NCBI GenBank assembly: GCA_027083135.1
Contig: JALWQH010000022.1
Span: 1-64,000 of the forward strand
Reading direction: 5' to 3'
DNA: 64,000 nt
Source of the DNA: Desulfurococcales archaeon
GTDB taxonomy: Archaea; Thermoproteota; Thermoprotei_A; Sulfolobales; WAQK01
Shown here: positions 1-64,000 of the stretch, piece by piece
Position numbering within the stretch: position 1 is the first letter of the stretch
Layout of the letters: every line of letters begins with the position of its first letter
Made by a program: the position numbers and the translations under genes
The notes under the pieces: generated by a model
Database searches by the model: none
What the model saw: only the letters and a program-made list of their open reading frames with translations
Told to the model about the DNA's origin: nothing

Positions 1-14
1 AGATAGGGCAGGTT

Positions 15-287
15 ATGGGAGGGTTAGCCCAGTTCCAGCTTAGGCCTGAGGATTTCAGCAGCCCCATAGCTCTTCAAATGGCTCTTTCAAGAATATATGA
101 AGCAGTGATGAAAGCCATGGAGGAGGGGCCTAAGAAAAAATATGTGGCTGAGATAAGATTCACAGATGCTCTAGGCAATAATGTGGTGTTTGCAGTAGAT
201 CTGGGGGAGGCTCCTCCAGCATTCTCCAAGGAGAAGGTTAAGGCTAGGATCATGGTTGAACTCTACGAGGAGGGTGAGCACCCCTAG
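15..287 (+). CDS. small hypothetical protein
   Basis: I do not recognise this 90-residue protein. It is charged and soluble, with no signal peptide, membrane segment or Cys cluster. A helical N-terminal half (residues 15-40) is followed by a likely beta hairpin (VAEIRFTDALGNNVVFAVDLG). The frame is open leftward to the window edge, so the true start could lie outside; ATG at 15 has only a weak GGCAGG upstream. Its 3' end overlaps the convergent winged-helix gene by about 38 bases, so one of the two ends may be misjudged. Confidence 0.5.
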   Translation: MGGLAQFQLRPEDFSSPIALQMALSRIYEAVMKAMEEGPKKKYVAEIRFTDALGNNVVFAVDLGEAPPAFSKEKVKARIMVELYEEGEHP

Positions 288-570
288 CCCTACGCCTCTC
301 CAAATAATCCCTCAGCAGCGAGTCGAGATAGTCTTCAGGACTGCGCACCTCGTATGTTTCTCCACTGGGTTGAAGAGGCTTAAGCAAGCCTACGCGTCTA
401 AGCCTTTTGAACAGGTTCTTAGCTACCCTGGGTGTAAAATACTCCCGCAGCACACCTATTATCTCACCTATGCTTGCCCTTCCTCCAAACCTTTTATAGA
501 CTAAATAGTAGGCTAGAAACTCCCTCTTCTTAAGCCATCTACGAGGCTCGGAAGCCTGGTTACCGGGCAT
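250..570 (-). CDS. winged-helix-like small protein
   Basis: This basic protein of about 106 residues has the shape of a winged helix. Residues 14-60 give successive helices (REFLAYYLVYKRF, SIGEIIGVLREYF, PRVAKNLFKRLRRVGLL), then a short wing (YEVRSPEDYLDSLLRDYL). This is the usual outline of an archaeal DNA-binding regulator or a small structural wHTH protein; no target is visible. ATG at 570 is preferred to the adjacent TTG at 573. The gene converges on and overlaps the 90-residue gene at the window start. Function is inferred only from predicted secondary structure. Confidence 0.55.
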   Translation of the reverse strand: MPGNQASEPRRWLKKREFLAYYLVYKRFGGRASIGEIIGVLREYFTPRVAKNLFKRLRRVGLLKPLQPSGETYEVRSPEDYLDSLLRDYLERRRARGAHPPRRVQP

Positions 571-675
571 CAAGATCCCCTTCTTACAAGGCTCCTCACA
601 GCCCTATCCGGCTTACACCTGTAGACAATGCTAATTAAACATTAGGTGGCAGCGGGGATTCTTGGGACAACATGA

Positions 676-1368
676 ATGAGGATTAGGGGAGGTTATGGGC
701 TGATATTCATAGAGGATCTCCTATCCATGGATACCCGCAGTATCCTTGAATTATTCAGAAAGATCTCTGCATGCGTGCTGGCGGGGGGAGACGCATTCCT
801 CCTCTCAGAGCCTGTGAGGCTAACTATCTGGCTTAATTCAAGGAGGGTTTGGCGCATAGCTGGGGTAGCCTCTATTGTTCTCGGGCAGGGATGCATGGAT
901 CTACCTGGCAATATGCATGTAAGGCTCATGGATGATGCCTGGGGAGAGACTCTGAGACTGCATGCTGTCTATGCTCCTGGAAGCAGGGGGAAGCCTCTGG
1001 AACTAGCGGTAAAGGCAGGATACACTGAGTCGAATAATGCTAGGTGTATTCTAGGTGTAGGTGAAGCTCCCCCTAGGCTTAGAACAGTGTTATGGGATGA
1101 TTGCAGAGGGTGCAGGGTAGTTAAGGGTACGGCCTCTTCAAGGTTCCCCCTCCATATAGCTATTAACAGTCTCGTAGGTACATGCTTAGAAGCATGTCTA
1201 TGCGGAGAACCGCCTAGCGGCTGGGAACCTATACTTGAAGTCGGAGATACGCCTCTAGTGCTTCTCGAACCCCTGGGCCGCGGTATAAGTATCCAGGGCT
1301 TATTGAAGGATGAGCAGAGGGACATGATTCTAAGGATGCTTGCGTTAAGCTGGGCCTGCGGTGAGTAG
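676..1368 (+). CDS. hypothetical protein upstream of taw3
   Basis: This 230-residue protein is not recognised. It is Cys-rich for a cytosolic crenarchaeal protein (Cys near residues 33, 73, 125, 144, 147 and a C-terminal cluster CLEACLCG around 190). It has no obvious signal peptide or transmembrane segment. The gene ends 8 bases inside the longest reading of taw3, so the two are probably co-transcribed, which weakly suggests a link to tRNA modification or translation. A CxxC-like pair (DDCRGCRVV) might bind metal. Confidence 0.6.
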   Translation: MRIRGGYGLIFIEDLLSMDTRSILELFRKISACVLAGGDAFLLSEPVRLTIWLNSRRVWRIAGVASIVLGQGCMDLPGNMHVRLMDDAWGETLRLHAVYAPGSRGKPLELAVKAGYTESNNARCILGVGEAPPRLRTVLWDDCRGCRVVKGTASSRFPLHIAINSLVGTCLEACLCGEPPSGWEPILEVGDTPLVLLEPLGRGISIQGLLKDEQRDMILRMLALSWACGE

Positions 1369-1954
1369 GATGAGGGGCAGCGAATGGGATTATGAGAAGG
1401 CTAGACGCATGGCTAGGCTCAAGGAGGACATGCTGAAAGGCCTTGTAGACAGGGATATAGTGGATATAGTGGAGGCTGTAAATAGGCGTGCAGAATACTA
1501 TACTACCAGCTCATGCAGCGGCAGGATAATAGTTATAGCGGCGTATACACCGGGCGACAAGCCTGGAGCAGTAATACTAGGCAAGTGGCATAGGAAGATT
1601 AAAGGCTTCGAGCTAGCAGAAGCTGTTGGAAACATGCCTCCCAATACACGTCTAGCATGGGCTTCTGCCCAGGGCCCAATACTGCACGTTGCGGCTAGAA
1701 ACCTCGAAGCTGCTAGGAGAATGCTTAGAATAGGGCTTACAGCAGGGTTTAAGCACTCATGCATACATGTCCTGTCAGATAGAAGAATAATAGTTGAGTT
1801 GAGAAGCGCCGAGCGGATAGACATCCCACTAGTATTTCTCGGAACCCCTACAGGAATAAGTGTAGAGAAGGCTGCAACCATACTCAACTATTACTTATCA
1901 CTGGGCAAGTCAAGGCTTAACAGGCTGCGCAGGGCAGTTTCCCTGGGACTCTAA
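1361..1954 (+). CDS. taw3: tRNA(Phe) 4-demethylwyosine N4-methyltransferase Taw3
   Basis: This is an archaeal member of the TYW3/Taw3 family. It methylates N4 of the tricyclic wyosine intermediate at G37 of tRNA-Phe, one of the late steps of wybutosine synthesis. The family signature is the Ser/Cys-rich segment TTSSCSGRI near residue 50, followed by the WASAQGPILHV segment and the conserved GLTAGFKHSC region. The length (197 residues) fits the family. GTG at 1361 gives the longest reading; ATG at 1370, behind GGTGAG, is an equally good start. It overlaps the upstream unknown gene, implying one transcript. Confidence 0.9.
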   Translation: MSRMRGSEWDYEKARRMARLKEDMLKGLVDRDIVDIVEAVNRRAEYYTTSSCSGRIIVIAAYTPGDKPGAVILGKWHRKIKGFELAEAVGNMPPNTRLAWASAQGPILHVAARNLEAARRMLRIGLTAGFKHSCIHVLSDRRIIVELRSAERIDIPLVFLGTPTGISVEKAATILNYYLSLGKSRLNRLRRAVSLGL

Positions 1955-2032
1955 GACAGGAAGCTGCCTTATTTCCCTGGACATGTAGCTCGGGTTAAGC
2001 GTAGGGATGATTTTACCTCCCTCAAAGGAATT

Positions 2033-2043
2033 GTTTTTAACTA
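2033..2043 (+). promoter_or_regulatory. TATA box of the sucCD-kor operon
   Basis: The AT-rich element GTTTTTAACTA lies about 45 bases before the GTG start of sucC, in an otherwise mixed intergenic region. Its spacing allows a transcription start near 2065 and a short leader carrying the GGGGTGGAGG ribosome-binding site. Confidence 0.5.
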
Positions 2044-2083
2044 TGTCCTCGTTCACCACAACCTGTAGCTGAGGGGTGGAGGA

Positions 2084-3226
2084 GTGAAGCTCTACGAATA
2101 TGAGTCCAAGGAGTTGTTCAGGAGGCATGGAATACCTGTGCCTCCTGGAAGAGTTGCCGACACTGTTGATGAGGCAGTTAAGGCTGCGGAGGATATTGGG
2201 CTGCCTGTAGTCCTTAAAGCACAAGTGCTTGTAGCCGGCAGGGGGAAGGCTGGAGGCATACTTAAAGCTGGGACTCTGGATGAGGTTAGGGAGAAGGCTG
2301 CTAGGCTGCTAGGCTCGGAGATCAAGGGAGCCAAGGTCACTCGCCTCCTAGTAGAGAAGGCTGCAGACATAGCGGATGAACTCTACCTGTCGGTAATAGT
2401 TGATAGGGTTGGAGCAAAGCCGCTCATACTAGCCTCAAGTGAGGGAGGAGTAGATATAGAGGAGATCGCTAAGAAGAGCCCGGAGAAAATAGTTAGGAGA
2501 ACAGTGGATCCCTTTATAGGTATAAGGGACTATGAGGCCAGGCTTCTAGGCCTTAAAATAGGCCTGCCTAAGAAGCTTATAGGACAGTGGGTGAAGTTTG
2601 TCAGAGGCCTCTACGAAGTCTTCATGGAGTATGATGCCGACTTAGCTGAGATAAACCCACTAGCGGTGACCAGGGATGGAGGAATGCTGGCCCTTGACGC
2701 TAAGGTCATAGTTGACGAGAACGCTGTCTTCAGGCACCCCGAGCTTGCAAGCGAGGAGTTAAGGGATGCCAGGGATCTAACAGAGTTTGAGCTTAAGTCA
2801 AGGCAGCTAGGCTTAAGCTTCGTTGAACTTGACGGGGATATAGGTATAATAGGTAATGGTGCAGGCCTAACCATGGCTACCATGGATACAGTTGCATACT
2901 ATGGTGGCAAGCCTGCAAACTTCCTCGATATAGGTGGCGGTGCAGGCAGCGAGCTGGTTGCCAAGGCCCTAGGCTTCCTGCTAGAGCACCCTCGGATAAA
3001 GGTGGTATTCATGAACATATTTGGAGGTATAACGAGATGCGATGAAGTCGCTAAAGGAATACTTGAAGTGCTCAGAGAGAGAAGCGTTAAGAAGAAGATA
3101 GTGATAAGGCTCACGGGAACGAATGAGGAGGAGGGTAGGAGGATGCTGAGAGAAGCAGGCATAAATGTCTTCAGCACCATGGATGAAGCAGCAATGAAGG
3201 CAGTGGAACTAGCCAGGGAGGTGTAG
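2084..3226 (+). CDS. sucC: succinyl-CoA synthetase (ADP-forming), beta subunit
   Basis: SucC is the nucleotide-binding subunit of succinyl-CoA ligase (succinyl-CoA + ADP/GDP + Pi to succinate + CoA + NTP). The N-terminus [19 protein letters not shown] is the family hallmark and opens the ATP-grasp fold. The C-terminal half carries [12 protein letters not shown] and [16 protein letters not shown], which form the CoA-ligase domain and the dimer contact with SucD. The length of 380 residues is normal. The start is GTG at 2084 behind GGGGTGGAGG. sucD follows after 4 bases and the korDABC genes after that, placing it in the TCA segment around succinyl-CoA. Confidence 0.96.
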
Positions 3227-3230
3227 AATA

Positions 3231-4109
3231 ATGGTGGTTCTAGTCGATGAGAATACCAGGGTCATAGTTCAGGGAATCACAGGCCGTGAGGGAAGCTTCC
3301 ATACAAAACTCATGCTAGACTATGGAACCAAGATTGTAGCAGGAGTTACGCCTGGCAAGGGGGGACAGGAGGTTCACGGCATACCAGTATACGATACAAT
3401 GGAGGAAGCCGTGGCAGAGCATCCTGATGCAAATACCTCCATAATATTCGTACCAGCCAGATTCGCTCCAGACGCCGTATATGAAGCCATAGATTCAGGT
3501 ATGAAAATAGTTGTAGTGATCACCGAGCACATACCTGTACATGATACAATGATGTTTGTGAACTACGCTAAGTCGAAGGGAACAATAATCATTGGTCCTA
3601 ACTGTCCCGGCATAATAAGCCCTGGTAAAACCAAGATAGGCATAATGCCCGGCCATATATTTAAGCCGGGAAGAATAGGCATAGTGTCAAGGAGCGGCAC
3701 TCTGACCTATGAGATAGCCTATGCTCTAACCCTAGCAGGCTATGGTCAGAGCACAGCTATAGGTGTGGGAGGCGACCCCATCGTAGGCTTGAACTTCCTT
3801 GAAGCAGCAAAGCTCTTCGAGGAGGATGAGGGTACAGAGGGACTGGTCGTTATAGGGGAGATCGGAGGAGACATGGAGGAAAGGCTTGCAGCAATGATAA
3901 AGCGCGGAGAGTTCACTAAGCCTGTAGTAGCATATATAGCTGGTAGGACGGCCCCTCCAGGCAAGAGGATGGGCCATGCAGGAGCAATAATATCCATGGG
4001 TACAGGTAGAGCTGAGGATAAGGTTAGAGCGTTCCGCGAGGTAGGTGTGCCTGTAGCAGATACTCCAGTGGACGTCGCTAAGCTGCTTAAAAAAGTGCTG
4101 GGGCGGTAG
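3231..4109 (+). CDS. sucD: succinyl-CoA synthetase, alpha subunit
   Basis: SucD binds CoA and carries the phosphorylated histidine. The N-terminal Rossmann domain starts with [20 protein letters not shown]. The segment [14 protein letters not shown] and the C-terminal [17 protein letters not shown], with its catalytic His in GHAGA, are intact. The length of 292 residues is standard. The gene sits 4 bases after sucC and 4 bases before the ferredoxin subunit of the 2-oxoacid oxidoreductase, so the heterotetramer SucC2D2 is made together with the enzyme that supplies or consumes succinyl-CoA. Confidence 0.97.
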
Positions 4110-4113
4110 GGAA

Positions 4114-4359
4114 ATGCCTGCAAGGCATTATAAGATAACTATAGTGGCTAATAGATGCAAGGAATGCGAGCTATGCATAAACATCTGCCCTAAAAAGATC
4201 CTCGCTAAGGGCGATGAATATAATGCCAAGGGCTTCAGATTCACTAGGGTTACAAGGCCTGAGGATTGCATTGGATGCAGGCTGTGTGAGCACATATGCC
4301 CTGATTTCGCCATATTTGTAGAGCCCTCCGAGAAGCCTGAGGAGGTGATCGCGCGATGA
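4114..4359 (+). CDS. korD: 2-oxoglutarate:ferredoxin oxidoreductase, delta (ferredoxin) subunit
   Basis: This 81-residue protein has two 4Fe-4S sites: CKECELCINICP near residue 16 and CIGCRLCEHICP near residue 50. It is the electron-transfer subunit that carries electrons from the TPP/Fe-S core to external ferredoxin. It is the first gene of the kor set, and its stop overlaps the korA start by 4 bases (ATGA-type), which indicates translational coupling. A free-standing ferredoxin is less likely given this position. Confidence 0.9.
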   Translation: MPARHYKITIVANRCKECELCINICPKKILAKGDEYNAKGFRFTRVTRPEDCIGCRLCEHICPDFAIFVEPSEKPEEVIAR

Positions 4360-5492
4360 GCCGTGAAGCTGATATAGGATTCCTAAACTCAAACCACGCG
4401 GCGGCTGAGGGAGCCCTCACAGCAGGGGTCAACTTCTATGCAGGATACCCTATAACACCTGCCAGCGATCTATTCGAGTATCTTGCACGTAAGATGCCGA
4501 AGCAGGGAGGAGTAATAATTCAGACAGAAGACGAGATAGCAGCCATAAATGCAATAATAGGTGCTTCATGGGCTGGAGCTAAAGCCATGACTGCTACCAG
4601 CGGGCCCGGCTTCAGCCTCATGGCTGAGAGCATAGGCTTTGCAGCCATGGTTGAAGCACCTATAGTGATTATCGATGATATGAGGACAGGGCCAAGCACC
4701 GGAGTGGCTACAGCCACGGGGCAAGGAGACGTCATGCAGGCTCGCTGGCTATCCCACGGCCACTACGGCATAGTAGCGCTGGCACCCTTTAGTGCCCAGG
4801 AGGCATACGATCTCACTATTAAGGCCTTCAACATAGCTGAACGGCTGCGTGTACCAGTTGTACTTCTAATGGACTACGTGCTAGTGCATACCAGGGAGAA
4901 GGTGAGGCTTAAGAAGCCCCCCGAAGTGGAGGTCTGGAGTCGTAAGAAGCCTAGAGTTCCCCCTGAGGAATACTTGCCGTTCAAGCCTGACGAGGATTTA
5001 GTGCCTCCAATGGCCACCTATGGGGAAGGATACAGGGTGTTCGTTGAATCCCTGGTTCATGATTATAGGGGATACTATGTTACAAGGGATGATGTATACG
5101 AGGAGCTTGTTAAGAGGCTTTCAGACAAGATAACTGTGAACAAGCACATAGTACTGGATCACGTGGAATATTATACTGATGATGCCGAGATATTATTCGT
5201 GGCCTTCGGCTCCACTGCTAGAAGCGTGCTCTCAATAGTGAGGCATGCTAGGGCTAGGGGCCTTAAGTACGGCTTATTTAGACCTATCTCGATATGGCCT
5301 ATGGATACTGACGCCCTGCTCAAGGCTGCGGAGAATGCTAGGAAGATCATTGTTGTGGAGATGAATTACGGGCAGCTCTTCCTGGAGGTTGATAGGGTGA
5401 TCAAGGATAAGCCCGTGTATCTGGCCCCCATCCTCACATTGGATCTCCCCACCCCTGAGAATATATTGGAGGTGTGTAGAAAGTGGCTGTAG
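4356..5492 (+). CDS. korA: 2-oxoglutarate:ferredoxin oxidoreductase, alpha subunit
   Basis: This is the alpha subunit of the four-subunit 2-oxoacid:ferredoxin oxidoreductase. The pyrimidine-binding domain has the typical GYPITPASDLFEYL, QTEDEIAAINAIIGASWAGAKAMTATSGPGFSLMAE and IDDMRTGPSTGVATATGQGD segments. The transketolase-C-like domain follows (EILFVAFGSTARSV, KYGLFRPISIWPMD). The length of 378 residues matches KorA rather than the longer fused gamma-alpha subunit of Sulfolobus. The sucCD neighbours favour 2-oxoglutarate as substrate, although pyruvate or branched 2-oxoacids cannot be excluded. Confidence 0.93.
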   Translation: MSREADIGFLNSNHAAAEGALTAGVNFYAGYPITPASDLFEYLARKMPKQGGVIIQTEDEIAAINAIIGASWAGAKAMTATSGPGFSLMAESIGFAAMVEAPIVIIDDMRTGPSTGVATATGQGDVMQARWLSHGHYGIVALAPFSAQEAYDLTIKAFNIAERLRVPVVLLMDYVLVHTREKVRLKKPPEVEVWSRKKPRVPPEEYLPFKPDEDLVPPMATYGEGYRVFVESLVHDYRGYYVTRDDVYEELVKRLSDKITVNKHIVLDHVEYYTDDAEILFVAFGSTARSVLSIVRHARARGLKYGLFRPISIWPMDTDALLKAAENARKIIVVEMNYGQLFLEVDRVIKDKPVYLAPILTLDLPTPENILEVCRKWL

Positions 5493-6325
5493 CTAAGAGG
5501 CCTATAATCCACCCTGTAGATAAGTATCTGAGGACCGAGAGGCTTCCCCACGTCTGGTGCCCTGGATGCGGCATAGGGATAACTCTCCACGCCTTCATGA
5601 GGGCTGTGAAGGAGCTGGAAGATGAGGGCAGGATAGATTCCAGCAAGATACTGTTCGTTTCAGGCATAGGTTGTACGGGCAGGGCAGCGGGATACGTGAA
5701 CTTTGACGGCGCTCATACTCCTCACGGTAGAGCTATACCCTATGCTATGGGAGCCAAGCTAGCCAGGCCTGACCTAATACCAGTAGTCTTCAGCGGCGAT
5801 GGGGATCTTGTTGGAATAGGGGGCAACCACTTCATTCACGCAGCCAGGCGTAACATGGATGTGCTGGTGATCCTGGTTAACAACATGATATATGCGCTTA
5901 CAGGTGGTCAGGTTGCCCCCACCACTCCTAAGGGGACATATACTACTACAACACCCTTCGGCAACCCTGACAGACCTATAAATGCTGTGAAAATAGCTGC
6001 TGCGGCTGGAGCTAATTATATTGCCAGGTGGGCTGTAACACATCCAGAGCTTCTCAAGAACTCCATAAAGAAGGCTCTGCCCATGGAGGGCTTCAGGCTT
6101 ATAGAAGTAGTATCCATATGTCCTGAAATCTTCGGCAGGCATATAGGGTTCAGGGCTCCCATAGAGCTTTATAGAAGGCTGCAGAAGGTGGTCAAGATTC
6201 GTGGAAAAATCTCGCCCTTCGAGGCCACCTATGATTGGGAGAAGGAGATAATTTTAGGCGAGTTCCAAGTTAGAAACGAGCCTGGATACACTAGAGTGCT
6301 CATGGAGGCGTTTAAACATGGTTAG
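5483..6325 (+). CDS. korB: 2-oxoglutarate:ferredoxin oxidoreductase, beta subunit
   Basis: This TPP-binding subunit decarboxylates the 2-oxoacid. CPGCG near residue 29 supplies Fe-S ligands. The TPP motif is GDGDLVGIGGNHFIHAARRN with NNMIYALTGGQVAPTTP downstream, both canonical for KorB. The length is 280 residues. The GTG start lies 10 bases inside korA, and the stop overlaps korC by 8 bases, so korA, korB and korC are tightly coupled. Confidence 0.94.
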   Translation: MAVAKRPIIHPVDKYLRTERLPHVWCPGCGIGITLHAFMRAVKELEDEGRIDSSKILFVSGIGCTGRAAGYVNFDGAHTPHGRAIPYAMGAKLARPDLIPVVFSGDGDLVGIGGNHFIHAARRNMDVLVILVNNMIYALTGGQVAPTTPKGTYTTTTPFGNPDRPINAVKIAAAAGANYIARWAVTHPELLKNSIKKALPMEGFRLIEVVSICPEIFGRHIGFRAPIELYRRLQKVVKIRGKISPFEATYDWEKEIILGEFQVRNEPGYTRVLMEAFKHG

Positions 6326-6872
6326 GCATGAAATACTAATAGCTGGTAGAGGAGGCCAGGGCATACTACTAGCAGGATATATTCTGGGTTTAGCCCTAGT
6401 TAAATCCACGGACTACTATGTCGTGCATTCGGAGGCTTATAGTGCTGAGACACGTGGAGGAGACTCACGGTCAGAAATAGTGATAACGACTAGTGAGGAG
6501 GAGGCAGACTACATGAAGGTGAGTAAGGCCTCCATAGCCGTCTTCATGTATAAGGAGCAGCTCCTCAAGTATAAGTCCAAGGTAAGCAAAGACGCCCTCG
6601 TGCTAGCTGATTCCACCTATATAACTGAAGACATGCTTGAGAAGACGTGGAAGAAGCTTCTAGTACCCTTCAGCAGGATTGCCGAGGAACAGGTGGGCAG
6701 CATACGCGTAGCGAATATGGTTATGCTGGGAGTCTTCTCAGCTGTCACAGGGCTTGTATCGCTTGACGGCTTGAAGGCCGCTGTTAAGGAGTCCGTTAAG
6801 CCTGGATGGATCGACATTAACCTGAAAGCCCTCGACGTAGGCTATAATACAGGGCTAAAACTCAAGGCTTAG
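6318..6872 (+). CDS. korC: 2-oxoglutarate:ferredoxin oxidoreductase, gamma subunit
   Basis: This is the gamma subunit, which forms the CoA-binding part of the complex. It shows the family N-terminus HEILIAGRGGQGILLAGYILGLAL and HSEAYSAETRGGDSRSEIVI. The length is 184 residues. It is the last gene of the sucCD-korDABC operon and converges with the XPB helicase gene, overlapping it by 18 bases at the 3' ends. Confidence 0.94.
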   Translation: MVRHEILIAGRGGQGILLAGYILGLALVKSTDYYVVHSEAYSAETRGGDSRSEIVITTSEEEADYMKVSKASIAVFMYKEQLLKYKSKVSKDALVLADSTYITEDMLEKTWKKLLVPFSRIAEEQVGSIRVANMVMLGVFSAVTGLVSLDGLKAAVKESVKPGWIDINLKALDVGYNTGLKLKA

Positions 6873-8486
6873 GTTTTTCCTCCTTCTAGCCTGGCTCTCC
6901 TCAACTGTTTCCTTAACTATTATTTCATAGAGTTTTGCCTGCTTGTTGACACCTGGCCTAAGTATCCTTCCAAGCCTCTGGAAGAACTGTCTCCTAGACC
7001 CTGTCCCAGCAACTATTATTCCCACGTTTGCGTCAGGTATATCTATGCCTTCATCACCAACGGTTGTTACCACGAGGACCCTGAACTCATTGTTTTTGAA
7101 GCCTTGAAGTATTCTTCTCCTTGTAGGAGTATCAAGCTGGCCTGTAAGTACAGGGGCTCCCAAGATCTCTCCCAGCTTCTCAGCCTGCTCCACATATTGT
7201 GTGAAGATAATTATCTTGGAGCCTAGTTCCAGCTCCCTCCTAACTATTTCCTGTGTTTTACGCAGCTTCTCTTCAGCCATGTTTACCAGCAGCCTCATCC
7301 TGCTATGCGCCTTTAAGGCTAGCAGGGCTCTCTTATCACCGTGCTTAGCGTCTCTAACAACTTCTTCGAATGTTCTGCCGCCTGCGAAGCTCCTATATGC
7401 CTGGCGTAGAGAGGTGTACTCCTCTCTCTCCTTCCCATTAAGCTTCACATATATCTGCCGTATAATGTAGGGGGCTAGGTAGCCTTTTTCAGCAAGCTCT
7501 GAGGGTGATTTATGGTATACTACTCCTCCAAGCAGGCTGAAAAGCTCAACATGCCTTCCATCCTCTCTTACAACGGTTGCTGAGAGGCCTATTCTCTTAG
7601 GGGCAAAGGAGTTAACGGCTATGTGTCTAAATTTGTCTGCAGGCAGGTGATGGACCTCGTCTATTATGAGGAGGCTGAAGAGCGGTGCAAGCTTCTTTAT
7701 ATGCCTATACGCTGTCTGGTAGGTTGTTATCATTATGGGCGCTATCCTCTTCCTCTCACCATAATATAATCCAATATGCTCTCGTCTAAGATTAGTGAAT
7801 TTCTGAATCATGTCTGCCCACTGGAACATCTGCTCCTTAGTATACGTAACTACCAGTGTCCTCTCCTTAAGCCTAGTCATAGCTGCTATAGCCACCACGG
7901 TTTTACCCGAGCCTGTAGGAAGAGCTACGACTCCACGCCAATCCTGCTTCTCCAGGGCCTTTACGGCTTCTTCCTGGTAGTCTCGTAGGGAGCCTGTGAA
8001 CTCGAGGCGTATTGAGAGTGGAAGTGATTCTTGGAGCCCTGTCTTATCCTCTACTTCAAGCCCCATTAATCCTAGGCGGTGCTTCAACTCGAAGAACATC
8101 ATAGGCTTCACTAAGAATACCCTGCTGGCTTTATTATAGGACACCATTCCCCTGAGATCCGAGAGCCTGTCCCCAAGGTATGTGTAAGGCCTCATGATCA
8201 CGTCTACACCCATCCATTCCAGCACAACCTTCTCCGACTTTTCTCTAAGCCTCCTGACATAAGGCATACTCCTCTCATCGAACACTCCTCCCCGATCCTC
8301 AATGAAGCTGAGGAGATCCTGGGGTTTCAGGCCCTTTTCCCTGGCTTTAAGCCAGTTAACCTCGAAGATACTTCCACTTGAATCTCTCCCCATATAGTCA
8401 GCTACCGAGAGAAGCTCTTTGAACACCTCCTTATCGATCCATCCTTTAACCCTAAATACTATTCTCGCCCTCAAGAATATGCTCAC
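6855..8486 (-). CDS. XPB/Rad25-type DNA helicase
   Basis: This superfamily 2 helicase belongs to the archaeal XPB family (nucleotide excision repair and promoter opening). Motif I is LPTGSGKTVVAIAA, motif II is IIDEVHHLPADKF and motif III is GLSATVVREDG. The XPB-specific RED loop lies within VREDGRH, and motif VI is QRLGRILRPG. An N-terminal damage-recognition-like domain precedes the helicase core. I choose the GTG at 8486, which overlaps the stop of the upstream gene (GTGA); a longer reading from 8516 would overlap that gene by 34 bases. The usual Bax1 nuclease partner is not adjacent; a 131-codon unknown gene is there instead. Confidence 0.92.
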   Translation of the reverse strand: MSIFLRARIVFRVKGWIDKEVFKELLSVADYMGRDSSGSIFEVNWLKAREKGLKPQDLLSFIEDRGGVFDERSMPYVRRLREKSEKVVLEWMGVDVIMRPYTYLGDRLSDLRGMVSYNKASRVFLVKPMMFFELKHRLGLMGLEVEDKTGLQESLPLSIRLEFTGSLRDYQEEAVKALEKQDWRGVVALPTGSGKTVVAIAAMTRLKERTLVVTYTKEQMFQWADMIQKFTNLRREHIGLYYGERKRIAPIMITTYQTAYRHIKKLAPLFSLLIIDEVHHLPADKFRHIAVNSFAPKRIGLSATVVREDGRHVELFSLLGGVVYHKSPSELAEKGYLAPYIIRQIYVKLNGKEREEYTSLRQAYRSFAGGRTFEEVVRDAKHGDKRALLALKAHSRMRLLVNMAEEKLRKTQEIVRRELELGSKIIIFTQYVEQAEKLGEILGAPVLTGQLDTPTRRRILQGFKNNEFRVLVVTTVGDEGIDIPDANVGIIVAGTGSRRQFFQRLGRILRPGVNKQAKLYEIIVKETVEESQARRRKNLSLEF

Positions 8487-8869
8487 CCCTCTGATGTCAG
8501 CACTTCGTAGCCGCATTCCCTGAGTTCAAGTGATCCGAGGAGCCTCCGTACGATGCTTGCAGCCTCCTCTACTCCCTTCACATCAATATATGCTGCCATA
8601 TGCTTCCCGCTCTTTGAAGCATGTATCCTCCTATATGAGGCTACATCCAGAGGTATGTCGGTGTTCTTAGGCTCCACCCCTACTTCGCTTAACACAAGGT
8701 TCTCAGGCCCCTTCATCCTAACTACCAGCATGACATTATGCTTGCTACATAAATGTATGGAGAATCCAGGAGCCCCGAGATAAAACGCCTCCTCATAAGC
8801 CATATATACCGTGCGCCTATTCACGCCCAGCTGTTTCTCCAGGCTTTCAGCGAGATCCTCTAACCTCAT
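8483..8869 (-). CDS. hypothetical protein coupled to XPB helicase
   Basis: This protein of about 128 residues is not recognised. It starts with a helical segment (RLEDLAESLEKQLGVNRRTVYMAYEEAF) that could be helix-turn-helix-like. An alpha/beta domain follows, without obvious catalytic motifs. Its stop overlaps the likely GTG start of the XPB gene by 4 bases, so the two are translationally coupled and probably act together. ATG at 8869 is preferred; GTG at 8878 is possible. It is far too short to be Bax1 and shows no nuclease signature. Confidence 0.65.
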   Translation of the reverse strand: MRLEDLAESLEKQLGVNRRTVYMAYEEAFYLGAPGFSIHLCSKHNVMLVVRMKGPENLVLSEVGVEPKNTDIPLDVASYRRIHASKSGKHMAAYIDVKGVEEAASIVRRLLGSLELRECGYEVLTSEG

Positions 8870-9006
8870 CTCCCACACCCTTGCCTAAAGCTGCTTGGGA
8901 TAAGGCCAGTGTCGCCGCGTGGGTTTATCTCCATCGGCCTCACGAGCCTCGGCTCTTAAAACCCTGCTCATCCGTTATTAACGTATTATCACGCAGGCCT
9001 AAATTA

Positions 9007-9060
9007 TTTCCGTGATGATGCGGAAACGTTATAGTAATCCCTTCAATTCTTAAATTGAGG
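9007..9060 (+). promoter_or_regulatory. two inverted repeats and promoter upstream of the HTH-PRT regulator
   Basis: TTTCCG (9007-9012) and CGGAAA (9021-9026) form a perfect inverted repeat with an 8-base spacer. Directly downstream is a TATA-like GTTATAGTAA. A second, imperfect palindrome (CCCTTCAATT ... AATTGAGGG, 9039-9060) covers the expected transcription start, just before the TTG start at 9070. Sites on both sides of a TATA element are what autoregulation by the encoded HTH protein would look like; this is inference. Confidence 0.5.
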
Positions 9061-9069
9061 GTTTGATGC

Positions 9070-9831
9070 TTGAGGCTGAACCTGCAGGACAAGTATGAGG
9101 CACTGAGATTTAGGCTAATGGTTGTTGAAGCCTTAAAAATGGTTAAGCAGTTCTACTCCTATAGGGAGCTATCAAGGATCACAGGGCTCTCTGAGACCGT
9201 TTTATGCCGCTATGTGCGTGGAAACATTATTCCAAGCATTGATCAAGCTGGAAAGCTGTGGAGAAAGCTTGAAGAACTCATGAATCTGAGGAAGGTGGTG
9301 TCAGACGCCATAATAACCACTGATAAGGGCTTCATAGATACAAGCCCTGTTCTAAGCAATCCTCTCATAATGAAGATGGCTGCTTACCATGTATTCACAA
9401 GGTTTGCTGGGAGAAGAGTGACAAGAATACTTACACCAGCTACTAACGGTATACCGTTAGCAACAAGCATATCCTTGATGCTTGAAGCACCCCTAGTAGT
9501 GGCTAAGAAGTCCAAGGAGAATCCTGAGGAGGAGTACTATGAGGAGACGGTGATTGAGGGACCCATGATAACAACCACCTTCTATGTACCGCGCCGCCAG
9601 TTAAGGAGGCATGACTCAGTACTGATAGTCGATGACTTCATACAGACAGGTAAAACTGTTAAAGCCCTGATAAACCTCACCCGTAAGGCTAAGGCGATCG
9701 TAAGCGGAGCTGTATTTCTGCTGGGAATAGAGGGGGAGTGGATTAAGGAGATAGAAGTCCCTATGCTAGTATTCCTAATGCTTCCCTCCCATAAATCCAT
9801 GGGCCTCGAGTCTCCTAGATGGATATATTAA
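9070..9831 (+). CDS. HTH / phosphoribosyltransferase-fold transcriptional regulator (GfcR/PurR-like)
   Basis: This 253-residue protein belongs to the archaeal family that joins an N-terminal helix-turn-helix to a type I phosphoribosyltransferase fold. The HTH (YRELSRITGLSETVLCRYVRG) is near residues 30-55. The PRPP-binding loop VLIVDDFIQTGKTVKAL is near residue 190. Relatives act as ligand-sensing regulators of central carbon or nucleotide genes; real transferase activity is not expected. The start is TTG at 9070. The inverted repeats just upstream suggest that it binds its own promoter. The ligand and other targets cannot be seen here. Confidence 0.85.
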   Translation: MRLNLQDKYEALRFRLMVVEALKMVKQFYSYRELSRITGLSETVLCRYVRGNIIPSIDQAGKLWRKLEELMNLRKVVSDAIITTDKGFIDTSPVLSNPLIMKMAAYHVFTRFAGRRVTRILTPATNGIPLATSISLMLEAPLVVAKKSKENPEEEYYEETVIEGPMITTTFYVPRRQLRRHDSVLIVDDFIQTGKTVKALINLTRKAKAIVSGAVFLLGIEGEWIKEIEVPMLVFLMLPSHKSMGLESPRWIY

Positions 9832-9873
9832 GCCTCCAACCTGTTACACGGCTCTGGATGGAGGTGTAAGTAG

Positions 9874-10725
9874 TTGAGCACGCTCAATGTCAACAAGGAG
9901 CAGTTGAAGAAGATACAGGAGATGCAGCGTAAGGCTGTTGAGAAAATGAGTAAGATAAAGTACAAGATAGCTGTGCTCAGCGGCAAGGGAGGAGTAGGAA
10001 AATCCTTTGTCACAGCAAGCTTGGCCTCAGCCCTAGCCTCTAAGGGTAGACGCGTAGCAGTGCTGGATGCCGATATACATGGCCCATCCATACCTAAGCT
10101 GCTGGGCGTACATGGATACACCATGATGGCAGGCCCTGAAGGCATACTCCCTGTAACAGCAGCATACGGTGTTAAGGTCGTATCTATGGATTTCCTGTTG
10201 CCAAGCGAGGAAACCCCCCTCATCTGGCGGGGACCTCTGAAGACTAATGCTTTACGAGAGCTTCTAGCCGAGGTTGCATGGGGTGATCTAGACTACCTTC
10301 TAATAGACCTGCCTCCAGGAACAGGCGACGAGCCTCTCAGCATAGCGCAGATCATACCCAAGGTTGATGGAGCAATAGTCGTAACTATCCCCTCCGACCT
10401 GTCGAGAATAGTCGTCAAGAAGGCAGTTATGTTTGCTAAGAAGCTTGCCATACCTGTTCTAGGAATAATTGAGAATATGAGCGGCTTCACCTGTCCTGAG
10501 AGCGGCAAAGTATACTATATTCTGGGTAAAGGAGCCGGCAGAAGAATAGCAGAGGAGATGAAGGTTGACTTCCTAGGCGAGATACCCATGGATCCCAGGA
10601 TAACGGAGGCTAATGATAGAGGCGTCCCATTCTTCGTCGAATATCCTGAGAGCGAGGCTGCAAAAGCGTTTCTCAAAATAGCTGACAAGATAATAAGGAA
10701 AATAGAGGGGGAGAGCAGCGATTAG
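9874..10725 (+). CDS. Mrp/NBP35-type P-loop ATPase, iron-sulfur cluster carrier
   Basis: This 283-residue MinD/Mrp family ATPase loads Fe-S clusters into apoproteins. The deviant Walker A is VLSGKGGVGKSFVTASLA near residue 36. LDADIHGPSIPKLLG and LLIDLPPGTGDEPLSI (Walker B) follow. The segment GIIENMSGFTCPESGKVYYILG carries the cluster region. Only one Cys is visible in the usual CxxC position (FTCPES), so cluster ligation may differ from bacterial Mrp. The TTG start at 9874 is set by GGAGGTG 10 bases upstream. It is probably a single-gene unit. Confidence 0.9.
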   Translation: MSTLNVNKEQLKKIQEMQRKAVEKMSKIKYKIAVLSGKGGVGKSFVTASLASALASKGRRVAVLDADIHGPSIPKLLGVHGYTMMAGPEGILPVTAAYGVKVVSMDFLLPSEETPLIWRGPLKTNALRELLAEVAWGDLDYLLIDLPPGTGDEPLSIAQIIPKVDGAIVVTIPSDLSRIVVKKAVMFAKKLAIPVLGIIENMSGFTCPESGKVYYILGKGAGRRIAEEMKVDFLGEIPMDPRITEANDRGVPFFVEYPESEAAKAFLKIADKIIRKIEGESSD

Positions 10726-10729
10726 GTCG

Positions 10730-11530
10730 TCATAACAGCTGCCTTACTAATGCTTCTAAGGGTTTTGGTCTACTACTTATGTTTTCAGCTGTGATGATTA
10801 CCTCTAGCCCTGCACCCCCCTCAACATATGATTCCTTCAACACCTCTGAGAACACATCCTTATGGTCGCTGCAATGAAGGGGTACAACCATGCGTGGCTT
10901 AAGCTTATCTCTAATCCACTCAGCTATTCTAACCACCTTGTCCTGGGGCTCCTCTTTCAGATGGAAGCCTCCTGCTAGCAGCATGTATTCTCCAAGATAT
11001 CTTGCCCACCGTGTGATTGTTTGGAGACCTCCATGCCCGCATCCTATGAGCAGGCCTCCTTTACCCTCTCCTAGAAGTATTTCAAGACTTATCTCCCTGG
11101 TGTTAGTGACGGGGCCTAGGGCATAGAGCCCTGGAACCACCTGGGTGAACATTGATGTATGTACAAACCTATGCCCCATTTTCCTAAGGGCCTTAAACAA
11201 ACTCTGAGCGAACCATGGCTCCTCAGGCACATATATGACTAGGGGGCGATTGATCCCTCCTGCCAGTTCTCCTAGGGCTCCATAGTGATCCTTATGGAAA
11301 TGGGAGATCACGATCTTGTCAAGCCTTCCTAAATCTATGCCTAACATGTATGCATTATGTCTAAGCACTGTTATGGAGGGCCCCGTATCGAAGAGAACTC
11401 TATATGTTTTCCTTCCTGCATGGATCTCCATGTAGAATGATATGCCGTAGGCTATTCTAAGCTCATCTAAGAGGCTATCATTGTCCACGAGCACAGTTAT
11501 ACTAACGCTATCCGCTACAGCAGGAGCCAT
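10730..11530 (-). CDS. metallo-beta-lactamase-fold hydrolase
   Basis: This 266-residue protein belongs to the MBL-fold group sometimes named for 7,8-dihydropterin-6-yl-methyl-4-(beta-D-ribofuranosyl)aminobenzene-5'-phosphate synthases. The metal site HFHKDHYGALGEL is intact, preceded by VLFDTGPS. Later His/Cys segments are LIGCGHGGLQTI and VPLHCSDHKDV. The substrate is unknown; members occur widely in archaea without characterised roles. It converges with the Mrp gene, 4 bases apart. Confidence 0.85.
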   Translation of the reverse strand: MAPAVADSVSITVLVDNDSLLDELRIAYGISFYMEIHAGRKTYRVLFDTGPSITVLRHNAYMLGIDLGRLDKIVISHFHKDHYGALGELAGGINRPLVIYVPEEPWFAQSLFKALRKMGHRFVHTSMFTQVVPGLYALGPVTNTREISLEILLGEGKGGLLIGCGHGGLQTITRWARYLGEYMLLAGGFHLKEEPQDKVVRIAEWIRDKLKPRMVVPLHCSDHKDVFSEVLKESYVEGGAGLEVIITAENISSRPKPLEALVRQLL

Positions 11531-11667
11531 CCATCATCCCATGAACTATTAGGCTCAATAATATTGCGGCGAGATCAGTATTAAGCAGTGTTATTTCAGG
11601 ATCAGCCGCATGCATAGAGCACGGCACGCCTTCAAGCCTTGAGCCTCTCTTTAAACATATAATGAAG

Positions 11668-11735
11668 CAGTACCACAGTATCTGAAGACGTATAAGGATG
11701 TAAGCCGATTACCTTGCATAGTGCCTATGGTACTG
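11668..11735 (+). promoter_or_regulatory. spaced inverted repeat upstream of the AbrB-ACT gene
   Basis: CAGTACCA (11668-11675) is repeated inverted as TGGTACTG (11728-11735). A TATA-like TTTAAACATATAA lies just before the left arm (about 11650), and an AT-rich CTAATTAATTAATT follows the right arm. This may be an operator pair for the downstream regulator; no protein can be assigned from sequence. Confidence 0.35.
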
Positions 11736-11756
11736 CGAAAAACTAATTAATTAATT

Positions 11757-12203
11757 ATGGGAAAATCAACCCAAGGTGCCATAGTTATGCGGATAACCGA
11801 AGTTGTCCGTGTGGATAGTAAGGGGAGGGTTACAATCCCCATGATCGTCAGGGAGTCCCTCAACATTGTTGAGGGGATGCATCTGGTAATGATAGCGGAT
11901 ACTGATCGCCGTGAAATACTACTATCCCCTGTACTAGCTCCCAGCGCTAAAGTCTATGAGGTGAGAATAGAGATAGAGGATGTTCCAGGAGCCTTCGCCA
12001 AGGTTTCGGGGCTGCTTGCTGAAAATAAGGTTGACCAGGTTACAACGCATTGCGCATCAATAAAGCGTGGGGAAATAGCTGAGTGTATAGTTATAGCTGA
12101 CCTCTCCAATGCTGCAGTCAGCCCTGATGAGCTGCGTGAAAAGCTTCAACTACTAGATGAGGTCAGGGTAGTTGCAGTAAAGCCTGTGAGACGCACATTC
12201 TAG
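11757..12203 (+). CDS. AbrB-like DNA-binding domain fused to an ACT domain
   Basis: Two domains are visible. The swapped-hairpin SpoVT/AbrB module (ITEVVRVDSKGRVTIPMIVRESLNI) spans about residues 12-55. The ACT-like module (EVRIEIEDVPGAFAKVSGLLAENKVDQV) spans about 70-145. AbrB modules bind DNA as dimers and ACT modules sense small ligands, often amino acids, so a metabolite-responsive regulator is likely. The first ATG (11757) gives 148 residues. ATG at 11787 (MRITEVV) matches the usual AbrB start better. A spaced inverted repeat lies upstream. Confidence 0.82.
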   Translation: MGKSTQGAIVMRITEVVRVDSKGRVTIPMIVRESLNIVEGMHLVMIADTDRREILLSPVLAPSAKVYEVRIEIEDVPGAFAKVSGLLAENKVDQVTTHCASIKRGEIAECIVIADLSNAAVSPDELREKLQLLDEVRVVAVKPVRRTF

Positions 12204-12434
12204 CACTCCAGCATACAGGAAAAATACTCGCGGCCGCCTGTATTCATTAGCTTGGTTATTTCAACTGCTTAAGGTGGTTTCGACGTTATATGCATGTTTT
12301 TCCCTGTGTATCTTCTCGGATCAGCATTTCAGGTAAGGAGGCTTAAACTTCTTGAGCATTGCTTCTAAACTCATATCCTCAGAAGCATTTTATTCTTTAA
12401 CCTGCAGCGTGTTTTATGTCCTCAGGGCTCATGG

Positions 12435-13118
12435 TTGACTGCATATAGGGTTTATAGAAGAATATATGTGATTGGGGGCAGGGAGCTCACCTACCCCCTA
12501 GACTCCAACATATATCTTGTTAGGCTTAATGATACAGCCATAATTGCCGATACAGGTACGGGTGAAGGCTGGGAGGCTACCCTCAGAAATATCCTTGAAG
12601 TTGGAGTGGAGCCCCGCTTGATTTCCAGGATAATGATTACCCACTGCCATGTGAATAATGCTGGGGGGGCTGAGAGGCTTAGACGTATCACCGGCGGGGT
12701 AGTTGTTGCCCATGAGCCTGACGCCACTATTATTCGTAGAGGAGACCAGAATGCAACTCTAGCATCGGAGTACGGGTTAAAATTCCAGCCTGTTGTTATA
12801 GGCTTCTCGCTAAGGCGAAGCGAATTCTCGGAGAATTTGAGCGGTGCAGAAATACTCTACATGCATACGCCGGGCCATACTCCAGGCTCGATGAGCATAC
12901 TTATTGAAGCGGATGATATTAGAGCCCTCTTCATAGGCGACCTCTTCGGCCCACTATCTAAGAAGTGGGGATCAAGCATAGATGCCTGGAAGCGGAGCAT
13001 GGAGACTATTTATGGGCTTGACTTTGATCTCATGTGTAGCGGTGCTAGATGTGTGGGTGCATCTGAGGGGAGAAGCTTCATAGAGAAAGCCTTGGAGGCG
13101 GGTCCCATATGGGTATAA
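12435..13118 (+). CDS. metallo-beta-lactamase-fold protein with an altered metal site
   Basis: This 227-residue glyoxalase II-like MBL fold has HTPGHTPGSMSI and FIGDLFGPLS in place. The signature loop, however, reads THCHVNNAGG. The Asp and His that normally complete HxHxDH are both Asn. The first metal site could persist, but the second loses two ligands, so the enzyme may be mononuclear or inactive. The start is TTG at 12435 and the 3' end overlaps the DUF72 gene by 10 bases, suggesting a shared transcript. Confidence 0.82.
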   Translation: MTAYRVYRRIYVIGGRELTYPLDSNIYLVRLNDTAIIADTGTGEGWEATLRNILEVGVEPRLISRIMITHCHVNNAGGAERLRRITGGVVVAHEPDATIIRRGDQNATLASEYGLKFQPVVIGFSLRRSEFSENLSGAEILYMHTPGHTPGSMSILIEADDIRALFIGDLFGPLSKKWGSSIDAWKRSMETIYGLDFDLMCSGARCVGASEGRSFIEKALEAGPIWV

Positions 13119-13897
13119 GCATTATGAGCCGCTCATGTGTAAAGGTGGGGTGCTGCGGCTTCCCCTACTCTAAGAAAAAATACTATGCGTTATTCAGCCT
13201 GGTTGAGGTTCAACGAACATTCTACAGGCTTCCTGAGAAGAGGACGTTGGAGAAGTGGCGGGCTACAGCTCCAGGTGGTTTTGAATTTGCTGTTAAGGCG
13301 TGGCAAGTGATAACGCATCCGCCAGGCAGTCCTACCTGGAGGAAGGCTGGTCTCAGGGTGGATGGCAATCCCGAGAATTACGGTTATCTGAAGCCAACCA
13401 AGGAGAACCTGGATGCTTGGAGCATGGTTGTGGAGGCTGCCGAAATATTGGAGGCTAGGATAATAGTCCTGCAGACTCCGCCGAGCTTCGGCTACACTTC
13501 TCAGAACCTTGAAAATGCTAGGGAGTTCTTTAGAGAAGCTAGGAGAATCGCTCCTAAGATAAGGATAGCCTGGGAGCCCCGCGGCACATGGCATGAGAGG
13601 CAGGATGAGCTTAGAAAAATAATAGTGGATTCCGGGATAATACATGTAGTGGATCTCCTGAGACGCAGACCTGTATTCCTGGAAGACTTGCTTTACACTA
13701 GGCTACATGGCCTGGGTGGAAGAGAGGTCAACTATAGGTACAAGTACAGTGACAGTGATTTGCAGAGGCTCTACATGCTTGTAGCCAGGTATGTTGAAAG
13801 AGGCGTAAACGTATATGTGCTGTTCAATAATGTCTACATGGGCGACGATGCACTCAAGTTTAGAAATATAGTTAGAGATAAGGGCATTGCCTGCTGA
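13109..13897 (+). CDS. DUF72 (YecE-like) protein
   Basis: This is a TIM-barrel-like DUF72 protein. The family features visible are KVGCCGFPYSKKKYYALFSLVEVQRTFYRLP near the N-terminus and APGGFEFAVKAWQVITHP. Later come RIAWEPRGTWH and YTRLHGLGGREVNYRYKYSDSDL, and the C-terminal VYVLFNNVYMGDDAL. The length of about 260 residues is typical. Biochemical function is not established for the family. ATG at 13124 is a plausible shorter start; the longer one overlaps the MBL gene. Confidence 0.9.
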   Translation: MGISIMSRSCVKVGCCGFPYSKKKYYALFSLVEVQRTFYRLPEKRTLEKWRATAPGGFEFAVKAWQVITHPPGSPTWRKAGLRVDGNPENYGYLKPTKENLDAWSMVVEAAEILEARIIVLQTPPSFGYTSQNLENAREFFREARRIAPKIRIAWEPRGTWHERQDELRKIIVDSGIIHVVDLLRRRPVFLEDLLYTRLHGLGGREVNYRYKYSDSDLQRLYMLVARYVERGVNVYVLFNNVYMGDDALKFRNIVRDKGIAC

Positions 13898-13930
13898 GGC
13901 CTCATTCCTCGCCGCAGGCTACTCAACGGG

Positions 13931-13960
13931 GAGCGTGAAGCATTGTTCCCCGCCGCGGAT
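13931..13960. repeat. terminator-like inverted repeats after the DUF72 gene
   Basis: GGGGA and TCCCC flank a 14-base loop just after the DUF72 stop, followed by a second GC-rich stem (CCGCGGATCCTGCGG). This could be processing or termination structure in the 240-base gap; nothing else is recognised there. Confidence 0.25.
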
Positions 13961-14137
13961 CCTGCGGTTCATTGGTCGGCCCAACTAACCTTACGTTGAA
14001 GACGGCTATAACATATCCCCTACCCCAGTTACATGTAATGCTATTAGCTTGACCTAGATAACTAATGTATGGAATGCTGAGAATAGGCTGCATCATAAAT
14101 ACCCATGCTGACATGAAAGTCATACAAGGGGGATCCA

Positions 14138-14380
14138 ATGACAATATACTGGGAGCGATGCAGCATATGTGGGGATCACAGGCCAACCCTAAGATGCACC
14201 TTGGATCCAGGCCTTAAGATTTGCCCCCGATGCTGCCTAGCTTGCCCTAAGAGAGATGAGTGCCCTAGGCCTGCATGGTTCCCTAAAGCTCATCCCTCAA
14301 CGCGTGGAGAAGCCGTGGAGGATAGGGAAAAGCTGTTAGAGGAGCTTTTAAGCAGACTTGGAGGAAGATCTTCTGAGTGA
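14138..14380 (+). CDS. small Cys-rich, probably zinc-binding protein
   Basis: This 80-residue protein has a dense Cys pattern in its first half: CSICGDHRPTLRC, then CPRCCLACPKRDEC. That is enough for one or two zinc sites of zinc-ribbon type. The C-terminal third is a charged helix (EDREKLLEELLSRL). The ATG at 14138 follows AAGGGGG at good spacing, which supports translation. Its 3' end points at the convergent PCNA gene. Function is unknown. Confidence 0.65.
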   Translation: MTIYWERCSICGDHRPTLRCTLDPGLKICPRCCLACPKRDECPRPAWFPKAHPSTRGEAVEDREKLLEELLSRLGGRSSE

Positions 14381-14441
14381 TGCTTGAGATCCCATAATAA
14401 GATCAGGGATGCCAGGATCACTACCAGCATACCTACTAGAA

Positions 14442-15197
14442 TTATACTCTTGGAGCAACCCAATATGTCAGCACGCCTCCTCCCGGAAGCTCGAACACGA
14501 GTTTTAGGGGTAGATCCTGCCCGAACTCCAGCGTCATAGACTCTGCCGCTGAGGTGGCTTTAAGGGCTGCTTGTAGAGCGTCAAGCGAGTATCTTGCTGA
14601 AGCCTTCCCCCCTGAATTCATTATAGATATTAATGGAGCTCCCTCCTCCATGATGTTATAGTACTCCTTCTGCTGTGTTACGCATCTTGCCTCAAGCCTG
14701 CTGCCCTCCGCTACAAGCTCTATTTCATCCCCCACTATCTTAGCATCTCTAAGCAGGTCCTTGAAATCAGATGCCAGCATCCTTACTGATACAGGTAGCT
14801 CGAGCTTTATTTCGCGTAGGGGCTCTACCACCCCCTCTCTGAGCTGCAGGTAGAAGGTTCTAGTGAGGCCTGTCTTCTCATCTATAAATGATACTCTTAG
14901 TCTGCGCTCCTCTTCTTCGAGGAGGAATTCTATAGAATTGTTTCTTGTACCTCTCCTAGCTATCCTGTTAAGCTCGCTTGACGAGACTATGAAGCTTGTT
15001 TTCCCGTCGACCTCGAACTCCTCGAATGCTGTGGATGGTATTGAAAGCACAGTCATGGTTGTTTTATCGGGGCTTAGAACTGAGGCTGATAGTCCTTCCT
15101 CGGAGGCCGTGAAGGGCACGTCATCCGTTATCTTAGCCATGGTCTGTGCAATATACTTGAATTTCACGGCATTGGGATATATTGCTTTAAACATCAT
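14442..15197 (-). CDS. pcn: DNA polymerase sliding clamp (PCNA)
   Basis: This is a PCNA subunit, 251 residues. It shows the two-domain clamp pattern, with FKAIYPNAVKFKYIAQTMAKITDDVPF at the start, LSPDKTTMTVLSIP, an interdomain connector rich in acidic residues, and a C-terminal LTYWVAPRV. Crenarchaea often encode several PCNA paralogues that assemble as heterotrimers, so this may be one of a set. The gene is monocistronic, with the start region facing the 135-codon unknown gene. Confidence 0.93.
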   Translation of the reverse strand: MMFKAIYPNAVKFKYIAQTMAKITDDVPFTASEEGLSASVLSPDKTTMTVLSIPSTAFEEFEVDGKTSFIVSSSELNRIARRGTRNNSIEFLLEEEERRLRVSFIDEKTGLTRTFYLQLREGVVEPLREIKLELPVSVRMLASDFKDLLRDAKIVGDEIELVAEGSRLEARCVTQQKEYYNIMEEGAPLISIMNSGGKASARYSLDALQAALKATSAAESMTLEFGQDLPLKLVFELPGGGVLTYWVAPRV

Positions 15198-15275
15198 GCA
15201 TACACCCTTCCACAGCTATGATAGGATAGGTTGAATAATATTTTTGCCTTTACGGATTAGGTTCATATACCCTGC

Positions 15276-15683
15276 ATGCCTATTCAGGGCACAAGGTGTT
15301 TGCCTGTGGGAAGCATAGATGTACGTATAGATTTGGGAAAGTATAGGATTGTGAAACTGCCTGTAGATGAGGCTGCAAGGTTTCTGAGGATTCTTGGGAA
15401 GACAAGAGGGTATACGAGTGATTTAAGGGAGGCTCTCAGATACCTTGAAAACTTTGATGAATTCTACAGGACGCTTAGGAAAAGGTTTAGGGATTATCTA
15501 GCACCATTGAAGGAGACTAGAGACATGGTTTTAGGGCGGGTTACTGTGGATAAGGTTCGCTTAATAGTGGAGGATAGGAGGATAGCTGAGATAATGCTTG
15601 ACCGCAGAGTACCCTTAGATCTCGTGAAGAATGCGTTAAGGGAGATAGGCTACGAAGAAATCAGGGTGGTTGAGGAATATTAG
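15276..15683 (+). CDS. hypothetical protein divergent from PCNA
   Basis: This basic, largely helical protein of 135 residues is not recognised. The central part (YTSDLREALRYLENFDEFYRTLRKRFRDYL) looks like an amphipathic helical bundle. The end (GRVTVDKVRLIVEDRRIAEI) is beta-alpha. It has no catalytic signature. It is divergent from PCNA across about 80 bases and overlaps the convergent 71-codon gene by 4 bases. The neighbourhood suggests a link to DNA metabolism, but this is weak. Confidence 0.55.
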   Translation: MPIQGTRCLPVGSIDVRIDLGKYRIVKLPVDEAARFLRILGKTRGYTSDLREALRYLENFDEFYRTLRKRFRDYLAPLKETRDMVLGRVTVDKVRLIVEDRRIAEIMLDRRVPLDLVKNALREIGYEEIRVVEEY

Positions 15684-15895
15684 GAGGAGCTGCTATGCGA
15701 GGTATGGCTTTTGCTCTCTACAGCTACTCTTAGTGTAAGTCTTTTCTCAAGCTCCTCGGGCGTTATGTTTCCTTTAACAGCATCTTCTAGGAGTTCCGTT
15801 ATCTCTATGAATGATTCGAGATCCTTGAGTGAAAAGTGTTCAGCCTCCTTAGAGTGCCTCAACGGTGTCTTCCCTGCCTCTGTAGTCTCCGCCAA
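15680..15895 (-). CDS. small acidic helical protein
   Basis: This 71-residue protein is predicted mostly helical (FSLKDLESFIEITELLEDAVKGNITPEELEKRLTLRV). It has a low-complexity Ser/His tail. The TTG start at 15895 is supported by a very strong GGAGGAGGTG about 7 bases upstream, which argues that it is a real gene despite its size. It lies between a membrane-anchored HerA-like ATPase gene and PCNA. Function unknown. Confidence 0.5.
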   Translation of the reverse strand: MAETTEAGKTPLRHSKEAEHFSLKDLESFIEITELLEDAVKGNITPEELEKRLTLRVAVESKSHTSHSSSS

Positions 15896-15957
15896 TTACT
15901 ACACCTCCTCCTAACAGGCACTAGGATGAGTGTGAGAGAATTATATTAAGTCTTCGT

Positions 15958-17601
15958 TCATCGCGGAGGAGCTATAACTGCGCTGCATATTGTTCCCCCA
16001 GCTTCAACCAATGCCTCTCCCCTCTTCAAGCCTTTGAGGGTCTTGTGGAGGGATTTGTCATGTATCCCCATAGTCTTTGCAATATAGTCTATGTTCCTGG
16101 GCTCCTGCAGCGAGAATATGAATTTAAGCCATGTATTGGCAAGTATTGCTTCATCCAGGTCTAGGGGCTGCTGCGAAATTACTATGAAGCCTAGATCATA
16201 TTTGCGGCTCTCCACTAGTAGTCGTGCAAGGGTTGAACGCTTACTCTTCTCCCTTGAAGCTATTCTATGAGCCTCCTCCACCACTATGATCTGAGGGCCT
16301 GGTAGGCCTCCCCTATACATAGTTACTGCAAGGCGTCGGAGCAGTGTTTCCACGTAGAGTGTTTTGACATGTTCTCCTGGAAGAGAGTCAAGCTTCACCA
16401 CTACTTGTCTCCCGAGAAGGCTTTTAGAGGACGCTGCTGACTGCTGGTAGAATGTCCTTGACAGTAAGTCTAAGTACATGGCTATTCCTGCAAGCCTTGA
16501 CTTCTCCGAGGATGAGGATGATGCTTCAAGATGTTGTCGAAGTGTAAGGGCAACGTTTAGGAGGGTAGGGGGTTCGCGGCTCCATGTGGATGGGTCATGC
16601 TGGTATATGCCCTTAGACTCATATGCCTCCTCTATGAGCTGCTCTAGGGTTACCCTCTGCAAGCTGCCCATTCCGAATACCATTTGAATAATATCCGCGA
16701 TCTCTGATGCTTTTTCTCTGGGGGAAGAGCCTTCGAGGTCGAGTAGGTTTAATGGAAGCTGCGTGGCGTCAAGCACTTCGTAGCCTTTATCCTCCAGGTC
16801 TCCGTACTCTCCATGGAAGTCGAGTACTAGTACGCCTACACCTCTGGCTGAGAGGCCTACTACTAGTCTTTTAGCAAGTGTTGTTTTGCCTGAGCCGCTC
16901 ATGCCTGCTATGAGTATGTGGGGATTCCTATAAGCGAATGGATTTATTCTCAAAGAATGGGGGGTTACTGGGTGCCAGCACATGTTTTCCTTTCTCTTCA
17001 ATATTCTGCTGCATACATGGATGCATGCCGTCAATCTTCCAACTAGTATTCCCTTTGAATACGTGTCAGGCCTTCTCACCCATAATGTTGAGACAGCTAC
17101 GGCTGCTGGAAGCCCATACCAGGAGAATCCTGAGGCTAGGCCTAGGAGCAGGGAGAGCCTTTCATCCCACGCTGTCAACATTACTATTATGAGAGATGAG
17201 GCTAGGCCTAGGAGGTAAAAGCCGGCTTCAATGTTTCTGAAAAACCCTGCCCCGGCTATTATGCTGAGTGTGAGGGAGGCTCCGGCAAGGGCTGCGGCTA
17301 CTGCTCTGAGCCTAAGCTTCCTCCTAGGCTTGGGGAGATTAAAGAAGCCTGTGGCCAGTGATGCTCCTAGACCTAGGAGGAGTCCTGCAGCAAGGGGGAT
17401 AGGGTTTGCCTTCATGAGGGGGAGCAGGGGCAGCGAGGCAACTGCAGCCACAGGTGTTGCGGCGGCAAAAAATGCAGCCAATATTATTAGCGATGCTAGG
17501 CTGAAGATCCCTGTGGGATTGCTTAGGCTTAGGGCAAGTAGCGCTGCGTATAGGGCTAAGCCTATAATGGTTCTCACCGCTGCCTGGCTCTCAGTGCTCA
17601 A
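15958..17601 (-). CDS. membrane-anchored HerA/FtsK-like P-loop ATPase
   Basis: This 547-residue protein has two parts. The first 180 residues are very hydrophobic and contain about six possible membrane segments. A HerA-type ATPase follows. Walker A is ILIAGMSGSGKTTLAKRL near residue 230. DFHGEYGDL follows it. Walker B is QIIVVEEAHRIASREK, followed by an arginine-rich segment and ISQQPLDLDEAI. Soluble HerA normally pairs with NurA nuclease; neither NurA nor Mre11/Rad50 is nearby and the membrane domain is atypical. A DNA-pumping or export role at the membrane is inferred. The start codon is TTG at 17601. Confidence 0.85.
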   Translation of the reverse strand: MSTESQAAVRTIIGLALYAALLALSLSNPTGIFSLASLIILAAFFAAATPVAAVASLPLLPLMKANPIPLAAGLLLGLGASLATGFFNLPKPRRKLRLRAVAAALAGASLTLSIIAGAGFFRNIEAGFYLLGLASSLIIVMLTAWDERLSLLLGLASGFSWYGLPAAVAVSTLWVRRPDTYSKGILVGRLTACIHVCSRILKRKENMCWHPVTPHSLRINPFAYRNPHILIAGMSGSGKTTLAKRLVVGLSARGVGVLVLDFHGEYGDLEDKGYEVLDATQLPLNLLDLEGSSPREKASEIADIIQMVFGMGSLQRVTLEQLIEEAYESKGIYQHDPSTWSREPPTLLNVALTLRQHLEASSSSSEKSRLAGIAMYLDLLSRTFYQQSAASSKSLLGRQVVVKLDSLPGEHVKTLYVETLLRRLAVTMYRGGLPGPQIIVVEEAHRIASREKSKRSTLARLLVESRKYDLGFIVISQQPLDLDEAILANTWLKFIFSLQEPRNIDYIAKTMGIHDKSLHKTLKGLKRGEALVEAGGTICSAVIAPPR

Positions 17602-17697
17602 TCATGCTGCCCTCTGCTCTACTTCATTTCTTACTGGCGGTGCAATTAAGCCTAATTACTGCTCCACGCGTATATGGTGTGATGCAAGGATGCAGCT

Positions 17698-20475
17698 ATG
17701 CTGAGGGAACTATGCCCTAGACTGAGAGAGGCGTTGGAGAGACAGGGCTTTGAAAAACCTACGCCCATACAGGAGAAGGCTTACACCTATGTCTCCATGG
17801 GTGTGCATCTCGTCATAACGTCTCCTACAGGTACAGGTAAGACTGAGGCGGCTCTACTACCCATATATAACCAAATGTGTATGAGGGGGGCTGGCAGGAT
17901 ATCGCTTATATATGTGACTCCTTTACGCGCGCTTAACAGGGATATTCTTAGAAGGGTTCTAAGAATAGCTGATATGATTGGAGTAGATGTTGCTCTAAGG
18001 CATGGTGATACCACTCAGAGTAGGAGGAGGCAGATAGCAGAGAATCCACCCCACATACTGGTAACCACTCCTGAGACGCTTCAATATCTTTTGCTTGACG
18101 AGAGGTTTAGAAGGGCTTTTCGCAATCTGCGGTGGATAGTGGTAGATGAACTCCACGAGCTGATGGGCAGTAAACGTGGCTCCGAGCTCGCCATAGTTTT
18201 GGAGAGGCTTGAAGAGGTGGCGGGGCATAGGATTCAGAGAATAGGCCTCTCAGCCACTCTTGGCAGGCCTGAGGAGGCTGCACGGTTCCTGGGAGGGATT
18301 GGCAGGCATGTGCATGTAGTCTCCCATGAAGGGCTGCGTGAGCTAGATGTACGGGTGATAGCCCCTGGATCCAGCGGGGAGGGCTTCGAGAAGGAAAGCC
18401 AGGTGCGTTTAAGAGTACTTACAGAAACAATTAAGGGAACCGAAGGAAAAGTCCTGCTCTTCGCTAATACCAGGGATACTGCTGAGTTCCTGGCATCCAG
18501 GCTCTCCAGAATGCTGGGCCAAAATGCTGTGAGGGTTCATCATGGAAGCCTCTCCAGGACTGAGAGGCTGGAGGCTGAAAGACTGTTTAGAGAGGGCGAG
18601 GTGAAGGTACTGATAGCAACATCCAGCATGGAGCTTGGAATAGACGTGGGAAACGTGGATCTAGTGATCCAGTACATGTCTCCAAGACAGGCATCCAGAC
18701 TTGTTCAGAGAGTTGGGCGTAGCAGGCACAGGGCGGGTGAGACGGCTAGGGGAATAGTTGTATCCGTCGGCTCGCTGGACGACCTGATCGAATCAATGGT
18801 TTTGGCGGCAAGAGCTATGCGAGGGGATCTCGAGACTCCAAGGATCTACGAGGCTCCGCTCGACGCTCTTGCACACCAGCTGGCAGGCATGGTGATAGAG
18901 AGAAGACGGGTTAGCTTGAAGCATGCTTACAGCCTTGTCTCTAAGAGCTGGCCTTACAGAAATCTAAGCCTAGGAGAGCTGGAGGAACTCTCCGAGCTTA
19001 TGGAGAAGCTAGGCATTATTAGGATGAGGGGCGGGTGGCTTCACCTTGGAAGACGTACGTATAGCTACTATTACAGTGTATCCATGATACCCGATAAGAG
19101 AAGTATTCTCGCAGTAGATGCAGATACACGTAGACCTGTTGGAAGACTGGATGCAGATTTCGTTGCATCTAGGTGTGATGAGGGGGCTCTCATAATTCTT
19201 GCTGGAAGGGTGTGGAAAGTTGTAAGCGTTGAGGAGGATAAGGTCTACTTGTCGAGGGTAGAGGTTGGTGAGGGGGTGCTTCCCGCATGGGAGGGGGAGC
19301 TGATTCCAGTGGACTATAAGGCTGCTAGAGAGGCATGCAGCCTGTATGGAAGGATAATGAGAGGTAGGGTTGAGTTAGATTATCTCATCAGTAAGGAATA
19401 CTTGGATAGAATTAAGGAGCTGCTCGACAGGCATGCTGTTAAGGGGCACCCTGTTCCCAGCCCTAGCCTAATATACATAGAATCAACTGGGAGAAACGCC
19501 TTTATCCACGTGTGCCTCGGCTCTAAGGGTAATGAGCTGCTCGGCCTCCTTGTTTCAGGCACTCTAGCCAGGCTCTATGGTATTCGAGCAGCATATAGGT
19601 CAACGCCTTACAGGGTTATCATAAGTGGGAATAGGCTTGATGCAGGGATGGTTAGGCGTGTATTAGAGGAGCTTGCATCCAAGGCGAGCAGAGATGCTCT
19701 GGAGAGTTATTCAAGGAGCCTGGCTCAAGGCACAGGCATGTTCCGATGGAAACTCATACAGGTTGCTAAGCGTATGGGGGCTGTGGAGCCTGGAAGCGAG
19801 GCTTCCATTAGTAGAGCTATGCTGAGATACTTGGCTTCAACACTCATGGGAGATGAGGCATGGAAGGAGATGCTCGTAGACAAGCTGGATCTAGATGCTG
19901 TGCTCAGGCTTCTCAGCAGTATTAGGCGAGGAGCAGTAAGGATTGTAGCTAGGAATGTACCTGAACCCTCCCCTATTTCTAAGGAGACATTAGAGCAGAT
20001 CTACAGGTTCTTCGACGCTGTTGAGTCAGGTATGCCTCGCAGCCTCTTATCAGAGGTGGTTAAGCGCAGGCTTATGGGCAAGAATGTTAGGCTAATATGC
20101 ATGAAATGTGGGTATAGCTGGGTTGCTAGGATCGCCGATCTGCCTGAACGAATAGTATGCCCTAAGTGTGGTGCAGGCTTTGTGGCTGCGGTGAGGCCTG
20201 AGGATAGGGATTCTCCTAGAATAGTGCGTAGGGCTTTAAGAGGGGGGCCTCTCAGCAAGCCTGAGGCTAGGAGGCTGGAGGAGCTTAAGGAGGCGGGAGC
20301 TCTTATTCTAAGTTATGGGAAGCCTGTGGTAATAGCGCTGTCAGCCTATGGTGTCGGCCCTAGAACAGCGGCGCGCCTCTTAAGGAGGCTGAAATTCGGC
20401 GAGGAGGAATTCTATGTAGCTATATCTGAGGCTGAAAGACAGTTTCTACGCACTAGGAAATACTGGAATCATTGA
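17698..20475 (+). CDS. lhr: Lhr-type superfamily 2 helicase
   Basis: This 925-residue ATP-dependent helicase is of the large helicase-related family. The Q-like motif is KPTPIQEKAYTYV, motif I is TSPTGTGKTEA, motif II is VVDELHELMG, motif III is GLSATLGRPE, motifs IV-V lie around ATSSMELGIDVGNVDL, and motif VI is QRVGRSRHRAG. The WH and Lhr-specific core follow. Near residues 800-825 is a zinc ribbon, CMKCGYSW ... CPKCGAGF, absent from some Lhr proteins. Archaeal Lhr proteins act in DNA repair or RNA metabolism; which applies here is not visible. The 3' end overlaps the convergent PP-loop gene by 23 bases. Confidence 0.93.
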   Translation: MLRELCPRLREALERQGFEKPTPIQEKAYTYVSMGVHLVITSPTGTGKTEAALLPIYNQMCMRGAGRISLIYVTPLRALNRDILRRVLRIADMIGVDVALRHGDTTQSRRRQIAENPPHILVTTPETLQYLLLDERFRRAFRNLRWIVVDELHELMGSKRGSELAIVLERLEEVAGHRIQRIGLSATLGRPEEAARFLGGIGRHVHVVSHEGLRELDVRVIAPGSSGEGFEKESQVRLRVLTETIKGTEGKVLLFANTRDTAEFLASRLSRMLGQNAVRVHHGSLSRTERLEAERLFREGEVKVLIATSSMELGIDVGNVDLVIQYMSPRQASRLVQRVGRSRHRAGETARGIVVSVGSLDDLIESMVLAARAMRGDLETPRIYEAPLDALAHQLAGMVIERRRVSLKHAYSLVSKSWPYRNLSLGELEELSELMEKLGIIRMRGGWLHLGRRTYSYYYSVSMIPDKRSILAVDADTRRPVGRLDADFVASRCDEGALIILAGRVWKVVSVEEDKVYLSRVEVGEGVLPAWEGELIPVDYKAAREACSLYGRIMRGRVELDYLISKEYLDRIKELLDRHAVKGHPVPSPSLIYIESTGRNAFIHVCLGSKGNELLGLLVSGTLARLYGIRAAYRSTPYRVIISGNRLDAGMVRRVLEELASKASRDALESYSRSLAQGTGMFRWKLIQVAKRMGAVEPGSEASISRAMLRYLASTLMGDEAWKEMLVDKLDLDAVLRLLSSIRRGAVRIVARNVPEPSPISKETLEQIYRFFDAVESGMPRSLLSEVVKRRLMGKNVRLICMKCGYSWVARIADLPERIVCPKCGAGFVAAVRPEDRDSPRIVRRALRGGPLSKPEARRLEELKEAGALILSYGKPVVIALSAYGVGPRTAARLLRRLKFGEEEFYVAISEAERQFLRTRKYWNH

Positions 20476-22483
20476 GGTTCACTCCGAATAAGGCGTTCCA
20501 AGCGGGGGGAGGCGCGGGCTGCATGCGCGTTTCCCTTACTGCTCTGCCTAGGAGCTTCTTAGCGGTTTTAACGACTAGTTTTCGTGGAGGCCTTGTAGGC
20601 CTTCTCCACGCATCATACCTGTTCATGGCTAGTGCTGCTACTATGTGTTCGAAGAAGACTTCTCCTATAGGGCAGTTATATATGCATAACCTGCAGTGAA
20701 TACAGGTTGAGGGATTGATTACAGGCTTGCCGCTGCTTATGGATATTGCCCCTGTGGGGCATGAGGCCTCACAGTTACCGCATCCCGCGCAGTGCATCCA
20801 TCTGTAAGCTAGTTTCCCAGCATCCATTAAGTCCTCGATGATCCAGGATCCCGTTCCCCTAGCTTTCACGACTTGATCCTCCATGGTTATGGAGGCCTTG
20901 ATCCTGTTAGCTATGGGTTGCCCACCGCTTAGTGTGAGGGCTATGGCAGGATACTGTGCTTTCAGCGCATCAGGTGATGCGTCTATGGGTAGCTTTAGCT
21001 CCGCCTCAACCACTCCTTTACGCTCCATAATTCTTAGTGATGGTTTGCCGCCAAGCCATTTCTCGTACCATTTCCTCCAGTCTCCGAGTCTTACTCCTGC
21101 ATGCCTCGCCAGCCTCTGCTTGGCTGAGGAGGGGCCTAGCCACCTCCATAAGCCTAGTATGACCCATTCGCGAGGCATACCCAGCTTTTCAGCCCACCTC
21201 CATAGTATATCCTCCCATCTACTCCACATTTCTGGGTGTATTTTTCTAACAACATTGAATTCTGCTAGGGAGCTGGCTGGACACATATAGCATCCCAGCC
21301 TCTCGAATCCGAGGCTATATAATGGGTTAGGAGTAAGCTTATGCCTCCATATGTATCCCCACACTGCTAGCTGGGTCCAGTACTGTATGGGGGATATGCT
21401 TAGAATATAGGGTGTCCACTTGTTCCTCCAGACCCTTGGGCTGCGAGCCCTCTCCATTGATTCATAAGCTCTCTGCCCAACTATATTGAGCATCCCTTGA
21501 GGCCACTTAGCCCTGGTTGTTCTTGCTAGAGGGGCTAGCTTGGCTATCTTGCAGCACCACCTATAATCCCTTGCAGGAGGACCGAAGAAACCTACAGCCC
21601 TCCAGAAACTATCTCCAGCTGAAGCCACAGTTAACTCTAGATTATATCTAGATGAGGCTTGGACTACAGATTCCTGCACTTCTGGGAACTCCATGCCTGT
21701 ATCGTTGAAGAGGAGGCTTGGCTCCACCCCTGCTTTTAAGGCTAGATCCATGGATACTAGGCTGTCCTTACCCCCTGAATATGAGACAACCACGCTAAGC
21801 CCTGTCTTTGAAGTCATTGTCGATATGAAGGCTATTGCCTTTGATTCAAGCACTCTGAATGCATGCTCGTTTACACGTAGGAAGTCCTGGATAGAGGCGG
21901 GTTTACCACTTCCAGGAGCTTCCTGCTTATTATAGAATACATTCCATACTCTTATGTAGTCTCCCTGGGAATATCCTATTCCTTTAAGCCTTCCATCAGC
22001 ATCTAGTATTACTACCTGCATTCCCTTAGGTGCACCCTGATTCGGCAGCTTGTCATAAGCTCTGATCCTCTCACCTCGCCTAAGCCTAATAGTCTCCACT
22101 ATGTTTCGCTCTAGAAGCCTTTCAGCACCAGGGTATGAAAGCCTGAACCTCCACCTAGACTCAACGGGCTCGAAGTACAGCTTACCTATAATTACGCCAT
22201 CCGCTATAACCTCCCTCATCTCATCGAGATAGGGGACCTTGTTTAGAGCTATGAAGCGCTCGTCTCCGAGAAGCACGCTGTATGCCCTTGTACTTCTAAA
22301 CTCGCTGTTAATTGCTTCCCGAAGCCTCTCCTTATCGACGCTTAGAGCAGGGCGTACGTCTCCCGGAGGCCCTATTCTCACCTCGACAGCTTCATCTATC
22401 CCGCTGCATAGGGGGTCAAGCGAAGGAACATTTCTGTTAATACACCAGTATAGCCTGGCTCTCACAGGCCAGTGTGGTTTCAC
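20453..22483 (-). CDS. PUA-PP-loop (PAPS reductase-like)-ferredoxin fusion protein
   Basis: This is a 676-residue multidomain protein. An N-terminal stretch contains two Cys (WCINRNV ... DPLC). Residues about 100-190 look PUA-like ([21 protein letters not shown]). The PP-loop is [17 protein letters not shown] near residue 235, followed by CYMCPASS near residue 395. Two 4Fe-4S sites are near the C-terminus ([24 protein letters not shown]). Such archaeal proteins are labelled phosphoadenosine phosphosulfate reductases. The PUA domain, however, points to an RNA substrate, and Fe-S plus PP-loop would suit tRNA or nucleotide thiolation. That role is inference. Its start overlaps the acyltransferase stop by 4 bases. 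Confidence 0.85.
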
Positions 22484-23181
22484 AGGGCTTCCTCCTCATA
22501 GCTGCGTTTCTTCTCATCGTAGACGCCTCTATCCCCGATGATCTTGGCTGGAACACCAGCCACAACAGCATTGTCAGGAACATCCTTTGTCACAACGGCT
22601 CCTGCCGCAACAACGGCTCTCCTACCTATCCTTACACCGGATATTAGCACGGCGTTCGCCCCTATGACAGCATCATCTTCTATTGTTACTCCTAGGAGCC
22701 TCCTGCTTGCAGGATATTTGTCATTGGTTACAACGGCTCTTGGGCCTAGGAAGACCCTGTCACCTATGATTGAGCGGGGAGGTATGTAGACACTGCTCTG
22801 AATACTTACATTTCTACCTATCCTTGTATCTCCATCTATGATTGTACCGCTCCCTATTTTCGTCCCGTCCCCCACAATGGTTTTCTCCCTGATTAATACA
22901 TGGTGCCCTGTCTCAACATTTCCTCCTAGAAAGGTGTCCTCATATATAACTGTGTGTGAACGTATAATTGATCCGGGGCCTATGGATGCTCCGCTGCTGG
23001 CTTCATCAAGCTGTTCAAGACTGCGAGTAGCTGTAGCCTTGGCTTTCACAGGGTAACCTATGATGACGTATAGGCCTATCCTACTTCCCTCACCTATGTT
23101 TGTTGGTCCAAGTATCACTGCGTCTCCCTCTATGACAATGTTTCTTCCCAGCCTGGCTTTCCCTGAAATATAGGCCTTCAC
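22480..23181 (-). CDS. left-handed beta-helix (hexapeptide) acyltransferase
   Basis: This 233-residue protein is built of hexapeptide repeats (for example [20 protein letters not shown], then [20 protein letters not shown]). It ends with [25 protein letters not shown], the classic end of sugar N-acetyltransferases. Members acylate nucleotide sugars or other amino groups as trimers. The proximity to the S-layer gene suggests a role in surface glycan synthesis, but that is inference. It is the third gene of a minus-strand run: RHH-PIN, VWA, acyltransferase, PP-loop protein. Confidence 0.85.
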
Positions 23182-23187
23182 TTCGCC

Positions 23188-23802
23188 TTACCTCCAACCC
23201 TTGGAGGGTATACTTCTTTTACCTGTTTCAGGTATGCGTGAGGCGAGCTCCGAAGCATATGCTAGGAGCTCCTCCATGGTCTCGGCATGCCTCCATACAC
23301 CCATGGTCCTCTCCACCGCTGCTTTCATCATTTCGCGGTCGTAGCTTGAAAGCTTACCGAAGCTCAGAATATCTATGGGTATGCCGCTTCTAGCAGCCAG
23401 GCCTGCAGCTATGTCCAGGGGCACACCCTCATTGAAGGTTCCATCAGTTACCATGACTATTCTTCTAAGATAACCTGGAGGCGCATGGCGGAGCATGTTT
23501 ATGGATTCGCCTATTGCTAGGCCTGGGGCTGTGGCTTCACCCATTATACGTATATCCTCTATGGCGTCATCGATTTTCACTACATCGTCTTCCAGGTCTA
23601 CTAGTGGGAAGGCATACATGTAGAACACCATTATGCCTATCAATGTGTGTATGTCTCTTTCAACAGCTGTCCCCACAAATCTCCTCACAGCGTGGCGGGC
23701 GGCAACTATGCGGTTCGGCTTGAAGTCCTTCTCCCTCATACTTATACTCGTATCAACGGCTACTACTATTGCCTCACCTAGTGCCGACAAGCTTCTCCAC
23801 AC
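23188..23802 (-). CDS. von Willebrand factor A domain protein
   Basis: This is a single VWA domain of about 204 residues. The MIDAS motif is VVAVDTSISMREKD (DxSxS), with Thr/Asp ligands in MGEATAPG and MVTDGTFNEG. There is no signal peptide or membrane segment, so it is likely cytosolic. VWA domains mediate metal-dependent protein contacts. The GTG start at 23802 lies 29 bases inside the upstream RHH-PIN gene, so the two are coupled. Six bases separate it from the acyltransferase gene. Confidence 0.82.
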   Translation of the reverse strand: MWRSLSALGEAIVVAVDTSISMREKDFKPNRIVAARHAVRRFVGTAVERDIHTLIGIMVFYMYAFPLVDLEDDVVKIDDAIEDIRIMGEATAPGLAIGESINMLRHAPPGYLRRIVMVTDGTFNEGVPLDIAAGLAARSGIPIDILSFGKLSSYDREMMKAAVERTMGVWRHAETMEELLAYASELASRIPETGKRSIPSKGWR

Positions 23803-24565
23803 CCTCAGGTATCAGTATTGGTATGGATCTCATCTTATCAACTATCTCTAGAAACATCTTCCTGCTTAAAGCACCCCCTCTTATAGCGTAGGCTACAAGC
23901 GATAATACGGGGGCTGCCTGCGCTCCTGCAAGCCTTGCTGCAAGCCTTGTACGGGCATCATCGCTTACAAGCACGTATCCCTTACGTGAGGCGTGGATCA
24001 CTGCCTCCGACTCTATGAGTGTAAGCCCATTACGCCTAGCATACTCGACGGCTCCTGGGGCTGGTTCAAGCACGCTGAGCCCCCTGATCCTAGTTGATAT
24101 CCGCCTAAACACTGCCAGCTTCATCTCCGTGAGCCTTATCTCATAGTTGCCGCTCCTAGGAATATAGAGGTCGACGCCGAGCTTGAAAATCTGTGTTACC
24201 AGGCCTGTATAATACAGAGTATGCATGGCCGAGGAGTCGACAACCACCCCCGAGCTATTCATGATGGCCCTGGCGCCATCCATAGCCTCCTCCAAGCTAT
24301 CCGTCCCAAGCTCAGGTACAACCCCCTTCTTAAGGAAGAATGCTAGGAGCTCATCGTAGCCTACATTGCTTATCTCAACAGCATGCTGGAAGCTGCTCCT
24401 CCCATCCCTGTAAGCCCTTAAGGCAATCATCCTCAAATCCATGCCTTCAATAAGCCTACGTATAGCATCTCTAACAGCCTCAGCCTTACTAGCATAATAC
24501 CCTGCACGCACAAGCTGCTCCAAGATATCCTCTATCCACCCACCTATCTCTATAGTTGTGACCAT
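23774..24565 (-). CDS. ribbon-helix-helix / PIN-domain fusion (single-chain VapBC-like)
   Basis: From ATG 24565 the protein has 263 residues. Residues 1-42 (MVTTIEIGGWIEDILEQLVR, then YASKAEAVRDAIRRLIEG) are a ribbon-helix-helix DNA-binding module. Residues about 43-90 resemble the helical UPF0175-type linker. From about 110 on is a DUF3368/PIN-like nuclease domain with candidate acidic residues in VVVDSSAMHTLYY, LIESEAVIHAS and YVLVSDDARTRLAARLAG. Antitoxin and toxin are usually separate genes, so the single-chain form is notable. A longer start at 24586 is possible. Two palindromes lie directly upstream. Confidence 0.75.
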   Translation of the reverse strand: MVTTIEIGGWIEDILEQLVRAGYYASKAEAVRDAIRRLIEGMDLRMIALRAYRDGRSSFQHAVEISNVGYDELLAFFLKKGVVPELGTDSLEEAMDGARAIMNSSGVVVDSSAMHTLYYTGLVTQIFKLGVDLYIPRSGNYEIRLTEMKLAVFRRISTRIRGLSVLEPAPGAVEYARRNGLTLIESEAVIHASRKGYVLVSDDARTRLAARLAGAQAAPVLSLVAYAIRGGALSRKMFLEIVDKMRSIPILIPEGVEKLVGTR

Positions 24566-24615
24566 GGAATCACCATGGTATTCCATATGCTTGGAATCCC
24601 CCGGGGGATTCCAAG
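24565..24615. promoter_or_regulatory. paired palindromic operator candidates between RHH-PIN and S-layer genes
   Basis: Two palindromes share half-sites TGGAAT and ATTCCA. Site 1 (24565-24585) has a 9-base centre containing ACCATGGT. Site 2 (24590-24615) is a perfect 26-base palindrome with a C5G5 centre. They overlap or adjoin the start of the RHH-PIN gene and lie about 25 bases upstream of the S-layer TATA box. RHH proteins bind such sites as dimers, so autoregulation and control of the divergent gene are plausible. Confidence 0.6.
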
Positions 24616-24639
24616 ACACTGAAATACATGGAGAAACCC

Positions 24640-24650
24640 TTAAATAAACA
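24640..24650 (+). promoter_or_regulatory. S-layer gene promoter
   Basis: TTAAATAAACA, preceded by the purine-rich GAGAAACCC, fits an archaeal BRE/TATA pair. A start of transcription around 24672 would leave a 30-base leader with GAGGTGA before ATG 24702. The strength of this match fits a highly expressed surface protein. Confidence 0.6.
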
Positions 24651-24701
24651 TATAGGTCCATGGTCAATACAGCTAAGTGCCATGTATAGAGGTGAATATG
24701 T

Positions 24702-27700
24702 ATGAAAAGAATTATGAGCATAGTATTAATGGCCATATTCCTCGCGAGTATGGCCTCAATGCTGCCGGCAAGGGCAATTAACCCTACATGGGGTATAGAG
24801 GTATACACCAAGGCGACTACCATAGGAGGAGTGGTCCAATTCGCAGCTAACATAACCCAGCTGAAGCCAGGATGGACAGGATCACAGGTAGACACATACA
24901 TATCAACCAACGGATACGCCAACATAAATCCCAATACTGATCTAAAACTTCCATTCGCCTCAGGACTATACATTGCCGAACTCAACTACACGTATGCTGA
25001 ATTCACATTAACACCCAGCCTAGTAGAACAGCTATTAAACCTGCCAGGCAACACTGCCTATAAGAGCCAACCATACGTCTACCTATACATAAAGATGACT
25101 GACAACATAAGCACCACAGTATCCAACAGGTTCATACTAATACTGAAGTCCAGCAAGTACGTAGACTTCAATGTAACCAAGCTAAGCTACATACCATTCA
25201 ATGAAGGCAACCTAACAACATACAATGCCATCCATGTACTCTATAATCTAACAGACCTTAACGCCCAGCTATTCGCCATAGACCTAACACAGTATAATAT
25301 ATCTATAGATGCATATGTGCCTACAACAGAATACAATGTATTCTACCTAACAACTACTTCAACTACTCCAACCAGCGATGTGTTCAGCGGCGTATCCGAC
25401 TATGAGCTAACAAGCACAACCCTAGCATTCAATGGAACTCTGAAAGACTTCGCCGTGAATTCCACTAGCACCCACAGCGTCTACGGCATACCTATAGCCT
25501 ACGCGCGCTTCGAGCCTGCCATGAATGCCATAGAAGGGGATGTAGATATGCTTCAGGCAGGCTCGAAGGTAGCATTCATAAGTGCTAGCGGAGTAGATTA
25601 TGAAATCCTAGCAAGCAACTTTATTGTTAATGCAACTAGAATAAGTATAACAGGCGCTGATTACAATGAGACTAGTGGTACCAGTATACTCAAGTACTTT
25701 GATGTCTTCCCAAGTCTGGAAATAGTAGGTATGAATGCGAGCTATAACCCCTATGCTCCAGCTAATCCTGCTGCATCGCCCTACGAGACTCCTAATGGAG
25801 GACTAGGAGACATAATGAATCCTGGCGATCTGCTGATAAATGTGACGGGCCATAACTTCCCTATACCTGCCAACATGACGTTCTGCCTATTCGCGTTCAC
25901 TGGTTCAAGCAGCGTGGAGAAGATCTACACGTGGAGCGGCGTAATTACCAATGTGCTCAGCACAGGGAATTTCACGGTCAACCTGACACTACCCAATGCG
26001 CCTTACGGTGCCAGGGAGATAATAATAGTTCCCAGAGCCAACACAAGTGCGACAAGCTTTACAAGAGGATTATTCGCACATATAGGCAAAGTTTATCCAT
26101 ACATAGTAGTTGAGCAGCTATCTGGAACATACAGCGGTGGGTGCATGGGCTTCGACCTGGCAGGCAAGGTGGCGCTGGGCGAATATCTGCTTATTAAGGG
26201 GTACGGCTTCAATGTGGGTGAGAGTGTACCAGTTGTTGACAACGTTACAGGGGAAGATCTTTCACAGACAATATATGCAGGCAGTAATGTAGCCAATAGC
26301 AATGGCTCGATACTATTTATCTCCAGAATGCCCTATGACACCGTGCCCAGCATGAGCAGCACCTTCTGGTACGACCCAGATTACAGGACGTATCCTGGAA
26401 GCCCGCACAGCTGGATTGACATGATATATACAGTCTACGTGAATAATACCTACATGCCAACCATAGTCACAGATGGTTCAAGGTACTTCATATTCATGGA
26501 TCCCACGCCAACCGTCAACTATACTACATTTGATGGATGCATAGCACTCAACAATGTCACTAAGATACCGCACAAGGCTTACGACAACTACCTAGATCCA
26601 TCCATAGGATGGGTTGAGACGACGGAAGAAGATGTAACAGTAATGCACCTAGAACTTATAGGTATCAACATAAACCTTGATGCCGTTAACGTATCTATGA
26701 CTAATACGAGCCTGCCTGCAAGCTTCGTGACGCTCAGCGACCTGCCTCTCACCAACGGCTATGCTAACGTCAAGATGCCTGTGGCCAGCGAGGCTCCATG
26801 CGCCCTCTACCAGATAAATGCTAGCAGTACTGAGAGCAGCACGACGTGGTGGTCAACAACAGGGAGCGGCACATACCAGTATCTAGTCATAACTCACACA
26901 CTAGCGGCTAGGAACCTTAACAGAGGGCCTGCACACTATGGGCAGGCAATATACGTGGCAGTGCTTAACGATAACCTGAGCTTCGTAGGCTATGGCTGGA
27001 GGCCAGGCTATGACATAGATGTCAGCGTCTACATGTACAATAGAACCATTAATGCCTGGGAAACTACACCTGTTACAACGTTCACCATACCTGCGAGCAA
27101 TATAACTGATCTTGGCAGCTTCAACTACACAGTGCTCCTAAACAGCTCCGTATACAAGGATAACAGCATCTATAAGTTCGAGCTAAGCCAGACGGGATGC
27201 GGCGGCGTGGAAGACATCTACGTGTACATCAATATAACGCCTACACTATTCGTGGAGCTGAAGACAGGACATGCCCATGTGCCTGGAGGAATACTTAACA
27301 TATTCGTGAAGCCTATCATAACAGCGCTGCCTCCTGAGGCCATAATGAGCGACTACGAGTTTGAGAGCCAGATAACCATATACTACTTCGACGGCACCAG
27401 CTGGGTTGGAGAGACCCTGACAACCCCTGACACCACGCTTGAGGGCTTCATGGTGTTCACATGGCATATACCCAGCAATGTCGTAGGCGGAGAAGTACTG
27501 GTCAAAGCGTATCTAACAGCATACAATAGGTGGGCACCCAACCTCATAAGATCCAGCTATGTAACCTATGACACAGTCAGCATAATGACGCAGCTTAACA
27601 ACGAGATACTGGATCTCCAGGACATGCTGACCCATGCACAGGAGGTGATAGTCAACAACATAACTGAGGGTGTGGCAAACATAACTGCAGTAATCAACGG

Positions 27701-28670
27701 CAGTATGACCACCATAACGACAAGCCTCTCAGACCTGCAGAGCATGCTTGGAGAACTCAACGTGAAGGTATCAGACCTGCAGACAGCCGTAGACCTATAC
27801 GGAGGACAGGTGCTAGCAGCCCTCAACGCTATAAGCAGCCAGCTAACCAGCATAAACGTCACTATAAACGAGGGATTCGCAACAGTTGAAACCAACCTAG
27901 GCACTATTAAGGCAAGCCTCGACGATGTTGCATCAATGCTTAATGAGACTAAGACCGTGATAATAGAAGAAGTAGGCAAGAACCTGGCGCAGATAAGCAC
28001 GAAGCTGGACAACGCCACGCTAACCATAACAGGCAGCCTCGATAACATAACAAGCCTCATAAAGAAGGTGTCCTCAGGATTCACGCTATCAGACATAAAG
28101 CTATTCATAACTGCAGCCAAGTCCGAGGTGCTTGCAAGCATAGACACCAGCAATATGCAGATAGTCGACAAGCTCGACACGCTCAACGCAGTAATAGAGA
28201 ACGGTGTGGCAAAGGTTAACACCCATCTAGGCAAGATAGATGCCAACATAAGCACCATACAGAAAGCCCTATCAGACATAATGAGCTCGGTCAGCGATGT
28301 CAAAGCCACAGTCAACACCAAGGGCAACGAGATCATAACAACAATAACAAATGGAAACGGCAAGGTATTAGCGCAGATAACCGCCACCACCAATGCAGTC
28401 AACAAGGCTAGAGCGGACATACTGAACAGCATAGAGTCAGCTAAGAGCGACCTAGCAACAAGCATAAGCAATGCTCAGAACAGCATAGTCAACAACATGA
28501 ACACCAAGGCCTCACAGCTATCCAACTCCATAAGCAGCGGCTTCGCCGACACCAAGAAGTCAGTCGACAACATAAACAGCAACGTCACAATCTACGGTGC
28601 AACCAGCGTTGTGCTGCTAGTCATAGCCCTAGGCCTAGCAGCCTACGGCATACTAGTACGCAAAAAGTAA
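24702..28670 (+). CDS. S-layer-like surface protein with coiled-coil stalk and C-terminal anchor
   Basis: This is a very large secreted protein of 1322 residues. It has a signal peptide (residues 1-25, ending MLPARA). A long, Asn/Thr-rich beta body follows with many N-glycosylation sequons (NIT, NLT, NVT, NIS). From about residue 960 to 1290 there is a long amphipathic heptad region (for example ILDLQDMLTHAQEVIVNNIT). It ends in one transmembrane segment (TSVVLLVIALGLAAYGILVRKK). The layout is that of an S-layer subunit combining lattice body, stalk and membrane anchor in one chain. Codon use shifts toward ATA, CTA and AAC, as in strongly expressed genes. I cannot name the exact family. Confidence 0.8.
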   Translation: MKRIMSIVLMAIFLASMASMLPARAINPTWGIEVYTKATTIGGVVQFAANITQLKPGWTGSQVDTYISTNGYANINPNTDLKLPFASGLYIAELNYTYAEFTLTPSLVEQLLNLPGNTAYKSQPYVYLYIKMTDNISTTVSNRFILILKSSKYVDFNVTKLSYIPFNEGNLTTYNAIHVLYNLTDLNAQLFAIDLTQYNISIDAYVPTTEYNVFYLTTTSTTPTSDVFSGVSDYELTSTTLAFNGTLKDFAVNSTSTHSVYGIPIAYARFEPAMNAIEGDVDMLQAGSKVAFISASGVDYEILASNFIVNATRISITGADYNETSGTSILKYFDVFPSLEIVGMNASYNPYAPANPAASPYETPNGGLGDIMNPGDLLINVTGHNFPIPANMTFCLFAFTGSSSVEKIYTWSGVITNVLSTGNFTVNLTLPNAPYGAREIIIVPRANTSATSFTRGLFAHIGKVYPYIVVEQLSGTYSGGCMGFDLAGKVALGEYLLIKGYGFNVGESVPVVDNVTGEDLSQTIYAGSNVANSNGSILFISRMPYDTVPSMSSTFWYDPDYRTYPGSPHSWIDMIYTVYVNNTYMPTIVTDGSRYFIFMDPTPTVNYTTFDGCIALNNVTKIPHKAYDNYLDPSIGWVETTEEDVTVMHLELIGININLDAVNVSMTNTSLPASFVTLSDLPLTNGYANVKMPVASEAPCALYQINASSTESSTTWWSTTGSGTYQYLVITHTLAARNLNRGPAHYGQAIYVAVLNDNLSFVGYGWRPGYDIDVSVYMYNRTINAWETTPVTTFTIPASNITDLGSFNYTVLLNSSVYKDNSIYKFELSQTGCGGVEDIYVYINITPTLFVELKTGHAHVPGGILNIFVKPIITALPPEAIMSDYEFESQITIYYFDGTSWVGETLTTPDTTLEGFMVFTWHIPSNVVGGEVLVKAYLTAYNRWAPNLIRSSYVTYDTVSIMTQLNNEILDLQDMLTHAQEVIVNNITEGVANITAVINGSMTTITTSLSDLQSMLGELNVKVSDLQTAVDLYGGQVLAALNAISSQLTSINVTINEGFATVETNLGTIKASLDDVASMLNETKTVIIEEVGKNLAQISTKLDNATLTITGSLDNITSLIKKVSSGFTLSDIKLFITAAKSEVLASIDTSNMQIVDKLDTLNAVIENGVAKVNTHLGKIDANISTIQKALSDIMSSVSDVKATVNTKGNEIITTITNGNGKVLAQITATTNAVNKARADILNSIESAKSDLATSISNAQNSIVNNMNTKASQLSNSISSGFADTKKSVDNINSNVTIYGATSVVLLVIALGLAAYGILVRKK

Positions 28671-28700
28671 AGCCAGCAAACAAAATAACAATCAACAACA

Positions 28701-28725
28701 ATAATTTTTTAATATTTTAAATACA
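28701..28725 (+). terminator. T-rich termination region after the S-layer gene
   Basis: Runs of T (ATAATTTTTTAATATTTT) 30-50 bases after the stop match archaeal intrinsic termination, which uses oligo-T without a required hairpin. It would separate the S-layer transcript from the pilin-Ced genes. Confidence 0.5.
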
Positions 28726-28761
28726 TTGCAAATAAAATTCTTAAGGCAATACCACCCGTGA

Positions 28762-28772
28762 CTTATAAGTAT
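28762..28772 (+). promoter_or_regulatory. TATA box of the pilin-like gene
   Basis: CTTATAAGTAT lies 66 bases before ATG 28828, giving a leader of about 35 bases. Confidence 0.5.
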
Positions 28773-28827
28773 TTACCCTTTGAAACACCAATTTCCATTC
28801 TCCCCACTGATCACTTAGGGAGATGCT

Positions 28828-29205
28828 ATGCAGGGGAGAGCAGTGAGCGAAATAGTCTCCATGCTTATAATTCTATCACTCTCCATATCATCCGCTACAG
28901 CAGTATACATGATTGCAGGCCGCCAAGTAAACAACATGAACTCTATGCTTAGAGGCGAGCTCAACGATATTGACCACCAGCTGAATAAGCCCTGGATACA
29001 TGTAGTGAAGCTTGGAGGACAATATTACCTGGTCATCATAAATCCTTATGATGCAAAGCTGAGCCTAGATGAAATAATAATCGATAACACGACTGTTAGT
29101 AGAGGAGTGATAGTAAACCCTCATTCAAGCCTCATCTACAGGCTGGCTGAAAGGCCTAACCGCATTTTAGTTTTAGCGGGAGGCGAGATCTATGAGGCTC
29201 CATAG
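28828..29205 (+). CDS. type IV pilin-like protein with class III signal peptide
   Basis: This 125-residue protein begins MQGRAVSEIVSMLIILSLSI, the archaeal class III signal form. A short charged leader is followed by SEIV and a hydrophobic helix, cleaved by a PibD-like peptidase. After a coiled section (QVNNMNSMLRGELNDIDHQL) there is a small beta domain. It could be a minor pilin, an archaellum-like stator component or an accessory part of the mating apparatus. Its stop overlaps the next gene by 14 bases, and cedA1 lies further downstream, so a functional link to DNA transfer is possible but unproven. Confidence 0.7.
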   Translation: MQGRAVSEIVSMLIILSLSISSATAVYMIAGRQVNNMNSMLRGELNDIDHQLNKPWIHVVKLGGQYYLVIINPYDAKLSLDEIIIDNTTVSRGVIVNPHSSLIYRLAERPNRILVLAGGEIYEAP

Positions 29206-31018
29206 GGCACAGGCCTTAATGGCAGGCCTAGCAGTAATACCCCTAGTCACAATAATAGCCGTGATCCTTGTATCAGGGCTCCACACATGGAGCGAGGCGA
29301 GCAGACTGTACGCTGAGTCCCTTGACAAAAGATACATCATAGCCTCACAGCACGCGGAGATTCATTATAATGGTTCAAGCCTCATCATAGAGAACAACGG
29401 CCCTGTCCCAATACGGCTTAGCAAAGCCATACTCCTCCTCGGAAACGCTTCCACCGAGATAAGCTTAAACAATACCGTACTCTACCCAGGGGAGAATAAA
29501 ACCATAGAGGCTGGAGACACCATAACCGGAGCCTACGTGGTGACAGGGGACGGCGTCATTCTAAATGCAGATCCCTTAAACCCTGTAGACCAGTATAATG
29601 AACAGCGACTAGTATTTAGAGACAACATGACCGTCAACTATACAGGCCTCTTCCTAGGAGGATATACTGTGAGAATAGGCACGAATAACTGGGAGCTGCT
29701 CGACAAGCAGGGAATAATATATTATCCATCCAACTGGAGCTTCGATTCAGACGACCTAGCCATAATAGACCTAGAGCCCTCGGAGAAAACCATAATCCAC
29801 GTGGAATTACAGGCATATAAGCACTACATATTCGATCATGGAGTACTAGAAGATAATGGAACCCTCACACAAGGAGAATATGGAGGCTATAAGGCCTACG
29901 CGGGGGCACAGGGCTTCGAGCTATCCATAGGCAGCCCTAGGAAGACACTTAATGAATCCTGGGTGGAGGAGAACATGGTACCATGGTATGGTAAAGAGGG
30001 GAGAATATACACGCAGGTGCTGCTCCTTAAACCCTCAACATCCTCAGCCAGCACCTTCAGCGTAAAAGTGGAGGATGAGGGAGGCAAGTTTCAGAAAACC
30101 TTCACAGGCACACGCCTAGTCTTCTGGATAACATTTAACCCCAAAACAGGAGACGAAGCGATATGCTGGGACGAGGAGTTCAACCCCTCAAACCTAGAGC
30201 CCGCTTCAGGCACAATCACCATTGAATGGACTAGTGGGAGCTACATAGATGCTGTAGCCAAACACTACTATGAGGCAAACTACCTGCTCGACCTAGACGT
30301 TGAGACCAATAACACATGGGTGGAATATATGTCCAGGAATATCACCATGCCTCTAAGCAAAGACTCGGAGACAAGGCTGCCAATATACTCGGACAACCAA
30401 TCTGTGGAAATAGTAATCTACTATCCCTCAATAACAACAATGCAGACCAACCTTGAATCAATCAACATAACACTATGGTCTAGCAAAACCATATATGTGT
30501 GGAGCCTGGGAAACGGGAGCCTAGCCATCTCAGGACTAGGCTCACCATCAAACATTAAAGGCGCGACGCTCAGCCTCACCCGCCTGCAGAACTCAGCGTC
30601 AAGAATAGAGCTTGTTCAAACCATAAGCAAGCTCACCGTGACAGGCATACCGCTAGGAGCACAGCTAACCATAGGTAATGAAACCCTAAGCCCGGCTGGA
30701 GATACAGCTACAGTAGAGGTGAGAGGAGTACCCCCCAGAACAATAACAGTAGTAGTACCTATAGCCGTGGGGATAACCAGTAATGGAGAGGAGATCACGC
30801 TTACATCAAGCATGTATCTTGATACTCAGGGCTACCTAGTCGAGGTAAACTTGCCTTCAACCCCCACTGTAAGCAAGCTTTACATAACTGTGCCTCCAGG
30901 AGCAGAGCCTGAGGCAAGCAATACTTCATGCTACATTGTCTACGGCTCATGGATGCAGGTGATAATAGATAATCCGCCGAGCGGGGATTCCCTATCCCTG
31001 CTATTCCCCTACGGATAG
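29192..31018 (+). CDS. large secreted or membrane-anchored beta-rich protein
   Basis: This 608-residue protein has one N-terminal hydrophobic segment (AGLAVIPLVTIIAVILVSGL). An extracellular-looking region rich in beta strands and N-glycosylation sequons follows. The early domain contains ENNGPVPIRLSKAILLLGN, a pattern seen in archaeal pilin-like or FlaG-like beta sandwiches. There is no second membrane segment at the C-terminus. It overlaps the pilin-like gene and precedes cedA1 by about 60 bases and a new TATA box. A surface adhesin or pilus-base component is suggested; function is unknown. Confidence 0.7.
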   Translation: MRLHRAQALMAGLAVIPLVTIIAVILVSGLHTWSEASRLYAESLDKRYIIASQHAEIHYNGSSLIIENNGPVPIRLSKAILLLGNASTEISLNNTVLYPGENKTIEAGDTITGAYVVTGDGVILNADPLNPVDQYNEQRLVFRDNMTVNYTGLFLGGYTVRIGTNNWELLDKQGIIYYPSNWSFDSDDLAIIDLEPSEKTIIHVELQAYKHYIFDHGVLEDNGTLTQGEYGGYKAYAGAQGFELSIGSPRKTLNESWVEENMVPWYGKEGRIYTQVLLLKPSTSSASTFSVKVEDEGGKFQKTFTGTRLVFWITFNPKTGDEAICWDEEFNPSNLEPASGTITIEWTSGSYIDAVAKHYYEANYLLDLDVETNNTWVEYMSRNITMPLSKDSETRLPIYSDNQSVEIVIYYPSITTMQTNLESINITLWSSKTIYVWSLGNGSLAISGLGSPSNIKGATLSLTRLQNSASRIELVQTISKLTVTGIPLGAQLTIGNETLSPAGDTATVEVRGVPPRTITVVVPIAVGITSNGEEITLTSSMYLDTQGYLVEVNLPSTPTVSKLYITVPPGAEPEASNTSCYIVYGSWMQVIIDNPPSGDSLSLLFPYG

Positions 31019-31041
31019 ATTAGTTTCAGTCATCCCCCCCA

Positions 31042-31051
31042 CATATAAATA
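31042..31051 (+). promoter_or_regulatory. TATA box of the ced operon
   Basis: CATATAAATA lies 30 bases upstream of the GTG start of cedA1, so the leader would be only a few bases long and hold GGGGGAGG. Confidence 0.55.
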
Positions 31052-31079
31052 CCTCCCCTAGGCTTGTGGGGGAGGAATA

Positions 31080-31343
31080 GTGGATGTAGTTAGCTTCGTG
31101 CAGCAGCTTACTGTTAAGATCATAACTATAGCCTGGGCAGTATTCCTGCTTGCATGGAGCGCGGGGTGGCTGCTCAAGGGCACGCCCATACCGTTCCCCA
31201 GGATCAAGAGGACGGGGCAGGACTTCATAGAGGATGCAGTGTGGGCAGCCTTCTGGCTAGCCATGGGGGGAACAGTGTTTGCACTCATAGCGTACTTCAC
31301 ATCCAACGTCTCGCTGCCTATGCCTCAGCCTCCAAACCCCTAG
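31080..31343 (+). CDS. cedA1: CedA1-like mating pilin (two-helix membrane protein)
   Basis: This 87-residue protein consists of two hydrophobic helices (residues 10-32, KIITIAWAVFLLAWSAGWLL, and 52-74, WAAFWLAMGGTVFALIAYF). They are joined by a basic loop (PIPFPRIKRTGQ). This is the alpha-helical hairpin of CedA1, the VirB2-like subunit of crenarchaeal DNA-transfer pili. There is no class III signal peptide. The GTG start at 31080 follows GGGGGAGG. It is first in the run cedA1-cedA-cedA2-cedB. The assignment rests on topology plus gene order, as the sequence itself is short. Confidence 0.72.
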   Translation: MDVVSFVQQLTVKIITIAWAVFLLAWSAGWLLKGTPIPFPRIKRTGQDFIEDAVWAAFWLAMGGTVFALIAYFTSNVSLPMPQPPNP

Positions 31344-31354
31344 GTGAAATACTT

Positions 31355-32752
31355 ATGGAGGAGTGGCTCCTACTACTATCATTCCACCTAGCAGTACTAA
31401 CCTACTATACTGGAACATTGATCTACGCGCTACCAATACCTTGGAGAGGTATTAAGAGATGGGGGCCTGAACTCATATATGATGGCGCAGTATCAGCAGT
31501 CCTAGTATTCGCCTTCACATTAATAGTGGCCAGTATAGAGTACCTGAGATTAATTGCTGGAGGAGGATGGAGCCAGTTTTACAGCTGGATAATAGGCAGA
31601 CTTGGAGTAATCCTATCATATCAGCTCCTAGCATCAACCATAGCCGCAGCCCTAAGCAGCGCCTCAGGCTTCTCTCTCGGAGGCCTACTATGGCCTCACC
31701 TCAAACTATTATCCGAGGCAGCCATAGTGCTCGACACCGTGGTAGCCCTAGGCCTCGTGATCCAGCATTACTATGTTAGAATGCTAGCCATAGGCGTCAT
31801 GCTCTACGCAATACCCTTCAGGGCAGCCAGAACCGCGGGAGCGGCTCTAATAGCCTTCACCATAGTCTTCTACGTAGCACTGCCACTCATGCCTGCCTTC
31901 GTAGACTCCCTAGCCTCATCCCCCATAGAGAAGCCTAGCCAACAGGAATTGAAGCTTGGAGTAAGCTTCGCTGAAATATACGTCTACGACTCCTCCTCTC
32001 ACCCCATACCAGGCGCAGAGGTCCTTGTGGAAGAGAATAGCAGCATTGTTGCAGAATATCCTACAAGCAGTGAGGGGATAGCTGATGCAGGCCCGCCCGA
32101 CAACGGGCTTCCCAGCACCCCCTATAGAATTAAGATAGAGTATTCAGGTCTAATGTTCAGAGCAACTCCTGATCCAGTAAGACCCGCCGTAGACTATAGG
32201 CATATGGGAGGCATAAACACCCTAGAAGCACGTGTGCCAAGCATGCTGTGCCTGGCCGGAGCCTACAGGCCTATAGCTATAAGCGACCCCTCACCCAGCA
32301 TAGTGGAGACCAACAGCATGGATGAGAATGGAAGCATAACTATCAGCATACTATTCAAAACCAATGGGGGAGAACTATACGTCACACTGCTTAAAGGAGA
32401 CCAACTATACTCGCTTACAATCAACAATACACCTCGAAAACCCCTTAAAACAGGATGGAAGTGGCGGGGGATCGAAGGCTCATACTACAAGATAACGCTG
32501 AATCCAGGCTCCTACACCCTCACCCTCACATACCATGCTGCAGAAACCCCTAAGCCAAGGCTGGAGGAGAAACCATACCTCACAGGAAGCGAGGGAGACA
32601 ATATTAGAAGCCTTACTGACAAGGTGTCTAGAATAATATTCTCATGGGTTGTACTGCCAGTAGCCTACCTGTTGATCCTGATCCTAGCAACATATTCACT
32701 AGCCTATACTCTGGGAGGAAGAGGGAGGATAAGAATACCTGTAAGGGTGTAA
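31355..32752 (+). CDS. cedA: CedA-like polytopic membrane channel of the DNA-transfer system
   Basis: From ATG 31355, behind TAGGTGA, the protein has 465 residues. About six membrane helices lie in the first 190 residues (for example LLLLSFHLAVLTYYTGTLIY and SAVLVFAFTLIVASIEYL). An external beta domain of about 240 residues follows (FAEIYVYDSSSHPIPGAEVL resembles a carboxypeptidase-regulatory fold). A last membrane helix is near the C-terminus (LPVAYLLILILATYSLAYTL). CedA is the predicted membrane pore of the crenarchaeal system for DNA import. The large external domain is longer than I expect for Sulfolobus CedA. Longer upstream starts overlap cedA1 and are unlikely. Confidence 0.72.
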   Translation: MEEWLLLLSFHLAVLTYYTGTLIYALPIPWRGIKRWGPELIYDGAVSAVLVFAFTLIVASIEYLRLIAGGGWSQFYSWIIGRLGVILSYQLLASTIAAALSSASGFSLGGLLWPHLKLLSEAAIVLDTVVALGLVIQHYYVRMLAIGVMLYAIPFRAARTAGAALIAFTIVFYVALPLMPAFVDSLASSPIEKPSQQELKLGVSFAEIYVYDSSSHPIPGAEVLVEENSSIVAEYPTSSEGIADAGPPDNGLPSTPYRIKIEYSGLMFRATPDPVRPAVDYRHMGGINTLEARVPSMLCLAGAYRPIAISDPSPSIVETNSMDENGSITISILFKTNGGELYVTLLKGDQLYSLTINNTPRKPLKTGWKWRGIEGSYYKITLNPGSYTLTLTYHAAETPKPRLEEKPYLTGSEGDNIRSLTDKVSRIIFSWVVLPVAYLLILILATYSLAYTLGGRGRIRIPVRV

Positions 32753-32756
32753 GCCC

Positions 32757-32903
32757 ATGCACATGGAGGAGCTTATAGCAGCATTCATCCTACTATACTT
32801 GGTGCTTAGAGGATCATCCATAACTAGGCTTGAAGCCATCCTCCTAGCACTAATACTTCTCACTCCCATAGCTTTCAGAGTAATGGAGGAGGCCAAGAGA
32901 TGA
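32757..32903 (+). CDS. cedA2: CedA2-like small two-helix membrane protein
   Basis: This 48-codon gene is readily overlooked. It begins at ATG 32757 (or 32763, MEELIAAF), 4 bases after cedA. Two hydrophobic helices are visible (LIAAFILLYLVLRG and LEAILLALILLTPIAF), separated by a short polar turn. The stop overlaps the ATG of cedB (ATGA). Its size, topology and place between cedA and the ATPase match CedA2, an accessory membrane subunit of the crenarchaeal DNA-transfer system. Sequence recognition alone would not be possible at this length. Confidence 0.65.
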   Translation: MHMEELIAAFILLYLVLRGSSITRLEAILLALILLTPIAFRVMEEAKR

Positions 32904-34615
32904 TAGCATACATAGTGTCATCTTTCACTGCTGCAGGCCTCCTAGCACTACTATCAGCGCATCTTAGGAGGAGGATCCTCAGGAAACGCTTCCTGCAAAT
33001 AGCCTCTAAGATAATACCTTCAACAAACACGCTGTCACTGGAGATAGGGGAGGATGGCATACTCCTGGCTAGGAGCAGAGGCTATGTTAAGGCAACCCGC
33101 TTCATAATCATAGATGAACCTGCAACATCTCCTCGAAGACTAGATGATCAGGAGTTAGGCCGGTTGTCCAGGAAGTTTGCAAGCATAGTTTACTCCACCA
33201 GCAGTGAGACGCAGGTAATAGTTCTCCGAACACCCATGGATCTCAGGAGAACTCTGAAGAGCCTTGAGAAAAAGATCCTTAACATGAGGCTCACATTAGA
33301 ATATAATCCCGAAGATAAGGGGCTTGAGAGAAAGCTACGCGTACTCGAAGCAGTTCATTCCAGGATAATCAGCGGGGAGAAACCTTCACGCTCCAAGATA
33401 ATGCTGGGAGTCAGCCTAAGAGATAAGGATGCTGAAACCTGTCTGAGAAGAGTTAAAGCAGAATCAGATGCGATCTTATCAACCCTAGGATCCCTAGGGC
33501 TGAAGGCTAGGATAGCCTCACGAGAAGAAGTCTCAAACACACTCCTAGCAATTATGGGTGTAGGCGAGCCTGAACGCCTGGCAACCCATCTGGAAACAGA
33601 TATCTCATATATAGGGCCAGGACTACTGGATCGACAGCCGACAGGTAGAGGCGTTTATCTTGGAAGAGATCTGGAGACAAATGCACCCTTCTTCTATGAC
33701 CTCGAGAAATACGGCACCCGCCACATAGTGGTTGTAGGCCCTACCGGCAGGGGTAAGACAACCCTCCTCAGAGTACTTGCAGCCAGAAGCGCAGCCATAT
33801 ATAAGGACCTCAAACTACTCCTCATAGATTTCAAGGGAGACCTGACACCACAGCTGTCAGGACTAGTATGCGTGAGAGATCCTTCAACCATAAGCTTCAC
33901 CGAGCTTACGAGGCTTCCAGCAAACTATCCTGAAGGAGCCTGGGCATACCTCATCCTAGAATCGGTGAAAACGGCTATAGAGCTTGAAGTAGGAGAGGAG
34001 CATGCCCTATATTCCTCAATGCTCTCCGCGCTTCATGAGGAAGGAGTCATAAGGCCTGAAAGACTAGTGGAGAACTCTAAAGGACACCCAGCCCTCCTCT
34101 CAAAGCTTGAATACATTGTTGGATCATCCTCCATGCATGAGGCTGGAGAACAAGCCTCCCTCTATGCAGGCTACAATCTAGGATCACTTCCAGGGGATAA
34201 GAAGAACATATATGCCTCTCTAATCCTAGCCAGGCTGATAGCCGATATTGAAGCCTCAGGTCTAAGCGAGCAGCTCAGCAGGCTGATCATAGTGGACGAA
34301 GCATGGAGGCTGACACGTGGAGGAGGAGCAGTGGTAAAGAGGCTTGTCAAAGAGGCTAGGAGCTACGGTGTCTCAGTGGTGCTTGCCACGCAGAACATAG
34401 AAGACCTACCGCCAGAAATCCTGGATAATGCGGGGACATTCATAGCGTTCGGCTCGCCCGCCGAGGAGTATTTAGGGAAGGTGGCACGCTACTCCTCGCT
34501 GACGAGAGTGGAGGTAGAAAAACTGAAGTGGTTTACAACAGGCGACGCCCTCCTAAGAATATACGATGATCCACGGCCCTTCTGGATCCACGTGGATCCA
34601 GCCATAACACTATAG
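32900..34615 (+). CDS. cedB: CedB-like HerA/VirB4-type ATPase of the DNA-transfer system
   Basis: This 571-residue protein has an N-terminal membrane helix (AYIVSSFTAAGLLALLSAHL). A middle domain of about 250 residues follows. The motor domain comes next: Walker A VVVGPTGRGKTTLLRVLAAR near residue 277, LLLIDFKGDL, Walker B RLIIVDEAWRLTRGGG near residue 465, and the sensor-like VVLATQNIEDLPPEI. This is the layout of VirB4/HerA-like CedB, which powers DNA movement through CedA. Its start overlaps cedA2, so all four ced genes form one operon. Confidence 0.85.
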   Translation: MIAYIVSSFTAAGLLALLSAHLRRRILRKRFLQIASKIIPSTNTLSLEIGEDGILLARSRGYVKATRFIIIDEPATSPRRLDDQELGRLSRKFASIVYSTSSETQVIVLRTPMDLRRTLKSLEKKILNMRLTLEYNPEDKGLERKLRVLEAVHSRIISGEKPSRSKIMLGVSLRDKDAETCLRRVKAESDAILSTLGSLGLKARIASREEVSNTLLAIMGVGEPERLATHLETDISYIGPGLLDRQPTGRGVYLGRDLETNAPFFYDLEKYGTRHIVVVGPTGRGKTTLLRVLAARSAAIYKDLKLLLIDFKGDLTPQLSGLVCVRDPSTISFTELTRLPANYPEGAWAYLILESVKTAIELEVGEEHALYSSMLSALHEEGVIRPERLVENSKGHPALLSKLEYIVGSSSMHEAGEQASLYAGYNLGSLPGDKKNIYASLILARLIADIEASGLSEQLSRLIIVDEAWRLTRGGGAVVKRLVKEARSYGVSVVLATQNIEDLPPEILDNAGTFIAFGSPAEEYLGKVARYSSLTRVEVEKLKWFTTGDALLRIYDDPRPFWIHVDPAITL

Positions 34616-34645
34616 CTGAATGATGGAGGCAGAGCTGTAAAAAAC

Positions 34646-34683
34646 CTTTATAATCCCATAGCTCTCTCCCACGTAGGGGAGAG
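34646..34683 (+). promoter_or_regulatory. promoter and inverted repeat upstream of the uL2 gene
   Basis: CTTTATAAT (34646-34654) is a good TATA box. CTCTCCC (34664-34670) and GGGAGAG (34677-34683) form a 7-base inverted repeat around the expected transcription start, and its right arm doubles as the ribosome-binding site of uL2. Confidence 0.5.
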
Positions 34684-34693
34684 TGGTTAAGGA

Positions 34694-35416
34694 ATGGGTA
34701 AGAGGATACTTACACAGCGTATGGGCAGAGGCACATCAGTGTTTCGCAGCCCAAGATGGATTAAGAAGGGAAAGGCCAAGTACCCCCCGCCTACAGATAA
34801 GACTCTCAGAGGAAGAGTTATGGAGCTCATACATGACCCCGGCCGATGGGTCCCTCTAGCCAAAATAAGGCTGGAGAGCGGGGAGGAATTCCTCACCCCC
34901 GCTGCTGAGGGAGTATATGTAGGGCAGCTCATAGAGATGGGGCCCCAAGCCAAGCCGTCCAATGGAAACATACTGCCCCTCTCCTCCATACCCGAAGGAA
35001 CACAGGTATTCAATATCGAGATAAGGCCCGGAGACGGTGGAAAGCTCGCACGGGCTAGCGGCGCATACGCCACTATAACGGGTAGAAGCGGCAACAAGAC
35101 GATCCTAGTACTACCCTCAGGGAAGACTAAAACTGTTCTAAGCTCATCTAGAGCAACTATAGGCATAGCGGCTGGAGCGGGAAGGGTTGAGAAACCCCTG
35201 CTGAAGGCTGGAGCCAACTACTATAGAAGCAAGGTGAAGGCGTGGAAATGGCCTGTGGTGCGGGGAGTAGCAATGAACGCTGTATCGCATCCTCATGGAG
35301 GAGGCAGCCATCAGAGCGTGAGCCATCCAAGCACAGTGGCGCGGACCACTCCTCCAGGCAGGAAGGTAGGACACATAGCCGCACGCCGCACAGGGAGGAG
35401 AAGGGGGGCAAGGTAG
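34694..35416 (+). CDS. rpl2: large-subunit ribosomal protein uL2
   Basis: uL2, 240 residues, lines the peptidyl-transferase centre and helps subunit joining. The N-terminal MGKRILTQRMGRGTSVFRSP and the highly conserved C-terminal RGVAMNAVSHPHGGGSHQ, with the functionally critical His, are intact. In most archaea this gene sits between uL23 and uS19. Here it is alone, upstream of uL3, with its own promoter. Confidence 0.97.
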   Translation: MGKRILTQRMGRGTSVFRSPRWIKKGKAKYPPPTDKTLRGRVMELIHDPGRWVPLAKIRLESGEEFLTPAAEGVYVGQLIEMGPQAKPSNGNILPLSSIPEGTQVFNIEIRPGDGGKLARASGAYATITGRSGNKTILVLPSGKTKTVLSSSRATIGIAAGAGRVEKPLLKAGANYYRSKVKAWKWPVVRGVAMNAVSHPHGGGSHQSVSHPSTVARTTPPGRKVGHIAARRTGRRRGAR

Positions 35417-35440
35417 CATCCTTAACTCCCCTATAGTTAT

Positions 35441-35450
35441 GCTTTTAAGC
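35441..35450 (+). promoter_or_regulatory. TATA box of the uL3-uL4-uL23 operon
   Basis: GCTTTTAAGC lies 51 bases before ATG 35501, in the gap after uL2, so uL3 likely has its own transcript. Confidence 0.4.
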
Positions 35451-35500
35451 CCTGTAACACCTAGCATTCCGAGGCTTAGAGTGTAGAGGGGAGGCTAACA

Positions 35501-36541
35501 ATGGGGCATAGAAAGCACAGCGCACCCCGCCATGGAAGCCTAGGCGTAAGGCCGCGTAAACGTGCTTCCAGGCTTGTGCCGAGGATAAGAAGCTGGCCTG
35601 AGGTAGAATTAGATAAACCCATACTGCTAGCCTTTGCAGGCTACAAGGCAGGCATGACTCACGCCTTCATCATTGATGACCGTGAAGAAAGCCTAACCAG
35701 CGGCAGAGAAATCTTCGTACCTGTCACCATAGTCGAGGCTCCGCCCATGTATGCCGCAGCAATACGCGTGTACAGCTATGATCCCAATACTGGTCTCAGA
35801 AGCATGGCTGAGGCTTGGAAGCTACCTCCAAGCGACACCGGACTAGAACTACATAGAAGGATAACGGGGATGAATAGGGCTGACGAGAAGAAGCTGGAGA
35901 AAAAGCTTGAACTAATTGAGGGGAACCTCGACAAAGCTGCTGATATAAGAATAGTGCTGGCAACTCAGCCCCGCCTGGTTGGAGGCCTAAGCAAGAAGAC
36001 ACCCGACCTGCTCGAAGTAAGGATAGGGGGAAAGGTAGGCATAGAGGAGAAGTACAAGTATGCTCGAAGCATACTCGGAGGATTCGTAGAGGCTTCAAGC
36101 ATCTTCAGAGAAGGACAATTCGTAGACGTGATAGGAGTCACCAAGGGCAAAGGCTTCCAGGGAGTAGTGAAGCGCTTCGGCGTTAAAGAGCTTCCAAGAT
36201 GGCATAAGCATAGAAAGGGCAGCAGGAAAATAGGGTCTAGAGGATCAAGAGAAGGTACAGTCAGCTTTGCACCCCAGGCAGGGCAGATGGGCTTCCATAG
36301 GAGGACAGAATACAATAAGAGGATACTGAAGATAGGGAGCAGCGGGCTGGAAGTAACCCCTAAGGGAGGCTTCATAAACTACGGTGTAGTTAAAGGCCCG
36401 TACATAATGCTCCAGGGATCAGTCATGGGGCCTAAGAAAAGACTAGTCGTGCTGAGACATCCTGTGAGGCCGCCGTCATGGATCCCCAGCTCCGCGCCCC
36501 AGATAACCTACATAAGCCTTGAAAGCAAGCAGGGTGTTTAG
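35501..36541 (+). CDS. rpl3: large-subunit ribosomal protein uL3
   Basis: uL3, 346 residues, is the archaeal/eukaryotic-length form. It starts [20 protein letters not shown] and carries the [20 protein letters not shown] loop and [12 protein letters not shown], which reach toward the peptidyl-transferase centre. It is followed after 2 bases by uL4. The SPOUT methyltransferase gene that often precedes uL3 in archaea lies instead about 2.7 kb downstream. Confidence 0.97.
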
Positions 36542-36543
36542 CC

Positions 36544-37356
36544 ATGGGCGGCACCTATTTATCACTATACCTTAACCCGCCACGCAGCACATACATATAT
36601 AATGCTGCCGGCGAGAAGGGAGAGGAGCTGAAGCTACCCTCCATCTTTAGACTCCCACTACGCGTGGATCTTATAAGAAGGGCCTTTCTGGCAGAGTTCA
36701 CGGCAGGGCTTCAGCCTAAGGGGAGGGATCTCCTGGCAGGCAAGAGGACTAGTGCCAGGAGCTTCGGCGTGAACAGGGGTATGGCTAGGGTTCCGAGACT
36801 ACCCACGGGCCGCGCAGCATTCGTGAATTCCGCGGTAGGCGGAATGGCGGCTCATCCTCCACGCGTTGAGAAGATCATAGTTGAAAGAATAAATAAGAAG
36901 GAGAAGAAGCTGGCAACGCTAAGCGCCCTCTCAGCAACAGCTGACCCCAAACTGGTGAGGAGCAGAGGCCACGTATTCGACGCTGAGGCTCTCCCAGTGA
37001 TTCTTAGCAGCGAGGCTGAGGACAAGGTTGCCAGAGCCAGTGATGCCCGCATGCTTCTAAGCAGGCTGGGCCTATGGAGCGATGTGGAGAGAGCTAAGCG
37101 TGGAACAAGGATTCGTGCCGGGCGGGGGAAAATGAGGGGACGCCGATATAAGGAGCCTAGAAGCATATTATTCATTCTAAGCGATCACCGTAAGCCTCTT
37201 GGAAGAGCTGTTAGAAACATGCCTGGAGTAGATGTAGCCTCAGCCAATACTGTAAGCATCCTCCACCTAGCTCCAGGAGGAGTGCCTGGAAGACTAACAG
37301 TAATAACCAAACCTGCCCTAGACATACTCGTAGAGAGATTCAAGGGAGTGATATAG
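36544..37356 (+). CDS. rpl4: large-subunit ribosomal protein uL4
   Basis: uL4, 270 residues, lines the exit tunnel. The extended loop is recognised by [21 protein letters not shown] and [11 protein letters not shown], and the globular part by [16 protein letters not shown]. It lies 2 bases after uL3 and 2 bases before uL23, a tight archaeal ribosomal operon. Confidence 0.97.
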
Positions 37357-37358
37357 CT

Positions 37359-37622
37359 ATGAGGGATCCCTACAGCGTGATAATAAGGCCCCTCCACACG
37401 GAGAAAGCCCTCCTAGCAGTTGAACGCTCAAACACCCTGACATTCATCGTCGACAAGAAAGCCACAAAGCACGACATAAAACACGCTGTAGAAAAACTAT
37501 TCCAAGTTAAAGTAGAGAAAATTAGAACAACCATCACATCTAAAGGCGAGAAAAAAGCCTACGTGAAACTAGCACCCGAATACAGTGCAGCCGAAATAGC
37601 TACAAGGCTAGGCCTACTCTAA
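37359..37622 (+). CDS. rpl23: large-subunit ribosomal protein uL23
   Basis: uL23, 87 residues, sits at the tunnel exit and contacts SRP and the translocon. [20 protein letters not shown] and the C-terminal [20 protein letters not shown] are family hallmarks. It ends the truncated uL3-uL4-uL23 operon; the expected next genes uL2 and uS19 are displaced. Confidence 0.96.
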
Positions 37623-37777
37623 GCAAATAATCCCAAAATAATACTGCAGCCATTTCCCCAAACTATACCCTACAGTATTCTGCCCCACACTATTGATTCC
37701 CGCAGCCTTCAGCCTCACCTAAGCCATATGCAATAGTTCCCTATAGCTTGGAGGATCAATACAGAGTAGAAAGCCCG

Positions 37778-37789
37778 TAAAATTTATCT
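37778..37789 (+). promoter_or_regulatory. TATA box before the structured non-coding segment
   Basis: TAAAATTTATCT is a strong archaeal TATA element about 25 bases before the GC-rich segment starting near 37805. No protein-coding start lies within reach, so it may drive a non-coding RNA or the remnant relB gene. Confidence 0.45.
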
Positions 37790-37804
37790 AAACAGTGGGA
37801 AACA

Positions 37805-38100
37805 TCCACCCTAGGCCCGGGCGACCTCACCCCGCGTCCCGGGCAGGTATGAACCCGGGAGGCTCCACCCTAGGCTATAACTTTATTTCACATTCTATCC
37901 TTGGGTTCAATACGGGCCCGATGAAGCCTTTGCCGAGTAGCGATAAAATAGATGAGCGGAGAACACGGCGAGGGCCCATTACTATGCACTCATACAGCGG
38001 AGGTCCAGGGTTTAAGCCCCCGCGGGCCCACCATCTAACATTAGCCCCTAATTCCATAGTAGGTGGCGAGGCACTTTTAGAGCGTGGAACCCCCCCATTA
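37805..38100 (+). ncRNA. GC-rich structured segment, candidate non-coding RNA (unidentified)
   Basis: About 300 bases here lack a credible protein but are dense in structure. A 12-base direct repeat TCCACCCTAGGC occurs at 37805-37816 and 37864-37875. CCCGGG occurs at 37816, 37838 and 37854, and GGGCCC at 37914, 37972 and 38024. GGGCCCG (37914-37920) can pair with CGGGCCC (38023-38029), which is followed by A and an encoded CCA. A 7-base loop on a 4-of-5-pair stem directly abuts it, as in a tRNA T-arm. I found no D-arm or anticodon arm. The signatures of RNase P RNA, 5S rRNA and the SRP RNA S-domain were also absent. Confidence 0.35.
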
Positions 38101-38118
38101 AACAGTGTAGGATGAAGA

Positions 38119-38238
38119 TTGTCTAGCTTGGAACTCCTGTCCGAAATTAAAGAGATAAAGGAGAGACTTGCTAGACTGGAGTCAACGCTACGTTTCATTA
38201 TAGAGAGAAACATAGAGGAGGAGGAGGAACCGCTTCCT
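38119..38238 (+). pseudogene. RelB-like antitoxin, 5' fragment
   Basis: From TTG 38119 the reading is MSSLELLSEIKEIKERLARL and onward to EEEEEPLP. This is the helical N-terminus of the small crenarchaeal antitoxins found upstream of RelE toxins. The expected continuation PLPDEIEAIE is lost: the frame runs into unrelated sequence after 38238. The rest of the antitoxin is found 280 bases downstream, so the gene is broken. Confidence 0.6.
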
Positions 38239-38517
38239 CTGACCGTATCGCTCTGTTTCTTTTTGCTTCATCGTGATACGGTTTTCATCGGTTCCCTCCT
38301 CGCCCATAACCCTTTAGGTAAGGCTATGGGGTCATGGGTGGCTGTCAAGCCGAGCGGCACACGGCTCCCATCTACGAGTTCCAGCCCCAGAGGGCTCGGA
38401 GCAAAGCTCCCATCACCCAGCCCTTCAATGGAATGTTATAGCCGACGACTCATATAAATCCCACTGAGCCACAAAAAGACATAAATCAATACAGAAAGCT
38501 ACAACCTAATGTTTCAG
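38239..38517. mobile_element. insert splitting the antitoxin remnant; possible mobile-element remnant
   Basis: About 280 bases separate the two antitoxin pieces. The insert begins with ACCGTATC and, 26 bases on, GATACGGT, a perfect 8-base inverted repeat. Further in are two adjacent hairpins: AGCCC/GGGCT around 38390 and GGAGC-AAA-GCTCC near 38398-38410. An open reading ends near 38457. Compact hairpins next to a C-terminal-like coding end recall the right ends of IS200/IS605 elements. No transposase or clear target duplication is visible, so the identity is a guess. Confidence 0.3.
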
Positions 38518-38625
38518 CCCCTGCCGGACGAGATTGAAGCTATAGAATCAAAAGATGAATTAATAGATATTAATGAAAATCAAAAGAAAACTAATAGAGG
38601 AATCCTAACTGGAGAACAGCTTTGA
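38518..38625 (+). pseudogene. RelB-like antitoxin, 3' fragment
   Basis: Codons from 38518 read PLPDEIEAIESKDELIDINE and onward to a TGA at 38623-38625. PLPDEIEAIE is the usual middle of RelE-partner antitoxins in crenarchaea and directly continues the 5' fragment at 38119-38238. The PLP codons occur on both sides of the gap but differ in sequence, so an old insertion or a fusion of two related loci are both possible. Confidence 0.6.
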
Positions 38626-38631
38626 ACGATA

Positions 38632-38901
38632 ATGTTTTAATGTAAAGGTAAAACGCCGTGCTTTCAAAGCTTTAGAGCGACTCTCCAGGGATTATAGGCT
38701 TAGAGTAGAGTATTAGAAGCGCTTGATGAACTGTCGGCTAATCTCATTCCATTCAAGAGATATGGTTTAAAGAAGCTCAAAGGATACGAGGACACCTTTA
38801 GGATTCGCATAGGAGACATACGCATCATTTACACCATAGATTGGGATTCTAAAAATATTATTGTGCATTACATAGGTCCCCGAGAACGTGCATACAAGTA
38901 G
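38632..38901 (+). pseudogene. RelE-family toxin, frameshifted
   Basis: The RelE fold is readable but not in one frame. After ATG TTT one extra T (35-38 run) shifts the frame. The middle reads NVKVKRRAFKALERLSRDYR. At 38710/38711 one base is missing and the frame moves again, giving LEALDELSANLIPFKRYGLK. The C-terminal GDIRIIYTIDWDSKNIIVHY and IGPRERAYK are intact up to the TAG at 38899. Two frameshifts plus the split antitoxin show a dead toxin-antitoxin pair. Confidence 0.75.
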
Positions 38902-39035
38902 AAAACTCCTCATGCATACCCTAATCCCGATTCACATTCATTTAGGCCAAATTACTCTGCTATGCTTCCTAAGGAGCCATGGCCCCTCCTAGGAGTAACT
39001 CGTCATCATGTTCTCGAGTTTGCACCCTCAGTCAT

Positions 39036-39065
39036 CGGGGCGCCAGGTAATATATGGGTGCCCCG
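39036..39065. repeat. strong GC hairpin in the gap before the SPOUT gene
   Basis: CGGGGCGCC (39036-39044) pairs with GGTGCCCCG (39057-39065), 9 pairs including one G-U, around a 12-base AT-rich loop, followed by TTAAAAA. The 38902-39170 stretch otherwise holds no gene I can support; this may be a terminator or small RNA element. Confidence 0.35.
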
Positions 39066-39170
39066 GTTAAAAACAGCATGCCAAATAGCTACTATTCCAG
39101 GTATTCTAGATGTCTATCAGGCCTCAAGGTTAATTTGGGAGAGGGTATCCACAGTGTATCGGCGAGAAGC

Positions 39171-39278
39171 ATGGGGGGAAGACAGAAGACGAGCATATTC
39201 CTCGGAATGACGAGAGCAGAGCAGCAGAGAGAGGAGCAAGCATCAAAGGCTGGTAGAAAGAAGAAGGGCAAGAAGTAA
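39171..39278 (+). CDS. possible very small basic protein
   Basis: This 35-codon reading begins MGGRQKTSIFLGMTRAEQQR and ends in a Lys/Arg-rich tail (AGRKKKGKK). It lies 18 bases before the SPOUT methyltransferase start. Basic tails like this occur in ribosomal proteins, and the opening faintly recalls archaeal eS25, but it is far too short. It may be a genuine micro-protein, a truncated remnant, or chance. Confidence 0.3.
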   Translation: MGGRQKTSIFLGMTRAEQQREEQASKAGRKKKGKK

Positions 39279-39296
39279 TAGTACACGTGGTGAGCT

Positions 39297-40169
39297 GTGG
39301 AGGCATGGGAGACCTGCCCACAGCTGGTCAGTAAGCCTAGGGTGAGGGTATCCATAGCCATACCGTCATCCATACTTGAAACAGAGCCTGACCTTAGGGG
39401 TAAGACACTGAAGGCAGGGCTGATCGGTAGGGCAGCCTCGATATTCAGAGTAGAGGAAATACACGTGTATAAGCGTAGAGAAACTCGGAATCTAATACTT
39501 CTCCGCAAGATCCTAGAATATATGGAGGCTCCACCCTACCTTAAGAAAAGGCTATTCGGCCTTGATCCCGATCTCCGCTTTGCAGGCCTGCTTCCCCCAC
39601 TCCAGGCACCCCATCACCCTAAGACTCCTCACCCCGCCAGGGGGGAATGCAGGGAAGGCATAATCATAGGCTTCACGAAAAAAGCCGTGCTTGTAGATGC
39701 AGGCATAGGCAAGCCGATCAAAGTGAAAGGGCTGGGAAGAAACGAGGCTAAGAAAGGAAGAAGAGTAACAGTGAAAATAGTCGACCCTGAAGCAGGAATA
39801 GGCATCCCAGCAACACCCAGCGGATACTGGGGCTACCATGTCCACACCCATAGCAGCCTTAAAAGCATGCTTAAACACGTAGGAGGGAACAGCCTACTTA
39901 TAGGTACAAGTAGAATGGGAAGCACCATCACAGAGATAGCAGAAGAGCTTAGCGCAACGCTGAGAGACTCAGAAAGCACACTGATACTTTTCGGAGGGCC
40001 TCATGAAGGACTACAAGAAATCTTCGAGGATGAGGGAGTAGAGCAAAACCCTGTGAAATTCACCGTGAACTTCGCGCCCAATCAGGGGGTTAGAACTATC
40101 AGGACAGAGGAGGCTGTATACATAACCCTAGGAATACTTAACTTTCTACTACATAAAAACCTATCCTAA
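39297..40169 (+). CDS. SPOUT-class RNA methyltransferase (COG2106/DUF171 family)
   Basis: This 290-residue protein has an alpha/beta knot-type methyltransferase pattern. The start KPRVRVSIAIPSSILETEPD leads to an inserted OB-like domain (about residues 120-165, EGIIIGFTKKAVLVDAGIGK). The knot region contains GNSLLIGTSRMGST, LILFGGPHEGLQEIF and NFAPNQGVRTIRTEEAVYIT. Archaeal and eukaryotic relatives modify rRNA, and the gene usually lies next to uL3. The GTG at 39297 gives the longest start. Confidence 0.88.
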   Translation: MEAWETCPQLVSKPRVRVSIAIPSSILETEPDLRGKTLKAGLIGRAASIFRVEEIHVYKRRETRNLILLRKILEYMEAPPYLKKRLFGLDPDLRFAGLLPPLQAPHHPKTPHPARGECREGIIIGFTKKAVLVDAGIGKPIKVKGLGRNEAKKGRRVTVKIVDPEAGIGIPATPSGYWGYHVHTHSSLKSMLKHVGGNSLLIGTSRMGSTITEIAEELSATLRDSESTLILFGGPHEGLQEIFEDEGVEQNPVKFTVNFAPNQGVRTIRTEEAVYITLGILNFLLHKNLS

Positions 40170-40251
40170 AGCCAGGCATAGGGCTTAAAACCCTCGTAGA
40201 CTCCTACTCCATAGAAAATCGACCGCAGAACAGTGTTGGAGGGACCGATCA

Positions 40252-40479
40252 TTGAAACTTAGAATATATTTCACAGAGTTCAACGAGGATAAATACAGGG
40301 AAGCTAAACGCAGGTTAGCTGAAACCCTAGAGGGAAGAATAGTAGAACACGTATCAAGCATCGTCGAAGAGTTCCGGTTCCTAGAAGTCGAGGAAGCCCC
40401 AGCTGGAAGCGCTGAGAAGGCCAGAGAGATCCTCGGATCCCTGGGCATCAAGGCCAAGATAGATGAAGTGAATATATAG
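40252..40479 (+). CDS. small hypothetical protein before ileS
   Basis: This 75-residue alpha/beta protein (LRIYFTEFNEDKYREAKRRL, then GSAEKAREILGSLGIKAKID) is not recognised. The TTG start at 40252 follows GGAGGGA, a good ribosome-binding site. It lies 50 bases before ileS and may share its transcript. Confidence 0.6.
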   Translation: MKLRIYFTEFNEDKYREAKRRLAETLEGRIVEHVSSIVEEFRFLEVEEAPAGSAEKAREILGSLGIKAKIDEVNI

Positions 40480-40529
40480 CAATAATTTATTTACGCTACA
40501 AGCCATCAAGCAGGGCTGAGGAGTAAAGT

Positions 40530-43500
40530 ATGGCTAGGATAGGGAGACTCGACGAACCCTTTGATCCCCATGTAGTTGAAGCTGAAGCTAAGAAATACTG
40601 GGAGGAAAACAGGATTTACAGTAGGCTTAAAGACAAGCTTAGAAACGGGCCTAAATTCTATTTTCTAGACGGCCCCCCCTACGTGTCGTCTAAAACCATG
40701 CATCCTGGAACAGCATGGAACAAGATAATCAAGGATGCCATCATAAGGTATTGGAGGATGAACGGCTACAATGTGTGGGATAAGCCCGGCTATGATTGCC
40801 ATGGACTCCCAATAGAGGTTCAGATAGAGAAGAACCTAGGTGTGAAGAATAAAAGAGAAATAGAGGAGCGGATAGGCGTAGAGAGATTCGTGTTGGCCTG
40901 CAAGAGATTCGCAGAGGAGAATGCAGAAGCCCTGACAAGACTATTCTCCGATCTAGGCGTATTCATGGACTGGAATAACCCCTACATGACGCTGCGCAAC
41001 GAGTATGTGGAGGAGGGATGGTGGCTCATAAAGAAAGCGTATGAGAAAGGCCTTCTCACCCAGGATGTAAAGGTAGTGCACTGGTGCCCCAGGTGCGAAA
41101 CAACACTGGCAGACTACGAGGTATCAGAGTACAGGGAGCTTGAAGACCCATCAATCTATGTAAAATTCAAAGTGAAGAACACTAGGGATGAATACCTCCT
41201 AATATGGACCACCACGCCCTGGACGCTCCCAGCAAACGTCTTCGTAATGGCTAACCCTACCCTCACATACGTCAAGGTCAGAGTAAAGGATGAGACGCTG
41301 ATACTTGCAGAGCAAAGGCTTAGAAAAGTGATGGAGGAGGCAGGAATAAGCAATTACAAAGTCATAGCTAGGTTTAAGGGAACAGAGCTTAGTGGAATAG
41401 AGTATAAGCATCCCCTGGAAGGCATAGTACCCATACAGGAGGAGGCGAAACCCTACCACAGAGTAGTCCTCTCGGAAGAATTCGTCACCGCGCATGAGGG
41501 TACAGGGCTAGTGCATGCCGCCCCAGGACACGGCGAGGAAGACTTCATAGTTGGATCAAGGATCAAGGCACCCGTGCTCTCACCAGTAGATGATCAAGGT
41601 AAATTCACCGAGGAGGCAGGCCCCTATAAAGGACTGCCTGTAAGAGAGGCTAACAGCATCATTATAAAAGACCTAGAACGTCTCGGAGCACTATTCCACA
41701 GCAGCGTTATACGCCATAAATACCCTGTATGCTGGAGATGCAAAACACCCCTCATCATGAGGGCAACCAAGCAGTGGATAATACGTGTCACTCCCCTTAA
41801 AACCAGGCTCAAAGAGGAGGCAGACAAGATCCACTGGATACCCTCATGGGCTCACGAGCGGTTCATGCACATGATCGAGAACCTCAGAGACTGGGTTATA
41901 AGTAGGCAGCGCTACTGGGGCACCCCTCTACCAATATGGGTATGTGAGAAATGCGGCCATATAGAAGTTATAGGCAGCCGCAAGGAGCTCTTAGAGAAGG
42001 GAGCTAGAAACATGCCCGAAGAACTGCATAGACCATGGATAGACAAGGTGACGCTTAAGTGTCCCAAATGCGGAGGCACTATGCATAGAGTGCCAGACGT
42101 CGCTGACGTCTGGTTTGACAGCGGTATAAGCTTCTATGCAAGCATAGGGAGGAAGAAGTGGGAGGAATTCAAACCCGTAGACTTCATAGTTGAAGGGCAT
42201 GATCAGACCAGGGGATGGTTCTTCAGCCTGCTTAGGACGGGGGTTCTCGGATTCGACGAGGCACCATACTCCACAGTCCTAGTACATGGATTCATGCTTG
42301 ACAAGCAGGGAAGAGAAATGCATAAGAGCCTGGGAAACTATGTTCCCCTAGAAGAAATACTAGTGAAAGCCGGGCGGGATGCCTTTAGGCTATGGCTGCT
42401 TCAAAACGTTGTATGGGAGGATCTCAGGTTCAACTGGGAGGCACTCAACCAGTCCATAAAGGATCTAGGAGTAGTATGGAATGTCTTCGTATTCGCCTCA
42501 ACATACATGAGCCTCGATAAATACGACCCTGTTGAGAAGCCCCTCTCAAAATACATGGATGCCCTGGAGGAGGAAGACCGCTGGATCCTCTCAAGGCTTA
42601 ACACTGTTCTCAAGGAAGTCAACACGGCTTTCCAGAACTACAGGATACATGAAGCTGCAAGAACGCTGCGCTCCTTCATACTCGACGATGTTAGCCGCTG
42701 GTATATACGCCTCATAAGGCGTAGAGTATGGGTTGAGGAGGAAAGCATAAGCAAGGATGCAGCCTACGCCACCCTCTACCATGTCCTGAAAAACTGGCTG
42801 GTGGCTTCATCCCCCATAATACCCCACCTAGTCGAAAAGCTGTATGTCTCCCTCTTCATGCCTGCTGAACCAGGATCCCCACCATCAATCCACATGCTGG
42901 AATACCCTAAGCATAACGAGGATCTCATAGACACGGAAGTGGAGAATGCCATGAAATACGCCCGCGAAATAGTTGAGGCCTCAGCCTCAGCTAGGATGAG
43001 AGCAGGCGTCAAGCTTAGGCAGCCTGTACGCGAACTTATAGTAGCATCAAACAACCCCTCGGTCCTAGAAGCAGCCAGGATGATGCATCATGTAATATTA
43101 GATCAAGCTAACGCTAAGAGCATCCGAACACTTAGCATACAGGAGCTTCGAGGACTCCAGCACTATGTTGTAGAGCCCGTGTATAAGGAGATAGGCCCGC
43201 AGTTCAGAGGGCTTTCCAAGAGGATAATACGCTACATAGAAGAGAACAGCGACAAGGTGGCGAGGGACATAATAGGCAAAGGCTTCCATAAGGCACGTAT
43301 AGATGGAGAGGACGTAAAGCTTGAGGCAAGACACGTGAAAATAACAGCAGTATACGAGAAGGGGGTATCAGCCTCTAAGACCTCCTGGGGAGTCGTAGCA
43401 GTTGACACGAGGCTTACCGAGGAGGAGCTTGCGGAAGGATTAGCAAGAGACATTGTGAGGAGAATACAGTTCATGCGTAAGGAGATGAACCTCGACATAA

Positions 43501-43694
43501 ACGATAATATAAGGACACTAATAATAGCCCCTTCACATAGAGTAGAACCAATAAAACGCTGGCTAGCATACATAGCCTCAGAGACAAGATCACTCGAAAT
43601 AAATGTAAGCTCTACTGGAAGCATGGATAAAGCTTACAAGAAGGCCTGGGATATAAACGGTGAGGAATACATCATATATGTAGCTAAGGCTTAA
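40530..43694 (+). CDS. ileS: isoleucyl-tRNA synthetase
   Basis: This class I aminoacyl-tRNA synthetase, 1054 residues, attaches Ile to tRNA-Ile. The HIGH-like motif is HPGTAWNK in GPPYVSSKTMHPGTAWNK, and the KMSKS-like motif is MHKSLGNY. The editing domain is CP1 (WTTTPWTLPANVFV, HAAPGHGEEDF). Zinc sites include CWRCKTPL and CEKCGH ... CPKCGG. The HPGT and HKSLG forms are usual in archaeal IleRS. It lies inside the disrupted ribosomal cluster between the SPOUT gene and the MoxR/VWA pair. Confidence 0.97.
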   Translation: MARIGRLDEPFDPHVVEAEAKKYWEENRIYSRLKDKLRNGPKFYFLDGPPYVSSKTMHPGTAWNKIIKDAIIRYWRMNGYNVWDKPGYDCHGLPIEVQIEKNLGVKNKREIEERIGVERFVLACKRFAEENAEALTRLFSDLGVFMDWNNPYMTLRNEYVEEGWWLIKKAYEKGLLTQDVKVVHWCPRCETTLADYEVSEYRELEDPSIYVKFKVKNTRDEYLLIWTTTPWTLPANVFVMANPTLTYVKVRVKDETLILAEQRLRKVMEEAGISNYKVIARFKGTELSGIEYKHPLEGIVPIQEEAKPYHRVVLSEEFVTAHEGTGLVHAAPGHGEEDFIVGSRIKAPVLSPVDDQGKFTEEAGPYKGLPVREANSIIIKDLERLGALFHSSVIRHKYPVCWRCKTPLIMRATKQWIIRVTPLKTRLKEEADKIHWIPSWAHERFMHMIENLRDWVISRQRYWGTPLPIWVCEKCGHIEVIGSRKELLEKGARNMPEELHRPWIDKVTLKCPKCGGTMHRVPDVADVWFDSGISFYASIGRKKWEEFKPVDFIVEGHDQTRGWFFSLLRTGVLGFDEAPYSTVLVHGFMLDKQGREMHKSLGNYVPLEEILVKAGRDAFRLWLLQNVVWEDLRFNWEALNQSIKDLGVVWNVFVFASTYMSLDKYDPVEKPLSKYMDALEEEDRWILSRLNTVLKEVNTAFQNYRIHEAARTLRSFILDDVSRWYIRLIRRRVWVEEESISKDAAYATLYHVLKNWLVASSPIIPHLVEKLYVSLFMPAEPGSPPSIHMLEYPKHNEDLIDTEVENAMKYAREIVEASASARMRAGVKLRQPVRELIVASNNPSVLEAARMMHHVILDQANAKSIRTLSIQELRGLQHYVVEPVYKEIGPQFRGLSKRIIRYIEENSDKVARDIIGKGFHKARIDGEDVKLEARHVKITAVYEKGVSASKTSWGVVAVDTRLTEEELAEGLARDIVRRIQFMRKEMNLDINDNIRTLIIAPSHRVEPIKRWLAYIASETRSLEINVSSTGSMDKAYKKAWDINGEEYIIYVAKA

Positions 43695-43712
43695 GGCATG
43701 TATAATGACCTC

Positions 43713-43723
43713 ACTATATTTAT
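43713..43723 (+). promoter_or_regulatory. TATA box of the MoxR/VWA pair
   Basis: ACTATATTTAT lies 47 bases before ATG 43760, directly after ileS, giving the MoxR/VWA pair its own promoter. Confidence 0.45.
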
Positions 43724-43759
43724 TGCCCCCTTAACTCTACACGGTTTCTAGGATGAGTA

Positions 43760-44713
43760 ATGCTGGCATCTGAGACAAGTAATGAGGGTAGGGAAACAGT
43801 AAGCGTTGAGAACCGCATAAAGGAGATATACGGCGAGCTCCTAGAGCCTAGAAACCCTGTTAGAAATCCTGAACTAATTGTTAAAAAACTAAGGGAAGAG
43901 TATAGGCTGCTCGTAGACGTCGACCTGGTACGCATCGTGGTAGCATCCTTCATTAATGGGAGGCCAGTCATGTTCGAAGGTCCTCCAGGCACGGGTAAAA
44001 CCGAGATAGGTGAGGCTATACTGACACTATGGGCTGGTAAGAAGGCATTCCTGCTTCCATGCAGCGAAAACTACGACGAATACAGGGTTATAGGGGACTT
44101 CCACCCACTCATGGCCCTCAAACACGGCTTCAGCGAAGCTAGCTTCGTCCCCAGAACCCTTCTAGCAGCCTTAGTACTAGGGGCAGGAGTACTAGTAGAT
44201 GAGATAAGGAGAAGCAGCGAGGAGTTCCAGAACATGCTTCTAGACATCATAGATAAGAGGAGAATAGTTGTGCCTGAACTAAAAAAGGTATTTAAAAACA
44301 ATGATATAGGCTTCCAAATGATCTTTACAAGCAACCCAGAGGACATAGCTCAGAACGAGCTTAGCGACGCCTTCCTACGCAGAGTAATAAGAATAAAGTT
44401 CAACTATCCTGACCCTAAGAAAGAGGCAGAGATAGTGAGGCTCAGGCTCAACGCTAAGGCCAGGCTCTCATCCACACTGCTAGCCATGATGATAGAGGCT
44501 GCGAATAAGCTTAGGGAGAAAGCCATGCATAAGCCTGGCCCCGCAGACACTGTGGAGTGGGCGCAACTAGCATCCAGAATAGCGGAGCTTAGGGGGTCAA
44601 GTAAAGTAGAGGCTAGGGATGTTTTAGAGGCGGGGCGAGTTGTATTAACCAAGAGAGATGAGGATGCGGACGATGTTGAGGAAATCCTTGCAGAATTCTT
44701 CGGCCGTTCATAG
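43760..44713 (+). CDS. MoxR-type AAA+ ATPase
   Basis: This 317-residue AAA+ protein has Walker A FEGPPGTGKTEIGEA near residue 75, Walker B GVLVDEIRRSSEEFQN, the sensor FTSNPEDIAQNELSDAFLRR and a helical lid. MoxR ATPases work with VWA-domain proteins as chaperone-like assembly or metal-insertion machines, and a VWA gene follows, overlapping by up to 56 bases. The Asn/Asp-rich N-terminus precedes the core. The target complex is unknown. Confidence 0.9.
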   Translation: MLASETSNEGRETVSVENRIKEIYGELLEPRNPVRNPELIVKKLREEYRLLVDVDLVRIVVASFINGRPVMFEGPPGTGKTEIGEAILTLWAGKKAFLLPCSENYDEYRVIGDFHPLMALKHGFSEASFVPRTLLAALVLGAGVLVDEIRRSSEEFQNMLLDIIDKRRIVVPELKKVFKNNDIGFQMIFTSNPEDIAQNELSDAFLRRVIRIKFNYPDPKKEAEIVRLRLNAKARLSSTLLAMMIEAANKLREKAMHKPGPADTVEWAQLASRIAELRGSSKVEARDVLEAGRVVLTKRDEDADDVEEILAEFFGRS

Positions 44714-46733
44714 GCCTCTGAATAGTAGAGAGTATTCCCTAGAGATGCTTATAAGACTGGCGAGAGAGTGTCGTAGGCTAGGCCTCAAGGTCGGGTCATC
44801 CCAGATAGAGGAGGCTGTCAGGCTCTATGAAACCTACCTGGAAGTAGGGGGAGTGGAGAAGGATGATTATAGGGCGATGCGACGCATAGCTGAAGCAGTA
44901 TTCATTAAGAGGAGGAGCGAGGAGCCTCTCTTCGAAGAGGCTTGGAGAAAGATTTCTCCTCAGCAAAACAGGCTTCTCAGCATGCTTATAAGTAGGGTTG
45001 AGAGAAACCTGGAGATCCTTGGCGTAAACTATGGCTATAAGATAAGATCCAAGAGAGAACTACTGGAATCTGCAAGCCGTGGGAGGAGGGCTGAAAAGAG
45101 AAGAGCATACCGAGAGCTTAGAAACATGGGGATAATAACAGGGTCTAAGCATGGAGAACAGGTGTTATCTAGGGATAAGGCTATCCGCATGCTTAGAGGC
45201 CTAGTTGAAAAGAAGCAGAGCCTAGGAAACATTATGAACGCAGGGCTTCTCTCAAGGCTGGCTAGAGGCCTCCCACCATCCGAGCCCGCCTTGCTTGCAG
45301 AGACCCATATACCTGAAGACACTTTGAGAAAACTACATCCAGATCTCCTCGTTAAACTAGGACAACAAGCGCTCAAGGCCCACAATAAGGATCTAGCGTC
45401 CCAAATAGCCTCTCATCTCAGAGTAATGCTGGAGCATGGAAGAAGAGTGTCCAGCGCGTATTCTGCATACATGTTGATGCGCGCAGCCAATAGGATCACC
45501 CCTAAAACAGCACTTATCCTTCTAGCACAGGATCAGAGGCTTGCATCCCATGTTCTAAAGGACTTCAGCTTACATGACATTAGAAGAGCCTTATCCTCAA
45601 TGAAGCCGGATAATGCTGCGCGAATCATAAGCAGGTTATCCAAGGCCTCCTCAACCCATAGCCTTAGAGAAATGCTTAGCAGCCTTGATGTGGACATGAT
45701 GGGCAGGCTGCCCTCATCCCTGGCAAGCATATTATCAAGAGACGAGCAGGCATTGATTAAGGCTCTAAGAAAATACTATGATGCTAGGAGAATGATCCTT
45801 GAGTATCTTTCAAGCAGTAATGAGGCGTATCTTCATCTAGCATCCCACGAGTATAGTAGGATGCTGGGAATTCTGGCCAAGCTTGATGGAAGCCTGTTTA
45901 AGAGCCCATTCAACGCCATGTTTAATGAGCTTCGAAGGAGGGTGCGAATACTGGGAGAAGTTCTCCGGGCCTCAGAGAATAGTGTAGGGTCAGGCCTAGC
46001 TGCCGCATCCAGCATGCTCAGCCTAGGCGAAGCCATACGCCTGCTAGGCAAGGCATATAGCAGGGGAAACCCTGAGCTGCGGCAGGAGGCATTACGCTTA
46101 GCAAGGCGTATGATAAGGGTAAGGATGAGCAGGGAGAAAAGCAGGGTTCTACGCAGATGGCGTAAGACAAGTTTTCACGGCAGGCTGGAGCTTAGAGACT
46201 CTATTATAAGGCTTGTAAGGCTGAACGCACAGCCACTAATATATAGGAAGCGGAGGAAGGGAGGAAGAATAGTCCTCGTCCTCGATGCCAGTGGAAGCAT
46301 GCTTGAATACTCTATATGGGCATTACTAGTGGCCTCAGCCTTCGCAGACATGATTAAACGCATAATAGTGTTCAGGGAGTATAGCGAGTCTCTGGAAACA
46401 TCCAGGCTCAGCGGCAAGGATATAATAGACCTCTTATTCAGCATAGGGTTCGAAGGCTACACAAACATAGCTGGAGCTTTAAGAGATGCTGTAAGACGTA
46501 TGCCGCCCTCAACCCTCATATTGATAAGCGACCTTCATCAAACCACATTAAATCTCTCCCCCTACATGATCGTAGGGGAGCTCGTGAGAAAAGGGTGGCG
46601 CATAGTAGCTGTGGTGCCGCCTAGACATGATGAGGAAGAGGCAGAGATGCTTAGAAGGCATGGTGCAAGAGTAGAGATCGTGGAGGAGCCCTCCATGATT
46701 GGGAGGAAGATTCTAAGAGCATTTTACGTGTAG
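44658..46733 (+). CDS. VWA-domain (CoxE-like) partner of MoxR
   Basis: This is a large protein of up to 691 residues. Residues 1-500 are helical and basic. The VWA domain starts near residue 530 with GRIVLVLDASGSMLEYSIWA (MIDAS DxSGS), has GFEGYTNIAGAL for the threonine ligand and LILISDLHQTT for the last acidic ligand. The longest reading overlaps moxR by 56 bases. ATG at 44744 (MLIRLARECRRLG) would remove the overlap, so the true start is uncertain. It forms a functional unit with the upstream ATPase. Confidence 0.85.
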   Translation: MRMRTMLRKSLQNSSAVHRPLNSREYSLEMLIRLARECRRLGLKVGSSQIEEAVRLYETYLEVGGVEKDDYRAMRRIAEAVFIKRRSEEPLFEEAWRKISPQQNRLLSMLISRVERNLEILGVNYGYKIRSKRELLESASRGRRAEKRRAYRELRNMGIITGSKHGEQVLSRDKAIRMLRGLVEKKQSLGNIMNAGLLSRLARGLPPSEPALLAETHIPEDTLRKLHPDLLVKLGQQALKAHNKDLASQIASHLRVMLEHGRRVSSAYSAYMLMRAANRITPKTALILLAQDQRLASHVLKDFSLHDIRRALSSMKPDNAARIISRLSKASSTHSLREMLSSLDVDMMGRLPSSLASILSRDEQALIKALRKYYDARRMILEYLSSSNEAYLHLASHEYSRMLGILAKLDGSLFKSPFNAMFNELRRRVRILGEVLRASENSVGSGLAAASSMLSLGEAIRLLGKAYSRGNPELRQEALRLARRMIRVRMSREKSRVLRRWRKTSFHGRLELRDSIIRLVRLNAQPLIYRKRRKGGRIVLVLDASGSMLEYSIWALLVASAFADMIKRIIVFREYSESLETSRLSGKDIIDLLFSIGFEGYTNIAGALRDAVRRMPPSTLILISDLHQTTLNLSPYMIVGELVRKGWRIVAVVPPRHDEEEAEMLRRHGARVEIVEEPSMIGRKILRAFYV

Positions 46734-46812
46734 CCCAGCGGGCATTGAGGTGAGCAACATTAATAAGCTGGAGAACGTGGAGTATAGCGGCGTGCAGTGA
46801 GGGTGTACAGAG

Positions 46813-47253
46813 GTGCCAGTAAGTATGGAGGAGCCTGCTGAGTGGGCGAAGTTCCGCTATAGGGGTAGGACGTTCAATGAGCTTAAAATGATATCCATGG
46901 ATGAACTCATATCCCTTCTACCAGCACGGCAGCGTAGAAGCTTGCTTAGAGGCCTGACCCCCGCTCAGAGAAAGCTCCTGGAGAAAATAAGGAGAGCCAG
47001 GGTGAAGGCCTCTAAGAGCGGGGATAAGAAGCCGCCATTAGTGAAAACACATGTGAGAGACATGATAGTACTTCCAGAAATGGTGGGTATGACTATAGCA
47101 ATATACAATGGAAAAGAATACGTGCCTGTAAGAATAGTACCTGAAATGATAGGGCACTACCTAGGAGAATACAGTCCGACATGCAGGCAGGTCACCCATG
47201 GAGAGCCAGGCCTCAAAGCCACGCGCTCCAAGATGTTCGTAGGCCTCAAGTAA
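46813..47253 (+). CDS. rps19: small-subunit ribosomal protein uS19
   Basis: uS19, 146 residues, is in the longer archaeal/eukaryotic form. The C-terminal half is diagnostic: [40 protein letters not shown] and [10 protein letters not shown]. The GTG start at 46813 follows CAGAGGT. It resumes the ribosomal series after the interrupting genes, without uL2 before it. Confidence 0.96.
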
Positions 47254-47264
47254 CATGCACGTAG

Positions 47265-47300
47265 TTTTTATATACCGGGGACCGTCTCCATCTCCCCTGG
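47265..47300 (+). promoter_or_regulatory. promoter of the uL22-to-eL14 ribosomal operon
   Basis: TTTTTATATA (47265-47274) lies 53 bases before ATG 47328. GGGGA (47278-47282) and TCCCC a short way downstream can form a small leader stem. Confidence 0.5.
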
Positions 47301-47327
47301 CTGACGCTTACGAGTGGAGGGTGAAGC

Positions 47328-47798
47328 ATGCCTACATGGCACTACTCGGTAAGGATGCGAGATGAGACGCGTATAGCCAAAGCCGTAGCGAGGGAAATAC
47401 GCGTCTCCCCGAAAAGAGTTTACATTGTTACAAGGGCATTGAAGGGGATGAACCTTAAAAAAGCAGAGGAGCTTCTTGAGAGGGTAATAGCCAAGGAGGA
47501 AGCCCTGCCAATATATAGGTATACGGGTAAGCAGGCTCATAGGAGAGGCTTAGCAGCCAAGTGGAAAGTCCCTGCAGGGAAGTATCCCGTAAAAGCCGCA
47601 CGCCTCGTATTAGAGCTGCTTAAAAACGTTGAAAATAATGCTGAGCAGAAGGATCTGGATGTAGATAGGCTTAAAATAATCCATATAGCTGTGCATCAGG
47701 GCCCCCTACTTAAAAGATACATGCCGAGGGCTTTCGGCAGAAGCTCACCTAAGTTCAAGAGGCTTAGCACGGTTGAAGTAATAGTGGCGGAGGAGTGA
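47328..47798 (+). CDS. rpl22: large-subunit ribosomal protein uL22
   Basis: uL22, 156 residues, contributes a beta hairpin to the exit tunnel. [20 protein letters not shown], the basic [20 protein letters not shown] and the C-terminal [17 protein letters not shown] are typical of the archaeal form. The stop overlaps the uS3 gene by 4 bases. Confidence 0.96.
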
Positions 47799-48433
47799 GG
47801 CCTATGGTTAATGTTAAGAAGTATTTTGTTCAGCAGGGTATGCTTAGAACAAAGATAGACGAGTTTCTAGCTAAACAGTTCAGTAGAGCAGGCTATGCGG
47901 GCGTAGAGGTTCAGCGAACACCTATAGGGACACGTGTGGTGATCTATGCTGATAGGCCTGCAATGATCATAGGGAGGCGCGGGGCGACCATAAAGAGACT
48001 TGCACAGATATTGGAGCAGTACTTCGGGCTTGAAAACCCCCAGATAACAGTCACCAACGTTGAGAATCCTGAGCTGAGTGCTAGGATAATGGCTTACCGC
48101 CTAGCTATGGCTCTTGAGAGAGGATACCATTTCAGGCGTGCCTCCTTCATAGCTTTGAGAAGAATAATGGCTGCAGGCGCTGTAGGTGCAGAAATAGTTG
48201 TCAGCGGCAAGCTTACAGGGGAGAGGGCTAGATACGAGAAGTATAAGGCTGGGAGAGTATATAAGACAGGAGACCATGTCAACTATATTGTTGAACGGGC
48301 TGTCGCGCATGCTCTGCTTAAGCCTGGAATATATGGCGTGGAGGTCATAATAGCCAAGCCTCTAAGACCTATTGACCATGTTAGAATAAAGCTTCCAGAA
48401 GAGGTGAGTGAAGGTGAGCCTCAAGCCCAGTGA
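47795..48433 (+). CDS. rps3: small-subunit ribosomal protein uS3
   Basis: uS3, 212 residues, lies at the mRNA entry. The KH domain has [20 protein letters not shown], and the C-terminal domain has [20 protein letters not shown] and [13 protein letters not shown] 47795 overlaps uL22; ATG 47804 (MVNVKKYF), behind GGAGGAGTGAGG, may be the real start. Confidence 0.96.
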
Positions 48434-48623
48434 CCTGAGGAAGATGAGTAGAGAGGAGAAACTCAAGAAGCTCGGCGAGCTGCGTATGGAGCTTCTCAGG
48501 CTGAGGCTGCAGGCCGAGATGGGCACACTGGACAACCCGGGAAAACTTAGGACAACCAGGAAGAATATAGCCCGCATACTCACAGTGCTCAGAGAGGAGG
48601 AGTTGAAGGCGCCTGAAAAGTGA
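48408..48623 (+). CDS. rpl29: large-subunit ribosomal protein uL29
   Basis: uL29, 71 residues, is an all-helical protein near the tunnel exit. [20 protein letters not shown] and [14 protein letters not shown] are diagnostic. GTG 48408 lies inside the uS3 end behind GAGGTGAG, and its stop overlaps the rnp1 start (GTGA). Confidence 0.93.
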
Positions 48624-48898
48624 GGCATACCTCCCGGAACATCATTTACCATGAACTAATAGGGCTGAAAGCCCGCATACTATCCTCCCCTGATCCAGGT
48701 CTAGTGGACTTCGAAGGCACTATAGTTGACGAAACATCTAACACCCTGATCCTGGAGGCAGGCTCCAGGCAGAAGAAAATACTTAAAAGGGCTACAACTT
48801 TCCTAATCACGCTCCCGGATGGGAGCAAAGTGAAGGTCCAAGGAGATCGAATATTAGGGAGGCCTGAAGAGAGGGTAAAGAGGATGCGTAGGAGGTAG
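48620..48898 (+). CDS. rnp1: RNase P protein component 1 (Rpp29/Pop4 homologue)
   Basis: This 92-residue subunit of archaeal RNase P, which trims tRNA 5' ends, has the Sm-like beta barrel. It starts RNIIYHELIGLKARILSSPD, followed by DFEGTIVDETSNTLILEA and ITLPDGSKVKVQGDRILGRPEERVKR. Position between uL29 and uS17 is the conserved archaeal location. The GTG start is translationally coupled to uL29. Confidence 0.94.
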   Translation: MRHTSRNIIYHELIGLKARILSSPDPGLVDFEGTIVDETSNTLILEAGSRQKKILKRATTFLITLPDGSKVKVQGDRILGRPEERVKRMRRR

Positions 48899-48907
48899 TG
48901 GTGGGAG

Positions 48908-49252
48908 ATGTCGCTGACGCGAAACATAGGTATACCGGGCATAAAGCCGCCTGAACGTTCATGTAATGATCCTAATTGCCCCTATCATGGTCACCTTAAG
49001 GTTAGAGGCCTCATACTTAGAGGCAGGATAGTTAGCTTAAAAATGAACGGTACAGCCGTGGTGGAGCATAGCTACCTACACTATAATAAAAAATACAAGA
49101 GATACGAGTGGCGCCGCTCCAAGATCCATGCCCATAAGCCTCCATGCGTGGATGTAAAGGTAGGAGACATGGTTATAATAGGGGAGACACGGCCTATCTC
49201 AAAGACTGTATCATTCGTTGTTCTAGGCCGTGCTAAGGAGGAGGGAGAGTAG
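48908..49252 (+). CDS. rps17: small-subunit ribosomal protein uS17
   Basis: uS17, 114 residues, is an OB-fold rRNA-binding protein. The archaeal N-terminal extension contains [10 protein letters not shown]. The barrel has [20 protein letters not shown] and [20 protein letters not shown]. It lies 2 bases before uL14. Confidence 0.95.
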
Positions 49253-49254
49253 AT

Positions 49255-49674
49255 ATGCCTAAGAAGAAAACAGGCGCTATTATGTCAAGGATCAAGGTGA
49301 ATGCAGGATTACAGGTGGGATCATACGTCAAGGTCACGGATAATAGCGGGGCAAAAGAAGCCATGATAATAGGTGTCCCCGGATACAAGGGGAAGCTTCG
49401 ACGCCTACCATTCGCGGGTGTGGGAGACCTAGTAATAGTGACTATAAAGAAAGGCACACCTGAGATGAGGAAGCAAGTAATGCCTGCCGTCATAGTTAGG
49501 CAGAAGAGACCATATAGGAGGCGGGATGGAACATGGATTGCCTTCGAAGACAACGCCATAGTGATCATAACTCCTGAGGGCAACGTTAAGGGAAGCGAGA
49601 TACGTGGGCCCGTGGCCAGAGAGGCTGCTGAACGGTGGCCTAAGATCGCGAACCTAGCCTCCATAATAGTGTGA
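49255..49674 (+). CDS. rpl14: large-subunit ribosomal protein uL14
   Basis: uL14, 139 residues, lies at the subunit interface. [40 protein letters not shown] and [20 protein letters not shown] are family hallmarks. It overlaps or abuts uL24. Confidence 0.97.
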
Positions 49675-49675
49675 G

Positions 49676-50098
49676 GTGAGGGGGATGACGAGGCAACCTA
49701 GAAAACAGAGGAAGCAGTTCTACAATGCACCCCTACATAGGAGGCAGAAGTTCGTAACAGCTATGCTTAGCCCCGAGCTACGTGAAAGATACGGTGTGAA
49801 GCGCCTACCTGTGCATTCAGGAGACACCGTCAGGATAATGAGGGGAAACTGGGCAGGCCAGGAAGGCAAGGTTCTGAAAGTCGATCTATCAAAGCTGAGG
49901 ATAAACATTGAGGGAGTAACAATAACAAAAGCTGACGGGACACCTAAGTTCTACCCGATACATCCTTCTAACGTCATGATAGTTTCACTGAACCTGGATG
50001 ATAATTATAGGAAGGAAATAATAGAGCGGAAGCAGAAGGCTAAAAAAGCCTCATCCGAAACTGCACCCCCTGTGCAGGAGGAGGCTGAGGAGAGGTGA
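49676..50098 (+). CDS. rpl24: large-subunit ribosomal protein uL24
   Basis: uL24, 140 residues, is an early assembly protein with a KOW motif ([20 protein letters not shown]). The archaeal basic N-terminus reads [23 protein letters not shown] 49685, behind GTGAGGTGAGGGG, is a likely start, 9 bases inside the longest reading. The acidic/basic C-terminal tail is low-complexity. Confidence 0.95.
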
Positions 50099-50101
50099 TG
50101 A

Positions 50102-50866
50102 ATGATGGCTAGGATGGGGGGAAGAAGGCATCTCAGAAGCTTCGCTATACCTGGATTCTGGCCTATTCCTAGAAAGGAGCAGTTCTGGGCGCCCAAGCCT
50201 TCCCCAGGCCCCCATCCAGTGGAGAGAAGCTTACCCTTACTCGTGGTCATCAGAGATATCTTGAAGTATGCTGGGACGTCCAGGGAGGCCCGCAGAATAA
50301 TTGGACGCGGTGCAATAATGGTTGATGGGAAGCCGCGTAAGGACTACACGTATCCGGTAGGCTTGATGGATGTCATCGAGATACCTGAGACAGGTGAGGC
50401 CTACAGGGTTATTCCTTTCCCAGGCTCTTTCTTCAAGCTTCACCCGATTCCCCGTGAGGAGGCTTCATTCAAGCTGTGCCGCATAGAGGATAAATCTACT
50501 GTAAAGGGAGGGCACGTTCAGCTACACTTCCATGATGGTAGAAACCATCTGATCAGGGTATCTGACCCTACGAATCCCGTGGAAGATAAGTATAGGACCC
50601 TTGGCACAGTGAAGCTAGCCATACCTATCCAGGAGATCCTGGACTATGTGCCCCTGGAGAATGGGAAGCTAGCCATAGTTACAAGCGGTAGAAACGTGGG
50701 GCGTGTTGGGAGAATAGTGGAGGTTAAACCAGGCCTACGGAGATATAGACGTATTGTGACATTAGAGGATAGCCGCGGAGAAACATTTCAGACAAGCTTG
50801 AACTATATATTCGTGATAGGGGATGAGAAGCCCCTCATAAGTTTGCCTGAAGGTGCATGGCAATGA
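50102..50866 (+). CDS. rps4e: small-subunit ribosomal protein eS4
   Basis: eS4, 254 residues, is archaeal/eukaryotic only. It contains an N-terminal part ([20 protein letters not shown]), an S4-type RNA-binding region ([20 protein letters not shown]) and a central KOW-like region ([18 protein letters not shown]). Its stop overlaps the uL5 start by 10 bases. Confidence 0.97.
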
Positions 50867-51420
50867 GCCTAGCCCCCACTGTAGAGCAGGAGATAATTAA
50901 ACGCTGGGAGAGCAATCCTATGCTTAAGCCACGGATAGCCAAGGTGACAGTAAACATAGGTATAGGCATGTCGGGAGAAAGGCTTCAGAAAGCCGCACAA
51001 GTGCTTGAGATGCTTACAGGCCAGAAGCCTGTGCCGAGGAAAGCTAAGCGCACTATAAGGAACTTTGGAGTAAGGAAAGGGGAGAACATTGCTGTGATGG
51101 TGACGCTTAGAGGGCGCAGAGCCGACGAGTTTTTGAGGAAAGCGTTTGAAGCTGTTGGAGGGAGGCTGAAGGCTTCAAGCTTTGATCAGGCAGGCAACGT
51201 GAGCTTCGGGATAGAGGAGCATATATCAATACCGGGAGTAAAATATGACCCTGAGATCGGCATTTTCGGAATGGATGTCTCAATAACTATTGAGAGGCCT
51301 GGCTACAGGATAACACGTAGACGGAGATGCAGGAAAAAACACATACCAGCCAGGCATAGGGTTAAGCCTGAGGAAAGCATGGTGCTTCTAGCACAGAAAT
51401 ACGGCGTCACAATAGTCTGA
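50857..51420 (+). CDS. rpl5: large-subunit ribosomal protein uL5
   Basis: uL5, 187 residues, binds 5S rRNA and contacts the P-site t[43 protein letters not shown] and the [20 protein letters not shown] region are conserved. uS14 follows after 10 bases. Confidence 0.96.
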
Positions 51421-51430
51421 GGTGGCGGGT

Positions 51431-51595
51431 ATGGGTAAGTATAGGCCAATGGTTCCCAGGAAGTATGGTAGAGGAGCTGTGAAGTGTATGAGATGCGGGA
51501 GCAGAGACGCCGTTATACGTAAGTATGGATTATACCTGTGCCGCCAGTGCTTCAGAGAAGTAGCTGCATCCCTAGGATTCAAGAAATATAGTTAG
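51431..51595 (+). CDS. rps14: small-subunit ribosomal protein uS14 (zinc type)
   Basis: This 54-codon gene begins [20 protein letters not shown]. It carries the zinc ligands of type Z uS14, [10 protein letters not shown] and CRQCFREVA, and ends LGFKKYS. uS14 lies in the small-subunit head. The ATG at 51431 follows GGTGGCGGG. Gene order uL5-uS14-uS8 is universal here. Confidence 0.96.
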
Positions 51596-51607
51596 GAGGT
51601 GTGAGTA

Positions 51608-52009
51608 ATGGTTATGCTTGACACCCTTGCAAACGCTCTGACAACAATATATAATAATGAGCTTAGAGCTAAGAAGGAAGCCCTAATCATGCCTGCCTCG
51701 AAGCTAATAGCCTCAGTATTAATGGTTATGCAGAGGGAAGGCTACATAGGTGAATTCGAGTACATTGATGATGGACGCTGGGGGAAGTTTAAGGTTCAGC
51801 TGCTTGGAAGAATAAACAAGTGCGGCGTGATAAAACCCCGGTACCCTGTATCCTACAGGGATCTAGTCAAAATGCCCCACTGGCTGCGAAAATATCTTCC
51901 CTCGAAGGATATAGGAGTACTAATACTGTCAACCCCTCATGGAGTAATGACCCACAGGGAAGCGCTTAAGAAAAGGGTTGGAGGAGTACTGCTGGCATAC
52001 GTTTACTAG
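51608..52009 (+). CDS. rps8: small-subunit ribosomal protein uS8
   Basis: uS8, 133 residues, binds the central domain of 16S r[43 protein letters not shown] and [20 protein letters not shown] are diagnostic. The archaeal form ends GGVLLAYVY. Confidence 0.96.
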
Positions 52010-52022
52010 GTGGGTGATCAAC

Positions 52023-52574
52023 ATGGTGAAGATCCCCTACGTGTCAGAGGAAGTAGAAATACCTGGGAACGTGGAGGTAGAGGTTAATGGAATGAAGGTT
52101 AGGGTTAAGGGGCCTAAAGGAGAGCTTGAAAGAGACTTCAGCCACGCCAGGGGAGTAATGATTAGGCAAGATGAAGGCAAAATAGTTGTTGAAGCCTTCT
52201 TTGCAAACAGACGTAAAAAGGCCCTAGTAGGATCCATTGCCTCACATATAGAGAACATGATAACAGGCGTGACCAAAGGCTTCAGATACAAGCTTAAGAT
52301 AATATACTCTCATTTCCCAATATCCGTTAAAGTAGAGGGGGATAAAGTAGTCATAGAGAAGCTTCTCGGAGAGAGGGCTCCAAGATACGCGAGAATAGTG
52401 AGCCCACGTGTAAAAGTTAGCGTTAAAGGCGAGGACGTAATCGTAGAGGGCATAGATATAGAAGAAGTAGGGCAGACCGCAGCCAACATAGAGAGAGCGG
52501 CATGGATCTCAGGCTTCGATAGGCGAGTCTTCGTTGATGGAATCTACATATATGAGAAGGGGGTGGCCGAGTAG
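52023..52574 (+). CDS. rpl6: large-subunit ribosomal protein uL6
   Basis: uL6, 183 residues from ATG 52023; a longer frame upstream merely overlaps uS8. It is a two-repeat fold near the GTPase centre: VSEEVEIPGNVEVEVNGMKV, RVKGPKGELERDFSHARGVM, RYKLKIIYSHFPISVKVEGD and the second repeat RVKVSVKGEDVIVEGIDIEE. The stop overlaps the eL32 GTG start by one base. Confidence 0.96.
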   Translation: MVKIPYVSEEVEIPGNVEVEVNGMKVRVKGPKGELERDFSHARGVMIRQDEGKIVVEAFFANRRKKALVGSIASHIENMITGVTKGFRYKLKIIYSHFPISVKVEGDKVVIEKLLGERAPRYARIVSPRVKVSVKGEDVIVEGIDIEEVGQTAANIERAAWISGFDRRVFVDGIYIYEKGVAE

Positions 52575-52957
52575 TGGAGCCACGTATACTTAGGCTACGC
52601 AGAGCATTGAAGGCGAGGAAACCCGAATTCATCAGGTACGGGTGGTGGAGGCGTCCAAGCTTCAAGAATCAGTGGGCATGGCGTAAGCCCAAGGGAAATG
52701 ATAATAAAATGAGGCTCATGGTGAAGGGGTATCCCGCAGTAGTTAAAGTAGGATACCGTGGGCCGGCAAAGGTTAGAGGGCTCCACTCCACAGGCATGCA
52801 GCCAGTAGTTGTAAGCAATCCGCGTGAACTGGAGACTCTGGACCCTAAGAAACACCTAGTTTATATAGCTGGAAGCGTCGGTATCAGGAAGCGGCTACAG
52901 ATAATGAGTAAAGCCAGGGAACTAGGGTTAAAGGTGGCTAACGAGGTGGGGGCATAA
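52574..52957 (+). CDS. rpl32e: large-subunit ribosomal protein eL32
   Basis: eL32, 127 residues, is archaeal/eukaryotic only. RYGWWRRPSFKNQWAWRKPK, VKVGYRGPAKVRGLHSTGMQ and HLVYIAGSVGIRKRLQIMSK identify it. The start is GTG at 52574 overlapping uL6; its stop overlaps the eL19 ATG. Confidence 0.96.
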   Translation: MEPRILRLRRALKARKPEFIRYGWWRRPSFKNQWAWRKPKGNDNKMRLMVKGYPAVVKVGYRGPAKVRGLHSTGMQPVVVSNPRELETLDPKKHLVYIAGSVGIRKRLQIMSKARELGLKVANEVGA

Positions 52958-53412
52958 TGGTCGACCTAAGCGTGCAGAAAAGGCTTGCAGCACAGCTGCT
53001 TGGCGTAGGGGAGAGCAGAGTATGGCTTGACCCTGAGAACCTGGACCGTATATCAGAGGCTATGACCAGAGAGGAAGTGAGAAAGCTAATACATGATGGA
53101 GTCATAGGTGTCAAGCCTGTTCACAGTAACAGTAGGGCTAGGTGGCGTAGAGTACATCAGCAGAAAAAGAAGGGTAGGAGGAGAGGGCATGGTAGCAGGA
53201 AAGGTAAGGCGACAGCCCGCACCCCAAAGAAAGAGGTCTGGATGACCAGGATAAGGAAGATGCGCAGATATCTCAGATGGCTCAGGGATCACGGCTACAT
53301 AGATGCTAGGACTTATAGGAGATACTATATGCTGGCTAAGGGAGGAGCCTTCAGAAGCCTAAGCTCGATAAGAATGCATCTAGAGTCAGAAGGAGTGTTG
53401 AGGAGGAGGTAG
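52957..53412 (+). CDS. rpl19e: large-subunit ribosomal protein eL19
   Basis: eL19, 151 residues, is a helical, strongly basic protein that bridges the subunits. [40 protein letters not shown] and [20 protein letters not shown] are characteristic. It is followed by uL18 after 2 bases. Confidence 0.96.
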
Positions 53413-53414
53413 AC

Positions 53415-54020
53415 TTGGCTAGAGGACCTAGATACAGAGTTCCACGTAGGAGGAGGCGTGAAGGCAAGACCAATTACTATAAGCGGTACCGCATGGTGCT
53501 GTCAGGCAAGCCACGTATAGTTGTATGTAGGACGCTTAACTATATCTGGGTACAGATAATAAAAGCTGAGGAGACAGGGGATAAAACCATAGCTGCAGCA
53601 CATAGTAGAGAGTTATCAAAACATTATGGATGGATGGCTCCCGGAGACAATACTCCAGCAGCATACCTTACAGGGCTGCTAGCAGGCCTCCGCGCCTTAA
53701 AGGCAGGAGTCAGGCAAGCCGTGCCTGACATAGGCCTCCACAGACCTGTACGCGGCTCAAGAGTGTTCGCAGCGCTGAAGGGAGCTTTAGATGCTGGGCT
53801 CAGCGTCCCCGTATCAGACGAAGTCATACCAGGCGAGGATAGGATAAGAGGGGAGCACATAGCCTCATGGGCCTCTAAGCTGGCTGAGGAGCCTGAGAAG
53901 TACGAGCACATGTTCTCAAGATACCTTAAAGCAGGCCTCCAACCCCAGAACCTACCCTCCCATTTCGAGGAGGTTAAAAACCGTATTCTTGAAGCTTACC
54001 GGGAGGTGTCTAAACAGTGA
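53415..54020 (+). CDS. rpl18: large-subunit ribosomal protein uL18
   Basis: uL18, 201 residues, is the long archaeal/eukaryotic form that binds 5S r[43 protein letters not shown] and [16 protein letters not shown] are conserved. TTG start at 53415. The stop overlaps the uS5 GTG by 4 bases. Confidence 0.95.
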
Positions 54021-54664
54021 GCACAGGATCAGTCGAGCAGGCCGAGCTTGAATCATGGGTTCCAAGGACAAGGACGGGAAGGCTAGTCAAGGAGGGTAAG
54101 ATAACCAGCCTAAAAGAGATATTTGAGCGGAACCTACCGTTACTGGAACCCGAGATCATAGATTACCTTATGCCTGATCTTAAGAACGAGATCATAGACA
54201 TATCAATAGTTCAAAAACAGACTGATGCTGGGAGAAGATCGCGGTTCCGAGTAGTCATGGTTGTAGGAAACTTCGATGGCTTCGTAGGTATAGGTTCAGG
54301 GAAGGCGAGGCAGCTGCGCTTCGCCATACAGAAGGCCCTGGTCAACGCCAAGCTGAATATAACTCCAGTGAGACGTGGATGTGGAAGCTGGGAGTGCATG
54401 TGCGGCGAGCCTCACAGCGTCCCCTTCACCGTGAGAGGGAAGTCGGGCAGCGTGGTGGTTACCCTTAAACCCGCACCTAAGGGTACAGGTCTAGTGGCAG
54501 GAGAGGCTGCTAAAACAGTCTTACGGTTCGCCGGTATAAGGGATGTATGGAGTACAACCCTAGGCGAGACGAGGACAACCTACAATTTCGCTAGGGCAAC
54601 ATATAACGCATTAAAAGCAACCTACTACTTCGTGACTCCTAAAGACTGGGGGAGAGGGATCTAA
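54017..54664 (+). CDS. rps5: small-subunit ribosomal protein uS5
   Basis: uS5, 215 residues, contributes to decoding fidelity. It has [20 protein letters not shown] and the C-terminal [20 protein letters not shown], with [19 protein letters not shown] typical of archaea. GTG start overlaps uL18. Confidence 0.96.
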
Positions 54665-54676
54665 AGGGGAGAAGCC

Positions 54677-55156
54677 ATGACGCTGTACGCTGTAATCCGC
54701 ATAAGGGGTACTGCTGACATACACCCTGACGTAGAGCATACCCTTAAGCTGCTAAGGCTTCATAAAAAATACCATGCCGTATTGTATCCCGCTGATCTCC
54801 CAGGCCTTAAGGGCATGCTTCAGAAGGCGAAGGACTGGGTCACATGGGGCGAGATAGATCGGGAGACACTACTAGAGCTGCTGAGAAAAAGAGGGAGGAT
54901 ACCAGGCAACAAGAAGCTCACAGATCAATATGTTAAGGAGAAACTAGGCTTAGATAACGGCTTAGAGGAGCTTGCCGACAAAATGCTGAGCGGAGAAATA
55001 CTGCTACACAAACTGGAGGACAAGATTAAACCAGTATTCAGGCTACATCCACCGAAGAAAGGCTTCAGGAAAAGCATTAAGAGGCCATACAACGATATGG
55101 GCGAACTAGGCTACAGAGGAGCCACCATAAACGAGCTGATCCGAAGGATGATCTAG
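54677..55156 (+). CDS. rpl30: large-subunit ribosomal protein uL30
   Basis: uL30, 159 residues, is in the archaeal/eukaryotic L7-like length. [35 protein letters not shown] and [20 protein letters not shown] are diagnostic. It precedes uL15. Confidence 0.95.
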
Positions 55157-55158
55157 GG

Positions 55159-55626
55159 GTGGGTGAAATGACTGTTCGTAGAAGGCGTAAAAGCAGGAAG
55201 CTGCGGGGAAGGACACGCACAATGGGTTGGGGGAGAATAGGGCAGCACAGGAAGAGTGGCAGCAGAGGAGGCTTCGGAGCAGCAGGTATGCATAAGCATA
55301 GGTGGACATGGGTGGTGAAATATGCTCCTAAATGGTTCGGGAAGCATGGCTTCACAAGGCCTGAGAAAATAGCAGGTAGGAAAATAACTATTAATGTAGG
55401 AGAACTCAGCGAGATGGCCTCATCCATGGAGAGGGCAGGCGTGGCAGTGAAAGAGGGAGGCATGGTAGTTATAGATGCCACGGCACTCGGATTCAACAAG
55501 GTGCTTGGCTCGGGCAGAGTAGATAAACCTCTTAAAATCATTGCTAGAGAAGTAAGCGAAACCGCTAGGAGGAAAATAGAAGAAGCTGGAGGAGTAGTGA
55601 TCCAAGGCAGAGCAGAACTAGGGTGA
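55159..55626 (+). CDS. rpl15: large-subunit ribosomal protein uL15
   Basis: uL15, 155 residues, is recognised by [20 protein letters not shown] followed by [15 protein letters not shown], and by [23 protein letters not shown] 55159 gives the longest reading; ATG 55168 (MTVRRRRK), behind GGGGTGGGTG, is a better start. secY follows. Confidence 0.95.
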
Positions 55627-55649
55627 TCAGTAGGGCTGGGTAGGGAAAA

Positions 55650-57035
55650 ATGGGAATACTGAGTGGGCTTGCCGCGGTAGCCGAGAAAATGCCGGCTGTA
55701 GAGAAGCCGGCCCGCAAGCCTACTCTATATCAGAGGCTAATGTGGACCGGAATAGTACTGGTCCTATATTTCGTGATGTCGAATATACCCCTCTACGGGG
55801 TTCCACCAGGCCAGGCATCCCAGAATGTAGGTATAATGCAGATACTCTTCGCCTCGAATTTCGGCACGCTCACAGAGCTTGGAATAGGCCCTATAGTCAC
55901 CGCAGGCCTCATCCTAGAGGTTCTGGTGGGAGCAAAGCTCATAGAAATGGATCTAACGGATCCCGAGGACCGCAAGGTGTTCACAGGTGCTCAGACAACC
56001 CTTTCACTAATACTCGGAGTATTTGAAGCCTCAATGTATGTGCTTGCATGCAGATACTGGAACTTTACTGGAAGCCCTATAACAGGGTGCTCAGCCTCCT
56101 CCATGCAGAAGATCCTTGTGGTTTTCCAGCTGACCCTGGCCACATACATAATCATGCTCCTAGACCAGATGCTTCAGGAGGGCTGGGGGCTGGGCAGCGC
56201 AATAAGCCTATTCATACTTGCAGGAGTATCTAACCACATGTTCTGGCAGTTATTCGGAGTTAACCCTATGGGCGGGCTTCACCCAGGCCTAATACCATAC
56301 CTTCTCCAAAGCCATGATCTTAGGGCAGCCCTCATGAGACCCGGCAGATATGCCGATATCCTCGGCCTCGTAGCCACTGTTACAGTTATAGTTCTACTAG
56401 TATATTTGCAGAGCATGAAGATCGACATACCGATAACGACGCAGAGGCTTAGAGGTATTAGGAGCAGGATGCCTCTTCAATTCATATATGTGACCAATAT
56501 ACCCATACTGCTCGTAGGCATACTTGTCTCAGACCTAGTGTTATTCGCAAATCTTGCAAGCAGGCTTCCATCATCAGGCATGATTGCAAGCTTCCTGAGA
56601 AGCTCAGCGTTCTATCTGCAGCCTCCAGGCGGATTCTACACGGTACTATACAATACTACAGCTGTACACTACATAGTCTACGTGTTGTCATGGCTTGTAC
56701 TCTCAGTGATCTTCGGGTTCATGTGGGTTGAAATAGCAGGGCTGAGTCCAAGCGCCCAGGCAGAACAGCTGATAAAGTCTGGCATGGAGATCCCCGGTAT
56801 AAGACGTAATCAGAGAATACTTGAACAACGCTTAGCCAAATACATATATCCCCTCACCCTGCTAAGCTCATTAATAGTAGGTGCCATAGCAGTACTAGCA
56901 GATACTTTTGGAGCCTATGGTACAGGCTCAGGCATACTGCTGGCCGTCGGCATACTGCAGCAGTACTACATGATGATAGCCTATGAGAGGACGCTGGAAG
57001 CCTATCCGTTCCTCAAGAGGCTGATAGGCGAGTAG
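55650..57035 (+). CDS. secY: preprotein translocase subunit SecY (Sec61 alpha)
   Basis: SecY, 461 residues, is the protein-conducting channel. About ten membrane helices are visible, beginning WTGIVLVLYFVMSNIPLYGV. The first helix lies just after the plug-containing loop, and GIGPIVTAGLILEVLVG (TM2) is well conserved. The cytosolic loop TTQRLRGIRSRMPLQFIYVT is diagnostic. It is placed after uL15, as in most archaea. Confidence 0.97.
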   Translation: MGILSGLAAVAEKMPAVEKPARKPTLYQRLMWTGIVLVLYFVMSNIPLYGVPPGQASQNVGIMQILFASNFGTLTELGIGPIVTAGLILEVLVGAKLIEMDLTDPEDRKVFTGAQTTLSLILGVFEASMYVLACRYWNFTGSPITGCSASSMQKILVVFQLTLATYIIMLLDQMLQEGWGLGSAISLFILAGVSNHMFWQLFGVNPMGGLHPGLIPYLLQSHDLRAALMRPGRYADILGLVATVTVIVLLVYLQSMKIDIPITTQRLRGIRSRMPLQFIYVTNIPILLVGILVSDLVLFANLASRLPSSGMIASFLRSSAFYLQPPGGFYTVLYNTTAVHYIVYVLSWLVLSVIFGFMWVEIAGLSPSAQAEQLIKSGMEIPGIRRNQRILEQRLAKYIYPLTLLSSLIVGAIAVLADTFGAYGTGSGILLAVGILQQYYMMIAYERTLEAYPFLKRLIGE

Positions 57036-57037
57036 CC

Positions 57038-57655
57038 TTGAGCATGAGGCACAGGTTCAAAGTAGTGATAGTAACAGGTGTTCCCGGAGTAGGTAAGACC
57101 ACGGTTCTCCAGCATCTCTCAAGAATACTGGGGGAGAGTGGTATTAGCTTCACACTGGTGAACCTCGGAGACTATATGTATGAGGCTGCTAGAAGAGAGG
57201 GACTCGTGGAAAACAGGGATGAGCTGAGACGCCTTAACCATAGGCAGCAGCTCGAGCTCCAAGGACTCGCAGCACAGATTATAATTGAGCAAGCCTCGAA
57301 GACCCTGAGCGATCAGGATTTACTGATCATAGATACACATGCCTTAGTGAAAACCACGGTGGGCTTGTGGCCAGGGCTGCCTGAACACGTAGTCAGTGTG
57401 CTGAAACCCGACATAATAGTCGTCATAGAGGCTTCGCCCGAGGAGGTGATGGCGCGGCAGGCAAGTGATACATCCCGCTACAGGCGTGACATAGCGTCAA
57501 GCCCTAAGGAGCTGAAAGACTTCATGTCTATGGCTAGAATCGCCGCCTTAGCAAGCGCTACTAAGACAGGCAGCGCAGTAGCAGTTGTCTGGAACCCGCA
57601 GGGAGGCGCGGAGGAGGCTGCAAGAAGAATAGCCGATATAATAAGGCATATATGA
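57038..57655 (+). CDS. adkA: archaeal adenylate kinase (AdkA type)
   Basis: This archaeal adenylate kinase, 205 residues, catalyses ATP + AMP to 2 ADP and lacks close sequence similarity to bacterial Adk. P-loop VIVTGVPGVGKTTVLQHLSR is near residue 12. LLIDTHALVKTTVGLWPGLP and the Asp/Arg-rich RYRRDIAS segment follow. TTG 57038 is the longest start; ATG 57044 is likely. secY-adkA-DUF106 is a conserved archaeal order. Confidence 0.93.
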   Translation: MSMRHRFKVVIVTGVPGVGKTTVLQHLSRILGESGISFTLVNLGDYMYEAARREGLVENRDELRRLNHRQQLELQGLAAQIIIEQASKTLSDQDLLIIDTHALVKTTVGLWPGLPEHVVSVLKPDIIVVIEASPEEVMARQASDTSRYRRDIASSPKELKDFMSMARIAALASATKTGSAVAVVWNPQGGAEEAARRIADIIRHI

Positions 57656-57665
57656 GGGGACTATA

Positions 57666-58112
57666 ATGCCCCTCAGCCTCATTCTCCTAGCATTCCTCTC
57701 CTCACTCCTTGTAGGATATATTGGGAGGCGCATATCCGACAAGCCTGGGTACATTGAGGCAAAAAAGATCCTAGCCGAATACAACCTCATTAAAAGGGAG
57801 GCTGGGAGGGATAAACGCCTCCTGAAGAAGATGAGGAGAATGGAGCCTGAGGTTAAGCGGGCTAGAAGACTATTACTCATCGTTAACATAGAGAAAGCCT
57901 TCGTCTTCTTCGCAGTGTATGCAGCAACACTGATAGTGGCAGGCGTGGCCTACGGGTACTTCTACACACCTATATATGTCCCACTGTTCACCATAATTAG
58001 TAATGGGGCAATGGTGATGCCTGCCAGCGTGATAATGCTTGCCGCCTACCTCCTCTTCCTACCACTCATGCAGAGGATGAGCGAGCCTAAGATACCTGGC
58101 CCTGAGCGCTAA
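57666..58112 (+). CDS. DUF106 membrane protein (EMC3/TMCO1 family, Oxa1-like)
   Basis: This 148-residue protein has three hydrophobic segments: [15 protein letters not shown] at the start and two in the second half ([39 protein letters not shown]). A charged cytoplasmic coiled region separates the first and second ([20 protein letters not shown]). This is the archaeal Ylp1/DUF106 pattern, related to EMC3, TMCO1 and YidC membrane insertases. Its place right after secY and adkA fits a role in membrane protein insertion. Confidence 0.85.
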
Positions 58113-58156
58113 TAATATATACTGGGATCAAAGCTCAGGCTTCTCAGGGAGGCTTC

Positions 58157-58432
58157 ATGGTGAGGCCTGGTCTCAGAACACGGTCTAAGCGGCGGCTAAG
58201 CGTACGGATACCTGGAGGTAGAACAGTGCTGCATTACAGGAAGCCTAAGCCAAAGCAGGCTAGATGCGCAATATGCGGTAGACCTCTCCACGGTGTGCCT
58301 AGGCTTAGGCCCGTGGAGCTGAGAAAACTGCCTAAGACGAAGAAGAGGCCTGAGAGGCCTTACGGAGGCTACTTATGCCCCTCCTGCCTAGCAAAACTGT
58401 TAAAGGCAAGCATCCATGCCTCCTCCCATTAG
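58157..58432 (+). CDS. rpl34e: large-subunit ribosomal protein eL34
   Basis: eL34, 91 residues, is archaeal/eukaryotic only. Two CxxC pairs ([20 protein letters not shown]) make a zinc site. The basic N-terminus [20 protein letters not shown] is characteristic. It is followed directly by cmk. Confidence 0.94.
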
Positions 58433-58434
58433 AG

Positions 58435-59001
58435 ATGAGGGATAAGCCCGTAATAGCCGTCAGCGGCCCTCCTGGAAGCGGGAAGACCACCTATGCTAGG
58501 AGGCTGGCTGAGGAGCTTGGACTAGGATACCATTCCGCAGGACTCATATTCAGGGAGCTGGCCAGGGAGAAGGGGATGAGCCTCGAAGAGCTGAGCAGGC
58601 TTGCAGAAGCTGATCCAACCATAGATTTAGAGATAGATAGGAGGACCCTCCACTTAGGACTACAGGGTAATATGGTTATAGACGGACACCTCGTAGCATG
58701 GATACTTAAAGACGTAGCTGATGTGAGGATCTATATAACTGCGCCTCTGCACGTTAGGGTTAGGAGAATAGCTCTTAGAGAGAATAGGGGTGAAAAAGAG
58801 GTCCTAAGGGAAACACTCCTCAGAGAATGGAGCAATAAGAAGAGATTCAAGGAGTACTACGGCATAGATGTCACAGACACCAGCCTATTCGACCTCGTCT
58901 TAGATACCTCTAAGCTAAGCGTGGATGAAGCCTACAATATAATACATGCTTTCGTAAGCACAGTGCTTGGCAGAAGCAACGAAACATCTAAAAATCCTTG
59001 A
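58435..59001 (+). CDS. cmk: cytidylate kinase
   Basis: This CMP/dCMP kinase of the archaeal type has 188 residues from ATG 58435; a longer reading overlaps eL34 and is unlikely. P-loop [20 protein letters not shown] is at the start. The NMP-binding region has [20 protein letters not shown] and DLEIDRRT, and the lid region has [19 protein letters not shown]. It transfers phosphate from ATP to CMP and lies between eL34 and eL14 in a conserved archaeal order. Confidence 0.93.
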
Positions 59002-59035
59002 CTGCCTACTACGACCAGCATGGAGGTGTAATGAA

Positions 59036-59326
59036 ATGCCTGCAATCGAGGTGGGCAGGATCTGCGTGAAGCTTATGGGTAGAGAGGCAGGCCGCAAATG
59101 CGTCATCGTGGACATAGTGGATGAGAACTTCGTGCTGATTACAGGTCCTAAAAGCCTAACAGGTGTTAGGAGGAGGAGAGCCAATATAAATCACATAGAA
59201 CCCTTAGAGCAGAAGATAGAAATAGAGAAGGGGGCGAGTGATGAAGAGGTGGCTAAGGCTATAGAACAGGCAGGCTTAACCAACTTTATGAAAGAAATAG
59301 TAAAACCTAAGCTGACTCCCATATAG
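59036..59326 (+). CDS. rpl14e: large-subunit ribosomal protein eL14
   Basis: eL14, 96 residues from ATG 59036, behind GGAGGTGT; a longer reading from 58967 overlaps cmk. The KOW-like [20 protein letters not shown] and [20 protein letters not shown] identify it. The last stretch ([14 protein letters not shown]) is the archaeal tail. It is followed by the cbf5 promoter. Confidence 0.93.
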
Positions 59327-59378
59327 CCACACCCTCATTCTCCCCGGAAGCCTAAGATTAAAATCAAGGGATCCTTGT

Positions 59379-59388
59379 ATTATTATAC
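59379..59388 (+). promoter_or_regulatory. TATA box of cbf5
   Basis: TATTATTATA lies about 20 bases before the start of transcription that GGGGGAGC and ATG 59407 would need. The element sits in an AT-rich gap after eL14. Confidence 0.45.
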
Positions 59389-59406
59389 CATGTAGGGGGA
59401 GCAGAC

Positions 59407-60469
59407 ATGAGTATAACCGAAGAGGGCAGGAAGTTCATTGAGGAGGGGATCTCAGGCTTCTGCAGCGATAAGGCGTCGTGGATAGTGCTGCGGGAAGATG
59501 ACACCGACCCGAACTACGGCTACATCCCATCACAGCGCCCAATAAAAGAATACATTGAAAATGGTATAGTGAACCTGGATAAGCCTCCAGGCCCTACGAG
59601 CCACGAGGTAGTGGCCTGGGTTAAGAGGATGCTCGGACTGAGAAGAGCCGGTCACGGGGGGACCTTAGAGCCCTTAGGCTTCTAGGCCGGGGCGGGGCAA
59701 TCCCAAGGTGACCGGGGTTCTACCCGTAGCCCTAGGTAATGCTACCAAGGTTATGGGAAACATAGTGCGCTCGGGAAAAGAATATGTATGCGTGATGCAG
59801 CTCCACGCCCCAGTAGGCGAGGAGGAGCTTGCCAGGAAGGCGGACATGCTGGTAGGCAGGATTTATCAGAGGCCTCCTCTCCGCTCATCTGTTAAGAGGA
59901 GGCTTAGAACACGCACGATATACTATATAGACATACTTGAATTCACGGGGAAATACGTGTTAATGAGGGTTGGATGCGAGGCTGGAACCTATTTGAGGAA
60001 GCTATGCCATGATCTAGGCCTCCTCCTAGGAGTCGGAGCACATATGAGGGAGCTTAGGAGGACGCGTTCAGGCCCCTTTAAGGAGGATGAAACACTTGTT
60101 ACGCTTCAAGAGTTAAGCGAAGCCATATACATGTGGCGTGAGGAAGGCAAGGAAGCCATGCTGCGGGCAGTCATAATGCCTATGGAGAAAGCTGTATGCG
60201 AGATGCCTAAGATAGTGGTGAGGGATTCAGCCGTGGACGCTATAGCTCATGGCGCAGACCTAGCCATACCTGGAATAGTGAGACTGCAGGAAAATGTGGA
60301 ACGTGGGGACAGAGTAGCCATACTCACGCTTAAGGGCGAGCTCGTAGCAATAGGCGAGTCACTAATGAATGCGAGGGAGATGGCCTCCAGGGAGAAGGGG
60401 CTTGCAGTTAAAACTAGGAGGGTAATCATGCCCACGGGGATCTACCCTAGAATCTGGAGGAGGAAATAG
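59407..60469 (+). CDS. cbf5: H/ACA pseudouridine synthase Cbf5, interrupted by an intron
   Basis: Cbf5 is the catalytic subunit of the archaeal H/ACA RNP, which makes pseudouridine in rRNA. The gene is two exons, 59407-59668 and 59700-60469; joined they give 343 residues. Exon 1 ends in KRMLGLRRAGHGGTL. Exon 2 begins in the DPKVTGVLPVALGNA segment, so the catalytic Asp of the GGTLDP motif is coded across the junction. Exon 2 continues with a PUA domain (KIVVRDSAVDAIAHGADLAI). Read straight through, exon 1 would stop at 59685 with Glu in place of the catalytic Asp. Confidence 0.92.
59669..59699 (+). other. 31-nt archaeal mRNA intron with bulge-helix-bulge
   Basis: The junction can be folded as a bulge-helix-bulge. 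Exon pair GGGA/TCCC is the outer helix. CCTT (before the 5' site) with GGGG is the 4-pair core (two G-U). 3-nt bulges AGA and CAA hold the splice sites, cut after the second base of each. GCCC/GGGC is the inner helix. Cutting at AG^A and CA^A joins TTAG to ATCCC, reading L-D-P and keeping the frame. tRNA-splicing endonuclease would be the processing enzyme. Confidence 0.88.
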
Positions 60470-61068
60470 TGGCTCCCCACTACTATTCCAGGAGGGCTGG
60501 GGGAGGCGGGGCTAAGAGGCTTATATCAGACTTCATCCGTGAAGTAGGCGTGGAGTTTGTAACCCTGCCTGGAGTATTCTCTCCAAGCAGAATTGATCCA
60601 GGCACACGTCTCCTCCTAGAATATGCTGTGCTGCCTGAGAACGGCTTGATCCTCGACGTGGGATGCGGGTACGGAGTCATAGGCATAACTGTGGCTAAGG
60701 CTCATCCTGCCTTAAAGGTATATATGACTGATGTAAATCTAGATGCAGTTAAACTGGCGAGAATAAATGCTAGGAGAAACGGCGTCGAGGAAAGAGTAGT
60801 AGTTCTCCACGGAGATCTCTATGATCCACTGCCAAGACAAGTATTATTCGATGCTATTCTAAGCAACCCTCCACTATCAGCAGGCATGAAGGTGGTGAAA
60901 CGCCTGGTAAGCGAGGCCCCTAAGCATTTGAGGCCTGAAGGCACTTTACAACTAGTAGTCTGGAGAGCCCACACGCTTGTAGAAGAGGTTGTAAGAAAGA
61001 CTTTTGGAAGCCTTGAGATACTAGCCTCGAAGAAAGGATACAAGGTTATACTGGCAAGGAAACCATAA
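60469..61068 (+). CDS. class I SAM-dependent methyltransferase (RsmC-like)
   Basis: This 199-residue methyltransferase has the Rossmann motif I LILDVGCGYGVIGITVAKAH near residue 65, VYMTDVNLDAVKLARINARR for motif II and the catalytic SNPPLSAGMKVV (NPP motif). It is typical of N6-adenine or N2-guanine rRNA/tRNA base methyltransferases. The GTG start overlaps the cbf5 stop by one base, so the two are coupled. A substrate in rRNA or tRNA is likely but not known. Confidence 0.87.
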   Translation: MAPHYYSRRAGGGGAKRLISDFIREVGVEFVTLPGVFSPSRIDPGTRLLLEYAVLPENGLILDVGCGYGVIGITVAKAHPALKVYMTDVNLDAVKLARINARRNGVEERVVVLHGDLYDPLPRQVLFDAILSNPPLSAGMKVVKRLVSEAPKHLRPEGTLQLVVWRAHTLVEEVVRKTFGSLEILASKKGYKVILARKP

Positions 61069-61097
61069 ATAAAGCCCACATACTCACAGATATTATG

Positions 61098-61186
61098 GCC
61101 GGGGTGCCCGAGCGGACCAAGGGGCTGGCCTGGAGAGCCAGTGCCCCCTGCGGGGCGCGCGGGTTCGAATCCCGCCCCCGGCGCCA
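61098..61186 (+). tRNA. tRNA-Ser(GGA)
   Basis: An intron-less tRNA of 89 nt with the 3' CCA encoded. The acceptor is GCCGGGG/CCCCGGC, with discriminator G. The anticodon stem CTGGC/GCCAG surrounds loop CTGGAGA, so the anticodon is GGA. A long class II variable arm (TGCCCCCTGCGGGGC) and T-arm GCGGG-TTCGAAT-CCCGC follow. The long arm and anticodon identify tRNA-Ser. It is convergent with the PLP enzyme gene. Confidence 0.96.
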
Positions 61187-61318
61187 TCTTCCCATATCTT
61201 CAACTCTTCTAGCAAGATGCCCTGGTTTCTGATCTATTTTAACATTGGTTCATGCCGCTTTCCTAGCAGAGGAGATCTCGTTTCTGTAGCCCACATAAAA
61301 CCTATTCTTAGCGGGGAT

Positions 61319-62458
61319 TTAGGTTAATGTCCTCAGCCTTGATGCCAGTAGGAGGCTGATCGTCTCCTCCTCTCTCGCATCTATAGGTATGATTCCTTCA
61401 ACTGTGCCATTCCTATAGGCTACAAGCATTTCAGCGGCATTGTTTGTATAGCATGAGTGATTCGTTATGATCCTTGCCTTCTCACCCACCTCTACTTTGC
61501 CTTCTCCTACGTTTACAAGTGCGATTTCCTGGGAAACCTTTACTACTACAGTGCCTTTGTGCTCTATCATCTCTCCATAGCCCATAATTCCGCCACGAAT
61601 CTCCTTGTCGAAGTATCTGCCTCCAGCATCGATTACAGCTAGCTTATCCCTGGAATGCTGAGGCTTGGACAGTACTGTTGTAAGCAGGCTTAAGGCACAG
61701 TCCTCTAACTCAGCTGAACCATATATTAAGGCCTGCGTCCTATCATAGTAAACATAGTTGCCTGGGAATAAATGCGTATATATAGGTTCTTTAACATCAA
61801 ACCTGAAAGTTGGGGTAGAACCTGCTCCTACTATTTCAGGCTCCAAACCTACTCTCCTAACATTCTTCACAGCAGCCTCCATGAGCTTTGCAGCGCTTCT
61901 CGCATACTCTTCAACCTCCTCAGGCCTCCTAGCATTATAGGCGTTACCTTGATGTGTCACCAGTCCTGTGAACTCTAGATGAGAAAACCTTTTCAGCTTC
62001 TGGGCAAATATGCCTGCATCTTCAGGCTTAACACCTAGCCTGTGGTAGCCGACATCGATCTTCACGCAATATTCCATTCTAAATCTCTTCCTGCCAAGCG
62101 CTTCATCTAGAAGTTCAGCCTGCCTCAGATTATCCACCCTAACTATGATTCTGGCCTTCTCAGAAAGACCAAGTATTCGCTCAATATTTCTCCTATCAGC
62201 AATAGGATATGCGATCATAATATTCCTAGATACTCCCTTGTCCACCAGTATTTCTGCTTCAGTGATGCTTCCTACAAGAAACCCTTCAGCCCCAGCATCT
62301 GCCTGAAGCCCAGCTATAAAGGATGACTTCGAAGTCTTAAACATAGGCCAAAGAACCTTGCCTCCTCTCCTAGCCATCTCGGCTGCCTTATGTATATTTC
62401 TATCTAGTCTATCCAGATCCACCAACACTGTGGGTGTTGGAAGTTCATATATTTCCAC
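61319..62458 (-). CDS. D-threonine aldolase-like PLP enzyme (alanine racemase fold)
   Basis: This 379-residue fold-type III PLP enzyme of the DSD1/D-threonine aldolase family starts LPTPTVLVDLDRLDRNI. The expected PLP lysine lies in WPMFKTSKSSFIAGLQA. FLVGSITEAEILVDKGV and VKIDVGYHRLGVKPED follow. Near the C-terminus NHSCYTNNAAEM corresponds to the metal-binding segment of the family. Relatives cleave beta-hydroxy-D-amino acids or dehydrate D-serine; the exact substrate is unknown. It is separated by 350 bases from the divergent aldolase gene. Confidence 0.82.
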   Translation of the reverse strand: MEIYELPTPTVLVDLDRLDRNIHKAAEMARRGGKVLWPMFKTSKSSFIAGLQADAGAEGFLVGSITEAEILVDKGVSRNIMIAYPIADRRNIERILGLSEKARIIVRVDNLRQAELLDEALGRKRFRMEYCVKIDVGYHRLGVKPEDAGIFAQKLKRFSHLEFTGLVTHQGNAYNARRPEEVEEYARSAAKLMEAAVKNVRRVGLEPEIVGAGSTPTFRFDVKEPIYTHLFPGNYVYYDRTQALIYGSAELEDCALSLLTTVLSKPQHSRDKLAVIDAGGRYFDKEIRGGIMGYGEMIEHKGTVVVKVSQEIALVNVGEGKVEVGEKARIITNHSCYTNNAAEMLVAYRNGTVEGIIPIDAREEETISLLLASRLRTLT

Positions 62459-62810
62459 AAAAAGACACCTCCATCAGACAGGTGTTACAATGAATGACCA
62501 TTATAAAGAATTGCTAAGTGGAGAGACTTCCCCCTTAATACAAGTTTGATAATGTTTCTGTTTTATAGATTTTCAGGGTATCTGCAGGTTTCTTCTCAGT
62601 GTTGAGGACTATTAGGCATGCTGCCGCTATGTGTTTATCTAAGCCATAAAGCATACCCAGCAAGCTCAAAAGTATTAATAGCCTAGACAGGTTATTGTTG
62701 CCCTAAAACTAGATAAGTCCAAGGAACAATGGCTCATGGATGGGCATTCATCCATAAATCCTTATATTATGCAGTCCTACCTCTAGGACTTTAGAAGACG
62801 TGGTGGAAAT
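62459..62810. promoter_or_regulatory. divergent intergenic region with aldolase promoter and inverted repeat
   Basis: These 352 bases hold no gene I can support. ATGGATG (62736-62742) and CATCCAT (62749-62755) form a perfect inverted repeat with a 6-base spacer. The TATA box CTTATATTA (62761-62769) follows at once, about 42 bases before the aldolase ATG. A regulator could bind over the BRE/TATA. On the other strand a GGAGGTGT sequence serves the PLP-enzyme start. Confidence 0.45.
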
Positions 62811-63638
62811 ATGGATCTAAGCCCATCCTACATGGATGTTGGGAGGAAAGTAAGGCTTAGCAGGCTCCTGCCTGACGGCAGAGCTGTGATTTTCGCCTTT
62901 GATCATGGAGTGGAACATGGCCCCCGGGACTTCCCGCCTCAGCACATTGATCCCCGTATAATATTATCCAAGGTTGTGGAGGCAGGCGTGGATGCCATTA
63001 TGATGCTTCCAGGAATGGCTAGAATAACCCATGATGTATGGGCTAATAGGACGGCTCTCATAGTCAAGGTGACAAGTAAGACTAATCTTAGGCCTGAGGC
63101 TGAGAGACTACTGCAAAGTGGTTTCGGCCTGGTTGAGGATGCTGTGGCTCTTGGGGCAGAAGCAGTTGCAGCAACCGTCTACTGGGGGAGCCCATACGAG
63201 GATCAAATGCTTAAGCAGTGGTTCTCGATCAGAGAAGCTGCTGAACGCTACGGCTACCCCGTATTACAGCTAGCCTATCCTAGGGGGCCATCCATAAAGG
63301 ATAGGTACGATGTGGAGATAGTTAGATACGGGGCAAGAGCAGCAGCTGAGAGCGGGGCTGACCTGATAAAAACCTACTTTACAGGCAGTAAGGAGACCTT
63401 CTCCAAGGTCGTAGAAGCGGCATCGGGAATACCAGTATTAATGAGCGGTGGGCCGAAGGCACCAACACCACTCGACTTTCTCCGCCAGGTTGACGCAGTG
63501 ATGAAGGCTGGGGGGAGAGGAGTAGTTGTTGGGAGAAACATTTTCCAGCATCCTAATCCTGCAGGAATGGTTAGGGCTATCAGGGCAATAGTCCATGAGG
63601 GAGAAGAGCCTGAGAAGGCTGTTAGCCATATAGGCTAG
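62811..63638 (+). CDS. DhnA-type class I aldolase (fructose-bisphosphate aldolase family)
   Basis: This 275-residue TIM barrel of the archaeal DeoC/FbaB group has [16 protein letters not shown], a metal-free Schiff-base Lys in [13 protein letters not shown], and [20 protein letters not shown] with [20 protein letters not shown] for phosphate binding. Substrates in this family are fructose-1,6-bisphosphate or, in aromatic synthesis, ADH precursors. Its neighbour, a PfkB sugar kinase, slightly favours sugar metabolism. A PLP-enzyme gene is divergent. Confidence 0.88.
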
Positions 63639-63648
63639 CCTGGTGATC

Positions 63649-64000
63649 ATGGTGGGTAGGCCGCGTCTAGTAGCAGTAGGGCATGTTCTAATTGATCTTA
63701 GATTCATGGTTGACAGGTTCCCAGAGCCCGACGAGGAGGCAGTAATACTGAGTGAAAGCAGAGGCGTGGGGGGATCAGCAGCCAATGTAGCTATAGCTGC
63801 TAGGAGGCTCGGCGTGGAATCATATGTGATAGCCAAAATAGGCCTAGACTCCTTCGCCAGAGTAGCTGTAGACAACCTACTGAAAGAAAAGGTAGATATC
63901 TCAGGCCTAAGAATCTCACCCACGCATCCCACAGGCTTCTCAGTGGTTGTCAGGGACTCTCAGGGCAGAATACTGATATATGGCTTTAAGGGCGCAGCAG
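63649..64000 (+). CDS. PfkB-family sugar kinase, 5' part (runs off the window)
   Basis: Only the first 117 codons lie in the window. The N-terminal substrate-binding part of a ribokinase/PfkB kinase is clear: VAVGHVLIDLRFMVDRFPEP, then RGVGGSAANVAIAARRLGVE, followed by IAKIGLDSFARVAVDNLL and the GFSVVVRDSQGRI hairpin. The catalytic GAGD motif would lie beyond 64000. ATG 63649 is 10 bases after the aldolase stop, so the two are co-transcribed. The substrate (sugar or nucleoside) cannot be decided. Confidence 0.88.
   Translation, partial: MVGRPRLVAVGHVLIDLRFMVDRFPEPDEEAVILSESRGVGGSAANVAIAARRLGVESYVIAKIGLDSFARVAVDNLLKEKVDISGLRISPTHPTGFSVVVRDSQGRILIYGFKGAA

Follow-up and report, generated by a model that had tools for sequence, protein, structure and literature searches.

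The Ced system of Sulfolobales, known from S. acidocaldarius and Sa. islandicus, is composed of the pilin CedA1, the membrane protein CedA, a two-helix protein encoded after cedA (CedA2) and the ATPases CedB and CedD. CedA2 has no known role and an attempted deletion was unsuccessful (PMC11868833, PMC9905601), and it has been described as not conserved and as absent from Aeropyrum pernix (PMC9905601, PMC11868833), the lineage of the solved Ced pilus (PDB 8dfu). The Ted system of Thermoproteales (Pyrobaculum) follows the same logic of pilin, channel and ATPase, but its components are without recognisable sequence similarity, its pilin is processed and it has no counterpart of CedA2 (PMC9905601). 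In bacteria, the VirB3 subunit of the R388 type IV secretion system has a pair of membrane helices, wraps around VirB4 and is in contact with VirB6 (PMC9259494), whereas homologues of OMCC, VirB3 and VirB8 have been reported to be absent from Ced (PMC11868833).

Here we describe a ced locus within a 64,000-nucleotide stretch of genomic DNA from a Desulfurococcales archaeon (contig JALWQH010000022.1; hereafter the window) and compare it with cedA1 loci from 60 genomes, falling into families f1 to f16, plus three named loci. Family f5 behaves as Sulfolobaceae, with a CedA of about 260 aa, a CedA2 copy above the curated cut-off (L049) and UpsB above cut-off in nine of ten genomes. Family f3 includes A. 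pernix, since the aligned segment of the 8dfu pilin is found with an exact match at locus L053. Family f7 (L052 and L092) has a cedA1 gene without a recognisable adjacent cedA.

Organization of the ced locus

Four ORFs occupy positions 31080-34615 of the + strand in the order cedA1, cedA, a 48-codon ORF and cedB (Table 1), just as the original prediction had placed them. They are tightly packed, with 11 nt between cedA1 and cedA, 4 nt between cedA and the mini-ORF, and a 4-nt ATGA overlap between the mini-ORF and cedB. The single TATA box that had been predicted is also present ahead of cedA1, whose GTG start is preceded by GGAGG. The gene for uL2 (34694-35416) lies directly beyond, and its own TATA-like box is likely the downstream limit of the ced operon. 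Comparison of gene neighbourhoods showed uL2 downstream of the ced genes in families f1, f2, f3, f4 and f6, suggesting that ced has been inherited vertically as part of the chromosome.

Table 1. Positions of the ced genes, promoter elements and protein regions in the window
Feature	Position	Strand	Basis
Candidate Orc1-2 site AGTTTC, a match to ANTTTC; extended form AGTTTCAGTCATCCC	31022..31027	+	Sequence; motif from PMC9738581
TATA box TATAAA, the only one 5' of cedA1	31044..31049	+	Sequence
cedA1, two-helix conjugative-type pilin, 87 aa, GTG start	31080..31343	+	NF041797; PDB 8dfu
cedA, VirB6-like membrane channel protein, 465 aa, pilin-homologous N-terminal hairpin	31355..32752	+	NF041796; 8dfu profile match; structural model
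CedA ectodomain, residues 206-394, two tandem beta-sandwich domains (predicted)	31970..32536	+	Structural model; Foldseek; weak CarboxypepD_reg match
cedA2-like microprotein gene, 48 aa, two predicted membrane helices	32757..32903	+	Positional conservation; L041 homologue; no NF041798 match
cedB, VirB4/HerA-type ATPase, 571 aa, one N-terminal membrane helix, ATG overlapping the microprotein stop (ATGA)	32900..34615	+	NF041017; fold
CedB Walker A GPTGRGKT, residues 280-287	33737..33760	+	Mostly invariant residues across 35 relatives
TATA-like box preceding uL2, the following transcription unit	34647..34654	+	Sequence

The assignment to the Ced machinery was borne out by profile searches, in which the top matches of CedA1, CedA and CedB were Ced models rather than models of unrelated families. 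CedA1 scored 121.5 bits against NF041797, above the curated cut-off of 100, and matched the sequence of the solved A. pernix pilin with an E value of 2e-25. CedA matched NF041796 best (154 bits, E 4.5e-45) and CedB matched NF041017 best (181 bits, E 4e-53), both below cut-offs tuned to Sulfolobales (330 and 700, respectively). The nearest fold to the CedB model (pLDDT 83.7) was VirB4 of R388 (8rtd, E 9e-18). Judged from its sequence, the locus is a genuine chromosomal Ced operon, and thus a system of known kind. Since 157 of the 197 genomes sampled across the class had a CedA1 above the curated cut-off, the Ced system as such is widespread as well as known.

The locus had also been said to share its layout with Sulfolobales and Aeropyrum, a claim that did not hold. 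Neither of the described systems shows this order of four genes, because cedB was not found beside cedA in f5 and A. pernix is without cedA2 (PMC11868833). The A. pernix locus resembles that of the window in its CedA1 pilin, its large CedA (452 aa), the position of cedB beside cedA and the downstream uL2 gene, but it has no mini-ORF between cedA and cedB.

As for the second ATPase, CedD is encoded away from the operon at C9:16769-17776 and scored 299 bits, below the cut-off of 600, which none of 30 other genomes outside f5 exceeded. At most cedD loci of family f2 (L129, L131-L134, L136-L138 and L142) the CedD frame has only about 300-365 residues and is without the usual N-terminal part, which may be carried by a separate gene. 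The window also encodes a HerA-type ATPase of 547 aa (15958-17601, - strand; DUF87, 58 bits) that has many hydrophobic N-terminal segments and is distinct from CedB and CedD.

Upstream of ced, an UpsB-like prepilin ORF (28828-29205, +; 24 bits, below the cut-off of 70) overlaps a 608-residue ORF with a weakly BasB-like N-terminus (29192-31018, +). This pair sits between an S-layer-like ORF of 1322 residues and ced. The arrangement is similar in the family mate (L107), where both genes are retained upstream of ced, one encoding a pilin-like protein and the other a secreted-type protein of 600 residues.

A two-helix microprotein encoded after cedA

The 48-codon ORF begins 4 nt past the cedA stop and has the size (about 50 residues), two-helix topology and position after cedA that characterize CedA2. 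These properties had been predicted and were found, but the prediction that the ORF is cedA2 itself gained no backing from the curated CedA2 model, since NF041798 did not match the window ORF. Among f5 copies, scores against this model (cut-off 80) ranged from 95.5 bits for L049 through 37 for L054 and 30 for L051 to no match for L095.

We counted two-helix ORFs of 40-75 aa starting between -10 and +40 nt from the cedA stop. Such a mini-ORF followed cedA in 39 of 61 loci, compared to 1 of 415 control ORFs (open frames of at least 150 aa from the same DNA, not all of which are genes), and thus the 48-codon ORF is more than a chance reading frame. Three more loci that narrowly missed this rule were included in the mini-ORF set by hand. 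No mini-ORF was found in f3, which holds A. pernix, or in f6 and f11; absence is concentrated mainly in the clade that holds Aeropyrum. On the CedA tree, presence of the mini-ORF required 5 changes, compared to about 16 with shuffled labels. The reported absence of CedA2 from A. pernix agrees with the data for f3, whereas the positional result is at odds with the view that CedA2 lacks conservation.

The mini-ORF is under purifying selection in close pairs, in which Ka and Ks were 0.025 and 0.242 (L093/L064) and 0.083 and 0.743 (L098/L047), giving ratios below 1. The window mini-ORF and its homologue in the family mate (L041) share about 45% identity, with a Ka of 0.65 and a Ks of 1.9 that is near saturation.

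Beyond its own family, the sequence links of the microprotein are thin, and profiles built with one family left out failed to recover the mini-ORFs of most families. We accordingly abandoned a proof by sequence that the microprotein is CedA2, kept the claim to position, size and topology, and term the microprotein CedA2-like, given these thin links and the lack of an NF041798 match. It is possible, if short of probable, that the mini-ORFs encode proteins that are not homologous to CedA2, with unrelated two-helix proteins having arisen at this one position, where they may serve as a minor pilin or where the short gene may couple cedB translation to that of cedA. The missing NF041798 match and the failed family-out profiles would both be expected in that case, and the f5 copy L049 weakly matches the conjugative pilin TraA (E 0.012). 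Weighing against unrelated proteins are the same position, length and two-helix topology across most families and three links between families. The window ORF was the top non-self match of the f13/f14/f16 profile (E 2e-4), the f1 profile matched L087 (E 0.0017), and the f5 profile had one significant match beyond its own family, L091 of f2 (E 9e-4). The first two links are consistent with the CedA tree, on which the window clusters with its family mate, f13, f14 and f16 (96/92).

A further idea, that CedA2 is fused to CedB at loci without the mini-ORF, was rejected after the numbers of CedB N-terminal helices showed no clean swap. CedB has one such helix in f3 and f6, which lack the mini-ORF, and also in f1 and most of f4, which have it, and none in f2. 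At L087-L090 (f13, f14 and f16) CedB has two N-terminal membrane helices and a separate mini-ORF is present as well. In f5, f8 and f9 the mini-ORF stays beside cedA with no cedB found nearby, suggesting that CedA rather than CedB is the main partner of the microprotein.

A bacterial analogy for the CedA2-like microprotein is the two-helix VirB3 of R388 (PMC9259494). In the window the hairpin gene directly precedes and overlaps the VirB4-type gene, resembling virB3-virB4; the likeness is an analogy without a sequence match, and none of ten mini-proteins matched the VirB3 family in Pfam up to an E value of 5. The retention of the hairpin beside cedA in f5, f8 and f9, with no cedB found nearby, and the variable number of CedB N-terminal helices (none to two) weigh against a simple reading of this kind. 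By this analogy we offer the tentative and somewhat doubtful proposal that the microprotein has belonged to the archaeal DNA-uptake machine since its ancestral form and corresponds to VirB3, linking the VirB4-type motor to the VirB6-type channel, and that it was lost in the Aeropyrum lineage. Such a loss in the lineage of the solved Ced pilus would explain why CedA2 has been thought to be restricted to Sulfolobales.

The CedA ectodomain

CedA had been predicted to have seven helices and an external domain. The structural model (pLDDT 91.9) upholds the external domain and has six long membrane helices instead of seven. Two beta-sandwich domains, at residues 206-293 and 307-394, are predicted between the last two membrane helices. 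Foldseek matched this region to the Gram-positive pilins BcpA and SpaA (E 3e-4 to 1e-3, with low TM-scores) and to single domains of transthyretin and carboxypeptidase type. Positive charge is found on the conserved loops at residues 26-38 and 150-160 and on the C-terminus, and negative charge on the ectodomain, a distribution that places the ectodomain outside the cell in the predicted topology. At the N-terminal end, a profile of 59 CedA proteins matched the 8dfu pilin over the first CedA helices (E 1.5e-11), repeating the published relation between CedA and CedA1 (PMC9905601).

The ectodomain had been supposed to be unusually large, which it is not. CedA ranges from 444 to 489 aa across all 50 distinct loci outside f5 and from 252 to 266 aa across all 11 f5 loci, a difference in length that comes from a single loop ahead of the final membrane helix (median 218 residues outside f5 versus 30 in f5). 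The ectodomain is thus the rule, and its absence from the Sulfolobaceae-like family of the model organisms is the exception. We considered whether the large ectodomain substitutes for Ups pili, as the two have a near-complementary distribution (UpsB was above cut-off in none of the 32 genomes outside f5), but rejected this explanation since the pattern amounts to one change in one lineage. Contrary to complementarity, genome G012 has a small CedA yet no UpsB above cut-off.

A candidate damage-response element in the ced promoter

In Saccharolobus, Orc1-2 binds ANTTTC as a DNA-damage response element (PMC9738581), and we infer that Orc1-2 may bind the AGTTTC ahead of the window cedA1. In the 150 nt before a conserved cedA1 anchor, ANTTTC was present at 29 of 63 loci, compared to 51 of 404 control upstream regions, the loci being related and the counts therefore not independent. 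By family, it was found at 2/2 loci in f1, 10/10 in f2 and 8/11 in f5, and at none in f8 and f9; at the A. pernix locus (L053), the 100 nt examined ahead of cedA1 lacked ANTTTC. The extended motif, a form defined after viewing these same promoters, occurred at 13 of 63 loci and in none of the 404 controls. This element suggests, from promoter sequence, that ced may be induced after DNA damage.

In the genome of the window, an AGTTTC also precedes cedD, at -58, which matches the spacing seen in ced, although this feature is shared neither by the family mate nor by most other relatives. A wider damage regulon defined by the extended motif was rejected, as the genome has only two exact matches, the one at ced and one without an obvious target (G000:C25:8122-8136), which lies between genes with no obvious link to DNA repair.

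Proposed function of the operon

The computed genes, their relationship to Ced (CedA2 apart), the predicted folds and the comparative conservation lead us to propose that the locus is very probably a chromosomal Ced operon encoding a domesticated type IV secretion machine that imports DNA from other cells. CedA1 would polymerise into a hollow pilus of the conjugation type, and CedA, with its pilin-homologous first helices, would form the membrane channel at the pilus base. The beta-sandwich domains of CedA would lie outside the cell, probably contacting the pilus, the S-layer or the partner cell. CedB and CedD would act as the cytoplasmic ATPase pair that drives DNA movement, and the 48-residue protein, as the local CedA2-type subunit, may keep CedB on CedA in the membrane, the place that VirB3 has in bacteria. 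The promoter element would induce ced upon DNA damage.

It is quite unlikely that the operon instead exports DNA or transfers it both ways as in plasmid conjugation. Such a role would suit the homology of the components to bacterial export machines (PMC9905601) and the function of CedA1 in export in Sa. islandicus (PMC11868833); import, however, is what has been measured for Ced in Sulfolobales (PMC11868833), and the chromosomal synteny with uL2 across five families speaks against a mobile element. A decayed or silent remnant, finally, is extremely improbable for an operon in which every frame is open, CedB retains its invariant Walker residues, and a TATA box and a ribosome-binding site are present.

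The microprotein and the ectodomain are common to most relatives of the locus and are not oddities of the window. The comparison of 61 loci suggests that a microprotein occupies the same slot in most Ced-bearing archaea, contrary to its description in the literature as poorly conserved. Should most Ced lineages indeed have a CedA2-type microprotein, this protein would probably belong to the core of the machine, with Aeropyrum as the exception. As the genetically studied Sulfolobaceae-like family has a reduced CedA, the function of the ectodomain has probably gone unexamined so far. Finally, control of ced by DNA damage may extend well beyond Sulfolobales.
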